A DNA stretch of 42,425 nucleotides, taken from contig JAAWTG010000022.1 of assembly GCA_022801925.1 (NCBI GenBank), positions 1 through 42,425 of the forward strand, in the 5' to 3' direction. This stretch comes from Clostridia bacterium (lineage in GTDB: Bacteria; Bacillota; Clostridia; RUG12999). Under the pieces are notes generated by a model. It worked only from the letters and a program-made list of their open reading frames with translations, searched no databases and was not told the DNA's origin. This document shows positions 1 through 42,425 of this stretch, in pieces; the stretch's first letter is position 1, and the number at the start of each line of letters is the position of its first letter. Position numbers and translations under genes: made by a program.

Positions 1-2505
1 GTTGACAGCATTTATGAAGCGTGGCAGGGAACAGACGGCAACGGCGGACTGAAGCAGGAGATAGCAGAGACACTGGAGCGGGTAGAAAATACCAGAGATG
101 AAATTGTGCAGGAATGGGAAGGTACGGAAAACAGCGAAGGACTGAAACAGCAGTTGGAAGATATGCTGAACGGTATCGTTATTGAAGATAATTTAACGTC
201 AACTTCTACGACAAGTTCCCTTTCCGCGCACCAGGGAAAAGTACTCAATGATACCAAGGCGGATAAGCAAACAGCTAATGGCGGATTTGCCGGCGGCGCG
301 GGAGCTTTTGCCGAACATGGCGGTTCAGTAGGTATGGAAACAAAAACTGGAGATGGGTTTGCCGGAGGTTATCAGGCTAAAACGGTTGATGCAAATAATA
401 ATGCCATTGATGCGATTCAGTTAGGGGCGGGAATGAATTCCACAGAAAAGACATTGCAGGTATATGACAAACAATTGTTAGACGCGGAGGGGCATATACC
501 GGACGAAAGAATGCCGCAATTGGCGGATAAACAAACCGAATGGATAATCACGACTGCCGGAACAGGGGCAGCATATACTGCAACACTTGACCCAGCGCCG
601 GAAAGTTTGTATATTGGAATGCAAATTACGATTATTCCACATGTATCCAGTTCATCATCTTCTGCAACCTTAAATGTGAATGGTACAGGTGCAAAATATT
701 TCAGACAGCGCGGCAGAACGACCGGCACATTGTATTCGCCCAGTGTCTATAGTTTCTTGGCAGCAGGAAAACCGACAACTTTGATTTACGACGGTACATA
801 TTGGGTCATGACAGAATATAGCAGACCCAATTGGAACGATATCAAAGATAAACCGGAAGCGATATTGAGTGCAGAAAATATTATAGCGGGCGACAATGTA
901 ACCGTCACAACCAACGGAAATGATGTGACAATTTCTGCTTCAGGCGGTGGTAGTGATGTAAATGTGGTGGACAACTTAACCAGTACGTCCACGACTAGTG
1001 CGCTTAGTGCGAATCAAGGGAAAATTTTAGATGAAAAAAAGGCGAACAGACAAACGGAACACGGTGGTTTTGCTGGTGGAGAACAGTCCAATGCAGGTGA
1101 TGGTGGAGCGATTGGACTTGGAGCTGATTCCAGTGGTGGTTTTGCTGGTGGTGCTGTATCCAGTACAAGTAATGGTGGAGCAATAGGTATGGAAGCAAAA
1201 ACAGGGGATGGTTTTGCTGGTGGCATGTATGCGAAAACAATGAATGCACAGGGAAATGGTATTGATGCGATACAGCTTGGAACAGGGACAAATACCGCGC
1301 CAAAGACATTGCAGGTATATGAGTATCAATTGTTAGACCAAAATGGAAAAATCCCAACAGAAAGATTGTTAAATGCGGCGGGCGGATATGAAGTTGGTGA
1401 TATGCTGACAACACTTCGGACTGATTTGGATGATTCATGGTTACTGTGTAACGGAGCAAGTATATCAAAAACATCCTACCCAGAACTAGCGCAAATCTGT
1501 CCGCCGGAACTGACAAGAAAATGGAGATATGAATATACAAGCAGTTTTGTGAGTATGAATTCCGAATATGCTGTGGCAAATGGGTACTTTGTAGTTCTAA
1601 CAAATGACAAAAAAATACACTATGCAACTAACCCGACAACAAATAATTGGAAAACAATAACATTGTCAATTAGCTTTACTCCAAATCGGATAGATTATAT
1701 AAACGGATATTGGATAGTGTCAGGCGGTGGAATGAATATAGCATACACCCGTGATTTGAATTCAACATGGACGTCTGTCACTGCGATAACAACAGATCAC
1801 AAGAACTCATCAGAAATCTTTACAAATATAGAATATGGTGATGGCTATTATGCGTTTGGTTATAATTATATTGATACTGGATACACCTATCCTGCAATTG
1901 CTTATTCGACAACATTGAACGCGACTTCGTGGAATTCTACAGCGATTGGCTCCAGCGTAAATGCCAGTAGGGGTCTTGCCAAACTTCTATATGATCCGAA
2001 TAGAAAACGATGGCTGGGACTAAAAAACGGTGTTGTTGTCGGAAGGGAATCAATCACTAACGGTACATTTGGTACATCATCAACTCCTTCGGCGAATGAT
2101 GTGGTTAATAACGTCGTCTTTCTAAATAATAAAATAGTGATGTTGTACAATGAAAAAATTAGATATATGGATTCATCTAATAATATTGTAGTAACGCCGG
2201 ATGCAACACTGACAACAAATTATTCATCTATTACATACGGAAATGGATATTGGATTTTGCCTAGTGGGAGTAATAACGAAGGTAATAATTATATGCTGAG
2301 TTCTACGGATTTAGAACACTGGACAAGAACGCCGCAGCAAAATATTTACGTTGGTGAAGTATTATATACCAATGGTTATTTTGTCGGAATGCAATATGCA
2401 CCATCTTCTGGCGGTACATATGGATATATAGCTACCAATTTTAATGACAAAGTTCTGCCCGCTGTCTATAATGATGCAGGATACACATACATCAAGGCAA
2501 AATAG
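1..2505 (+). CDS. Phage tail fibre / receptor-binding protein, 5' end outside window
   Basis: The frame is open from base 1, so the gene starts upstream; the GTG at 106 is internal. About 834 codons are visible. Two similar modules (from about 186 and about 969) each begin DNLTSTSTTS.LSA.QGK and continue into glycine-rich turns such as GGFAGG and GGAIG, resembling the left-handed beta-roll heads of trimeric adhesins and fibres. A linker NWNDIKDKPE lies between them. Around 1390-1500 is a tail-collar-like stretch (VGDMLTT...WLLCNGASISK). The last 330 residues contain repeated YxNGYW / TRDLNSTW / STDLEHW blades, which I read as a sialidase-like beta-propeller that would contact the host surface. 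It is followed by lysis genes, as expected at the end of a tail module. The phage fibre role is well supported; the propeller is inferred from the repeat pattern only. Confidence 0.85.
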   Translation, partial: VDSIYEAWQGTDGNGGLKQEIAETLERVENTRDEIVQEWEGTENSEGLKQQLEDMLNGIVIEDNLTSTSTTSSLSAHQGKVLNDTKADKQTANGGFAGGAGAFAEHGGSVGMETKTGDGFAGGYQAKTVDANNNAIDAIQLGAGMNSTEKTLQVYDKQLLDAEGHIPDERMPQLADKQTEWIITTAGTGAAYTATLDPAPESLYIGMQITIIPHVSSSSSSATLNVNGTGAKYFRQRGRTTGTLYSPSVYSFLAAGKPTTLIYDGTYWVMTEYSRPNWNDIKDKPEAILSAENIIAGDNVTVTTNGNDVTISASGGGSDVNVVDNLTSTSTTSALSANQGKILDEKKANRQTEHGGFAGGEQSNAGDGGAIGLGADSSGGFAGGAVSSTSNGGAIGMEAKTGDGFAGGMYAKTMNAQGNGIDAIQLGTGTNTAPKTLQVYEYQLLDQNGKIPTERLLNAAGGYEVGDMLTTLRTDLDDSWLLCNGASISKTSYPELAQICPPELTRKWRYEYTSSFVSMNSEYAVANGYFVVLTNDKKIHYATNPTTNNWKTITLSISFTPNRIDYINGYWIVSGGGMNIAYTRDLNSTWTSVTAITTDHKNSSEIFTNIEYGDGYYAFGYNYIDTGYTYPAIAYSTTLNATSWNSTAIGSSVNASRGLAKLLYDPNRKRWLGLKNGVVVGRESITNGTFGTSSTPSANDVVNNVVFLNNKIVMLYNEKIRYMDSSNNIVVTPDATLTTNYSSITYGNGYWILPSGSNNEGNNYMLSSTDLEHWTRTPQQNIYVGEVLYTNGYFVGMQYAPSSGGTYGYIATNFNDKVLPAVYNDAGYTYIKAK

Positions 2506-2510
2506 GAGGG

Positions 2511-2729
2511 ATGAAATATGGGTATTACAAGAACGGTTTTACCGCTCAAGAAGGATACTATATAAAACGATTGATTTTACCGATGGAAGTTGGATACAAC
2601 CGCTCGACATAATAAATATATATATGACAGGAAATATTGTCAAAAGATAAACATTGGATGAGCATACAAGACAACAATGTTTGGGAGCCAGGGGTATATG
2701 GCTGGGAAGAGACAACAGAGGAGGCTTAA
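2511..2729 (+). pseudogene. Small phage protein split by two frameshifts
   Basis: Three stretches read like one protein but lie in different frames. MKYGYYKNGFTAQEGYYIK runs from 2511 in frame, TIDFTDGSWIQPLDIINIY and onward reads one base back (from 2567), and DKHWMSIQDNNVWEPGVYGWEE returns to the first frame (from 2646) and stops at 2729. Both switches fall in AAAA runs (2564-2567 and 2642-2645), and joining them gives about 72 residues. The NNVWEPGVYGWEE end resembles the small chitin-binding-like (CBM5/12) modules found beside phage tail fibres. An AGGAGG lies at 2504-2509, one base before the ATG. A second ATG at 2518 has better spacing but gives only 15 codons. It could be a real decayed gene or an assembly indel pair; the heptamers do not look like classical slippery sites. 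Confidence 0.5.
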
Positions 2730-2732
2730 CGT

Positions 2733-3422
2733 ATGAAAGTATGTATAGACGCGGGGCATGGCGGGCATGACAGTGGTGCGGTGGGGTGCAAGACCTACGA
2801 AAAATGGATTGCATTGGATATGGCGAACCGCGTTGCACGGAAGCTGCAAAATGGTGGGATTGATGTGGTGTTGACGCGTGATGAAGACGAATACATAGAA
2901 CTGGCGCAGCGTGCGAAAATTGCAAACCAGACCGGCGCGGACTTATTTCTATCCCTGCATTGTAACAGCAGTGCGCCAACTGCGCAGGGAACGGAAATCT
3001 GGACATATCCGGGGGCAGCGGAATCTCAGAAATTTGCGGAATTTTTATTAGGACATCTGGTGGCGGCGACAGGACGAAAAAGTCGCGGCGTGAAACATGA
3101 AGATTTTGCGGTTCTGCGTCTGACAAAATGTCCGGCAGCGCTGGTGGAACTGGGATTTATCTCAAACGCGGAAGAAGAACAGGTGATGATGGGAGAAGCC
3201 TATCAGGAGGACGCCAGCGAAGCAATCATAGGAGCAATCAAAGAATATATGGGGGTAGATATGATGGAAGAAAAAGAATTGGTGGAAATCAACGATATTG
3301 TGTGGGAACTGGCACATCAGGGGATTATCACGAATAAAACATTGTGGCTGGGCAAACTCCAGCGGGATAATGACAGTTATTGGCTGGCGCGTAAATGCGC
3401 CAATGCATTGAGGGTGAAATAA
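2733..3422 (+). CDS. N-acetylmuramoyl-L-alanine amidase, phage endolysin
   Basis: A 229-residue Amidase_3-family zinc amidase that would cleave the bond between N-acetylmuramic acid and L-alanine in peptidoglycan during lysis. The motifs are DAGHGG with H9, YEKW with E23, and SLHCN with H76 as the probable zinc ligands, and ALVELGFISN with E139 as the catalytic glutamate. The catalytic domain fills residues 1-175. The last 50 residues (NDIVWELAHQGIITN...YWLARK) form a short helical tail often seen in clostridial phage lysins. There is no signal peptide, consistent with holin-dependent release. GAGGAGG at 2718-2724 sits 8 bases before the ATG. The position between tail fibre and holin-like genes supports a lysis role rather than a sporulation or cell-separation amidase. 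Confidence 0.92.
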   Translation: MKVCIDAGHGGHDSGAVGCKTYEKWIALDMANRVARKLQNGGIDVVLTRDEDEYIELAQRAKIANQTGADLFLSLHCNSSAPTAQGTEIWTYPGAAESQKFAEFLLGHLVAATGRKSRGVKHEDFAVLRLTKCPAALVELGFISNAEEEQVMMGEAYQEDASEAIIGAIKEYMGVDMMEEKELVEINDIVWELAHQGIITNKTLWLGKLQRDNDSYWLARKCANALRVK

Positions 3423-3423
3423 A

Positions 3424-3612
3424 ATGGAAGTAGAAAAATGTCCGTGCGATGCGGTGATAGAACTTCAGAAAATTGTTGCAGAACATGAACACCAACTCAA
3501 TGATGGTAGGGTGCAATTTGCAGTCATCAACACCAAATTGAATATTGTGTTGGGTGTGATTACGACAGTGGGTGTTGCTCTGTGCGGCGTGATTATTAAG
3601 ATGATATTTTAG
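3424..3612 (+). CDS. XhlA-like holin accessory protein
   Basis: A 62-residue protein with an N-terminal charged, coiled-coil-prone half (EKCPCDAVIELQKIVAEHEH) and one C-terminal membrane span (IVLGVITTVGVALCGVIIKM). This layout, with the HQLNDGRVQFAVINTKLN segment before the span, matches the XhlA family, whose members attach to the membrane and work with a holin to release the endolysin. The ATG follows the amidase stop by one base, so the two are translationally linked, with GAGGGTG just upstream. The assignment rests on size, topology and context. Confidence 0.7.
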   Translation: MEVEKCPCDAVIELQKIVAEHEHQLNDGRVQFAVINTKLNIVLGVITTVGVALCGVIIKMIF

Positions 3613-3621
3613 GAGGGCACT

Positions 3622-3792
3622 ATGAAAGAGCGAATTGCACGGCTTGTGACAGTGAAATCCATCATGACCATTTGTATTACGGCGGTGTTCTGTTGTTTAT
3701 CTCTGCGGGGCGCTATCACGGCGGAACAATTTGTTGTTATTTTTACAACAGTAATTGGATTTTATTTTGGTACACAAAAGGTAAAGGATTAA
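3622..3792 (+). CDS. Small phage holin-like membrane protein (56 aa)
   Basis: A 56-codon gene beginning MKERIARLVTVKSIMTIC and ending FTTVIGFYFGTQKVKD. It has two hydrophobic stretches (about residues 12-27 and 34-49) separated by a short loop, the size and topology of small clostridial phage holins. AGGAGG at 3611-3616 is 5 bases before the ATG, and the gene starts 9 bases after the XhlA-like gene. It would form membrane lesions letting the amidase reach the wall. It is the last phage-type gene in the window. Confidence 0.7.
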   Translation: MKERIARLVTVKSIMTICITAVFCCLSLRGAITAEQFVVIFTTVIGFYFGTQKVKD

Positions 3793-3800
3793 AGAGGAGC

Positions 3801-3833
3801 GGCAGGTATGCTGCAAGGTTGCGTATACCTGCC
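3801..3833 (+). other. Stem-loop after the lysis genes
   Basis: GGCAGGTAT and ATACCTGCC form a perfect 9-bp stem around a 15-base loop, starting 9 bases after the holin-like stop codon. There is no T-run, so it may be a transcript-end stabiliser or a Rho-dependent end rather than an intrinsic terminator. Apart from this and the minus-strand terminator near 3990, I see no gene in 3793-4094. This is the probable boundary between phage and chromosomal sequence, but I could not identify an attachment-site repeat. Confidence 0.45.
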
Positions 3834-3980
3834 TGCTCATCCGTCCATAGCGGTGTTTTATGAAAATACCTGTTTTATGAACAGATGATAAGCCAAGTTT
3901 TAGCAAGAAAAAGTAAAATTATGGTAAATAAGAATAGTGTGCTATTTATACTGGCGCTACGCCACAGATATAAAAAGATA

Positions 3981-4010
3981 AAAAAAGACCCTTGCGAACA
4001 TGCGCAAGGG
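3981..4010 (-). terminator. Intrinsic terminator reading leftwards
   Basis: CCCTTGCG (3989-3996) pairs with CGCAAGGG (4003-4010) over a 6-base loop. On the minus strand the stem is followed by a T-rich tail (the A-run at 3981-3988 on the plus strand). It is about 165 bases beyond the stop of the minus-strand membrane protein gene and probably ends that transcript. Confidence 0.7.
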
Positions 4011-4094
4011 CTGATACATAATGGAGTTTGTAGATCAATCAAACCTACGATATTCATCATATCATAAGTAGAAAGGAAAAGCAAGAGGTTAAAA

Positions 4095-4235
4095 ATGTTT
4101 TATTTTGTCGAATTTTGGAAGGCGATGGCACGTCGTTTCTATTTATTGCCGAGAGATGGAAAATATATTACTTTTAGATGGTGTCAGAAGATTCAGATAC
4201 CTGACGTTGGCTTTTCCAAACCATCATTAAATTAA
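4095..4235 (+). CDS. Possible 46-residue hypothetical protein
   Basis: An open frame MFYFVEFWKAMARRFYLLPRDGKY... of 46 codons with GAGG 7 bases before the ATG. The basic and aromatic composition resembles a small peptide. It runs convergently into the last 62 bases of the minus-strand membrane protein gene. No family is recognised. It may be a chance frame; the ribosome binding site is its only positive evidence. Confidence 0.25.
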   Translation: MFYFVEFWKAMARRFYLLPRDGKYITFRWCQKIQIPDVGFSKPSLN

Positions 4236-4611
4236 TAATACGGATAATAGCTGCAAGCAATACGAACAAACTGGCTGTATTGTTATAGCTGTCGGAACGT
4301 TTTTGAACACAGGTATCTTTGGGGTCACAAAGTGCACGGTCGGATATGATGAAGAAATAGATAACGGATATTAATACCAATGTGCTAGAGAGTAAACTGA
4401 TGGGAAAGGTATCGGGAAAATCTTCACATAAGGCGGCGTCTTCTTCACACAACAGACATTTTATCTGGTCTTTCTGAATGGTAGTCACATAATAGGACAG
4501 AGATATCGCAATAATAATCAAAAGAACAAATTTTTGTGAACGGTCAATTAACGCAAGTTGTTCCTGTAATGTTTCTTTGGTAGGAGGGGAAGGAGCGGCA
4601 GCGTTTGGCAT
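4174..4611 (-). CDS. Hypothetical membrane protein, three predicted spans
   Basis: A 145-residue protein with a soluble, proline-rich start and hydrophobic spans at about residues 27-45 (FVLLIIIAISLSYYVTTI), 70-90 (ISLLSSTLVLISVIYFFII) and 112-131 (TASLFVLLAAIIRIINLMMV). Four cysteines lie between spans 1 and 2 (CLLC and C..C type) and two more precede span 3, which could pair outside the cell or bind a metal. AGGAGGT sits 9 bases upstream of the ATG on the minus strand. It stands alone next to the prophage end and may belong to it. I do not recognise a family. Confidence 0.6.
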   Translation of the reverse strand: MPNAAAPSPPTKETLQEQLALIDRSQKFVLLIIIAISLSYYVTTIQKDQIKCLLCEEDAALCEDFPDTFPISLLSSTLVLISVIYFFIISDRALCDPKDTCVQKRSDSYNNTASLFVLLAAIIRIINLMMVWKSQRQVSESSDTI

Positions 4612-4704
4612 AATATGTACCTCCTATGATTCATCTTTGTTTTATCCTATGCTGCGTATCAACAAAATGTGCGGAAGCAGAGTCACTGGGGAAGGAAGCA
4701 GAGC

Positions 4705-4755
4705 AAAAAAACGCCCGAACTGAAAGCCTAAAAGCTTTCTTTCGAGCGTTTTTGA
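4705..4755 (-). terminator. Terminator of the rpsB-tsf operon
   Basis: A stem with outer arms AACGC.CGAA / TTCG.GCGTT and an inner CTGAAAGC / GCTTTCT pairing lies 25 bases past the tsf stop on the minus strand. It has a T-run on both sides, so it could act in both directions. No plus-strand gene needs it. Confidence 0.75.
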
Positions 4756-4779
4756 TTAAAATCTAAATCAAGCGCAATA

Positions 4780-5700
4780 TTATTGCTGCGTCATTTTTGC
4801 GATTTCAGCTGCAAAATCTTCTTCTTTCTTTTCCAGACCTTCCCCTTTTTCAAAACGGGTGAAACCTTTGATTTTGATAGCGCCGCCAAGTTCTTTGCCC
4901 TTAGCGTCTAACAATTTAGTAATGGTATAGTCGGAGTCTTTTACAAACACCTGGTCAACCAGACAGTTTTCCGTGTAATATTTGTTGATACGACCATTTA
5001 CCATTTTTTCAATGATATTTTCCGGTTTGCCTTCGTTACGCGCCTGTGCAGACAGGATTTCTTTTTCTTTTTCCAGAACTTCAGCAGGAACGCTGTTACG
5101 ATCCAGATAGGAAGGCATTGCTGCAGCAACCTGCATTGCAACGTCTTTTGCCAGTTCAGCAAATTCCGCTTTGCCGGAAACCGCGTTGTCTGCTTCAAAC
5201 TGCACCAGAACGCCGATACGTCCGCCACCATGAATATAAGCGGAAACAGGACCTTCGTAGCGGGCAAATCTTCTGATATTCAGGTTTTCACCAATTGTCA
5301 GGATTTTTTCACGCAGCGCTTCTGCAACTGTCAAACCGTTTTCGGGATATGCTTCGTTCATCAATGCATCCATGTCAGCAGGGTTTTTGTCTGCAACAAT
5401 TTTAACAACATTAGATACGAACTGCTGGAAATCAGCATTTTTTGCTACAAAGTCAGTTTCGCTATTCACTTCTAGCAAAGCGCCGATTTTACCATCTTCG
5501 GAAATATAGGATTCTACAAGACCTTCCGCAGCAATACGACCTGCTTTTTTTGCTGCCGCTGCAAGACCTTTTTCCCGCAGAAATTCAATTGCTTTATCCA
5601 TATCGCCGCCGCTTTCGGTCAATGCTTTTTTACAATCCATCATACCGCAGCCGGTTCTTTCTCTTAATTCTTTTACATTTGCCGCTGTAAAGTTTGCCAT
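4780..5700 (-). CDS. tsf: Translation elongation factor Ts
   Basis: A 306-residue guanine nucleotide exchange factor for EF-Tu. The N-terminal UBA-like domain is clear ([21 protein letters not shown]), followed by the TDFVAKN motif of the EF-Tu contact region around residue 81-87 and the subdomain C and dimerisation parts ([14 protein letters not shown]). Length is normal for Bacillota. GAGGAGGT lies 8 bases before the ATG. It follows rpsB with a 91-base gap, the conserved bacterial order, so both are probably cotranscribed from the promoter near 6690-6718. Confidence 0.97.
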
Positions 5701-5750
5701 GTGACATTACCTCCTCAAAAAAATTCTTTTGTTCTATCTTCATAAAAGGC

Positions 5751-5774
5751 GGGGCGATTTTGTGAAACCGCCCC
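5751..5774 (-). other. Stem-loop in the rpsB-tsf spacer
   Basis: On the minus strand GGGGCG and CGCCCC close a hairpin extended by three A-T pairs after one mismatch, with a TTTT a few bases downstream. It may be a leaky terminator tuning tsf relative to rpsB, or protect the 3' end of the rpsB message. Confidence 0.45.
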
Positions 5775-5791
5775 AATCGTGAAATTTCGTC

Positions 5792-6532
5792 TTATGCTTC
5801 TGCAGCAGCCGTATCGTTGCCTTCCGCAACAGCAGTTTCTTCCGCATCAGTGCCTTGACGACCTTCCATAATTGCATCAGCAATGGTGGAAGCAACCAGT
5901 TTAACGGCACGGATTGCATCGTCATTTCCAGGAATAACATAATCTACTTCATCGGGATCACAGTTTGTATCAACGATTGCAACAACAGGGATACCCAGTT
6001 TTTTTGCTTCTGCAATCGCAATTTTTTCTTTTCTCGGGTCAACAACAAACATAGCACCCGGCAGTGTTTTCATGTCTTTGATACCGCCCAGGAATTTTTC
6101 CAGTTTGTCGCGTTCCGCTTTTAATTTGATTACTTCTTTTTTCGGCAGAAGATCAAATGTACCGTCTTCTTCCATACGTCCGAGCTGTTCCAGACGGGCA
6201 ATGCGCTTTTTAATGGTGTTGAAGTTTGTCAGCATACCGCCCAACCAACGGTTGTTTACATAGTACATACCAACGCGCTGTGCTTCTTCGCGAATGGAAT
6301 CCTGCGCCTGTTTTTTTGTTCCGACAAACAGAATTTTCTGTCCGTCTGCTGCAACGTCACGAATGAACGCATAAGCCTGTTCGATTTTTTTTGCGGTTTT
6401 CTGAAGGTCAATAATGTAGATACCGTTACGTTCTGTAAAGATATACTCCTTCATTTTGGGGTTCCATCTGCGTGTCTGATGTCCAAAGTGAACACCTGCT
6501 TCTAAAAGCTGTTTCATTGAAATAACTGCCAT
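5792..6532 (-). CDS. rpsB: 30S ribosomal protein S2
   Basis: A 246-residue S2 protein of the small subunit. The family signature [20 protein letters not shown] opens the protein, and FVGTKKQAQ and [10 protein letters not shown] follow. The start [10 protein letters not shown] is chosen over a longer in-frame ATG at 6580 because GGAGGTG lies 9 bases upstream of 6532 and homologues begin here. The C-terminus is alanine and glutamate rich ([20 protein letters not shown]), a common variable tail. First gene of rpsB-tsf with a leader of about 150 bases. Confidence 0.97.
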
Positions 6533-6577
6533 GTTTACTACACCTCCGGTTAATTCCTCCATTTTACGCATCTTAGC

Positions 6578-6609
6578 CAAAGACCTACTGGCAAAATAGG
6601 CACCCTTTG
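6578..6609 (-). promoter_or_regulatory. Stem-loop in the long rpsB leader
   Basis: The deduced rpsB leader runs from about 6683 to 6533. It contains a stem with CAAAG and CCTA arms pairing TAGG and CTTTG (6578-6609), plus a smaller TACCC/GGGTA hairpin around 6653-6668. An AGGTCTT sequence occurs both near the 5' end and in this stem. S2 represses its own operon in some bacteria, so an autoregulatory RNA is possible. I know of no matching named leader for this group and infer function only from length and structure. Confidence 0.35.
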
Positions 6610-6689
6610 AAAAATTGTAAAATGTGTGTTTTAAAATTGTTTTGTCTCTATGATACCCAAATTAAGGGTAAACAAGACCTAACTTACAC

Positions 6690-6718
6690 ATTATACCATA
6701 TGAAAATCAAAAAAGCAA
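6690..6718 (-). promoter_or_regulatory. Promoter of rpsB-tsf
   Basis: Reading the minus strand: -35 TTGCTT (6718-6713), 17-base spacer ending TGG, -10 TATAAT (6695-6690). TG at this spacing makes an extended -10. The expected start is near 6683. Confidence 0.75.
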
Positions 6719-6777
6719 GAGAAAATTTCAAAAAAATGTGTTTTCTGGGAAAAAGAAAGATTTTCCTGTATGAATGC

Positions 6778-6806
6778 TTTACATCACAAAAGGGGTATGC
6801 TATAAT
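6778..6806 (+). promoter_or_regulatory. Promoter of hflX operon
   Basis: TTTACA (6778-6783), 17 bases, TATAAT (6801-6806) preceded by TGC. Transcription would begin near 6813. This rules out the longer in-frame starts of the hflX frame at 6607 and supports ATG 6841. Confidence 0.8.
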
Positions 6807-6840
6807 AAAACTGATAATGAATAAGGATGGAATAAGGATT

Positions 6841-8097
6841 ATGACACAGCAGGAAACTTTGCAAAAAAACGGTGAAAGAACCATTTTAGCCGGTGTAATA
6901 ACAGGGAGAATCGGCAATGAATATACTTCTCCGGCAACGATTGCCGAGTTGGAGGAATTAGCGAACAGCGCGGGCGCCGAAGTGGTGGGCGTGCTGACGC
7001 AAAACCGGCCGACGCCGGAAAAGGGCACATATTTAGGCGAGGGTAAACTGGAAGAATTGGCGCAGATGTGTCAGGCGCTGGAGGCGGAACTGGTTATTTT
7101 TGATGATGAACTGACCGGTTCGCAGCAGCGTAACATTGAACGGGCGGTTGGTGTGCGCGTGATAGACCGTTCCACGTTGATTTTGGATATTTTTGCCGCG
7201 CGCGCTGTATCAAGAGAAGGAAAGCTGCAAGTGGAACTGGCGCAGCTTCAATACCGTTTGCCGCGGCTGATAGGAAGCGGAACGGAACTGTCCAGATTGG
7301 GCGCGGGAATTGGTACCAGAGGTCCCGGTGAGTCCAAATTGGAAAGCGACCGGCGGCATATCCGCCACCGCATTCATTTTTTGAAAGAAGAACTCAAAGA
7401 AGTGGCAGCCAGACGGCAGCTGCTGCGGCAGCGGCGCAAAAAAGAAAACCGTGAAACCGTGGTGTTGGTGGGGTATACCAACGCGGGGAAATCAACCATT
7501 ATGAATTATTTAACGGACGCGGGAATTTTGGCAGAGGACAAATTATTTGCAACGCTTGACCCAACGGCGCGGGCGCTGTTATTGCCGGACGAACGTGAAG
7601 TGATTTTGATTGATACTGTTGGATTTATCCGAAAATTGCCGCATCATTTGGTGGAAGCCTTTCACTCCACGCTGGAGGAAGCCGCAAATGCGGATTTGAT
7701 TTTGAATATTGTGGATATCGGTGATGCGGAATATAAAACGCAGCTGGAAATCTCACAGGAGTTGCTGCGAGAACTGGGGTGCGGCGATAAACCGCAGCTG
7801 ATTGTCTATAATCAATGTGATAAACTGGAACACATGCCGCAAAACAGTGGAAATCAGGTTTATATTTCAGCAAAAAGCGGCGTGGGTATGCAGCAGCTTT
7901 TGGAAACTGCCGCCGCATTTTTACCTTCTAAATACCGCCGTATGCAGTTGCTTTTGCCATATGAAAAAAGCGGTCTGGCGGCAGCGGCGCGGGAGGATGG
8001 CAAAGTGATTTCGGAGGAATATGTTGCGGAAGGTGTTTCGCTGGTGGCGGACATTGACCAAAAAGCCGCTTATAAATATGAACCGTTTCAAATATAA
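6841..8097 (+). CDS. hflX: GTPase HflX, ribosome-splitting factor
   Basis: A 418-residue OBG-HflX GTPase that dissociates stalled or stress-damaged 70S ribosomes. The N-terminal HflX domain carries the glycine-rich GSGTELSRLGAGIGTRGPGE segment around residues 155-175, followed by a basic helical linker. The G domain has G1 GYTNAGKST, G3 DTVGF, and NQCDK as the G4 motif in place of NKxD. Start 6841 is chosen for its AAGGAT and because it fits the family length; an ATG at 6817 would lie almost at the transcription start. It heads a compact set with the YigZ-family gene 20 bases on. Confidence 0.95.
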   Translation: MTQQETLQKNGERTILAGVITGRIGNEYTSPATIAELEELANSAGAEVVGVLTQNRPTPEKGTYLGEGKLEELAQMCQALEAELVIFDDELTGSQQRNIERAVGVRVIDRSTLILDIFAARAVSREGKLQVELAQLQYRLPRLIGSGTELSRLGAGIGTRGPGESKLESDRRHIRHRIHFLKEELKEVAARRQLLRQRRKKENRETVVLVGYTNAGKSTIMNYLTDAGILAEDKLFATLDPTARALLLPDEREVILIDTVGFIRKLPHHLVEAFHSTLEEAANADLILNIVDIGDAEYKTQLEISQELLRELGCGDKPQLIVYNQCDKLEHMPQNSGNQVYISAKSGVGMQQLLETAAAFLPSKYRRMQLLLPYEKSGLAAAAREDGKVISEEYVAEGVSLVADIDQKAAYKYEPFQI

Positions 8098-8117
8098 TAA
8101 AAACAGGGATGAGGGCA

Positions 8118-8762
8118 ATGGAGGAATTGGAATATAAGACCGTTCAGCAGGAGGCGGAAATAGAACTGGTGGAAAAAAAATCGCGGTTTATAGCGAAAGT
8201 CAGACCGGTTCAAGAGGAACAAGAAGCGCTAGCATTCATTCAGGAAATAAAGTCCAAGCATTATAATGCAACGCATAATGTATATGCCTATGTGCTGCGG
8301 GAAAACCATTTACAGCGGTATACAGACGATGGTGAGCCGTCAGGAACTGCGGGAATGCCGGTGCTGGACTGTATTCGCAAACAGGAACTGACGGATGTGG
8401 CGGTGGTGGTAACGCGGTATTTTGGCGGAACGCTGCTGGGTACCGGTGGATTGGTGCGTGCATATGGCGGCGCGGCAAGTCAGGGAATCCGTGCGGCAGT
8501 GCCTATTGTATGCCGGCTGTGCGATATCTATACAGTTTCATGCAGCTATGATTTATATGGGAAAGTGGAATATGCGTTGAATCAGGCGGGCTATACAATC
8601 CGTGGCGCGGACTTTGGCGCGGAAGTAAAACTGGAAGTTTGCGTGCTGCGCGGCGAAGGGGAACGACTGATGCAACTCATGAAAGAAATCACAAATGCAC
8701 TGGCGGCAGTCGCTTACCAATGCTGTGAATATGTAACGTTTCAACTAGAAAAGAAAGGATGA
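8118..8762 (+). CDS. yigZ: YigZ / IMPACT family protein
   Basis: A 214-residue UPF0029 (IMPACT) family protein. The N-terminal domain has the family hallmark DDGEPSGTAGMPVL and VVVTRYFGGTLLGTGGLVRAY; the C-terminal part matches the DUF1949 ferredoxin-like fold. The family is linked to translation control in eukaryotes, but the bacterial role is not settled. I choose ATG 8118 because AGGG at 8105-8108 lies 9 bases upstream; the ATG at 8109 is almost on top of it. The gene sits between hflX and a small membrane-anchored protein with a 4-base stop/start overlap, so all three are probably one operon. Confidence 0.9.
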   Translation: MEELEYKTVQQEAEIELVEKKSRFIAKVRPVQEEQEALAFIQEIKSKHYNATHNVYAYVLRENHLQRYTDDGEPSGTAGMPVLDCIRKQELTDVAVVVTRYFGGTLLGTGGLVRAYGGAASQGIRAAVPIVCRLCDIYTVSCSYDLYGKVEYALNQAGYTIRGADFGAEVKLEVCVLRGEGERLMQLMKEITNALAAVAYQCCEYVTFQLEKKG

Positions 8763-9247
8763 AAAAAATGAAAAAAATTGATTTTTCAAAGTTGACCAAA
8801 AAAAATATTGGAATTGCGGCGGGCGTGTTCGCTGCGATAGTCGGGGCAGGCGTAACGGCGGCAGCGGTGGCGGCGCATCATAAAAAGAAAAAGCAGGAAC
8901 AAAAAATAGAATTGCTGGCAGGCACGCAGCAAGCGGCACAGGAGCAGGAAGAAGAAATCAGTGTTGATTTTAACTATGCCAAAGAAACGATATTAACGTT
9001 TGGACAGTGTTATGACCTTGCGCTGGAAGTTGCAAAAGAATGCTACGGCGAAAAAGCATTTATTGTGCCGGCAAGTGAACAAAAGGCGCTGTATATCAAT
9101 ATAGACGGACAGCAGCGGGCATGTTTCATGTTCGGTGCAGATGTGGCGGATAGCATGGACGGCACTATGCGCTCGCTCTATCATGTGGATGCAAACACGG
9201 GAGAGGTGTTTGACAACGGCAGCGGCGATATGCAGAAAATGCGTTAG
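8759..9247 (+). CDS. Hypothetical membrane-anchored protein
   Basis: A 162-residue protein with a basic start (MKKMKKIDFSKLTKKN), one hydrophobic span at about residues 16-40 rich in Ala, Gly and Val, then a KKKK stop-transfer patch and a soluble domain of about 110 residues containing YDLALEVAKECYG and a final YHVDANTGEVFDNG. That last motif resembles the end of PepSY-like domains, which bind or inhibit peptidases, but the match is too short to be sure. It overlaps the YigZ stop codon by 4 bases, so translation is probably coupled. Function unknown. Confidence 0.7.
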   Translation: MKKMKKIDFSKLTKKNIGIAAGVFAAIVGAGVTAAAVAAHHKKKKQEQKIELLAGTQQAAQEQEEEISVDFNYAKETILTFGQCYDLALEVAKECYGEKAFIVPASEQKALYINIDGQQRACFMFGADVADSMDGTMRSLYHVDANTGEVFDNGSGDMQKMR

Positions 9248-9331
9248 GGAAAAATAGTATTTGATGTGTAAACCTAAAACGGTAGGCGCGAGATTCGACT
9301 TTTGTTTGCCAAATAAAATTGAAATGATTTT

Positions 9332-9380
9332 GCGGGAATGAAATCCACCGACAGGGATTCATTCCCGCAATGCTTTTGTT
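9332..9380. terminator. Bidirectional terminator between convergent genes
   Basis: GCGGGAATGAA pairs with TTCATTCCCGC (11 bp, extended after one mismatch) around a loop near 9350. T-rich tails occur on both sides. It would end the hflX operon and the minus-strand araC-type gene. Confidence 0.85.
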
Positions 9381-9383
9381 TGA

Positions 9384-10166
9384 CTAATAATTTGTTTTTC
9401 TATATTGCTGCGGCGATATCTTATAATTCATTTTAAATAATTTGCTGAAATAAAACGGGTCGGGAATACCAACTTTTTCGCCAATCTCGCGTATGCTGTC
9501 CGAAGTTTGTACTAATAAGCTGCTTGCTATGGATAGCCTGTAATGATTCAAATATTTGATGGGAGACAGATTGGTAGCTTTTTTAAATATGGCATATAAA
9601 TGGGATTCCGAGGTTTTTAGAATGTTTGCCATATCTTTAATGGTAATTTCGTTGCTGTAATTTTTTTCAATATAGGCAATCAACGGATAAATTTCTTGGT
9701 TTTGAATCACTTTTTTTTCTGTTCCAATTTCCAGAAGATGCTTTATGATATTATAGAAATAACTCATGGTATCACAGATACATTGGGAAGTTCCCAGATT
9801 ATCAAAGGCTTCATTGAAGACCGCAGTATCATGCGGATTGCAGACGATAGGAAAATCGAAAATATCATCCAGATGATATTTTTGGTTGATGACGACGTCC
9901 AAAAAAATATAACGTGCGGTGAATCGATTTGTATTTTTATCAAAATGATGGGTGATTTCCTGCGTTACATGAGCCGGAGCGATAAAAAAGCCGTTGCGTC
10001 CGGTTTCGATTTGGGGGCTGTTTCCCAGCTTTATTCCATAAGAACCTTCCTGTGACTGCACAACGGACAAATAGGGCAGGCGTTTGATATGGAGCAAGCC
10101 GTCGTTATCCTGCATGGAAAATTGATGAAAAAGATGCTGTTTGATTTCAACGCTTTTGATTTCCAT
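9384..10166 (-). CDS. AraC family regulator, probable activator of the glycyl-radical operon
   Basis: A 260-residue transcription factor. Residues 1-150 form a cupin-like sensor with a beta-rich HIKRLPYLSVVQSQEGSYG start. Residues about 163-260 contain the two helix-turn-helix units (ITIKDMANILKTSESHLYAIFKKATNLSPIKYL, then IREIGEKVGIPDPFYFSKLFKM) and the terminal SPQQYRK typical of AraC/XylS. It is transcribed divergently from the glycyl-radical enzyme gene; the shared 115-base spacer holds a strong promoter for this gene and a -10 without a good -35 for the enzyme. That pattern fits AraC-dependent activation. The effector is unknown, presumably the enzyme substrate. Confidence 0.92.
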   Translation of the reverse strand: MEIKSVEIKQHLFHQFSMQDNDGLLHIKRLPYLSVVQSQEGSYGIKLGNSPQIETGRNGFFIAPAHVTQEITHHFDKNTNRFTARYIFLDVVINQKYHLDDIFDFPIVCNPHDTAVFNEAFDNLGTSQCICDTMSYFYNIIKHLLEIGTEKKVIQNQEIYPLIAYIEKNYSNEITIKDMANILKTSESHLYAIFKKATNLSPIKYLNHYRLSIASSLLVQTSDSIREIGEKVGIPDPFYFSKLFKMNYKISPQQYRKTNY

Positions 10167-10188
10167 GGAAATACCCCCTTTTCATAGT

Positions 10189-10217
10189 ATTATACATATT
10201 TAATATAGTTTTGTCAA
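10189..10217 (-). promoter_or_regulatory. Promoter of the AraC-type gene
   Basis: On the minus strand TTGACA (10217-10212), 17 bases, TATAAT (10194-10189), a near-perfect match to consensus. Confidence 0.85.
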
Positions 10218-10240
10218 TGGTGCATTATAATGATTTGTAG

Positions 10241-10246
10241 TATAAT
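10241..10246 (+). promoter_or_regulatory. -10 box for the glycyl-radical operon, -35 weak
   Basis: TATAAT at 10241-10246 is correctly placed for the gene at 10282, but the -35 position (10218-10223, TGGTGC) does not match consensus. An activator is therefore likely, and the divergent AraC protein is the obvious one. Confidence 0.5.
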
Positions 10247-10281
10247 TTTTCACATAATCATACAGATAGGAAGTGTTGTTT

Positions 10282-12402
10282 GTGGAGTTTTATACATCAT
10301 CAAAGTATAAGAGACCGATACGGCTTAACGAAAAAACAAGGGAATTTGCATATGAATCCCTATATTGCAAATATGGGCGTGATACGAGAAAAGTGCCTTA
10401 TGTTTCATTAAAGCACATTGCAGGCTATGAAACAATGTCTGCGCTCGAGCAGTATAACTGCGCTATTTTGGAAATTGCCAAAACGGCGCCGATAAGAATT
10501 TGTGAGGGAGAACTGATAAGCGGCGCCGCCACGCTTGGCGATGCAATAGGGCATAACGTCCCTGCGCGGTTCGATGACACAAGAGAGGAAATGAGGAGTG
10601 TCAGCCACCTAACTGTTGATTTTTTTGAGGTTCTCGAAATCGGAATGGACGGCATAAGGGCGAAAGCAGAGGAAGCGTTTAAAAAGCATGTTGACCCTGA
10701 AAAGAAAGCATTTATAAAAAGCTGTATCCATTGCATTGATTGCATGGAAATTTGGCACAAACGATATGTGGAGGCGCTGAAAGAGAAAGCGGGATTTGAA
10801 ACGGTGTTGGAAAATCTGGAAACGGTTCCGTTTCGCCCGGCAAGAAATTTTTATGAAGCGGTGCAAAGTATTTGGTTTTGTTTTGCTTTTTTAAGACTCT
10901 GCGGTAACTGGCCCGGCATTGGCAGAATTGATGTGTTGCTGGGACGCTATTTAAAAGCTGATTTGGAATGCGGGAGATTAACGTTGCAAGAGGCGCGGGA
11001 AATTCTTGCACACTTCTTTATCAAGGGATGCGAATGGATTACCGGAGAAAATTGTGTGAGCGGCGACGCGCAGCATTATCAAAATATGATTCTTGCCGGA
11101 ATAGATGAATGTGGACATGAAGTGACAAACGAAGTGACATATCTCGTGCTTGACATCATAGAAGAAACAGGGATAAGCGATTTTCCGGTGACGGTGCGAA
11201 TCAATAAAAACACAGAGGAAAAACTTCTTCGCCGCGTGGCGGAGGTGATTCGTTTTGGCGGCGGCGTTGTTGCCGTATATAACGAAGATTTGGTTTTGGA
11301 ATCTCTTGTCGACATGGGGTATCCGCAGAAGGAAGCGAGAAAATTTGCAAACGATGGGTGTTGGGAAGTACAAATTCCTGGAAAAACAAATTTTTCTTAT
11401 GTACCTTTTGATAGTTTAAAAATATTGCAGCATGTGACCTTAAAAGATTATGATGAAACACTGGATTTTGAAGATTTTGCGACGCTTTTCGAGCAGTATA
11501 AAAAGGACTTGCGTGAGCAAATTGAGATGATATACCGGCAGCGGGTTCTGGAAAAACTGCAAGAAGATAACGTTCATTTTAAGACTGCGACGCCTTGCAC
11601 AGTTGTTGCGTTATTTGAACAATCCTGCATAGAACGCGGGCTTTCCTATCATGAGGGCGGTACGGTGTACAACGTGATTTCGCCCCATATCGGCGGACTG
11701 CCGGATGTGGCGAACAGTCTTTATGCAATCAAAAAAGCCGTATTTGATGAAAAAATTGTTTCGTTTAAACGGTTTATGAAAATCCTGAAAGAGAATTGGG
11801 AGAATGAGGAACTTTTACGAAACCATATTTTAAACCACTATCAGTATTATGGAAATGATAATGATGAGGTTGATTTCATTGCCGCAGAAATTTTAGATGA
11901 TTTTTCGGATATGTGCAGAAAATATGATAAAGAAACGCCAATACGGTTTGTGAGCGGCGTAAGTACGTTCGGGCGGCAGGTGGATTGGGCACCGATGCGG
12001 CTTGCGGCGCCGTTTGGCAGAAAAAGCGGAGAGGTTTTGTCCGGAAATTTATCGCCAACGCCCGGAACGGATACCGGCGGCGCTGCCGCAATCATTCAAT
12101 CGTATTGTAAGGCGGATTTAAAAAAACAACATACGGGAGCAGCGCTTGATATCGGATTTATTCCGTCAAATATAGATAGCGATAATGCGATTGCCGCCAT
12201 TGTGGGACTCATCAAAGGTTTTGTCAGGTTAGGCGGATATTTTATGCAAATGGATACTGTTGACAGGGCAACACTGATAGAAGCGCAGAAAAATCCAGCC
12301 AACTATCAAAATTTGTCGGTGCGTGTTTCCGGCTGGAACGCCCGCTTTGTCACAATGAGCAAAGAATGGCAGGATATGATTATCGAAAAAATCGAAAAAT
12401 AA
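10282..12402 (+). CDS. Glycyl-radical enzyme of the PFL/eliminase superfamily, substrate unknown
   Basis: A 706-residue glycyl-radical enzyme. The radical loop is RVSGWNARF near the C-terminus, with G684 as the expected radical site. The thiyl-radical cysteine is C360 in NDGCWEV, followed two residues later by E362. A Cys-x-Glu pair is typical of dehydratases, decarboxylases and C-S or C-N lyases (glycerol dehydratase, CutC and similar), whereas pyruvate formate-lyase has Cys-Cys. The middle residue is Trp here rather than the usual Val. The protein is shorter than the 780-850 residues common in the family, mainly at the N-terminus. GTG 10282 is chosen because AGGAAG lies 9 bases upstream; GTG 10273 and TTG 10276 are alternatives. 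It forms an operon with its activase. The substrate cannot be named from sequence. Confidence 0.9.
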   Translation: MEFYTSSKYKRPIRLNEKTREFAYESLYCKYGRDTRKVPYVSLKHIAGYETMSALEQYNCAILEIAKTAPIRICEGELISGAATLGDAIGHNVPARFDDTREEMRSVSHLTVDFFEVLEIGMDGIRAKAEEAFKKHVDPEKKAFIKSCIHCIDCMEIWHKRYVEALKEKAGFETVLENLETVPFRPARNFYEAVQSIWFCFAFLRLCGNWPGIGRIDVLLGRYLKADLECGRLTLQEAREILAHFFIKGCEWITGENCVSGDAQHYQNMILAGIDECGHEVTNEVTYLVLDIIEETGISDFPVTVRINKNTEEKLLRRVAEVIRFGGGVVAVYNEDLVLESLVDMGYPQKEARKFANDGCWEVQIPGKTNFSYVPFDSLKILQHVTLKDYDETLDFEDFATLFEQYKKDLREQIEMIYRQRVLEKLQEDNVHFKTATPCTVVALFEQSCIERGLSYHEGGTVYNVISPHIGGLPDVANSLYAIKKAVFDEKIVSFKRFMKILKENWENEELLRNHILNHYQYYGNDNDEVDFIAAEILDDFSDMCRKYDKETPIRFVSGVSTFGRQVDWAPMRLAAPFGRKSGEVLSGNLSPTPGTDTGGAAAIIQSYCKADLKKQHTGAALDIGFIPSNIDSDNAIAAIVGLIKGFVRLGGYFMQMDTVDRATLIEAQKNPANYQNLSVRVSGWNARFVTMSKEWQDMIIEKIEK

Positions 12403-12439
12403 AAAGCTTTTTATGAAACGTTATCGTTGGAGAGAAACT

Positions 12440-13267
12440 ATGAGAGCAAAAATATTTGATATCCAAAGAAACTCCTTTGTTGACGGGCCAGGAATCAGAA
12501 CCACCGTGTTTTTGAAAGGCTGCAATTTAAACTGTAAATGGTGCCACAATCCGGAAAGCCAATTGCCCAAAACGCAGCTGCTGTTTTATCAAAGCAAATG
12601 TGTGAGCTGCGGAAGGTGTAAAGAGGTATGCCCCCATGCATTAAAAACGTGTGAATTGTGCGGAAGGTGCGCGGTGCAATGTCCTACCGGCGCAAGAGAA
12701 ATTTGCGGAAAGGAATATACGGTTGAAGAAGTGTTTCGCGAGGTCGCAAAAGACAGGATATTTTACCAAACTTCCGGCGGCGGTGTGACCTTTTCCGGCG
12801 GTGAATGTATGCTGCAAATAGAGTTTCTTTGCGAAATTCTGAAAAAGTGCAAGGAACAAGGAATACATACTGCTGTTGACACAGCGGGGAACGTGCCATG
12901 GGAATATTTTGAAAAAATTATGTCTGTTACAGATTTGTTTTTATATGATATAAAGTGCTTTTCTGATAATCTGCACAGAGAAGGAATAGGCAATTCCAAC
13001 GAACTGATTCTACAAAATCTGCTAAAACTGTCCGAACAGTTCAGCGGTGATGTTATCATCAGAGTGCCTGTTATAGGGGGATTCAATGATAGAGAGGAAG
13101 AACTGAAACAAATTGCCACGTTTGTTAAAAAACTTAGGTACAAAAAGACAGAGCTTTTGCCCTATCATGAAATGGGAAACTATAAGTATGAAGCGCTTGG
13201 CAGACAATATACCTCGTATTATGTACCGAGACAAGAAGAAATGGAAAAATATAGAACGTTTTTTTAG
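12440..13267 (+). CDS. Glycyl-radical enzyme activating protein (radical SAM)
   Basis: A 275-residue radical SAM enzyme that installs the glycyl radical on the upstream enzyme. The SAM cluster motif is C28xxxC32xxC35 in GCNLNCKWCHNPE. Two further Cys groups (C54, C57, C60, C64 and C71, C74, C77, C81) form a ferredoxin-like insert expected to hold two more 4Fe-4S clusters; this insert is present in activases of eliminase-type enzymes and absent from PflA. FSGGECMLQ and the DTAGN segment are family features. ATG 12440 follows GGAG by 7 bases; the longer ATG at 12413 lacks a ribosome binding site. It starts 37 bases after its partner. Confidence 0.94.
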   Translation: MRAKIFDIQRNSFVDGPGIRTTVFLKGCNLNCKWCHNPESQLPKTQLLFYQSKCVSCGRCKEVCPHALKTCELCGRCAVQCPTGAREICGKEYTVEEVFREVAKDRIFYQTSGGGVTFSGGECMLQIEFLCEILKKCKEQGIHTAVDTAGNVPWEYFEKIMSVTDLFLYDIKCFSDNLHREGIGNSNELILQNLLKLSEQFSGDVIIRVPVIGGFNDREEELKQIATFVKKLRYKKTELLPYHEMGNYKYEALGRQYTSYYVPRQEEMEKYRTFF

Positions 13268-13297
13268 CAGAATAGGCAATGAGAAGTCAAAGGAAAG

Positions 13298-13326
13298 ACA
13301 GGGAGCAAAAACTCCCTGTTTTTTCT
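13298..13326 (+). terminator. Terminator of the glycyl-radical operon
   Basis: ACAGGGAG and CTCCCTGT form an 8-bp stem with a 6-base loop followed by TTTTTTCT, 30 bases after the activase stop. Confidence 0.9.
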
Positions 13327-13354
13327 GTTGAAATAGAAACCGGAAATCAAAATT

Positions 13355-14089
13355 TTACTCCAGTACATCATATACTTTCGTGTTCACATGTTTCATGTGA
13401 ACAGATAAATCGCCTTCCGGCGACAGGGTTGCAAGGAAAATGCCGTCCACATCTTTTGGCTGCAGCCCTTGTTTTTTGAGTTGTTCCAGCAGCCATTTTT
13501 CGTCTTTTTTCATCACCTGCAAAATGCCATGCATGATTTCGCCATCGACAATGACATTGGCGCAAAGTCCCTGCGTGACATTAGAAAGATTCATATCCTC
13601 TGCCAGAACAGGGCGTTTTTCGCTTTTTGGCAGGAAACTGATGTTTCCGCTGGTTTCCATGATAGCAAATTCAATATCATTGATGTCAAAATACCCGCTG
13701 ACGCGGCATTCTTCCAATAAATCGTGTAAATCCAGTTTCATTTTCCGCAGATTTTGCTTTAAGATTTTGCCGTTTTGAATGAGAATAGTGGGGGTACCGG
13801 TTAAAAATATCCGCGCTTTATAGGATTTCATGGAAGAATAGGAAATTAAAATGGACAAACCTGAATATATGATAAGAGACAGCAGCGCATCTAAGTATTC
13901 CGTATCTTGGTCTACTGCCATAGCGGCGGCAATGGAGCCGATGGTGATACCCACCACATAGTCAAAAATGCTGAGCTGGGAAATTTGCTTTTTCCCCATT
14001 AATTTCGTCATAATAAAAAGTACAATTGCCGATATCAACGAGCGCAGGGCAATATCAGCCAAACGTATCAAATCTTCTTGCAATGCCAT
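13355..14089 (-). CDS. DUF421 (YetF/YrbG-like) membrane protein
   Basis: A 244-residue protein with membrane spans in its first 85 residues (ADIALRSLISAIVLFIMTKL, FDYVVGITIGSIAAAMAV, LLSLIIYSGLSILISY) and the family signature MGKKQISQLSIFDYVVGITIGS. The cytoplasmic domain contains GTPTILIQNGKI, MKLDLHDLLEECR and FAIMETSGNISFLPK, all typical of DUF421. Some family members are spore or stress proteins, but the biochemical role is unknown. AAGGAGG lies 11 bases upstream of the ATG. It is a single gene, convergent with the glycyl-radical operon and divergent from the phosphohexomutase gene. Confidence 0.9.
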   Translation of the reverse strand: MALQEDLIRLADIALRSLISAIVLFIMTKLMGKKQISQLSIFDYVVGITIGSIAAAMAVDQDTEYLDALLSLIIYSGLSILISYSSMKSYKARIFLTGTPTILIQNGKILKQNLRKMKLDLHDLLEECRVSGYFDINDIEFAIMETSGNISFLPKSEKRPVLAEDMNLSNVTQGLCANVIVDGEIMHGILQVMKKDEKWLLEQLKKQGLQPKDVDGIFLATLSPEGDLSVHMKHVNTKVYDVLE

Positions 14090-14261
14090 TGTTCGGTCAG
14101 CCTCCTTTTGGTTAGTTTGACATGGAAAGGGAATTCTTATACAACAGATAAAAAATTTATAAAGCCAGAAAAGATTTTGACAAATACAAATGTACTCCTT
14201 TTTTGTATAATTATATTAGTAGAGAAAAGGAAGCCAAAAGAATTTGGAGAGGTGAAAAATC

Positions 14262-15662
14262 ATGGTACATTTTGGTACGGGCGGATGGAGAGCAATTATC
14301 GGCGATGAGTTTACAAGAGCAAATATTCAGCTTTTGGCACAGTCGCTGTCAGAATTAATGAAACAGGAGGGCGCGGGGGAAATCATTATTGGATTTGACC
14401 GCCGCTTTTTGTCTGACGTTGGCGCACAGTGGGCAGCGGAAGTGTTTGCTGCGAATGGAATTCAAGTTTCCCTCATCAAAGAGGACGCGCCCACACCGCT
14501 GATTATGTACGCCATTAAACAGAGCGGCGTAAAATACGGCATGGCAGTCACTGCCAGTCACAACCCTGCGGAATATAACGGTATCAAAGTGTTCACAGAA
14601 GGCGGGCGTGACGCGACAGAGACTGTGACAGACCGTATTGAAGCCATTGGCGCTAACAATCCGGAAATCCGTTTGATGGATTTTGAAGAAGCTTTGCAGC
14701 AGGAAAAAGTGAGATATATTGAGCCGTTCAATGATTATATTGACAGCATTTTGAATATGCTGGACATCAAAACCATTCGCAACAAAAGTATGAAAGTGTT
14801 GCTGGATCCCATGTTCGGTGTATCGAAAACGTCCTTGCAGACAATTTTGCTGACAGTGCGCTGCGAAGTGGATATTATCAACGACCGGCATGATACGCTC
14901 TTTGGCGGACGGCTGCCGTCTCCTTCGGCAGCAACATTGACCAGACTCAAAGATTTGGTTGTGGAAAAAAGGTATGACATTGGTATTGCAACGGACGGCG
15001 ACGCAGACCGCATCGGAATCATTGACAACAAAGGGCGGTTCATTCATCCCAATGAGATTCTGGTGTTGCTGTACTACTATTTGACACAATACAAAGGCTG
15101 GAGCGGCCCGGCGGTACGCAATTTGGCAACCACACATTTGCTGGACAAAATTGCAGGGGCAGCAGGACAGGAATGCTATGAAGTGCCGGTTGGATTTAAA
15201 CATATCAGTTCTAAAATGGAGGAAACCGACGCGCTGATTGGCGGAGAATCCAGCGGCGGTCTTACGATTCGCGGACACATCAAGGGAAAAGACGGTATTT
15301 TCGCGGCGGCGCTGCTGGTAGAGATGATGTGCGTGACAGGTAAAGGGCTGTCTGATATCGTGGAAGAAATCTATGAAAAATATGGACGCGTAACCATGAC
15401 GGAATGCGATTTCAAATTTTCACAGGAAAAGAAAGACCAATTGCAAAAGCTGTTGTTCCAGGAAAAGAAGGTGCCACAGTTTAGCATACCGGTAGAAAAA
15501 GTGAGTTATATGGACGGTCTGAAAGTCTATTTTGAAAACGGCGGCTGGATTATTGCGCGTTTTTCCGGTACAGAACCCTTGATTCGTGTGTTTTGCGAAA
15601 TGCCAACAAAAGAGTTGGCACAGCAGATATCCGATGAAATGTGCACTTTTTTGGGATTGTAA
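14262..15662 (+). CDS. Phosphoglucomutase/phosphomannomutase family enzyme
   Basis: A 466-residue alpha-D-phosphohexomutase that interconverts hexose 1- and 6-phosphates. All four family loops are present: the phosphoserine loop TASHNPAEYNG with S99, the metal loop DGDADR, the sugar loop GGESSGG and the phosphate loop RFSGTEP. The start HFGTGGWRAIIGDEF and overall length fit the PGM/PMM subgroup rather than GlmM (which normally has about 445 residues and a different start). GGAGAGGTG precedes the ATG. TATAAT at 14206-14211 may be its -10; a TTGACA lies 23 bases upstream of it, too far for a standard promoter. Confidence 0.93.
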   Translation: MVHFGTGGWRAIIGDEFTRANIQLLAQSLSELMKQEGAGEIIIGFDRRFLSDVGAQWAAEVFAANGIQVSLIKEDAPTPLIMYAIKQSGVKYGMAVTASHNPAEYNGIKVFTEGGRDATETVTDRIEAIGANNPEIRLMDFEEALQQEKVRYIEPFNDYIDSILNMLDIKTIRNKSMKVLLDPMFGVSKTSLQTILLTVRCEVDIINDRHDTLFGGRLPSPSAATLTRLKDLVVEKRYDIGIATDGDADRIGIIDNKGRFIHPNEILVLLYYYLTQYKGWSGPAVRNLATTHLLDKIAGAAGQECYEVPVGFKHISSKMEETDALIGGESSGGLTIRGHIKGKDGIFAAALLVEMMCVTGKGLSDIVEEIYEKYGRVTMTECDFKFSQEKKDQLQKLLFQEKKVPQFSIPVEKVSYMDGLKVYFENGGWIIARFSGTEPLIRVFCEMPTKELAQQISDEMCTFLGL

Positions 15663-15705
15663 AGCAGAGAATGGGTCAGTTTTTGCTGCATACAAATACA
15701 TTAAC

Positions 15706-15734
15706 TTGAAATTTCTATCAAATGATGGTAAAAT
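15706..15734 (+). promoter_or_regulatory. Promoter of nagB-nagA
   Basis: TTGAAA (15706-15711), 17 bases, TAAAAT (15729-15734). The start would be near 15741, leaving a leader of about 100 bases to nagB. Confidence 0.6.
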
Positions 15735-15843
15735 GATTTTGCTAGGATTTTAACAAATTTGTGCATATAAAAAGCGGAAGGAAAGAAACGATTGAATATT
15801 ACCGCGATCGCGATTTAAATTTAAGGAAAAGGGGCATGGGAAA

Positions 15844-16566
15844 ATGGAAAAGAAAGTATTTAAGACGTATGAGGAAATGAGCGCATATGCGGCGCAAATG
15901 GTATGCGATTTGGTGAACGGTAAACCGAATGCGGTTTTGGGACTGCCGACAGGGGGGACGCCGGTTGGCATGTATGAAAATATCCGTAAAATGTATCAGG
16001 AAGGCAAAATGGATTTTGAGAATGTGACCACATTCAATTTGGACGAATATTTGGGACTGACGCACGACCATCCGCAAAGCTACTATTATTTTATGAACCG
16101 GAATTTATATTCCGGCGTGAACTTGAAACCGGAAAATATCAATATCCCAAGCGGTACGGCAAGCGATTTTGAAGCGGAATGCAAAAGTTATGACGCAAAA
16201 ATTGACGCCAAAGGCGGCATTGATTTAATGATTCTGGGCATTGGACCCAACGGGCATATTGGATTCAATGAACCGGCGGAGATTTTGTCAGGACCGACGC
16301 ATACGGTGGATTTGACGCGTGAGACCATTGAAGCAAACGCAAGATTTTTTGATTCCATTGATGATGTTCCCACAAAGGCAATCACAATGGGCGTTGGAAG
16401 CATTTTAAAAGCGAAAAAAATTCTGATGCTGGTGAGCGGCGCGTCAAAACAAAAAGTTGCCAAAGAATTGTTCAGCGGCGATGTTACAACAAACAATCCG
16501 TCCACTCTGCTGCAACTGCACCGCGATGTGGTTGTATTGATGGACGAAGCAGCGGACGGTCAATAA
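15844..16566 (+). CDS. nagB: Glucosamine-6-phosphate deaminase
   Basis: A 240-residue NagB that converts glucosamine 6-phosphate to fructose 6-phosphate and ammonia. The phosphate and active-site motifs are LGLPTGGTPVGMYE, TTFNLDEYLGL and LGIGPNGHIGFNEP. The protein is the short Bacillota type without the C-terminal allosteric extension of the Escherichia coli enzyme. It lies 42 bases upstream of nagA in an evident operon for amino-sugar recycling or N-acetylglucosamine catabolism. Confidence 0.96.
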   Translation: MEKKVFKTYEEMSAYAAQMVCDLVNGKPNAVLGLPTGGTPVGMYENIRKMYQEGKMDFENVTTFNLDEYLGLTHDHPQSYYYFMNRNLYSGVNLKPENINIPSGTASDFEAECKSYDAKIDAKGGIDLMILGIGPNGHIGFNEPAEILSGPTHTVDLTRETIEANARFFDSIDDVPTKAITMGVGSILKAKKILMLVSGASKQKVAKELFSGDVTTNNPSTLLQLHRDVVVLMDEAADGQ

Positions 16567-16608
16567 TAGTTGATTTGTATGATAGGAAAATAGAAAGGCG
16601 GAGTTACC

Positions 16609-17730
16609 ATGATTCTGCGAAACGGTGAAATTTTAACAGGTAATTTTACGTTCGAGAAATTGGATTTGGAACTGGACGAAACAATATCTGATATTTTTAT
16701 GAAAGATGACAGAGCGGTTCCTGCCATAGACGATGTGCTGGATTTAAGCGGCTGCTATGTGTTGCCGGGCTTTTTTGACGTGCATACGCATGGCGCAGTC
16801 GGTCTGGATTCTATGGACTATGACGACTTTTCCACATGGCGGGACTATATGTACAAAAATGGTATCATGAATTTCTTCCCGACAACTGTTTCGGAAACCA
16901 AAGAAAATATATTGGAAACGCTTACCAAATTGGCGCAGGAAGAAGACGTCATTGGAATCAATTTGGAAGGGCCTTATTTAGAGGCCGGTCATAAAGGCGC
17001 GCACGAGGAAGCAACCATTCGTCCGGCAGATTTAGAGGAAATGCGTTTGTTTCAAAAAACAAGCGGTAATAAAATTAAATTAACTACCATTGCACCGGAT
17101 ATAGAAGGCAATGTAGACTTTATCCGTCAAATCACCAAAGAAGGCGTGCGCGTTGCGCTGGGACACACCAATGCAACCTATGAAGAAGCAATGGACGGAT
17201 TTGCGGCTGGGGCAACGGAATGTACGCATTTGTTCAATGCAATGACGCCATTGGTGCACCGTGCGCCCGGCATGGCAGGTGCGGCGATGGACTGCAAAAA
17301 TGCGTTTTGCGAAGTGATTTCCGATGGCATTCATTTAGACCCGGCGGTGGTGCGTATTGCATATGCAGTGCTGGGCAGTGAACGCATGGTGTTAATCAGT
17401 GACAGCATGGCGGCAACCGGTCTAGCAGATGGAGAATATCAGTTGGGTGGATTGAAAATCATTGTGAAAGACGGTGTTGCGCGAACAGAATATGGCGCGA
17501 TTGCCGGAAGCACAAAAAATATCCGTCAGATGGTGCAAAAAGCCATTTCTTTTGGTATTCCGCTGACGGAAGCCATTAAAATGGCAACCTTAACGCCGGC
17601 GCGGGCAATGGGCATGGAGGATAAACTCGGCAGCATTGAAATTGGAAAACAAGCGGATTTGGTGATTACCGATAAAAATTTGGAAGTGCTGTATGCTATC
17701 AAAAAAGGGCAGGTTGTCTATCAGAAATAA
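16609..17730 (+). CDS. nagA: N-acetylglucosamine-6-phosphate deacetylase
   Basis: A 373-residue amidohydrolase that removes acetate from N-acetylglucosamine 6-phosphate, producing the NagB substrate. The metal site begins DVHTHGAVGLD. NLEGPYLE supplies the conserved glutamate, GHTNATYEEA and THLFNAM supply the histidines, and LISDSMAATG the catalytic aspartate. AGGCGGAG precedes the ATG. The gene ends before a strong terminator at 17816-17850. Confidence 0.96.
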   Translation: MILRNGEILTGNFTFEKLDLELDETISDIFMKDDRAVPAIDDVLDLSGCYVLPGFFDVHTHGAVGLDSMDYDDFSTWRDYMYKNGIMNFFPTTVSETKENILETLTKLAQEEDVIGINLEGPYLEAGHKGAHEEATIRPADLEEMRLFQKTSGNKIKLTTIAPDIEGNVDFIRQITKEGVRVALGHTNATYEEAMDGFAAGATECTHLFNAMTPLVHRAPGMAGAAMDCKNAFCEVISDGIHLDPAVVRIAYAVLGSERMVLISDSMAATGLADGEYQLGGLKIIVKDGVARTEYGAIAGSTKNIRQMVQKAISFGIPLTEAIKMATLTPARAMGMEDKLGSIEIGKQADLVITDKNLEVLYAIKKGQVVYQK

Positions 17731-17815
17731 AGACAGCAGTTATGCTGTCGGAAAAGTTTGTTTCGCTCTGCTACAGATATAGCTGGCGGCGGAATAGCTG
17801 TGAAGTGAAACAGCA

Positions 17816-17850
17816 GGCTGACGTCATCGTTTATGGCGTCAGCCTTTTTA
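17816..17850 (+). terminator. Terminator of nagB-nagA
   Basis: GGCTGACG (17816-17823) pairs with CGTCAGCC (17837-17844) followed by TTTTT. A smaller hairpin GACAGCA/TGCTGTC lies just after the nagA stop (17733-17750). Confidence 0.9.
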
Positions 17851-17867
17851 TGTTTTACAGGGAAGCC

Positions 17868-17896
17868 TTGAAATTGATGTCTCAGTATAGTATAAT
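17868..17896 (+). promoter_or_regulatory. Promoter of the PNPOx-family gene
   Basis: TTGAAA (17868-17873), 17 bases, TATAAT (17891-17896). Confidence 0.75.
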
Positions 17897-17936
17897 TCAT
17901 TTTTAGAAAGAGAGTGGCAATAGGGGAAGGTGTGGT

Positions 17937-18425
17937 ATGATGTTTCGGGAAATGCGGCGGAAAAATCAAAAACTGGACATGGCAGAATGTATCGCTGTTT
18001 TGCAAAGGGGAACGTCAGGCGTGCTTGCGCTTGCGGGAGATAACGGTTATCCGTATGCCGTTCCAATCAGTTATGTTTACCATGATGATAAACTGCTTTT
18101 TCACTGCGCCAAAGAAGGGCATAAGCTGGACGCAATCGCGAGAAGCAATAAGGTTTCTTTTTGCGTGATAGACAGGGACGAAATCGCGCCGAAGGAATAT
18201 ACAACGCACTACAAAAGCGTCATTGTGTTTGGAGAAATACGCATATTGGAAGATGAGGCGGAAAAACGGACGGCAATTGAAATTTTGGGACGAAAATATG
18301 CGCCGGAGAATACGGAAGAGGAACTGCAAGCAGAGATTGAACGATTTTATGCATCGCTGTGCATGCTGGAACTTAAGATAGAGCATGTCAGTGGCAAGCA
18401 AGCGAAGGAATTGGTGGGGAAATAA
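17937..18425 (+). CDS. PNPOx-like (NimA-type) flavin-binding protein
   Basis: A 162-residue protein of the pyridoxamine 5'-phosphate oxidase-like split-barrel fold. YAVPISYVYHDDKLLFHCAKEGHKLDAI and VSFCVIDRDE match the FMN-binding core of the NimA / nitroimidazole-resistance-type subgroup. Such proteins bind FMN or heme and reduce small molecules, but a specific substrate cannot be assigned, and drug resistance should not be assumed. AAGGTG lies about 5 bases before the first of two adjacent ATG codons (17937 and 17940). Single-gene unit with its own promoter. Confidence 0.85.
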   Translation: MMFREMRRKNQKLDMAECIAVLQRGTSGVLALAGDNGYPYAVPISYVYHDDKLLFHCAKEGHKLDAIARSNKVSFCVIDRDEIAPKEYTTHYKSVIVFGEIRILEDEAEKRTAIEILGRKYAPENTEEELQAEIERFYASLCMLELKIEHVSGKQAKELVGK

Positions 18426-18452
18426 AAGTTATAAAAAATAGTAACCGATTGA

Positions 18453-18481
18453 TTGACGTAATGTGTTTTTTGCGATAGACT
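18453..18481 (+). promoter_or_regulatory. Promoter of the zinc-ribbon membrane protein gene
   Basis: TTGACG (18453-18458), 17 bases, TAGACT (18476-18481). The leader before ATG 18506 would be only about 18 bases with no obvious ribosome binding site. Confidence 0.5.
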
Positions 18482-18505
18482 ATCCTATGTGAAAATAATG
18501 GTAAT

Positions 18506-19345
18506 ATGGGGGTGCGAAAAATATATTATGGCTATTGTGGTGTACGGACTGATGAAAAATTTTGTGTGGAATGCGGACAGAGAACAGAAAAATTTAAAAA
18601 GTTTTGTAATAGGTGTGGGGAAGAACTGGAGTCGAGCGTGAAAAAATGTCCGAACTGCGGCAGATGTATTCGGTTTTCAGTTAGCAATGTAATACTGTCG
18701 GCAGCACTGATGATTCTGCTGACGGCATTGGGGATTTACTATAAACCGTCGCCGCTGGCAGCAATATTTATCCTGTCGGCTATGATACTGACGCTTTTGC
18801 TCTGCACAAAATGGATAGACCGAAAATATCGGGAATATCCGGAACGTCGGTACATAGTAAAAATAGGATGTATTGTACTTATTCTTATTTGTATTTTGGC
18901 ATCGACCGTCATTTGTCATTTGCCGCCAAACCGATTCAATGTGAATTGGATTATCAAACGCGAGATGTATCGGGACACGTGGCAGAATATGAAAGAGGAC
19001 TATGAAGGTTATGAATCTGTTGGGGTATATATGCAAACGCATGAGTTGATAGACAGCGGAGATGCGTATTGGGTGAATTTAGAAACATTTTATTCGGCGC
19101 GGCGCGGACGAATAGAGTATCCACGGATAGAATTTGACAATCAATATTTTAGATTGGATAAGCGTTCGGGTAAAACGGAATCCATAACAAAAGAGCGTTA
19201 TAAAGATGCGAAATTGTTGCCGCGAAGCCATACATTGGCAAGTAAAGTGCCTTATCTGGAAGAACAGTATGCAAAAGAAGTGGAACGGCGTTGGGAGAAA
19301 AGAGAAAAAGAATGGAAAAAGGAAGAGAAAGAAAAAGAAAAGTAA
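18506..19345 (+). CDS. Zinc-ribbon membrane protein, function unknown
   Basis: A 279-residue protein. The N-terminus has two zinc-ribbon units: C11, C20 and C23, then C34, C37, C48 and C51. The first unit lacks one cysteine, since Y8 occupies the place where a CxxC knuckle would start (YYGYCG). Hydrophobic spans follow at about residues 61-78, 84-100 and 118-140. A soluble C-terminal domain of about 130 residues ends in a long, very charged helix of Lys and Glu. Proteins of this layout are common and unassigned in Clostridia. The start is uncertain because no good ribosome binding site precedes ATG 18506. Confidence 0.65.
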   Translation: MGVRKIYYGYCGVRTDEKFCVECGQRTEKFKKFCNRCGEELESSVKKCPNCGRCIRFSVSNVILSAALMILLTALGIYYKPSPLAAIFILSAMILTLLLCTKWIDRKYREYPERRYIVKIGCIVLILICILASTVICHLPPNRFNVNWIIKREMYRDTWQNMKEDYEGYESVGVYMQTHELIDSGDAYWVNLETFYSARRGRIEYPRIEFDNQYFRLDKRSGKTESITKERYKDAKLLPRSHTLASKVPYLEEQYAKEVERRWEKREKEWKKEEKEKEK

Positions 19346-19362
19346 AATAGAGTAAAACAGGG

Positions 19363-19394
19363 GCATACAAAGCGGGTTTGTATGCACTTTTTTG
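19363..19394 (+). terminator. Intrinsic terminator
   Basis: GCATACAAA and TTTGTATGC (9 bp) close a 5-base loop and are followed by ACTTTTTTG, 18 bases after the zinc-ribbon gene. Confidence 0.85.
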
Positions 19395-19423
19395 TGAGAT
19401 TGGTAGAAATCGTCTCAGCCGTC

Positions 19424-19451
19424 TTGACAAATGGGCTGGTTATGATAAACT
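19424..19451 (+). promoter_or_regulatory. Promoter of glyS-metY
   Basis: TTGACA (19424-19429), 16 bases, TAAACT (19446-19451). No T-box leader features were seen between here and glyS. Confidence 0.5.
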
Positions 19452-19532
19452 ATAAAGAAGTAAATAAAATTGCGGCAATAATCAATTTTGCGAAGGAATT
19501 GTTTAAAATAGCTGGGGAGGTTGGACAAACAG

Positions 19533-20924
19533 ATGAAAAATACGGAAAAAACAATGGATCAAATTGTATCGCTGTGCAAAGGACGTGGATTTATTTTTCC
19601 AGGTTCTGAAATTTATGGCGGGCTTGCCAATACATGGGATTACGGCCCGTTGGGTGTGGAACTGAAAAACAATGTGAAACGGGCATGGTGGAAAAAATTC
19701 GTGCAGGAATCCAAATATAATGTGGGATTAGATGCGGCAATTTTGATGAACCCACAAACATGGGTTGCTTCGGGACATATCGGCGGATTCAGCGACCCGC
19801 TAATGGATTGTAAGGAATGTAAGACGCGCCACCGTGCCGACAACTTGATTGAAGATTTTGCGGCGGCAAACGGAGAAACCATCACAGTAGCCGGCTGGAG
19901 CAACGAGCAAATGCTGGACTACATCAAAGAACATAACGTGGTATGTCCGCAGTGCGGAAAATGTAACTATACGGATATCCGCAATTTTAACCTGATGTTC
20001 AAAACATTTCAAGGGGTTACGGAGGATTCTAAATCAGAAATTTATCTGCGTCCGGAAACGGCGCAGGGGATTTTTGTTAATTTCAAAAATGTGCAGCGTT
20101 CTTCGCGCAAAAAAGTACCGTTTGGCGTTGCGCAAATTGGAAAATCGTTCCGGAACGAAATCACGCCGGGGAACTTCACTTTCCGTACGCGTGAATTTGA
20201 GCAAATGGAATTGGAATTTTTCTGTACGCCGGGCACCGATTTAGAATGGTTCTCTTATTGGAAAGACGCCTGCAAAAATTGGCTGCTGGGACTGGGTATC
20301 AAAGAAGAAAATATCAAACTGCGTGACCACGAGCAGGAGGAACTGTCGCACTATTCCAATGCGACAACGGATATTGAGTTCATGTTCCCATTTGGCTGGG
20401 GCGAGTTGTGGGGAATTGCAGACCGGACGGACTTTGATTTGAAACAACATGCAGAGCATTCCGGCGAAAACATGGAATATAACGACCCGTTTACGAACGA
20501 GAAATACATTCCCTATGTAATTGAGCCTTCATTGGGCGCAGACCGCGTTGTTTTGGCATTTTTGGTGGAAGCCTATGACGAGGAAGAAGTGGGCGAAGGA
20601 GATGTGCGTACGGTGATGCATTTGCACCCTGCGCTTGCGCCGTTTAAAGCGGCGGTACTGCCGTTGTCCAAAAAACTGGCGGAACCTGCCGGTGTGGTGT
20701 ATGAACAGCTTGCTAAAACCTTCATGTGCGATTATGACGAAACAGGCAGCATTGGAAAACGCTATAGACGGCAGGATGAAATCGGAACGCCGCTTTGTAT
20801 TACTTATGATTTCGACAGTGAAGAAGACCATTGCGTAACAGTGCGTGACCGTGATACCATGCAGCAGGAACGTATTGCAATTGATGCGCTGGAAGAATAT
20901 ATCAGCAATAAGATTCAGTTTTAA
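19533..20924 (+). CDS. glyS: Glycyl-tRNA synthetase, alpha2 type
   Basis: A 463-residue class II synthetase charging tRNA-Gly. Class II motifs are clear: [24 protein letters not shown] at the start of the catalytic core, motif 2 [21 protein letters not shown] and motif 3 [13 protein letters not shown]. The insert with CKECKTRH and CPQCGK is a probable zinc-binding module. The C-terminal anticodon-binding domain covers about residues 365-460. This is the dimeric form shared by Bacillota, archaea and eukaryotes, not the alpha2beta2 bacterial form. GGGGAGG at 19514-19520 is 12 bases from ATG 19533; TTG 19521 directly follows the GGAGG and is less likely. Confidence 0.96.
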
Positions 20925-20944
20925 TGAAAAGAGGTAGCAAAGCC

Positions 20945-22207
20945 ATGAAAATTGAAACACAATGCCTCCATGCAGGCTATCAGCCGGGAAATACCGAGCC
21001 GCGTGTGATACCGATTGTGCAGAGCACAACTTATGTCTATGACTCCACCGAAGAAGTGGCGGCAGTTTTTGACGACCCGACAAAATCATTGGTCTATTCC
21101 AGATTTGGCAATCCAACCGTAATGGCGGTCGAGGACAAAATTGCGGCGCTGGAGGGTGGCGTTGGTGCCATGTGTACCACGTCGGGGCAGGCGGCAACGT
21201 TACTTTCCATATTAAATATTTGCAGCGCCGGAGACAGCATTATAAGCACTTCGGAAATTTATGGCGGCACGATTAACCTGTTTTCGCATACGCTGCCGCG
21301 GCTGGGAATTGAATGTATCTATATTGATAAAAATGCGTCTGATGAAGAAATCATAGCGGCGTTTCGTCCTAATACAAAAGCGGTGTTTGGTGAAACGATT
21401 GCCAATCCGGCGCTGACGGTTTTAGATATAGAACGTTTTGCAAAAATAGCACATAGTCAAAATGTGCCATTGATTGTAGATAATACCTTTGCCACACCTA
21501 TTTTATGTAAACCGTTTGAATTTGGCGCAGATATTGTGATTCATTCCACGTCGAAATATATGGATGGTCATGCGATTCAGGTGGGCGGCGTGATTGTGGA
21601 CAGCGGTAAATTTGACTGGACAAACGGAAAATTTCCGGGACTGACAGAACCTGATGAATCTTATCATGGCATTTCTTATACAAAGACGTATGGCGATATG
21701 GCATATATCATCAAAGCAAGAATGCAGCTTATGCGTGATTTCGGTGTTTATCCCGCCGCGCATTCCGCGTTTTTGCTCAATCTCGGTCTGGAAACACTTG
21801 CGGTTCGTATGAAGCAATATTGTGAAAATGCCACGACCGTTGCGAAGTACCTGGAACAGTCGGACAAGGTGGAATATGTGAGATATCCGGCGTTGGAAAG
21901 TGATGAAAGCTATGCGTTGGCGCAAAAATATTTAAAAGGCTGCAGTGGTGTGATTTCTTTTGTGGTAAAAGGCGGAAGAGAAGCAGCCATGAAGGTGATG
22001 AACGCTTTGCAGCTTGCGTCTAACGAAGTCCATGTTGCTGATATCCGCACTTGCGTGCTGCATCCGGCAAGCGAAACACATCGCCAGCTTAGTGATGAAC
22101 AGCTTGTTGCAGCCGGTATTGAAAGCGGTATGATACGTTTGTCAGTGGGACTGGAGAATGTAGAGGACATTCTTGCTGATATCAAATTAGGTTTGGAACA
22201 AATATAA
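20945..22207 (+). CDS. metY: O-acetylhomoserine aminocarboxypropyltransferase (Cys/Met PLP enzyme)
   Basis: A 420-residue PLP enzyme of the Cys/Met metabolism family. MKIETQCLHAGYQPG opens the protein, TTSGQAATLLSI is the cofactor phosphate loop, and the internal-aldimine lysine lies in STSKYMDGHAIQVGG. Length and the LTEPDESYHG insert fit O-acetylhomoserine sulfhydrylases, which make homocysteine (or methionine from methanethiol) directly. Cystathionine gamma-synthase or methionine gamma-lyase cannot be fully excluded. ATG 20945 follows GAGGT by 9 bases; the ATG at 20924 overlaps the glyS stop and is less likely. It is cotranscribed with glyS. Confidence 0.85.
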   Translation: MKIETQCLHAGYQPGNTEPRVIPIVQSTTYVYDSTEEVAAVFDDPTKSLVYSRFGNPTVMAVEDKIAALEGGVGAMCTTSGQAATLLSILNICSAGDSIISTSEIYGGTINLFSHTLPRLGIECIYIDKNASDEEIIAAFRPNTKAVFGETIANPALTVLDIERFAKIAHSQNVPLIVDNTFATPILCKPFEFGADIVIHSTSKYMDGHAIQVGGVIVDSGKFDWTNGKFPGLTEPDESYHGISYTKTYGDMAYIIKARMQLMRDFGVYPAAHSAFLLNLGLETLAVRMKQYCENATTVAKYLEQSDKVEYVRYPALESDESYALAQKYLKGCSGVISFVVKGGREAAMKVMNALQLASNEVHVADIRTCVLHPASETHRQLSDEQLVAAGIESGMIRLSVGLENVEDILADIKLGLEQI

Positions 22208-22211
22208 ATAG

Positions 22212-22246
22212 AAAAAATTCCAGTTTTTTTAAGCTGGAATTTTTTG
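22212..22246 (+). terminator. Terminator of glyS-metY
   Basis: AAAAAATTCCAG pairs perfectly with CTGGAATTTTTT (12 bp) around a 10-base loop, ending in T6. Confidence 0.92.
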
Positions 22247-22264
22247 TATGCAAAATTGTATAAA

Positions 22265-22321
22265 TCCTCCTGTTTGACAAATAATAAGAAGGAAAACCCT
22301 ATTATAATACAAACAGGAGGA
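22265..22321 (+). promoter_or_regulatory. 12-bp inverted repeat over the rubrerythrin control region
   Basis: TCCTCCTGTTTG (22265-22276) and CAAACAGGAGGA (22310-22321) are perfect inverted copies 33 bases apart. The left arm runs into TTGACA (22274-22279); the right arm follows TATAAT (22303-22308) and contains the rubrerythrin AGGAGG. The hexamers are 23 bases apart, too far for an ordinary sigma-70 promoter. It may be an operator spanning the promoter, or an RNA hairpin hiding the ribosome binding site in read-through transcripts from metY. Confidence 0.55.
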
Positions 22322-22328
22322 AAAGAAA

Positions 22329-22865
22329 ATGAAGGAACTGAAAGGAACCAAAACAGAACAAAACTTATGGTCAGCATTTAGCGGCGAATCCATGGCGCGC
22401 AACCGCTATAATTATTATGCGGAAAAAGCGCGGCAGGAGGGCTATGAACAAATTGGCGATGTTTTTGATATCACAGCGTCCAATGAAAAAGCACATGCCA
22501 AATTGTGGCTGGACCAACTTGATGGAATCGGTACAACGGAAGAAAATTTAGTCGCTGCTGCCGGCGGGGAAAAATATGAATGGAGCGAAATGTATAAACA
22601 GTTCGCTAAAGAAGCGAAAGAGGAAGGGTTTGACCAGCTGGCAACCTTGTTTGAAATGGTGGGAGCGGTTGAAAAAGACCATGAAGAACGGTATAATACG
22701 CTTGTGGAAAACCTGAAAAAAGGATTGGTGTTCAAACGCGATAACATTGTGATTTGGATTTGCCGCAACTGCGGACATATTCATGTCGCGGAGGAAGCGC
22801 CGCAAATGTGTCCGGTCTGCCGCAAACCGCGTTCTTATTTTGAAATCAAACAACAAAATTATTAA
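22329..22865 (+). CDS. rbr: Rubrerythrin
   Basis: A 178-residue non-heme iron peroxidase that reduces hydrogen peroxide in anaerobes. The four-helix ferritin-like domain carries the diiron ligands in GESMARNRY, NEKAHAK, E of MVGAVEKDHEERY and nearby glutamates. The C-terminal rubredoxin-like domain has CRNCGH and CPVCRK for the mononuclear iron. AGGAGG precedes the ATG by 9 bases and lies in the right arm of an inverted repeat. Monocistronic; regulation by oxidative stress is expected, but I saw no complete PerR box. Confidence 0.95.
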   Translation: MKELKGTKTEQNLWSAFSGESMARNRYNYYAEKARQEGYEQIGDVFDITASNEKAHAKLWLDQLDGIGTTEENLVAAAGGEKYEWSEMYKQFAKEAKEEGFDQLATLFEMVGAVEKDHEERYNTLVENLKKGLVFKRDNIVIWICRNCGHIHVAEEAPQMCPVCRKPRSYFEIKQQNY

Positions 22866-22903
22866 ACAATTCTTGAAAATTTATGAAATTTTGGCAGAAT
22901 CTA

Positions 22904-23152
22904 TTTTCATATGTCGGTAATTATGGTATAATATACGCGGAGCGCTTTCGAAAGGGGGACTAATTCCGGCTTGTTTTACTCGCCGTCATACCGTCCCCCT
23001 TGTCGGAATCCCCCTTTGCAGCGTTCTGCGCTCGCACGTCGCGCCGCGTGACGCGGCACTCCGAACGCTGTAAGGTATGCAATCTTCGGCACGTGTCCAA
23101 AGATTGCATGAATTGAAAAGCGCCGCCGAATCATTTCGTCGCATACGCTTTA
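22904..23152 (+). ncRNA. Structured intergenic element, copy 1, possible small RNA
   Basis: The element begins with TTTTCA (22904-22909), 17 bases and an extended -10 TGGTATAAT. The expected transcript folds into GGGGGAC (22954) with GTCCCCC (22993), ATTCCG with CGGAAT (23004), CAGCGTT (23019) with AACGCTG (23064), ATGCAATCTT (23077) with AAGATTGCAT (23100), and AAAGCG/CGCTTT near 23117-23151. A diverged copy at 28336-28636 keeps the pairs by compensatory changes. There is no convincing open frame. 23153-23291 downstream holds a TTTCAT-rich hairpin and the murA ribosome binding site, with no other gene seen. Confidence 0.6.
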
Positions 23153-23291
23153 TTATTTCATTTGTTTTTTCATGAAATGAAACAAAAATGCGCGATACAA
23201 GATAATGGATTGCATTTTATAGAATAGTAATCGCACACAAAACAAACAATAAAGTTATAAATAGAATTTGTTTGAGAAGGTGCGATACGAA

Positions 23292-24539
23292 ATGTCAAAA
23301 TTTTTAGTGAAAAAAACAGATGAACTGCATGGAACTGTGGAAATTGACGGCGCTAAAAATGCTGCGCTGCCTATCTTGGCGGCAACGGTTTTGTCAAATG
23401 AACCTTGCAAAATTCATGATGTTCCCAATTTAAGCGATGTCAAGGAAATGTGCAAGTTGCTGGAACACCTCGGTGCACAGAATATGCGGCGTGGAAAGTC
23501 TGTTTCTGTGGATAGCGGCGCGGTGAACAATTTTGTTGCGCCATATGAAATGGTGGGAAAATTCCGCGGTTCTTTTCTGGTTGCGGGACCACTTTTGGCA
23601 AAATATCACAAAGCAAAAGTCAGTTTGCCGGGCGGCTGCCCGATTGGTTCCAGACCCATTGATTTGCATTTAAAAGGGTTTGCAGCGATGGGAGCGGAAA
23701 TCAGTCATGAAAATGGATATGTGGAACTGAGTGCCAAACGGTTGAAAGGCACAAAGCTATATTTGGATTTTCCGTCTGTTGGTGCAACGGAAAATATTAT
23801 GATGGCAGCCTGTTTGGCAGAGGGACAAACCATTATTGAAAACGCTGCAACAGAGCCGGAAATCACCGACCTTGCCACATTTTTAATGTGTATGGGTGCA
23901 GATATCAAGGGCGCCGGAACTGATACGATTCGTATCAATGGCGTGCGAGAACTAGGTGGTGCCACACACACAGTGATTCCCGACCGCATTGAGGCAGGAA
24001 CGTTTATGGCAATGGCGGCGTTGGTTGGTGGCAGCGTCACGATTAAAAACGTGGTCTGTGAGCATGTGAAACCCATTACGGCAAAACTGAAAGAAATTGG
24101 CACCGAAGTGCAGGAAAGCGAAGATGAGATTTGTGTGACACGAAAAAAAGAACTACATGCATCGGATATCAAAACGCTGCCGTTTCCAGGCTTTCCGACG
24201 GATATGCAGTCCCAATTTACGACGCTGATGAGTTTGGTCAGCGGGACCAGTATCATTGTGGAGACTGTGTTCGAAAACCGGTTTATGCATGTAGGAGAAC
24301 TGCGCAGAATGGGAGCGAACATCAAAGTAGAAGGCTGTACGGCGGTAATTGAGGGCGTTAACGCACTCAGCGCAGCGACAGTGAAAGCTACAGATTTGCG
24401 TGCGGGCGCAGCGCTTGTGATGGCGGGTATGTGCGCAGATGGCGACACGGTGATTGAAGATATTCGCCATATTGACCGCGGGTATTACCAGATGGAAAAA
24501 AAGGTGGCGGCGTTGGGCGGAAAAATGGAACGGATTTGA
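23292..24539 (+). CDS. murA: UDP-N-acetylglucosamine 1-carboxyvinyltransferase
   Basis: A 415-residue MurA/EPSP-synthase-fold enzyme that transfers enolpyruvate to UDP-GlcNAc in the first committed step of peptidoglycan synthesis. KNAALPILAAT carries the conserved Lys-Asn pair, and C116 in PGGCPIGSRPIDLH is the reactive cysteine targeted by fosfomycin. GFPTDMQSQF and VFENRFMHVGELRRMGA are further signatures. ATG 23292 has AGAAGGTG 9 bases upstream; the TTG at 23268 has no support. Bacillota often have two murA paralogues, and I cannot say which this is. Confidence 0.95.
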   Translation: MSKFLVKKTDELHGTVEIDGAKNAALPILAATVLSNEPCKIHDVPNLSDVKEMCKLLEHLGAQNMRRGKSVSVDSGAVNNFVAPYEMVGKFRGSFLVAGPLLAKYHKAKVSLPGGCPIGSRPIDLHLKGFAAMGAEISHENGYVELSAKRLKGTKLYLDFPSVGATENIMMAACLAEGQTIIENAATEPEITDLATFLMCMGADIKGAGTDTIRINGVRELGGATHTVIPDRIEAGTFMAMAALVGGSVTIKNVVCEHVKPITAKLKEIGTEVQESEDEICVTRKKELHASDIKTLPFPGFPTDMQSQFTTLMSLVSGTSIIVETVFENRFMHVGELRRMGANIKVEGCTAVIEGVNALSAATVKATDLRAGAALVMAGMCADGDTVIEDIRHIDRGYYQMEKKVAALGGKMERI

Positions 24540-24602
24540 ATATAGGAGCGGGAGACCGCTCTTTACATAAGCAAACACAAGATAAGAGAAGAGGGGTACA
24601 TA

Positions 24603-25706
24603 ATGAGAGTATTGTTTTTGACTGTATCAACAGGACACGGACACAATAGCTGCGCAAAAGCGATGGAGGACTATTTAAAACAACAGGGTATTATGACCTT
24701 TGTTTTGGACGTCTATGAATATGTACATCCGCTGATTGGGAAAACGGTTTCCGATGTATATTCTTTTGCATCAAGCAAAGTCCCCAAAATTTATGGGAAA
24801 TTTTATGATATTGAAGAAGGCGGAAAAGGCAAAGTGGTAGGCACGATGAAAACGCTGAACCGTGCGTTTGCCAACAAGTTGTTTAAATTCATTGAAGAAC
24901 ACCACATTGACGTGATTATTTGCAGTCATTTGTTTGCGGGCGAACTTATCACGAGACTGAAAGAAACGGGGAAATTGGATGTTCCAAGCATGGGCGTTGT
25001 AACAGACTATACCATTCATCCGCATTGGGAAGAAACCAATTTGGATTATTATATCACCGCCGATAAAGGGCTGACGAGACAGGCGGCGCTGCGTGGAATC
25101 ACGCCGGAAAAAATCAAACCGTTCGGCATTCCGATTCATTTAAAGTTTGCAGAAAAAGTGTCCAAACAACAGGCAAAAGAACAACTGGGATTTTCGCAAA
25201 ACGATTTGATTCTTGTGATGATGGGCAGCATGGGATATGGAAATATGACCAGTATTTTGGAGGAAGTGGACAGCGTAGACAAGCCCTATGATATTGCTGT
25301 GGTATGCGGCAATAATGAAGAAGCCAAAGAAGCGATTGACCAAATGCAGTTTCGCCATCCCATACACAATCTGGGGTTTGTGAAAAACGTTGATTTACTG
25401 ATGGACGCAGCGGAATGTATTGTAACCAAACCGGGGGGGCTGAGCGTATCGGAAAGTTTAGCAAAGGGGCTGCCCATGATTTTAGTAGACCCCATTCCCG
25501 GACAGGAAGACCGGAATGTGGAATTTTTAGTGAATAACGGCGTAGCCATGATTTCCTCCAAAACCTATCCTGTCAGCGAAGCGGTGAATCAATTGCTGGA
25601 AGATACCTGCCGGCGGGAAGAAATTAAAAACGCGATTGGGCGTATTGCAAAACCATATGCGGCAAAAACAGTGGGTGATTTTATTGTGGCGCAGTGGGGA
25701 AAATAG
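24603..25706 (+). CDS. UgtP/MGDG-synthase-like glycosyltransferase (GT28)
   Basis: A 367-residue glycosyltransferase. The N-terminal acceptor domain has the family signature LTVSTGHGHNSCAKAM and the MGDG-synthase region with VVTDYTIHPHW. The C-terminal GT-B donor domain has GSMGYGN and KPGGLSVSESLAKGLPMI, which bind the UDP-sugar. Relatives add glucose or galactose to diacylglycerol to make membrane glycolipids and lipoteichoic acid anchors. GAGGGG precedes the ATG. Its place 63 bases after murA suits an envelope role; the exact sugar and acceptor are not deducible. Confidence 0.88.
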   Translation: MRVLFLTVSTGHGHNSCAKAMEDYLKQQGIMTFVLDVYEYVHPLIGKTVSDVYSFASSKVPKIYGKFYDIEEGGKGKVVGTMKTLNRAFANKLFKFIEEHHIDVIICSHLFAGELITRLKETGKLDVPSMGVVTDYTIHPHWEETNLDYYITADKGLTRQAALRGITPEKIKPFGIPIHLKFAEKVSKQQAKEQLGFSQNDLILVMMGSMGYGNMTSILEEVDSVDKPYDIAVVCGNNEEAKEAIDQMQFRHPIHNLGFVKNVDLLMDAAECIVTKPGGLSVSESLAKGLPMILVDPIPGQEDRNVEFLVNNGVAMISSKTYPVSEAVNQLLEDTCRREEIKNAIGRIAKPYAAKTVGDFIVAQWGK

Positions 25707-25717
25707 GAGCAGATTGT

Positions 25718-26962
25718 ATGTTTCAAATACCGCAGGAAGTACAAAAAGTGATACATACCATAGAGCAAGCTGGGTTTGAAGCGGTCGTTGTGGGAGGTCC
25801 GGTGCGGGATTTGCTGCGTGCACAGACGCCGCACGACTGGGATATTGCGACGAGCGCTAGGCCGGAACAAGTGATGAAATGGTTTCACAAAACGATTCCT
25901 ACCGGCATACGGCATGGCACGGTGACGGTGCTGATGGGGAACATGCCGCTGGAAGTGACGACTTACCGTCAGGAAGCAGCATACCAAAATCACAGGCAAC
26001 CTACATCAGTTGCATTCGTATCAAACCTTGAGGAAGATTTAAAGCGGCGGGATTTTACCATCAATGCAATGGCATACCGAATGTCGGGAGCGGTGGTAGA
26101 CCTGTTCGGCGGGCAAGCAGATTTAGAGCGCGGTATCATTCGCGCTGTTGGAGACGCACGGGAGCGGTTTGAGGAAGATGCACTCAGAATGCTGCGTGCA
26201 GTGCGGTTTGCCTGCAAATTGGACTTTGCAATCGAACAGCAGACAGCGGCGGCAATGCAGGAAAAGGCGCCGCTATTGCAATATATCAGCAAAGAACGCA
26301 TCGCAGTGGAATTAACCGCTGCGCTATGCACCGCCGCGCCGCAGCATTTATTGCTGCTGCCGCAGACGGGACTTGCGGCATATTGTTTGCCGGAATTTGT
26401 TTCATGGAATGAGGCGGACTGGAAAAATGCAATAGAACGTTTGCAGCAGCTACCGGCAGAAAAAACACTCCGGTTGGCGACGTTATTTCAAAAAGCAGGA
26501 GAGACGCCGGCACAATGTGCGGCAGCGGCGAAAAAAGCATTGAAATCGCTTAAATTGGATAACCATACAATTTCGAATGTCACGGCTGTTTTAATACAGC
26601 AGATAGTCTCCTTTCCGGCAGCAGATGCGGCGCTCAAACGCTTGGCGCGCGCTGTCGGCGAAGAATTGCTGGAGACAGTGTTGTGGCTGCATGCCGTAGA
26701 GAATTATGACGGGCAGCAGGTGCGGCAATGGGTGGAAGACGCCGCTTGGCAATATCAAACTATCAAACAGCGTGGGGAAGCGGTTTTTTTGCAGGATTTG
26801 GCACTTTCGGGAGAAGATTTAAAAAATGTGGGAATCAGCGGAAAGGAAATTGGAGAAGTGCTCCGTGCATTGTTGGAATGGGTGACAGAACATCCGAATG
26901 ATAATCAAAAGGTATTGTTGCTGAAACGGGCAAACTCCTTGAGGAAAGCAGGTTTGAAATGA
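25718..26962 (+). CDS. cca: CCA tRNA nucleotidyltransferase / poly(A) polymerase family
   Basis: A 414-residue class II nucleotidyltransferase that adds or repairs the 3' CCA of tRNA. The active site is VVGGPVRDLL followed by HDWDIATSA with the two metal-binding aspartates, then RRDFTINAMAY and EDALRMLRAVRFACKL. The usual GGCVRD reads GGPVRD here. The ATG 25718 is 7 bases after TAGGAG; an earlier start at 25694 would overlap the glycosyltransferase gene. A related poly(A) polymerase or split A- or CC-adding enzyme cannot be excluded without checking the nucleotide-specificity motif. It overlaps the next gene by 4 bases. Confidence 0.9.
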   Translation: MFQIPQEVQKVIHTIEQAGFEAVVVGGPVRDLLRAQTPHDWDIATSARPEQVMKWFHKTIPTGIRHGTVTVLMGNMPLEVTTYRQEAAYQNHRQPTSVAFVSNLEEDLKRRDFTINAMAYRMSGAVVDLFGGQADLERGIIRAVGDARERFEEDALRMLRAVRFACKLDFAIEQQTAAAMQEKAPLLQYISKERIAVELTAALCTAAPQHLLLLPQTGLAAYCLPEFVSWNEADWKNAIERLQQLPAEKTLRLATLFQKAGETPAQCAAAAKKALKSLKLDNHTISNVTAVLIQQIVSFPAADAALKRLARAVGEELLETVLWLHAVENYDGQQVRQWVEDAAWQYQTIKQRGEAVFLQDLALSGEDLKNVGISGKEIGEVLRALLEWVTEHPNDNQKVLLLKRANSLRKAGLK

Positions 26963-28326
26963 AGCGTGTAATGATAGTTGGAGCAGGGACGGCAGGTATG
27001 CGCCTGTTACAGCGGTTAAAGGCAGCCGGAGAGTGTGAAATTGTCGGAGTTGTGGGAGAAGAATTTGTGTGGGAAGGCTTGACAGTGCAGGGACAATGGG
27101 CGGATATTCCGCGTCATATGGAAGAAAATAGAGTTGAACAGGTTTATTTGGCGGCGCCGGAAATAGAGAATGAGAAAAAAGAACAACTCATGCATTGGTG
27201 TGAGGCGCAGCAGTGCGAACTAATCATAGAGCCGTCTTTTTATGAAACGGAAAGCCGCAAAGCGCATATATTGCAGATGGCACAAGACCACATGGAGACG
27301 TTATTGGGCAGGAAGTTAGTGAATCTGCAGATGGATATCGGAAATTTAGTGCAAGAGAAAACCATTTTAGTGACAGGCGCAGGCGGAACGATTGGGTCGC
27401 AGCTCTGTCGGGTGTTGGCGCAGTATCGTCCGGCAAAACTCATATTGATGGACATTGCGGAACATGACAGTCTGCGTATCATGCAGGAGGTTGCGCCAGC
27501 GGTAAAAAATGCGGCGCTAATCATTGGGTCTGTCACGAATGAAAAACTGGTACGCCGTGTGTTTGAGGTGCACCGTCCGCATATTGTGTTTCATGCGGCG
27601 GCGCACAAACATGTACCGTTAATGGAATCCAATCTGTCGCAATGCATGGAAAACAATGTGTTTGGTACTTATTGTTGCGCGGCGGCGGCAGCCGAATTTG
27701 GTGCGGAGACGTTTGTGCTGATTTCCAGCGACAAAGCGGCGCAGCCTGTAAGTGTGATGGGAAAAGCAAAACGGATTTGCGAAATCATGATGCGTCTGTT
27801 AGATGAAAAAGTGCGGACAGCATTTTGTTCGGTGCGTTTCGGCAATGTAATTGGCAGTAGCGGTAGCGTTTTACAGGCATTTGCACAGCAGATTGCCTGC
27901 GGCGGTCCTGTTATGTTGACGGATACCGGTATGACCCGTTTTTTTATGACTGCAAAAGAAGCGGCGCAGTTGGTGATTTCAGCGGCATTTCTAGGGGAAA
28001 AAGCGCATATGTATATGTTAGATATGGGAAAGCCTGTAGGAATTGCAACTTTGGCAAGGCGGCTGCTGAAGATAGTGGGGCGGGAAGATATTCCGATTGT
28101 CAGTACAGGCAAGCGCGAAGGAGAAAAATTAACAGAGACACTGTGCGCGCCGGAAGAACAGCTGTGCAGCAGTGGATATTCCCATATTTTTACGATTCAA
28201 GATGAAACAAATTTCCAGGGAAATAAATGGTTTGAAACGCTTAAAAAATTAAAGGAAACTTTGTTTTGGGACGAAGCAGTAGCGATTCGCCTAATACAGC
28301 GGCTGATATTGGAAAAAGAATCGTGA
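26959..28326 (+). CDS. Soluble nucleotide-sugar 4,6-dehydratase-like protein (CapD/WbpM type)
   Basis: A 455-residue protein with two Rossmann units. Residues 1-110 (VMIVGAGTAGMRLLQRL) resemble the CoA-binding-like N-domain of WbpM/CapD proteins. Residues about 130-430 form the SDR dehydratase with TGAGGTIGSQLCR, HAAAHKHVPLME, LISSDKAAQPVSVMGKAKR and RFGNVIGSSGSV. Met-x3-Lys replaces the standard Tyr-x3-Lys, as in other inverting 4,6-dehydratases. The four N-terminal membrane spans of WbpM are absent, so it is probably cytoplasmic. The likely substrate is UDP-GlcNAc for a modified surface sugar. Translation is coupled to cca by an ATGA overlap. Confidence 0.85.
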   Translation: MKRVMIVGAGTAGMRLLQRLKAAGECEIVGVVGEEFVWEGLTVQGQWADIPRHMEENRVEQVYLAAPEIENEKKEQLMHWCEAQQCELIIEPSFYETESRKAHILQMAQDHMETLLGRKLVNLQMDIGNLVQEKTILVTGAGGTIGSQLCRVLAQYRPAKLILMDIAEHDSLRIMQEVAPAVKNAALIIGSVTNEKLVRRVFEVHRPHIVFHAAAHKHVPLMESNLSQCMENNVFGTYCCAAAAAEFGAETFVLISSDKAAQPVSVMGKAKRICEIMMRLLDEKVRTAFCSVRFGNVIGSSGSVLQAFAQQIACGGPVMLTDTGMTRFFMTAKEAAQLVISAAFLGEKAHMYMLDMGKPVGIATLARRLLKIVGREDIPIVSTGKREGEKLTETLCAPEEQLCSSGYSHIFTIQDETNFQGNKWFETLKKLKETLFWDEAVAIRLIQRLILEKES

Positions 28327-28335
28327 AAATTGTTG

Positions 28336-28636
28336 TTGAATCATTACGGAAAATATGATATAATAGACAAAAGTCTTTTCAAAAGAGGGACTCATTCCAG
28401 CTTCCCTTCGGTTGCTGTCATATCGTCCCCCTTGTCGGAATCCCCTTAAGCAGTGTTCTTCGCTCGCGCGTCGTGCCGCATAACGCGGCACTCCGAACGC
28501 TGTAGGGTATGAAATCTTCGGCATGTGTCCGAAGATTTCATGAATCAAAAAGCGCCGCCGAATTGTTTCTTCGCATACGCTTGAAATCGGCGGTGTACGA
28601 AGTTATACCAGTTCGCTTTGCGAACATGGTATAATA
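28336..28636 (+). ncRNA. Structured intergenic element, copy 2, with outward -10 at its end
   Basis: It starts with a very good promoter: TTGAAT (28336-28341), 17 bases ending TGA, TATAAT (28359-28364). Pairings parallel those of copy 1: CAGTGTT (28451) with AACGCTG (28496), GTGCCGC with GCGGCAC near 28474-28490, and ATGAAATCTTCGG (28509) with CCGAAGATTTCAT (28529). It ends with a long hairpin: TTATACCA-GTTCGC, loop TTT, GCGAAC-A-TGGTATAA (28603-28634). The right arm makes an extended -10 TGGTATAAT for the SLH gene. It fills the 344-base gap between the dehydratase and SLH genes. Confidence 0.6.
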
Positions 28637-28670
28637 TACGCAAAGTTTTTTTAGAAAGGTATCATATACC

Positions 28671-29303
28671 ATGAGAAAAAAAGGAATTTTAGCGGTTTTG
28701 CTGATAGCAATGTTGCTACAAGCATTACCTGCCGCTGCATTTTCCGATTTAGGCGGATATGAGTGGTGTGAAAGTGAAGTTACATATTTAAACAAAAAGG
28801 GATTGCTCCGCGGCATATCAGAGGGAATTTTTTCTCCGTCAGAAGCGGTTATACGAGGAGATTTTTCTGTTTTGGCAGTGCGGATATTTGGACTGGAAGC
28901 AGACGATATTCTGGAGAATTTTGATGATGTGGCGCCGGATATGTATTATTATCGACCGATTGGTATTTTAAAACTATATCAAATTGTTTCGGGAACAGAT
29001 TGGAATCATTACAGTCCGGATGCCTACATGCTGCGTCAGGATATGGCAGTGCTTCTGTGGCGGCTGATGAATAAGGTGGGGTACACGGCGCAGTCTCATG
29101 CAGATACGGTATTGAGCGCTTATAGTGATAGCTGGCAGATAGAGCAGTATGCACGGGAGGCGGTTGCTTATCTGATTGAAAAGGGGATTATGACAGGAAA
29201 GCCGGATGGAAGATTATGTCCGCTTGATACGGTAACACGTGCGGAAATGGCAGTTATGATGGCGAGAATCCATAAATATTTATGGCAATCTTATGGAAAT
29301 TAA
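28671..29303 (+). CDS. Secreted S-layer homology (SLH) domain protein
   Basis: A 210-residue exported protein with a typical signal peptide (MRKKGILAVLLIAMLLQALPAAA, cleavage near residue 23). Three SLH repeats follow at about 24-72 (FSDLGGYEWCESEVTYLNKKG), 83-140 (FDDVAPDMYYYRPIGIL) and 148-205 (AYSDSWQIEQYAREAVAYLIEKG, ending TRAEMAVMMARI). SLH triplets bind pyruvylated secondary wall polymers and anchor proteins to the wall. There is no other domain, so it may be a small S-layer anchor or adaptor. AAAGGT lies upstream, and the copy-2 element supplies a plausible promoter. Confidence 0.9.
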   Translation: MRKKGILAVLLIAMLLQALPAAAFSDLGGYEWCESEVTYLNKKGLLRGISEGIFSPSEAVIRGDFSVLAVRIFGLEADDILENFDDVAPDMYYYRPIGILKLYQIVSGTDWNHYSPDAYMLRQDMAVLLWRLMNKVGYTAQSHADTVLSAYSDSWQIEQYAREAVAYLIEKGIMTGKPDGRLCPLDTVTRAEMAVMMARIHKYLWQSYGN

Positions 29304-29320
29304 AATGATGGGGGATTTAT

Positions 29321-31006
29321 ATGGCAGAGACAAGTATACAACAGGAGCATAAGGCTTCTGAAAGACAGATTTTAGCAATTAAAATTGCAGTGATTTCTGT
29401 TGCTGTTATTATTTTGTTCATGATTACATCAGCTATTGTGATTTTGGCACAGCGTTCAGATGATACTATTTTGCATGGCGTGTCTATTGAACAGATTGAT
29501 GTTGGCGGAAAAACCAAGGATGAAGCAGTGGCGCTGCTAAAAGACAGCGTTGTGTTTGACCTGGGCGATAAACAATTAGAAGTGAAAAGCAACGACCAGA
29601 CAGATACGATTACGGTCAATGAACTGATTGAAGGCTATGACTATATCGCAGCAGCCGAAAAGGCGTTCCAAGTCGGCAGAGAAGGAAATTGGTTTACGAA
29701 TGCCATGAAAGCAATTGGCACAGCTGTTGGGAAAGTGAATATTGCGCTGGAATATAAGGCGGATGAAGTGATGATTACGCAATTTGTGGATGAACTTCAA
29801 AAAAAGATTGATTCGCCGGTGGTACAAAATCAATATAGCGTTGAAAGCAATCAATTGAAATTTATCAATGGTACAAAAGGCTATGCCATTGATAAAAGTA
29901 AACTAATGAGTGATATCAGCGGGCAATTAAAAGCAAAAACGGAAAAGGCTGCGGTAGAAACAACGATTACTGAAGTGTTTCCGGACGCATATGATGTTGA
30001 TAAAATCTATAGTGAGATTCACAGAGACCCGCAAAATGCCAGAATTGAGACTGTGGACGGCGTAACGCGGATTGAAAAAGCATCTAACGGATATGATTTA
30101 GACAAAGACGCACTGAAGCAATTATTGGAGGCGAATCGGGATAATAGTGAACCATATTATTTAAATTTGGTGGTGATAGAACCGCAAATTAAGAAGGTGG
30201 ATGACAGTTCTCTATTTGGAGATACGCTGTCTACGTTCACTTCAAAAATACGGGACAGTGATTCAAACCGGTTGAATAATGTACGCAAAGCGGCACAGAG
30301 TATCAATGGCGTGGTACTAAATCCCGGAGAATTGTTTTCCTATAATGATACGCTTGGGCCGGTCACGGCAGCGGCAGGGTATAAATCTGCAAACGTATAT
30401 TCCAGTGGGAAAATTGAAAAGGGCATTGGCGGCGGCGTCTGCCAAGTTTCTTCGGCGTTGTATTCCGCGCTTTTAATGGCAGATATGGATATTGTAACGC
30501 GGTATAACCATTCTTTGATTGTCGGTTATGTACCGTATGGTCAGGATGCAACGGTATCCAGCGGCGATATTGACTTGCGGTTCCGCAATAATACAAATGC
30601 GCCAATGAAAATTGTAGCAAGTATGGATAACCGCGGTGTTTATATTACTTTGCTGGGTAATAATCCACAGCCGGGCAGAAAAATTTCCATTGAGAATGTG
30701 ACGATTGAGACCATTCCTGTTAAAACGACAACCAAAGATGACCCGGGACTGCCGGAAGGAAAAGTACAGGTTGAACAAAAAGGAATGACGGGATATGTCA
30801 TTGATACCTATAAAAATATTTATGTGAATGGGACGTTTGTAAAACGAGAATATGTAGCTAGAAGCCACTACAAAATGTTGGAGCGGATTGAACTACGCGG
30901 AACGACGCCGGTTGCTCCGACACCGGCAGCAGAGCCGGTCCAGCCACAGGAACCGGCTGAGCAGCAACCCGCTGAACAGCAGCCACAGGAGCAGCCTGCG
31001 GCATAA
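29321..31006 (+). CDS. VanW-family protein with peptidoglycan-binding and G5 domains
   Basis: A 561-residue membrane-anchored protein. It has a short cytoplasmic start, one membrane span (about residues 20-43), an extracellular PG_binding_4-type region repeated twice (about 50-290, with YDYIAAAEKAFQVGREGNW), a VanW domain (about 305-435, with LNPGELFSYNDTLGP and KGIGGGVCQVSSALYSAL), a G5-like domain (about 455-525, with PVKTTTKDDPGLPEGKVQVEQKG) and a low-complexity Pro/Gln/Glu/Ala tail. VanW itself has no known enzymatic activity despite its name, and presence here does not imply vancomycin resistance. It probably acts at the wall outside the cell. It follows the SLH gene by 17 bases, so they are probably cotranscribed. 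Confidence 0.9.
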   Translation: MAETSIQQEHKASERQILAIKIAVISVAVIILFMITSAIVILAQRSDDTILHGVSIEQIDVGGKTKDEAVALLKDSVVFDLGDKQLEVKSNDQTDTITVNELIEGYDYIAAAEKAFQVGREGNWFTNAMKAIGTAVGKVNIALEYKADEVMITQFVDELQKKIDSPVVQNQYSVESNQLKFINGTKGYAIDKSKLMSDISGQLKAKTEKAAVETTITEVFPDAYDVDKIYSEIHRDPQNARIETVDGVTRIEKASNGYDLDKDALKQLLEANRDNSEPYYLNLVVIEPQIKKVDDSSLFGDTLSTFTSKIRDSDSNRLNNVRKAAQSINGVVLNPGELFSYNDTLGPVTAAAGYKSANVYSSGKIEKGIGGGVCQVSSALYSALLMADMDIVTRYNHSLIVGYVPYGQDATVSSGDIDLRFRNNTNAPMKIVASMDNRGVYITLLGNNPQPGRKISIENVTIETIPVKTTTKDDPGLPEGKVQVEQKGMTGYVIDTYKNIYVNGTFVKREYVARSHYKMLERIELRGTTPVAPTPAAEPVQPQEPAEQQPAEQQPQEQPAA

Positions 31007-31064
31007 TAAAGCGATGAACAGATGCGAAAGCATGAATGACAAGATACGCAATGAGTAAAAACAA

Positions 31065-31110
31065 AACCTCTTAAAATGATGCCAAAAGGCTAATTTTGAG
31101 AGGTTTTTTA
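31065..31110 (+). terminator. Terminator after the VanW gene
   Basis: AACCTCTTAAAAT pairs with ATTTTGAGAGGTT (one mismatch) around a 15-base loop, followed by TTTTTAAT. From here to 31326 I see only AT-rich sequence that presumably holds the promoter of the SpoVT-like remnant. Confidence 0.85.
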
Positions 31111-31326
31111 ATATTCTATGCTAAAAAAGGTTTGCGTTTTGGACTTTATGAAATGACAAAACGGTAAGGTTTTATGTTACATCATAGAAAAAACGACAAT
31201 CATGATTTTTAATAAAAATATCTGCAGGAACATGGTATAAAAAATTGGGTAAAAATAAATAATATAGTAGTAAATAAAATTGAAACTTTCGAGTTTAATA
31301 GATACCAATAAAGGGAGGAACATGCT

Positions 31327-31506
31327 TTGAAAGCAACAGGAATTGTTAGAAGAATTGATGATCTAGGACGTGTTGTAATACCAAAAGAAATCAGAAGAAC
31401 AATGCGTATCCGTGAAGGGGACCCGTTATTGATATCATTGACACATTCCGAATTGTTTTGTGAAGCGATGTTTCAATTAGCCGGACGGTTTGGTATTCGG
31501 ACTTAG
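31327..31506 (+). pseudogene. Truncated SpoVT/AbrB-like regulator
   Basis: From a TTG at 31327 the protein starts KATGIVRRIDDLGRVV and continues IPKEIRRTMRIREGDP, the DNA-binding AbrB fold of SpoVT, a late sporulation regulator. After about residue 39 the sequence leaves the family (SLTHSELFCEAMFQLAGRFGIRT) and stops at 59 residues, whereas SpoVT has about 180 with a GAF-like C-terminal domain. GGGAGG precedes the start by 7 bases, and a good terminator follows. An intact 59-residue DNA-binding protein might still be made, but I read it as a gene cut by rearrangement at about 31443. Confidence 0.7.
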
Positions 31507-31556
31507 TGTCAAAAGGAACGTTGTATCAGATAGAATGCGAAAAGTAAATTGTAATG

Positions 31557-31600
31557 AAAAGACTTGTATTACCGCGAAAACGGTATTACAAGTCTTTTTT
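31557..31600 (+). terminator. Strong terminator after the SpoVT remnant
   Basis: AGACTTGTATTACCG and CGGTATTACAAGTCT pair with one mismatch around a 6-base loop, followed by T5. Confidence 0.9.
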
Positions 31601-31646
31601 GTGTGCGTTAATTGTCAGTCCGAATCAGGATAAAGATTCCAAAAAC

Positions 31647-31692
31647 CCGACAGAATACGTTACAAAAAAGCAGATTTGTGCGATTGTATTAT
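31647..31692 (+). repeat. 46-bp direct repeat, left copy, with promoter
   Basis: These 46 bases recur exactly at 40814-40859. The repeat holds TTGTAT (31684-31689), and just outside it after 17 bases comes TATAAT (31707-31712), giving a complete promoter. The unrepeated sequence downstream leads to a 17-codon signal-peptide-like frame at 31876. Confidence 0.85.
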
Positions 31693-31875
31693 ACCCGGAT
31701 ATTCTTTATAATATTAATTACAGAAAGAGTATGTGTGCTTTGAGATGATTGCATAAGTGACCGGCAAAATTTTTGTTGATACTGGTTTTAATACCGTCTT
31801 TTTATTTGGTTTACGGTTAGGCAGGAAGTTGCTTCGGCGCTTTTATGGTAAGGTCAAAACAAAGGAAGTGAGATT

Positions 31876-31929
31876 ATGTTGAAAAAGTTGGTATCAATCA
31901 CAGTTGCCGCATTTCAAAACACATCATGA
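31876..31929 (+). pseudogene. Remnant of a secreted protein gene (signal peptide start only)
   Basis: AAAGGAAGTG precedes an ATG that encodes MLKKLVSITVAAFQNTS and then stops. The first 13 residues have the basic and hydrophobic pattern of a signal peptide beginning. It sits about 160 bases after a promoter matching the one before the secreted protein at 41044, so it may be what is left of a similar gene. The rest of 31507-32438 holds that promoter and the palindromic element at 32057-32343. Confidence 0.35.
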
Positions 31930-32056
31930 TTCAGAAGCAGCTTTTGACATGGCAGTATACAGATATGCTGAAACGGAGAAGATAATCAGGAGTTTAATCA
32001 GTGGGCACACGGTCTATGATAGAGCGGCGTCACCAACTCCAAAGTCGGAAAGCATT

Positions 32057-32343
32057 GCTTTAAGCGAAGGAAAGTCGAACCGCGTGCGGTCTCCGAGGCA
32101 GATTTCCTTGCCTACTACGTTAAAATCACTTGAAATACGCCAGTATTCCTGCGTGCTTTTGCCTTGTCGGCAAAAAAATCTGCTCTCGGAGACTTCAAAG
32201 AACCGTTGCGCGTCAAAATTTTTTGCAAGGCAAAGGAAAAGGTTCCTTTGCATACTGGGCGTATGGAAAGCGGTTCTTTGACGCAGCATTTGCATAAAAT
32301 TTTTCGCGCACGGCACATGGGGTTCGACTCTCCTTTGCTTAAG
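32057..32343. repeat. Complex palindromic intergenic element
   Basis: The outer arms TTAAGCGAAGGAAAGTCGAACC (to 32081) and GGTTCGACTCTCCTTTGCTTAA (from 32321) are inverted copies matching at 20 of 22 positions. Inside are GTCTCCGAGGCAGATTT (32089) with AAATCTGCTCTCGGAGAC (32176), AAAGAACCG (32197) with CGGTTCTTT (32271), GCGTCAAA with TTTGACGC, and the hairpin GCAAAGGAA-AAGG-TTCCTTTGC (32230-32251). Both strands have chance open frames of about 110 codons, as expected for a folded element. It resembles a MITE or a large structured RNA. I do not recognise it. Confidence 0.55.
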
Positions 32344-32438
32344 TTTTGGCAAATGCCTCGACAGTAGGCGAGGTAAGCATAGTTCTTGGAGAGGAACTTG
32401 AAAAACTACTACATAATATCATACGAGGAGTGGAGAAA

Positions 32439-34088
32439 ATGATGAACAGTAAATGGAAACGTGCAGCTCTCATTGCATTATCCTTGGTGCTTGTATTTAG
32501 CGGATGCACAGGAAAGGGCGGCAAGAATGAATCGGAGGCTGTTATTGAGGACCCAAATGTTACTGCGCCGGGAGAATTGCCTATTGTAAAGGATAAAATC
32601 ACCTTAAAACTCGGCACATATTCGAGTAACAATATTATTGATTACAATACAAATGAATACACAAAATTCCTTGAAGAAAAGACGGGAATTGACTTTGAAT
32701 TTGACGTAATGGTAAATCCGGAGCAGAAGATTAAGATTTTGCTTGCTGCCAATGATGAATTGCCGGATTTGCTTTTCGGTATCAGATTTGGTCAGGATAT
32801 GCTTATCAAATACGGAAAGAATGGTACAGGCGCTCTCGTTGATTTGGGCGAATATATGGACAATTACGGCTATTACTTAAACGAATGCCTGTCAAACACG
32901 ATTGTTAAAGATCTTGAAAAAAGACTTACGACAGATGACGGTGGCAGATACTTTATGCCGGCAATCGCAGAACAGACCGGCAACATGTATACTTGTAAGG
33001 CATTTATCAACAAGAAATGGCTTGATAAACTCGGTCTTGAGGTTCCCAAAACAACCGAAGAATTTAAAAATGTAATGCACAGATTTGTAAACGAGGATCC
33101 AAATGGGAATGGGAAAAAGGACGAAATCGGTATAACAGGCTGTACGAATGGCTGGAATGCGATTCCGTGGCATTTCTTTATGAACTCGTTCACATATGAC
33201 GATATTTGGACGCAGTTGGTTGTCGATAAGGACAACAAGGTTTCCAGCGTATTATATGCACCGGAATTTAAAAAAGGACTGGAATACGTAAACAGCTTGT
33301 ATGCGGACGGTTTGTATGATGAGAACGCTTTTACGCAGGATTCTGCCGCACTGAGAATGCAGTGTCAGAACGATGATGAAATACTCGGATGTATTGTGGC
33401 GGCTGATATAGATTCCTATTTTGCAAGCGTACCTGAGAGAATCCTTGACTATGTTGCGCTTCCACCGCTTGAGGGACCTGAAGGTGTTGCTTACGCAGTA
33501 AAGACAGATGTGGATGTAGTCACCAACGGCGTTATGACAAAATACTGTAAAAATAGACTTGCAGCGTTCAGACTAATGGACTATATGCTCTCTGAAGAAG
33601 CCACAATCTTCTCGAGATTCGGTGTTGAGGGAAAAGACTGGAGACCTGCGACCGAAAATGATGTCAGTGTGTTTGAAAGCATCGGAGCAAAGCCGCGGAT
33701 AGTGTCCATGCTCACCTATGGATCAGTTCAAAACTCAAACTGGGAAGAGAGAAATCCATACTTCAGAAACCTCAGCATATCCGATGGTATGGCATGGAAC
33801 GGTTTGCCGTATGACGGAGAAAAATTCAAAGGCGATGCGCTTGCGGCATACTATGGCAAGGAATTTGAATACCGTTTGCCTGCAACAAGATACACGCAGG
33901 AAGAGCAGGAGGAAAAGGCGTTTATCCTCGCGGATTTACAACAGCACATTGACCAGGAAATGGCTAAATTCATTTTGGGCAGAAGAAGCCTTAATGAATA
34001 CGATACATTCTTGCAAGAACTTGATTCGCTTGACTTTGCGGGATACCTCAAAATTGTTCAGTCGGGCGTTGACAGAGCAAGTAAGTAA
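32439..34088 (+). CDS. Solute-binding lipoprotein of a carbohydrate ABC importer
   Basis: A 549-residue extracellular solute-binding protein of the large LplA/family 1 type. The lipoprotein signal MMNSKWKRAALIALSLVLVF ends in a lipobox SGC with C23 as the lipid-modified residue. The mature protein has LPDLLFGI, the VNEDPNGNGKKDEIGITG segment found in many oligosaccharide binders of this group, and a C-terminal region ending DSLDFAGYLKIVQSGVDRA. GAGGAG and GGAG precede the paired ATG codons (32439 and 32442). Two permeases follow after a 350-base gap with a strong hairpin. The ligand is probably a complex oligosaccharide, inferred from the neighbouring YesM/YesN-type system. Confidence 0.92.
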   Translation: MMNSKWKRAALIALSLVLVFSGCTGKGGKNESEAVIEDPNVTAPGELPIVKDKITLKLGTYSSNNIIDYNTNEYTKFLEEKTGIDFEFDVMVNPEQKIKILLAANDELPDLLFGIRFGQDMLIKYGKNGTGALVDLGEYMDNYGYYLNECLSNTIVKDLEKRLTTDDGGRYFMPAIAEQTGNMYTCKAFINKKWLDKLGLEVPKTTEEFKNVMHRFVNEDPNGNGKKDEIGITGCTNGWNAIPWHFFMNSFTYDDIWTQLVVDKDNKVSSVLYAPEFKKGLEYVNSLYADGLYDENAFTQDSAALRMQCQNDDEILGCIVAADIDSYFASVPERILDYVALPPLEGPEGVAYAVKTDVDVVTNGVMTKYCKNRLAAFRLMDYMLSEEATIFSRFGVEGKDWRPATENDVSVFESIGAKPRIVSMLTYGSVQNSNWEERNPYFRNLSISDGMAWNGLPYDGEKFKGDALAAYYGKEFEYRLPATRYTQEEQEEKAFILADLQQHIDQEMAKFILGRRSLNEYDTFLQELDSLDFAGYLKIVQSGVDRASK

Positions 34089-34130
34089 TGGTTTGCGTAT
34101 AAAACATAAAAAATAAATATGGAATATCTT

Positions 34131-34162
34131 CGTGTTTTCGGACAGAAATGTCCGAAAACACG
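34131..34162 (+). other. 14-bp hairpin between binding protein and permease genes
   Basis: CGTGTTTTCGGACA and its exact complement close a GAAA tetraloop, with no T-run. Such hairpins protect upstream message and keep the binding protein more abundant than the permeases. The rest of 34089-34438 has a possible secondary promoter (TTGTAT at 34212, 18 bases, TATAAA at 34236) and no convincing gene. Confidence 0.65.
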
Positions 34163-34438
34163 GTTTCCATTTGATAAGAGAATTGTAAGGATACCTAGGG
34201 CGCCTTATAGTTTGTATTGAAATAGAAAGAAATTATATAAAAATGGGCTGCTTTGCAGAGAAAGAAACTTTAATAAAGACGAACCTTGTAACAAGAGAAC
34301 AGCCGGACAGTTTATATTCCCGCCCTTTTACCAAATGGGAATCGGATTTGTGCGTTGCAGGGGAGGATTCTGCAAACCTTCCGTCGCGTGTCAGTGAAAT
34401 GAATGCGGCGGAAAATTTGAAAGGTGGGATATTGAAAG

Positions 34439-35398
34439 ATGCAGTTGTCCAGCAAGAAAATGGAATACCAAACGCTATCGCTAAGAAGTAAATACGCTAA
34501 AGATTTTCACAAAAACTGGCAGCTTTATGTTATGATACTGCTGCCGATTGTATATATACTGATTTTCGCATATATGCCGATGTATGGATTGCAGATTGCC
34601 TTTAGGAATTATAATGCCCTTGACGGAATCATGGGAAGTAAATTTGTCGGGCTTATGTGGTTCAAAAGATTTTTCAACTCTCCGTGGTTCTGGAGATATA
34701 TAGGAAATACGCTGGCAATATCGGTTTACAATATTGCTTTAAGCTGGCCCCTGCCGATTTTTCTTGCGCTTTGTTTTCATGTAGTGACAAATAAGATATT
34801 TAAAAATTCCGTACAGTTTATCTCTTATTTGCCGCATTTTATTTCCACAGTTGTTCTTGTGGGGATGATAAATGTGCTGTTCGGTTCCAGAACGGGACTT
34901 CTTGGCAGAACGCTTGAGTACATATCGCAGGGTCAGATAACAAATGTTCTGTCAAGTGCAAGTGCTTTCCGGCACCTTTATGTGTGGTCGGGAATATGGC
35001 AGAACGTGGGCTGGTCTACAATTATCTATATGGCGGCGCTTACCTCAGTAAGCAAAGACCAGACAGAGGCGGCGTTAATTGACGGTGCTTCAAGGTTTCA
35101 ACGCGTTATCCATGTTGATATACCTACAATTATGCCAACAATGGTGATACAGCTTCTGCTGCTTGTCGGTTCGGTGCTGAATGTCGGGGAAGAAAAGGTA
35201 TTGCTCATGCAGAATGACCTTAACCTTGCGGCGAGTGAGGTTATCTCCACCTATTCGTTTAAGACAGGGCTGCTGATTGGAAGCGGAAACTATTCTTTCG
35301 GCGCGGCAATCGGATTTTTTAACTCGTTTATAAACCTAATTGTTCTGTTGACTGTCAACAAGGTATCGAAAAAAGTCTTTGAGACAAGCTTGTGGTAA
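34439..35398 (+). CDS. ABC sugar permease, LplB/YtcP type
   Basis: A 319-residue inner-membrane permease with about six spans, starting with WQLYVMILLPIVYILIFAYMPMYGLQIAFRNYN, the common opening of LplB/UgpA-like proteins. The EAA loop that contacts the ATPase is EAALIDGASRFQRVIHVDIPTI at about residues 216-237. AAGGTGGG is 10 bases before the ATG. No ATP-binding gene is nearby; such importers usually share one MsmK-like ATPase encoded elsewhere. Confidence 0.92.
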   Translation: MQLSSKKMEYQTLSLRSKYAKDFHKNWQLYVMILLPIVYILIFAYMPMYGLQIAFRNYNALDGIMGSKFVGLMWFKRFFNSPWFWRYIGNTLAISVYNIALSWPLPIFLALCFHVVTNKIFKNSVQFISYLPHFISTVVLVGMINVLFGSRTGLLGRTLEYISQGQITNVLSSASAFRHLYVWSGIWQNVGWSTIIYMAALTSVSKDQTEAALIDGASRFQRVIHVDIPTIMPTMVIQLLLLVGSVLNVGEEKVLLMQNDLNLAASEVISTYSFKTGLLIGSGNYSFGAAIGFFNSFINLIVLLTVNKVSKKVFETSLW

Positions 35399-35413
35399 TG
35401 GGAGGGATACAAC

Positions 35414-36328
35414 ATGACAATAAAAAACAGGAGCAAGAACAATGCGTTCAGACTTACAAGGGGCGACAAGTTGTTTGTCGGTTCGATATATTTTATGCTT
35501 GTTATCGTGGGGCTGGTACTTCTGATTCCCATGCTTAATGTTATCGTATCTTCCTTTTCATCGCCCAAGGCAGTGGGTGCGGGCAAGGTGACAATTTTTC
35601 CGATTGGTTTTAACATTGAAGCATATAAAATGGTTTTTGCAAACAGAAAGCTTGTGCTCGGCTTTACCAACACGATAATATATACTTTTTTCGGCACGCT
35701 GCTGAATATCTTTATTACCGTCCTTGCGGCATATCCTATGTCAAGAGAGGATTTTGCAGCAAAGAATATTATTATGAAATTTTTTACATTTACAATGTAT
35801 TTCAGCGGCGGTATTATACCAACGTATCTTTTGTATAAGAGCATAGGGCTTGTGGATTCGCGGCTTGTTATGATTATCCCGGGTGCGCTTTCAGTATATA
35901 ATATGATAGTCATGCGGACTTTTTTGCAGACAAATCTCCCCAATGAGATTCTGGAAGCAGCAAAGATTGACGGATGCAATGATTTCAGATTTTTGAGCCA
36001 GTTTGTTGTGCCGCTTTCAAAACCAATCATCGCAGTTATCATTATGTTTTACGCAATCGGTCACTGGAATTCTTATTTTGACGCGTATGTCTATCTTTCC
36101 AGTGAGAGTAAATATCCGTTATCAATATTTATTCAGACAATTCTTGGCGGTCTTGTAACAAAAGGAGAAACTGTTAAAAACTACGAGGCTGCGGCGCAGC
36201 AGGAGTTGTATAAGGACATTGTGCAGTATGCGCTGATTATTGTGACATGTCTGCCTGTATGGGTCTGCTGTCCGTTCATGCAGAAATACTTTGTTCAGGG
36301 TGTTATGGTAGGCTCGGTAAAGGGATAA
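35414..36328 (+). CDS. ABC sugar permease, LplC/YtcP-partner type
   Basis: A 304-residue permease with six spans. GDKLFVGSIYFMLVIVGLVLLIPMLNVIVSSFS opens the protein, AAYPMSREDF and FSGGIIPTYLL are family marks, and the EAA loop is EAAKIDGCNDFRFLSQFVVPLS. It starts 15 bases after the first permease with GGGAGG upstream. Together they form the channel for the lipoprotein-delivered sugar. Confidence 0.92.
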   Translation: MTIKNRSKNNAFRLTRGDKLFVGSIYFMLVIVGLVLLIPMLNVIVSSFSSPKAVGAGKVTIFPIGFNIEAYKMVFANRKLVLGFTNTIIYTFFGTLLNIFITVLAAYPMSREDFAAKNIIMKFFTFTMYFSGGIIPTYLLYKSIGLVDSRLVMIIPGALSVYNMIVMRTFLQTNLPNEILEAAKIDGCNDFRFLSQFVVPLSKPIIAVIIMFYAIGHWNSYFDAYVYLSSESKYPLSIFIQTILGGLVTKGETVKNYEAAAQQELYKDIVQYALIIVTCLPVWVCCPFMQKYFVQGVMVGSVKG

Positions 36329-36360
36329 AATATTTATGACAGACATCCGGAACTTAATTA

Positions 36361-36501
36361 TTGAAAGATTGCAAAAGATATTGTATAATATATGCAAAGC
36401 ATATACTATATATTGAAAGCGCCGCCGAATTGTTTCATCGCTTTGCTCGAAACCGGCGATGCGCAGTATTATATCAAATTGCTTCGCAATTATGATATAA
36501 T
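36361..36501 (+). ncRNA. Structured intergenic element, copy 3, shortened
   Basis: A consensus promoter TTGAAA (36361-36366), 17 bases, TATAAT (36384-36389) is followed by ATATGCAAAGCATAT and then directly by the 3' third of the element (GAAAGCGCCGCCGAATTG from 36416). The middle hairpins of copies 1 and 2 are missing. The terminal hairpin TTATATCA-AATTGC, loop TTC, GCAATT-A-TGATATAA (36469-36500) differs from copy 2 at several pairs, yet all stay paired. It again ends in an extended -10 (TGATATAAT) pointing at the response regulator gene. Confidence 0.6.
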
Positions 36502-36569
36502 TAGGTTGATGGGAACTGAATCTATATGCCATATATTGTTTTATTTGACAAGAGGAAGTTGATGCCCTG

Positions 36570-38036
36570 ATGTATAAATTGATTTTAGTAGATGATGATG
36601 AGTTTACACTGAATAACATTTCAAAAGCAGTGGACTGGGAAAAGAACGGATTTGAACTGGTCGGAAAGTTTGAAGCGGCAGAGAGCGCTATTGAATATAT
36701 GAAAGAAAATGCGGTTGATGCAATCATTTCGGATATCAAAATGCGCTGGATGAGCGGGCTTGAATTTGCCGAATATATTCAAAAAAAGTATCCCGATATG
36801 GCTTTTGTCATTCTGAGCGGTTATGACAGCTTTGAATATGCTAGGACGGCGTTGCGGAGCAAGGTTATTGACTATATTTTAAAGCCTGTTATGCTGAAGG
36901 ATATTGAACGGGTCTTAGCAGAATGCAAGGAATTTCTGGATGATAGAAGCCGCAGCAGCATCTCGGATGAAAATATTGAGCTGCAGGAGTTTATTGCGAA
37001 ATATATCAAGCAAAAAACGGATGATATATCCATTTTGAGAAAAACGTTTCATAAGCAGGGATTTCAGAACAAGATAGATGAAACGCCTGTTGTTTCTGCT
37101 GAAATTGTCTTTGAAGAGGACATCAAGCAGTATATCAGAAAGCATTGCCACTTCGGAAGGGATAGTTTCAATAACTTGATAAACAATCTTTTTATGGGAG
37201 AAAACGGAATTATTTCAATTCCTACAGATTATTCTTTTGATTCTATAGAATATATCATTTTCTGTGATTGCACCAGCCATGCAGAGTGCATAGAAAAAAT
37301 AGAGTCCCTGCGGAGAAGTATCCGAAAAAATGCGGCAGAAATGTTAAATTTGAAGATTGACCTTGTCAGGAAAAAAATTTCAGACAATATCTATAGTATT
37401 TTTGACGATGCACGGCACGAGTTTATATCCATTAATGTAAACATGGTATATGAGCAAATGAGCAGCGGCGAGACAGAAAAAGCGATAGAAGCCTATAAAG
37501 CATTTGAGAAAAAAATTAACTGCAACGAAGATGATATTACTAAATTTTATGCAGCGCTGGCGTCAAGAATTAAAGTATGCAGCAATTATCTTTTGTACGA
37601 CAAGGAGACGACAAAATATATTACTGCGGATATGGAGCAAATAAAAAGCAACAAGCTTAATATCTGTGACATCATAAGAGTTGTTTCAGAGGAAAACCAA
37701 AGGTTAAATGTTTATGATTTAATAAGCATAGCCCAGAAATTTATTGATGAGAATTATGCAAAGAACATTACCGTTTCAGATGTTGCGGACAGAGTAATGC
37801 TTTCAGAAAGTTGGTTCAGCCGGCAGTTTAAAAAGAGAACCGGTAAAAACTTTGTGGATTATCTCAATGAAGTCAGGATTACCAAGGCGGCGATGCTGCT
37901 GAAATGTACGAACCATTCGGTGAATGATATCTATGAAGCGGTTGGTTACAAAAGCAGAAATCATTTTTATGTGCAGTTCAAAAAATATATGGAGTGCTCG
38001 CCGCAGGAATACAGGAAAAATCTGATAGAACATTAA
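36570..38036 (+). CDS. Response regulator, YesN-type with AraC output domain
   Basis: A 488-residue regulator. The receiver domain (1-120) has acidic residues D8, D9 and D10, phosphoacceptor D55 in AIISDIKM, and the conserved Lys in YILKPV. The loop after D55 reads MRWMSGLEF, where most relatives have MPxMDG. A middle region of about 250 residues has no recognised domain. The C-terminal AraC helix-turn-helix pair (about 385-485) contains ITVSDVADRVMLSESWFSRQFKKRTGKNFVDYL and ends CSPQEYRK. It precedes its kinase by 20 bases and probably controls the adjacent importer and secreted protein genes. Confidence 0.93.
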   Translation: MYKLILVDDDEFTLNNISKAVDWEKNGFELVGKFEAAESAIEYMKENAVDAIISDIKMRWMSGLEFAEYIQKKYPDMAFVILSGYDSFEYARTALRSKVIDYILKPVMLKDIERVLAECKEFLDDRSRSSISDENIELQEFIAKYIKQKTDDISILRKTFHKQGFQNKIDETPVVSAEIVFEEDIKQYIRKHCHFGRDSFNNLINNLFMGENGIISIPTDYSFDSIEYIIFCDCTSHAECIEKIESLRRSIRKNAAEMLNLKIDLVRKKISDNIYSIFDDARHEFISINVNMVYEQMSSGETEKAIEAYKAFEKKINCNEDDITKFYAALASRIKVCSNYLLYDKETTKYITADMEQIKSNKLNICDIIRVVSEENQRLNVYDLISIAQKFIDENYAKNITVSDVADRVMLSESWFSRQFKKRTGKNFVDYLNEVRITKAAMLLKCTNHSVNDIYEAVGYKSRNHFYVQFKKYMECSPQEYRKNLIEH

Positions 38037-38056
38037 GATTTATCGGGAGAAGGAAA

Positions 38057-39832
38057 ATGGTTTTTAGGAATATTGGTATCGTATATAATGCCATCAAAAA
38101 ATATGGTACGAAAAGCGTATTTGTAAAAGGTTTCTTTATACTGAGTCTTTTTGTTTTTATCTTGGTTATCGGCGGTATTATGCTGTTTTTTTGGTTTTCT
38201 TCGGATGTATATGATGAGAAAACCATGGAAAGTCTATCAACAGAATTGTATTCTACCAGAAATCGCTTTGACAGTATTACAGGAGTGATTGACTCTTTTC
38301 ATACAGATTTGCAAGCAAAGAATAATTTACCATACCTTGCGGCAAACGAAAAGGAGAAATTACTGGAACTTCTGAAATCCGAAAAGCAAAACCTGAATTT
38401 TCTGCACTCCGTTTATTTTTATATACCCGATGAAAATTATGTCATCTCCACCTCAAATATATATAAGAGTGGAGATGGAGAAAATTTCCTTGATAAATCG
38501 TGGCTTCAACCATGTAAAAAAGGAGAGGAATTCTTTTATCGTGAATTTCCTGATATCGGAATAATTGCAAAATGTTTTTCTTACGCGAAGTCTATAGAGA
38601 CGGACAAAAAGTATATTATTATATATAATGTTGATTACTCGAACATGAATCTTGATGGCAACGGTTATGAAAACAACAGATTTTATATGATTTCTTCGTT
38701 GGACAGCGTCATTTACACCACGGATCATGAGCCGATTGACAAAGAAAAGATAGGAAGCTATACCGCGGTATTTGACGGTATGAGCGAAGGCAAGCGTACT
38801 TATGTCCGCGCACATCGAACCATAAATGAAATCGTACTTTCGGTCAACTCGAAAAAAAGCGACACAAAATTGATGGTTGTATTTTATAGACAGTGGATAA
38901 ACGCTGTGACCATATGGAAAATACTTTTGTTGTTGTTGGTTTCCCTGATGATTTCGATGATAGTGTCCTCCTTCCTTGTGACGAAGGTGTACAAGCCGTT
39001 TGCAAAGATTATTGAATTTGAAAAAAATATTCATAAAACGAACTTTAACAGTAATAACGAGGTGAACAGTGTTCTCGATTATGTAATGGATATTACTGTG
39101 GGAAAGCAGAATATAGAAGGAAAACTCGCACAGAACGCCCTGCTTTTGCAAAATACGCAGGTTTCGGCGCTGCAGGCACAGCTGAATCCGCATTTTCTGT
39201 TTAACACGCTTCAGCTTTTGAACGGTATTATTTTGGCAGAGGCAAAGCAGGATACGCAGGCAGTGCTGGTTATTTCCCTGATTTCAAGGCTGCTCCGCGA
39301 GGCAATAGACGTATCGGAATTTTTCAGACCCTTCTCAAAGGAAAAGGAGATTTCGGAGGTATATCTTGAAATTCAGAGAATCAGGTATCCGGACAAATTT
39401 GATGTGATATGGGAAATTGATGATAAAGCCGAGAATTTAAGGGTGCCGAAATCGATTCTGCAACCTTTGCTTGAAAATGCAATAGCCTACGGAATCAATA
39501 GAATAAAGGAAAAGGGAATTATTAAGATTAAAGCCTTTTTGCAGGAAGATATTTTTTATATTTCCGTCAAGGACAACGGGCCGGGCTTTGCGCCCGAAAA
39601 AATTCATGAAATGAATGAAATACTGTCCGGGAAAAAGCAAATTACAAAAAAGAATATAGGTTTATATAATGTAAACCGACGCATTAAGGTCTTGTTCGGA
39701 GAGCAGTTTGAATTGCAGATTCTGTCCGACAGCGGTGGAGAGATTATTATAAGACTGCCTGCCGAACCGTATCAAAATACAGAGTTGCATGGCATAGAGG
39801 AAGAACGGCAAGAGGGCTTTGATAAAGAATAA
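38057..39832 (+). CDS. Sensor histidine kinase, YesM type
   Basis: A 591-residue membrane kinase. One span at about residues 22-48, an extracellular sensor of about 230 residues, a second span at about 287-307 (ILLLLLVSLMISMIVSSFLV), a linker, then the His_kinase domain with H379 in QLNPHFLFNTLQLL. The ATPase domain has LLENAIAYGI and the G-box DNGPGFAPE. ATG 38057 follows GAGAAGG by 4 bases and avoids the overlap with the regulator gene that a start at 37994 would give. These kinases often sense extracellular oligosaccharides directly or through the binding protein. Confidence 0.93.
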   Translation: MVFRNIGIVYNAIKKYGTKSVFVKGFFILSLFVFILVIGGIMLFFWFSSDVYDEKTMESLSTELYSTRNRFDSITGVIDSFHTDLQAKNNLPYLAANEKEKLLELLKSEKQNLNFLHSVYFYIPDENYVISTSNIYKSGDGENFLDKSWLQPCKKGEEFFYREFPDIGIIAKCFSYAKSIETDKKYIIIYNVDYSNMNLDGNGYENNRFYMISSLDSVIYTTDHEPIDKEKIGSYTAVFDGMSEGKRTYVRAHRTINEIVLSVNSKKSDTKLMVVFYRQWINAVTIWKILLLLLVSLMISMIVSSFLVTKVYKPFAKIIEFEKNIHKTNFNSNNEVNSVLDYVMDITVGKQNIEGKLAQNALLLQNTQVSALQAQLNPHFLFNTLQLLNGIILAEAKQDTQAVLVISLISRLLREAIDVSEFFRPFSKEKEISEVYLEIQRIRYPDKFDVIWEIDDKAENLRVPKSILQPLLENAIAYGINRIKEKGIIKIKAFLQEDIFYISVKDNGPGFAPEKIHEMNEILSGKKQITKKNIGLYNVNRRIKVLFGEQFELQILSDSGGEIIIRLPAEPYQNTELHGIEEERQEGFDKE

Positions 39833-39833
39833 C

Positions 39834-39870
39834 GGCGGATATATGTGCGAAACAATATCCGCCCTTTTTT
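39834..39870 (+). terminator. Terminator after the kinase gene
   Basis: GGCGGATAT (39834-39842) pairs with ATATCCGCC (39855-39863), followed by CTTTTTT. It ends the transport/sensor unit. Confidence 0.92.
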
Positions 39871-39916
39871 CATATCTATAGATTGCGGCTGCGTCCATAG
39901 ATTATTGTAGGAACGG

Positions 39917-39945
39917 TTGATTTTGATAAAAAAATATGATATACT
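39917..39945 (+). promoter_or_regulatory. Promoter of the MNT-HEPN pair
   Basis: TTGATT (39917-39922), 17 bases, TATACT (39940-39945). This argues against the longer in-frame start at 39917 and supports ATG 39974. Confidence 0.6.
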
Positions 39946-39973
39946 GTCATTAGACATGGGGAGGTGCAAAGGT

Positions 39974-40276
39974 ATGTGCGATAAGATATATACAATAGAC
40001 GATATAAAATCGGCGTTGAATCCTGTATTTATAAATTATAACATCAATAAAGCTGTCTTGTTTGGTTCTTATGTGAAAGGTTTGGCAGATGAAAAGAGCG
40101 ATATTGATTTGCTTCTCGACAGCGGTTTAAAAGGGTTGAAATTTGTTGGTCTTATTGAAGATGTACGAACTGCCCTTGACAAAGAAGTTGATGTTTTTGA
40201 TGTAACCCATATTATCCCCAATTCTAAAATATCAAATGAAATTCATCAAGATGGAGTTTTGATATATGAAAAATAA
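39974..40276 (+). CDS. MNT-type nucleotidyltransferase antitoxin
   Basis: A 100-residue minimal nucleotidyltransferase. The catalytic signature is FGSYVKGLADEKSDIDLLLD, with the GS loop and the metal-binding D-x-D of SDIDLL; a third acidic residue lies in EVDVFDV. GGGGAGG is 9 bases upstream of ATG 39974. It overlaps the HEPN gene by 11 bases. In type VII systems the MNT protein modifies a conserved Tyr near the HEPN RNase motif and so blocks it. Confidence 0.9.
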   Translation: MCDKIYTIDDIKSALNPVFINYNINKAVLFGSYVKGLADEKSDIDLLLDSGLKGLKFVGLIEDVRTALDKEVDVFDVTHIIPNSKISNEIHQDGVLIYEK

Positions 40277-40598
40277 ACTGATAATTGAGAAAATATTGAA
40301 GTATATCTCTAAAATTATAGAATATACACATAATACAGATTATAACGATTTCACAGATAATGCAATGCTGATTGAAGCTTGTGTTTTCAATCTGAGTCAG
40401 ATAGGGGAACTTGCAAATAAAATTGACGATGCGTTTGAAAAAACGCACAGTGATATTCCGTGGAGAGTGATGTATGGGCTGAGAAACAAAATCGTTCATG
40501 ACTATGAAGGTGTAAATTTTGTGCTCATATGGGATATTATTAAAAACGATTTACCGGAATTAGATAATCAATTAAAAGAATTGGATCGTAAGCTATAA
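40266..40598 (+). CDS. HEPN-domain ribonuclease toxin (HepT-like, DUF86)
   Basis: A 110-residue all-alpha HEPN protein. The RNase motif Rx4-6H is present as RNKIVHDYE, with the downstream tyrosine in the usual RNxxxHxY pattern, which is the residue modified by the MNT partner in characterised pairs. LSQIGELANKI is the common central helix. Expected to cut RNA when free. A terminator follows 3 bases after the stop. Confidence 0.9.
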   Translation: MKNKLIIEKILKYISKIIEYTHNTDYNDFTDNAMLIEACVFNLSQIGELANKIDDAFEKTHSDIPWRVMYGLRNKIVHDYEGVNFVLIWDIIKNDLPELDNQLKELDRKL

Positions 40599-40600
40599 TG

Positions 40601-40630
40601 GCGCTGAAAAATTTTTTCAGCGCTTGTTTT
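40601..40630 (+). terminator. Terminator of the MNT-HEPN pair
   Basis: GCGCTGAAAAA and TTTTTCAGCGC close a very short loop, followed by TTGTTTT. Confidence 0.9.
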
Positions 40631-40665
40631 ATATCTGCGTCAAACAGGTTTAGGTTAATAGCATC

Positions 40666-40701
40666 AAAGCCCCGGCTTTACAAAGAGTCGGGGCTTTTTA
40701 T
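40666..40701. terminator. Second terminator, probably that of the minus-strand remnant
   Basis: AAAGCCCCG (40666-40674) pairs with CGGGGCTTT (40689-40697), with T's on the plus side and a shorter T-run on the minus side. It abuts the stop codon of the minus-strand remnant at 40701. Confidence 0.7.
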
Positions 40702-40813
40702 CAGTCTTCCTCCGGTTTTTCAAAAAGTGCGTCTATGTTTGAAAAAGTAGGTTGGTTGCCGTCTTTCCTATTGCTTTTGATTTGTTCAACCTCATTGCGA
40801 AGCGACTCGGCAA
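40701..40813 (-). pseudogene. 3' end of a lost minus-strand gene
   Basis: Reading the minus strand, the frame SVAESLRNEVEQIKSNRKD continues GNQPTFSNIDALFEKPEED and stops at 40701. It has natural amino-acid composition but no start codon. It begins exactly where the 46-bp repeat ends (40814), so the 5' part seems to have been replaced when the repeat arrived. The family is not recognised from this tail. Confidence 0.45.
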
Positions 40814-40859
40814 CCGACAGAATACGTTACAAAAAAGCAGATTTGTGCGATTGTATTAT
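40814..40859 (+). repeat. 46-bp direct repeat, right copy, with promoter
   Basis: An exact copy of 31647-31692, 9,167 bases away. It contains TTGTAT (40851-40856), and TATAAT follows 17 bases later (40874-40879), forming the likely promoter of the secreted protein gene. TGTGCGATTG within it recurs at 40920-40929, a possible tandem operator. Confidence 0.85.
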
Positions 40860-40951
40860 GCATGAACCTTTATTATAATATATTTTAGAGGTTATTACTA
40901 AAAATTTATGAAATAAATATGTGCGATTGGTAACTATTTGGGGAGGAGAAG

Positions 40952-41002
40952 ATGCAGAATGTTATGAATTTTGGAGTCAAAAGAGAATGCAAAATCATTT
41001 GA
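40952..41002 (+). CDS. Possible 16-residue leader peptide
   Basis: A strong GGGGAGGAG lies 3-7 bases before an ATG that encodes MQNVMNFGVKRECKII and stops, 41 bases before the secreted protein start. It could be a translated leader affecting the downstream gene, or a chance frame. Confidence 0.3.
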   Translation: MQNVMNFGVKRECKII

Positions 41003-41043
41003 CGGACGGAAAGATTAAAAAGGGTAAAAGGAGGAAAGAAAAA

Positions 41044-42425
41044 ATGAAAAAACGTAAATTGATTTCGATTATGCTTTTGGTTGCTTTGCTTGGTACCATG
41101 TTCAATTTTACGGTATCGGCGGAGGAACCGAGCGCGGATGGGACAAGGGTTATATATGAGGAGAATTTCGATAACTGTGATTGGTTCAATAATGGTACAA
41201 TATCGGAGGCGGCATCAGGCAAATTTGTAAAAAAACCCTTTTTTGATTATTTGACTGATGCAAATTTGCCAATAACTTATACGCTGGAGAATGTGCAAAG
41301 CAAAGGGGCGGACGATACAGACAAATCGCTTCATATCAACGCGGAATTCACTATTCCGTTTGGTAAAAAAGCTGATGGAGGAACTGCAGACGACTGGTCA
41401 GGCGATGCTGGGAGTGTAGGCGGTGGTGGAGTGGGAAATAACGGAATGTCCCACAGAATGATAGTATCTGACAATAACCAAAAACAATTGGGCGATGACG
41501 AAAAGTATGTACATATTTCCTTCAGCGCCGCGCAAGACCCTATGCCGAAGCTGGATATAGCCAACGGGCAGGGCGCCGGTTTGGAGGTGACACTCGACTT
41601 CGCGACTAAGAAGCAAGACGGAGGCGAGGGACAGGCGACAAATTTAAGATTGCTTGAATGGACTAATGAGAACAGGCGGCAACGTGTTTTTGATTCGTAT
41701 TATGAAGTAGGTGTGCCTGACCAAGCGCCTATGAGCGCCAATAAGTGGATAAAATATGACTATGTCTTTTACACAGACTCGAATAAACGTACGTTAGATA
41801 TTTATTTAAACGGCTATCCGGTTATAAAAGGACTGGATATAACAAATAAGGTTAATAGTGGCGGCAAGCCGGCACAGATTACCGGTCTCAAGAATTTAAA
41901 CTTCCAGGTCAGGGATATGAATACAGGCACAGAAACGCGAGATGTTAATGTTTATATTGACGACGTCAAGGTGACATATGGCGCGCAAGCACCGGTGGTT
42001 TCAACATATTCCGTCTTTGGAGAAGCGGCAAAAATTGACGCGCCGGAACAGTATGTTGATAGGGAAACGGGCATTGTCTATAACTATGGTCAGAGCCTGA
42101 ACGATATGAAGAAGTATTTTCCGGATAAAAATGTATATATGGTAGCGAAAAAAACGGGTTCCTCTCAATATCCGGCTTATTTTGATAATTTCTGGACTAC
42201 ATCAACGTCAACCTCTCTGGAATCCGGAGTTATGTCGGGCGATGGCAGTATAGCCAATCCTGCTTTATGCGTGGAGAATGGAAATTTCTTCTATTGCTAT
42301 GAGGTAAGACAGCCGCAGGCTACAAACATAAATCCTGCGCTTGCAGCTACAGGAAGCAGTATTACGCTTACTTGGGAGGGTAATGCGGCAAATTGCAGGG
42401 GGATTGAAATATTCAGAGACGGAGA
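41044..42425 (+). CDS. Large secreted protein with jelly-roll and Ig/FN3-like domains, 3' end outside window
   Basis: The frame is open to the window end (460 codons). Signal peptide MKKRKLISIMLLVALLGTMF with cleavage near TVSA-EE (about residue 25). Residues about 35-325 form a beta-sandwich pattern like concanavalin/LamG domains: VIYEENFDNCDW at the start, and KWIKYDYVFYTDSNKRTLDIYLNG and NVYIDDVKVTYG towards the end. A glycine-rich loop lies near residue 125. From about residue 433 (INPALAATGSSITLTWEG) an Ig- or FN3-like module begins. Such proteins bind or degrade polysaccharides outside the cell. The catalytic part, if any, lies beyond the window. AGGAGG precedes the ATG. Confidence 0.85.
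   Translation, partial: MKKRKLISIMLLVALLGTMFNFTVSAEEPSADGTRVIYEENFDNCDWFNNGTISEAASGKFVKKPFFDYLTDANLPITYTLENVQSKGADDTDKSLHINAEFTIPFGKKADGGTADDWSGDAGSVGGGGVGNNGMSHRMIVSDNNQKQLGDDEKYVHISFSAAQDPMPKLDIANGQGAGLEVTLDFATKKQDGGEGQATNLRLLEWTNENRRQRVFDSYYEVGVPDQAPMSANKWIKYDYVFYTDSNKRTLDIYLNGYPVIKGLDITNKVNSGGKPAQITGLKNLNFQVRDMNTGTETRDVNVYIDDVKVTYGAQAPVVSTYSVFGEAAKIDAPEQYVDRETGIVYNYGQSLNDMKKYFPDKNVYMVAKKTGSSQYPAYFDNFWTTSTSTSLESGVMSGDGSIANPALCVENGNFFYCYEVRQPQATNINPALAATGSSITLTWEGNAANCRGIEIFRDG

Follow-up and report, generated by a model that had tools for sequence, protein, structure and literature searches.

A short modular repeat upstream of a YesN-type gene, probably a member of a mobile Clostridia family that inserts at sigma-A -10 boxes

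Organization of the locus

The window analyzed here is a stretch of 42,425 nucleotides, which is contig C12 of a draft genome of 2.95 Mb (G000). Three copies of a repeat element are considered in it, and copy 3, which precedes a YesN-type gene, is the main subject. The features are as follows.

36361-36389, + strand: host sigma-A promoter (-35 TTGAAA at 36361-36366, 17-bp spacer, -10 TATAAT at 36384-36389)
36384-36501: copy 3 element, short member
36384-36410, + strand: 5' palindrome TATAATATATGC-AAA-GCATATACTATA, 27 bp, left arm including the -10
36411-36418, + strand: A-rich linker
36419-36464, + strand: body A hairpin GCGCCGCCGAATTGTTTC...GAAACCGGCGATGCGC, GC-rich and bulged
36468-36501, + strand: 3' palindrome ATTATATCA-AATTGC-TTC-GCAATT-A-TGATATAAT, 34 bp
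36570-38036, + strand: YesN-type response regulator gene (Response_reg and AraC HTH)
28359-28635, + strand: copy 2, long member, upstream of an SLH-domain gene
22927-23149, + strand: copy 1, long member lacking the 3' palindrome; an EPSP-synthase-family gene lies downstream

The preliminary description had placed a consensus promoter before the YesN-type gene, and TTGAAA-17-TATAAT is present there. It overlooked that this promoter doubles as the left arm of the 5' palindrome: the TATAAT at 36384-36389 is the host -10 and also the outer left end of copy 3. The inner arm of this palindrome is imperfect in copy 3 and perfect in the G001 ortholog (GCATATATTATACA). Body A folds into a 4-bp closing stem, a 2-nt AT bulge, a 5-bp stem, a 4-nt internal loop, and another 5-bp stem. 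The outer arm of the 3' palindrome is a predicted extended -10 (36493-36501) facing the YesN-type gene, which starts 68 bp from the end of the element.

The GCGCCGCCGAATTG core occurs exactly twice in the window, and in copy 3 it is located at 36419. In copy 2, the host -10 (28359-28364) is followed by a long middle module (~28388-28540), body A (from 28552), and the 3' palindrome (28602-28635). In copies 1 and 2, the extra module occupies the place of the inner arm of the 5' palindrome. The terminal hairpins reported earlier, AATTGC-TTC-GCAATT with TTATATCA/TGATATAA in copy 3 (36468-36501) and GTTCGC-TTT-GCGAAC with TTATACCA/TGGTATAA in copy 2 (28602-28635), were both found, and every stem change between them is still paired.

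Two other direct repeats were seen in the window. The first, of 77 bp (84% identical) with a promoter-like end, is at 31647-31723 and 40814-40890; its first copy is upstream of an ABC solute-binding protein gene, and the repeat is perhaps a common operator of a YesN-type regulon. The second, of 197 bp (70%), is at 317-513 and 1172-1368 within an ORF (106-2505) and probably represents duplicated protein domains.

Anatomy and distribution of the repeat family

Copy counts rest on pattern and similarity searches of the genome. With copy 2 as query, BLAST against the own genome gave 55 matches, and with copy 3 it gave 27 (26 other places). The 3' palindrome pattern TTATACCA-N8-25-TGGTATAAT was found at 18 places versus 0 for the reversed control, and a further palindrome count gave 26 versus 3 in its control. 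Both full and shorter forms, which the preliminary description had distinguished, were found with consistent ends. Two other genomes of the genus, G001 and G002, contain similar numbers of elements; they are MAGs of uncultured Clostridia, and several of the genomes compared here are fragmentary MAGs.

The repeat family is dispersed, modular, and non-coding, with a 5' palindrome containing a -10 box, a GC-rich bulged hairpin, and a 3' palindrome. The bodies between the two palindromes (A, B, and long) are exchangeable. Among the body-A relatives of copy 3, the short layout of 118-121 bp is seen in most of those that have both ends. Copy 3 had been described as having lost the middle third seen in copies 1 and 2; it is in fact the canonical short form, with about 16 similar examples. 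A second body type, B (GTGCCTCCG...GGAGATGCAC), was found between end palindromes of the same kind, and units nest in arrays with a common TATAAT (L007, L052).

Several variations on this anatomy were also observed. A module GGAGGTTCCTCGTCGGGATACGACTCGGAACTGTCCTC-TGCGTGAGGAC can stand in for the segment between the body and the 3' stem (L125, L180, L232, and others), and a further repeat type starting with TTTTCCAAGAAGGGATTCTCTCCGGCTTACGCCGTCGATTCATCCCCCC is often fused to the right-hand TATAAT of a short unit (L037, L040, L045, L142, and others). Hybrid 3' palindromes, ATCTGC/GCAATT and ATCCGC/GCGTTT (L052, L162), have arms from different stem types, which suggests exchange at the loop. At the copy 2 site in G001 (L198, about 1625-2176), a body-B unit is followed by an extra ORF (MNLLFLCSQNKRRSLTAEKIF...). 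From its sequence this ORF reads like a low-molecular-weight tyrosine phosphatase, as if cargo had arrived with the repeats.

For the distribution outside the genus, 391 Clostridia genomes were scanned for the 3' palindrome and the matches were then inspected. The layout recurs in a sister genus (g3) and in three families (f8, f28, and f51). The class-wide pattern matches many genomes by chance, and a covariance model separates these. Only short elements from the window's genus, 15 in all, went into the model, and copy 3, which scores 129.7 bits, is itself one of the 15. Matches were obtained in f51 (E 1.5e-12 and 1.6e-9, and 4.1e-10 for a third with its 5' end missing), f8 (7.1e-12 and 9.1e-11), g3 (4e-11, 2.4e-10, 5.5e-10, and 1.8e-7), and f28 (3.2e-5), while 22 control loci with the chance pattern gave no match below E 0.6. 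Across families, the central hairpins have a 4-bp closing stem, a 2-nt bulge on the 3' side, 5-7 bp, and an asymmetric loop, although their sequences differ (GCGCCGCCG, GCCCGTGCG, GTGCCTCCG, and TGTCCAAGC).

A known RNA family was rejected as the identity of the element, since Rfam gave no match at the gathering score; the best sub-threshold hit was RybB (E 0.14), far under its cut-off. A phage, plasmid, or viral origin was also rejected because searches of viral contigs, plasmids, and phages gave no match to the element. A literature search for promoter-targeting repeats in Clostridia found nothing relevant, and the element appears to be undescribed so far.

The elements are seated on host promoters

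To place the left ends relative to host promoters, we used the 48 units that are not flanked on the left by another unit. In 28 of the 48, a -35-like hexamer (at least 4/6) is 16-18 bp upstream of the left TATAAT, versus 6.9 ± 2.4 in shuffled flanks, and 13 units match at least 5/6 versus 0.9 in shuffled flanks. There was no comparable -35 peak at other spacings in these units. Where the neighboring gene could be called, the downstream gene is on the same strand in 31 cases and on the opposite strand in 5. The elements carry a -10 at both ends, and the right one, beside the downstream gene, is an extended -10 (TGnTATAAT; TGGTATAAT or TGATATAAT). Promoter activity is predicted for both ends.

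Empty sites in sister species

Family members are mobile in these gut Clostridia, as observed from empty sites in sister species. In G000, 18-bp ATGATACAATAAATACAG flanks the insert of C94, a long member; the sequence is single in G001, and single with one base different in G002. L235 has the 19-bp GATATAATAGTCACATGAG on both sides, and the site is single, as GATATAATAGACGCATGAG, in G000. L228 has a 19-bp duplication, ATGGTATAATAGT(C/T)(A/G)CAAA, with two mismatches between the copies. Four other sites (L232, C49, L252, and L231) have shorter duplications of about 6-11 bp, which surround TATAAT. The direct repeats at all seven sites contain the host -10. A fixed 6-bp TATAAT duplication was rejected as a general rule, because three sites have 18-19 bp. 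Such variation in duplication length would be unusual for a single transposase.

Sites are also occupied differently between species. Orthologous promoters carry different bodies at the copy 2 site, the copy 1 site, C20, and C53. At the copy 2 promoter, G001 and G002 have different elements, so that there are three different ones across the three species. Copy 1 is common to G000 and G001, and a short body-B unit is in its place in G002. In each of the three species sequenced for the genus, copy 3 is present at the orthologous site. Its duplicated part is TATAAT only, and its right TGA does not match the left TTG. Since copy 3 has no empty site of its own, its insertion is deduced from its siblings.

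The inner arms of the terminal hairpins copy adjacent host DNA

The 3' palindrome shows strong covariation: 97% of cells are paired, with 50 double-change cells versus 17.9 ± 3.5 in shuffles. Selection can account for this, but the arms track the host as well. The preliminary description took such changed but paired positions as strong evidence that the hairpin is selected or was recently amplified as a unit. The inference to selection fails for the terminal hairpins, as their inner arms copy the adjacent host promoter and unique flank. In the 5' palindrome, the inner arm complements the host -10 even when the latter is a variant (TACAAT, TATCAT, TATAAC, and TATACT), with CATAAT and TAAAAT as exceptions. 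It is also complementary to unique host flank in L254 (TTTCCCATGATATAAT...ATTATATCATGGGAAA) and in L197, the copy 1 site of G002 (CAATTATGG...CCATAATTG). Beyond the -10, the complementarity between inner arm and host sums to 45 versus 18.3 ± 4.3 for re-paired flanks (0/5000). At the right end, TGATATAAT goes with A at host -1 (p = 7.5e-4); it was found in 6 of 8 hosts with TGATATAAT versus 2 of 24 others, and the inner arm agrees with the outer arm in 31 of 32. A host-independent 3' palindrome was therefore rejected, because the right-end TGA/TGG follows the host.

Copying between arm and host fits either template switching or an insertion event in which the target is copied. Template switching creates and repairs hairpins (PMC8794818), and such quasipalindrome mutation gives perfect inverted repeats and compensatory changes without selection (PMC8794818, PMC7202029). 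Because the inner arms copy the host flank, pairing of the terminal hairpins alone is not evidence of selection. The central hairpin has no contact to host DNA, so its fold across families counts as evidence of a selected structure. A structure-level constraint on the central hairpin is thus supported by a bulged fold kept across four families. The terminal hairpins are a warning case: covariation that is usually taken as selected structure is at least partly copied host DNA.

Comparison with known elements

The preliminary description compared copy 3 to a MITE derivative of a larger element. We did find a repeat that resembles a mobile element, has full and shorter forms with consistent ends, and is accompanied by duplications, and like a MITE it is short, non-coding, multi-copy, and dispersed. 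However, ends compared by eye at all empty sites showed no inverted repeats in terminal position: GTGACTATTATA, the left inner end, does not match the right inner end when the latter is reverse-complemented (AATTGCGAAGCAATT), and each palindrome lies within a single end. Of a MITE one expects duplications of constant length; direct repeats are present at the clear empty sites here, with lengths from 6 to 19 bp. The element works like a MITE, but it is by definition outside the class since it lacks terminal inverted repeats.

REP/REPIN and other IS200/IS605-derived palindromes are short, possibly bulged, and spread in trans. The palindromes here are likewise short, but Y1_Tnp (PF01797) is absent from the genome (the same search was positive in 5 of 14 control genomes), and direct duplications are present, which IS200/IS605-derived elements do not make. 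No mobiliser or transposase was found, Y1_Tnp being the one enzyme family searched. The IS1202-group insertion sequences make unusually long target duplications of 16-28 bp (PMC10132070), but they are DDE transposons whose terminal inverted repeats measure about 24-26 bp, and none was seen on inspection of the ends here.

The element resembles Correia elements (CREE) of Neisseria, which are also small non-coding mobile repeats upstream of genes and which pair a native -35 with a -10 at the element end (PMC2649163). It differs from them in target and ends: CREE insert at TA or CA and end in Correia terminal inverted repeats, whereas the present element lacks such repeats, targets -10 boxes, and shows duplications up to 19 bp and a three-hairpin anatomy. 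It also resembles the BOX elements of Streptococcus, which, in the part of the published account used here, are hairpin-rich modules boxA-boxB-boxC with exchangeable middles, nested with repeats and upstream of genes (PMC3049150). The modular A-(B)n-C composition is found here too; the likeness is one of layout, the host group is another one, and that part of the account describes no link to a -10.

Discussion

We conclude that copy 3 is probably an intact, short-form representative of a Clostridia repeat family whose members are mobile but non-autonomous and insert at sigma-A -10 boxes. An enzyme acting in trans might recognize the hairpins of the element, and insertion might target the melted promoter in the open promoter complex, given that the long duplications extend from about -16 to +2/+5. 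Insertion would be tolerated because the promoter is rebuilt; with the -10 copied to each side of the insert, the gene behind probably still works. Template-switch copying between the host promoter and the inner arm may be at least part of what keeps the terminal palindromes perfect. Copy 3 is at one site in three species, so its insertion is old and predates their split, and it is now a fixed leader with tandem predicted promoters before the YesN-type gene. The earlier suggestion of a recent amplification therefore does not hold for copy 3.

Any single specific route of spread is doubtful at best. The uneven duplication lengths would allow passive template-switch spread, or movement through an RNA intermediate that relies on pairing between TGGTATAAT and a promoter for priming. 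Passive spread would need no dedicated enzyme: polymerase template switching, or recombination through short homology between ends that bear TATAAT, would carry unit copies to other promoters and homogenize the palindromes. We consider this unlikely but worth serious thought. The -10 sequence would be the common microhomology, and the variable duplication length, the inverted copying of unique host flank (L254, L197, and C59), the module swapping at fixed sites, and the hybrid 3' stems all agree with it. However, template switching is a process and not an element: it explains the terminal arms, but not readily the 18-19 bp duplications, which at C94 occurred without element homology at the target, nor the spread of bodies. 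Moreover, the bulged central hairpin conserved across families looks recognized by a protein or RNA.

It is improbable that the repeat is a vertically inherited cis-regulatory RNA or DNA leader, such as an attenuator or operator, that is not mobile. The position upstream of and co-oriented with genes, the fixation of copy 3 in three species, the covariation (0/500), and the fold conserved between families would suit a leader, but the empty sites, the nesting of units in arrays, the lack of relation among downstream genes, the change of body at orthologous promoters, and the lack of an Rfam match would not. As the sole explanation it is largely refuted by the empty sites; domestication of single copies is possible.

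A single-strand element of the HUH/IS200-IS605 or RAYT type, whose hairpins are recognized in ssDNA and cleaved 3' of TATAAT, is very improbable. Hairpins at both ends, a bulged stem, strict insertion beside a fixed short sequence, and the short-duplication sites whose right TGG is not host-derived (L232, C49) recall such elements, but the genome has no Y1_Tnp, this type makes no target duplication although 18-19 bp duplications exist (C94, L228, and L235), and the right-end TGA/TGG follows the host. That copy 3 arose by internal deletion from a larger element resembling copies 1 and 2 and was recently amplified is extremely improbable: it has body A and the 3' palindrome in common with copy 2, but the short form, which has a 5' palindrome of its own, is canonical, common in three species, and present in other families, and copy 3 itself is orthologous in all three species.

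More speculatively, and quite unlikely as a whole, the probable mobile family may belong to an element class in several Clostridia families that targets open promoters, entering the melted -10/+1 region, duplicating it, and rebuilding both sides, with an RNA copy as a possible route in the manner of eukaryotic SINEs. An RNA route is considered because a transcript from the left promoter would start about at the first base of the element, and the 3' part of the RNA (TGGTATAAT...) would pair with the template strand of any promoter.

Small promoter-borne repeats rewire gene expression, and few are known to land on the -10 box itself and rebuild it. With dozens of elements in one genus, changes of element at promoters between sister species, and an anatomy found in four families, promoter turnover by a dedicated element could be studied directly.
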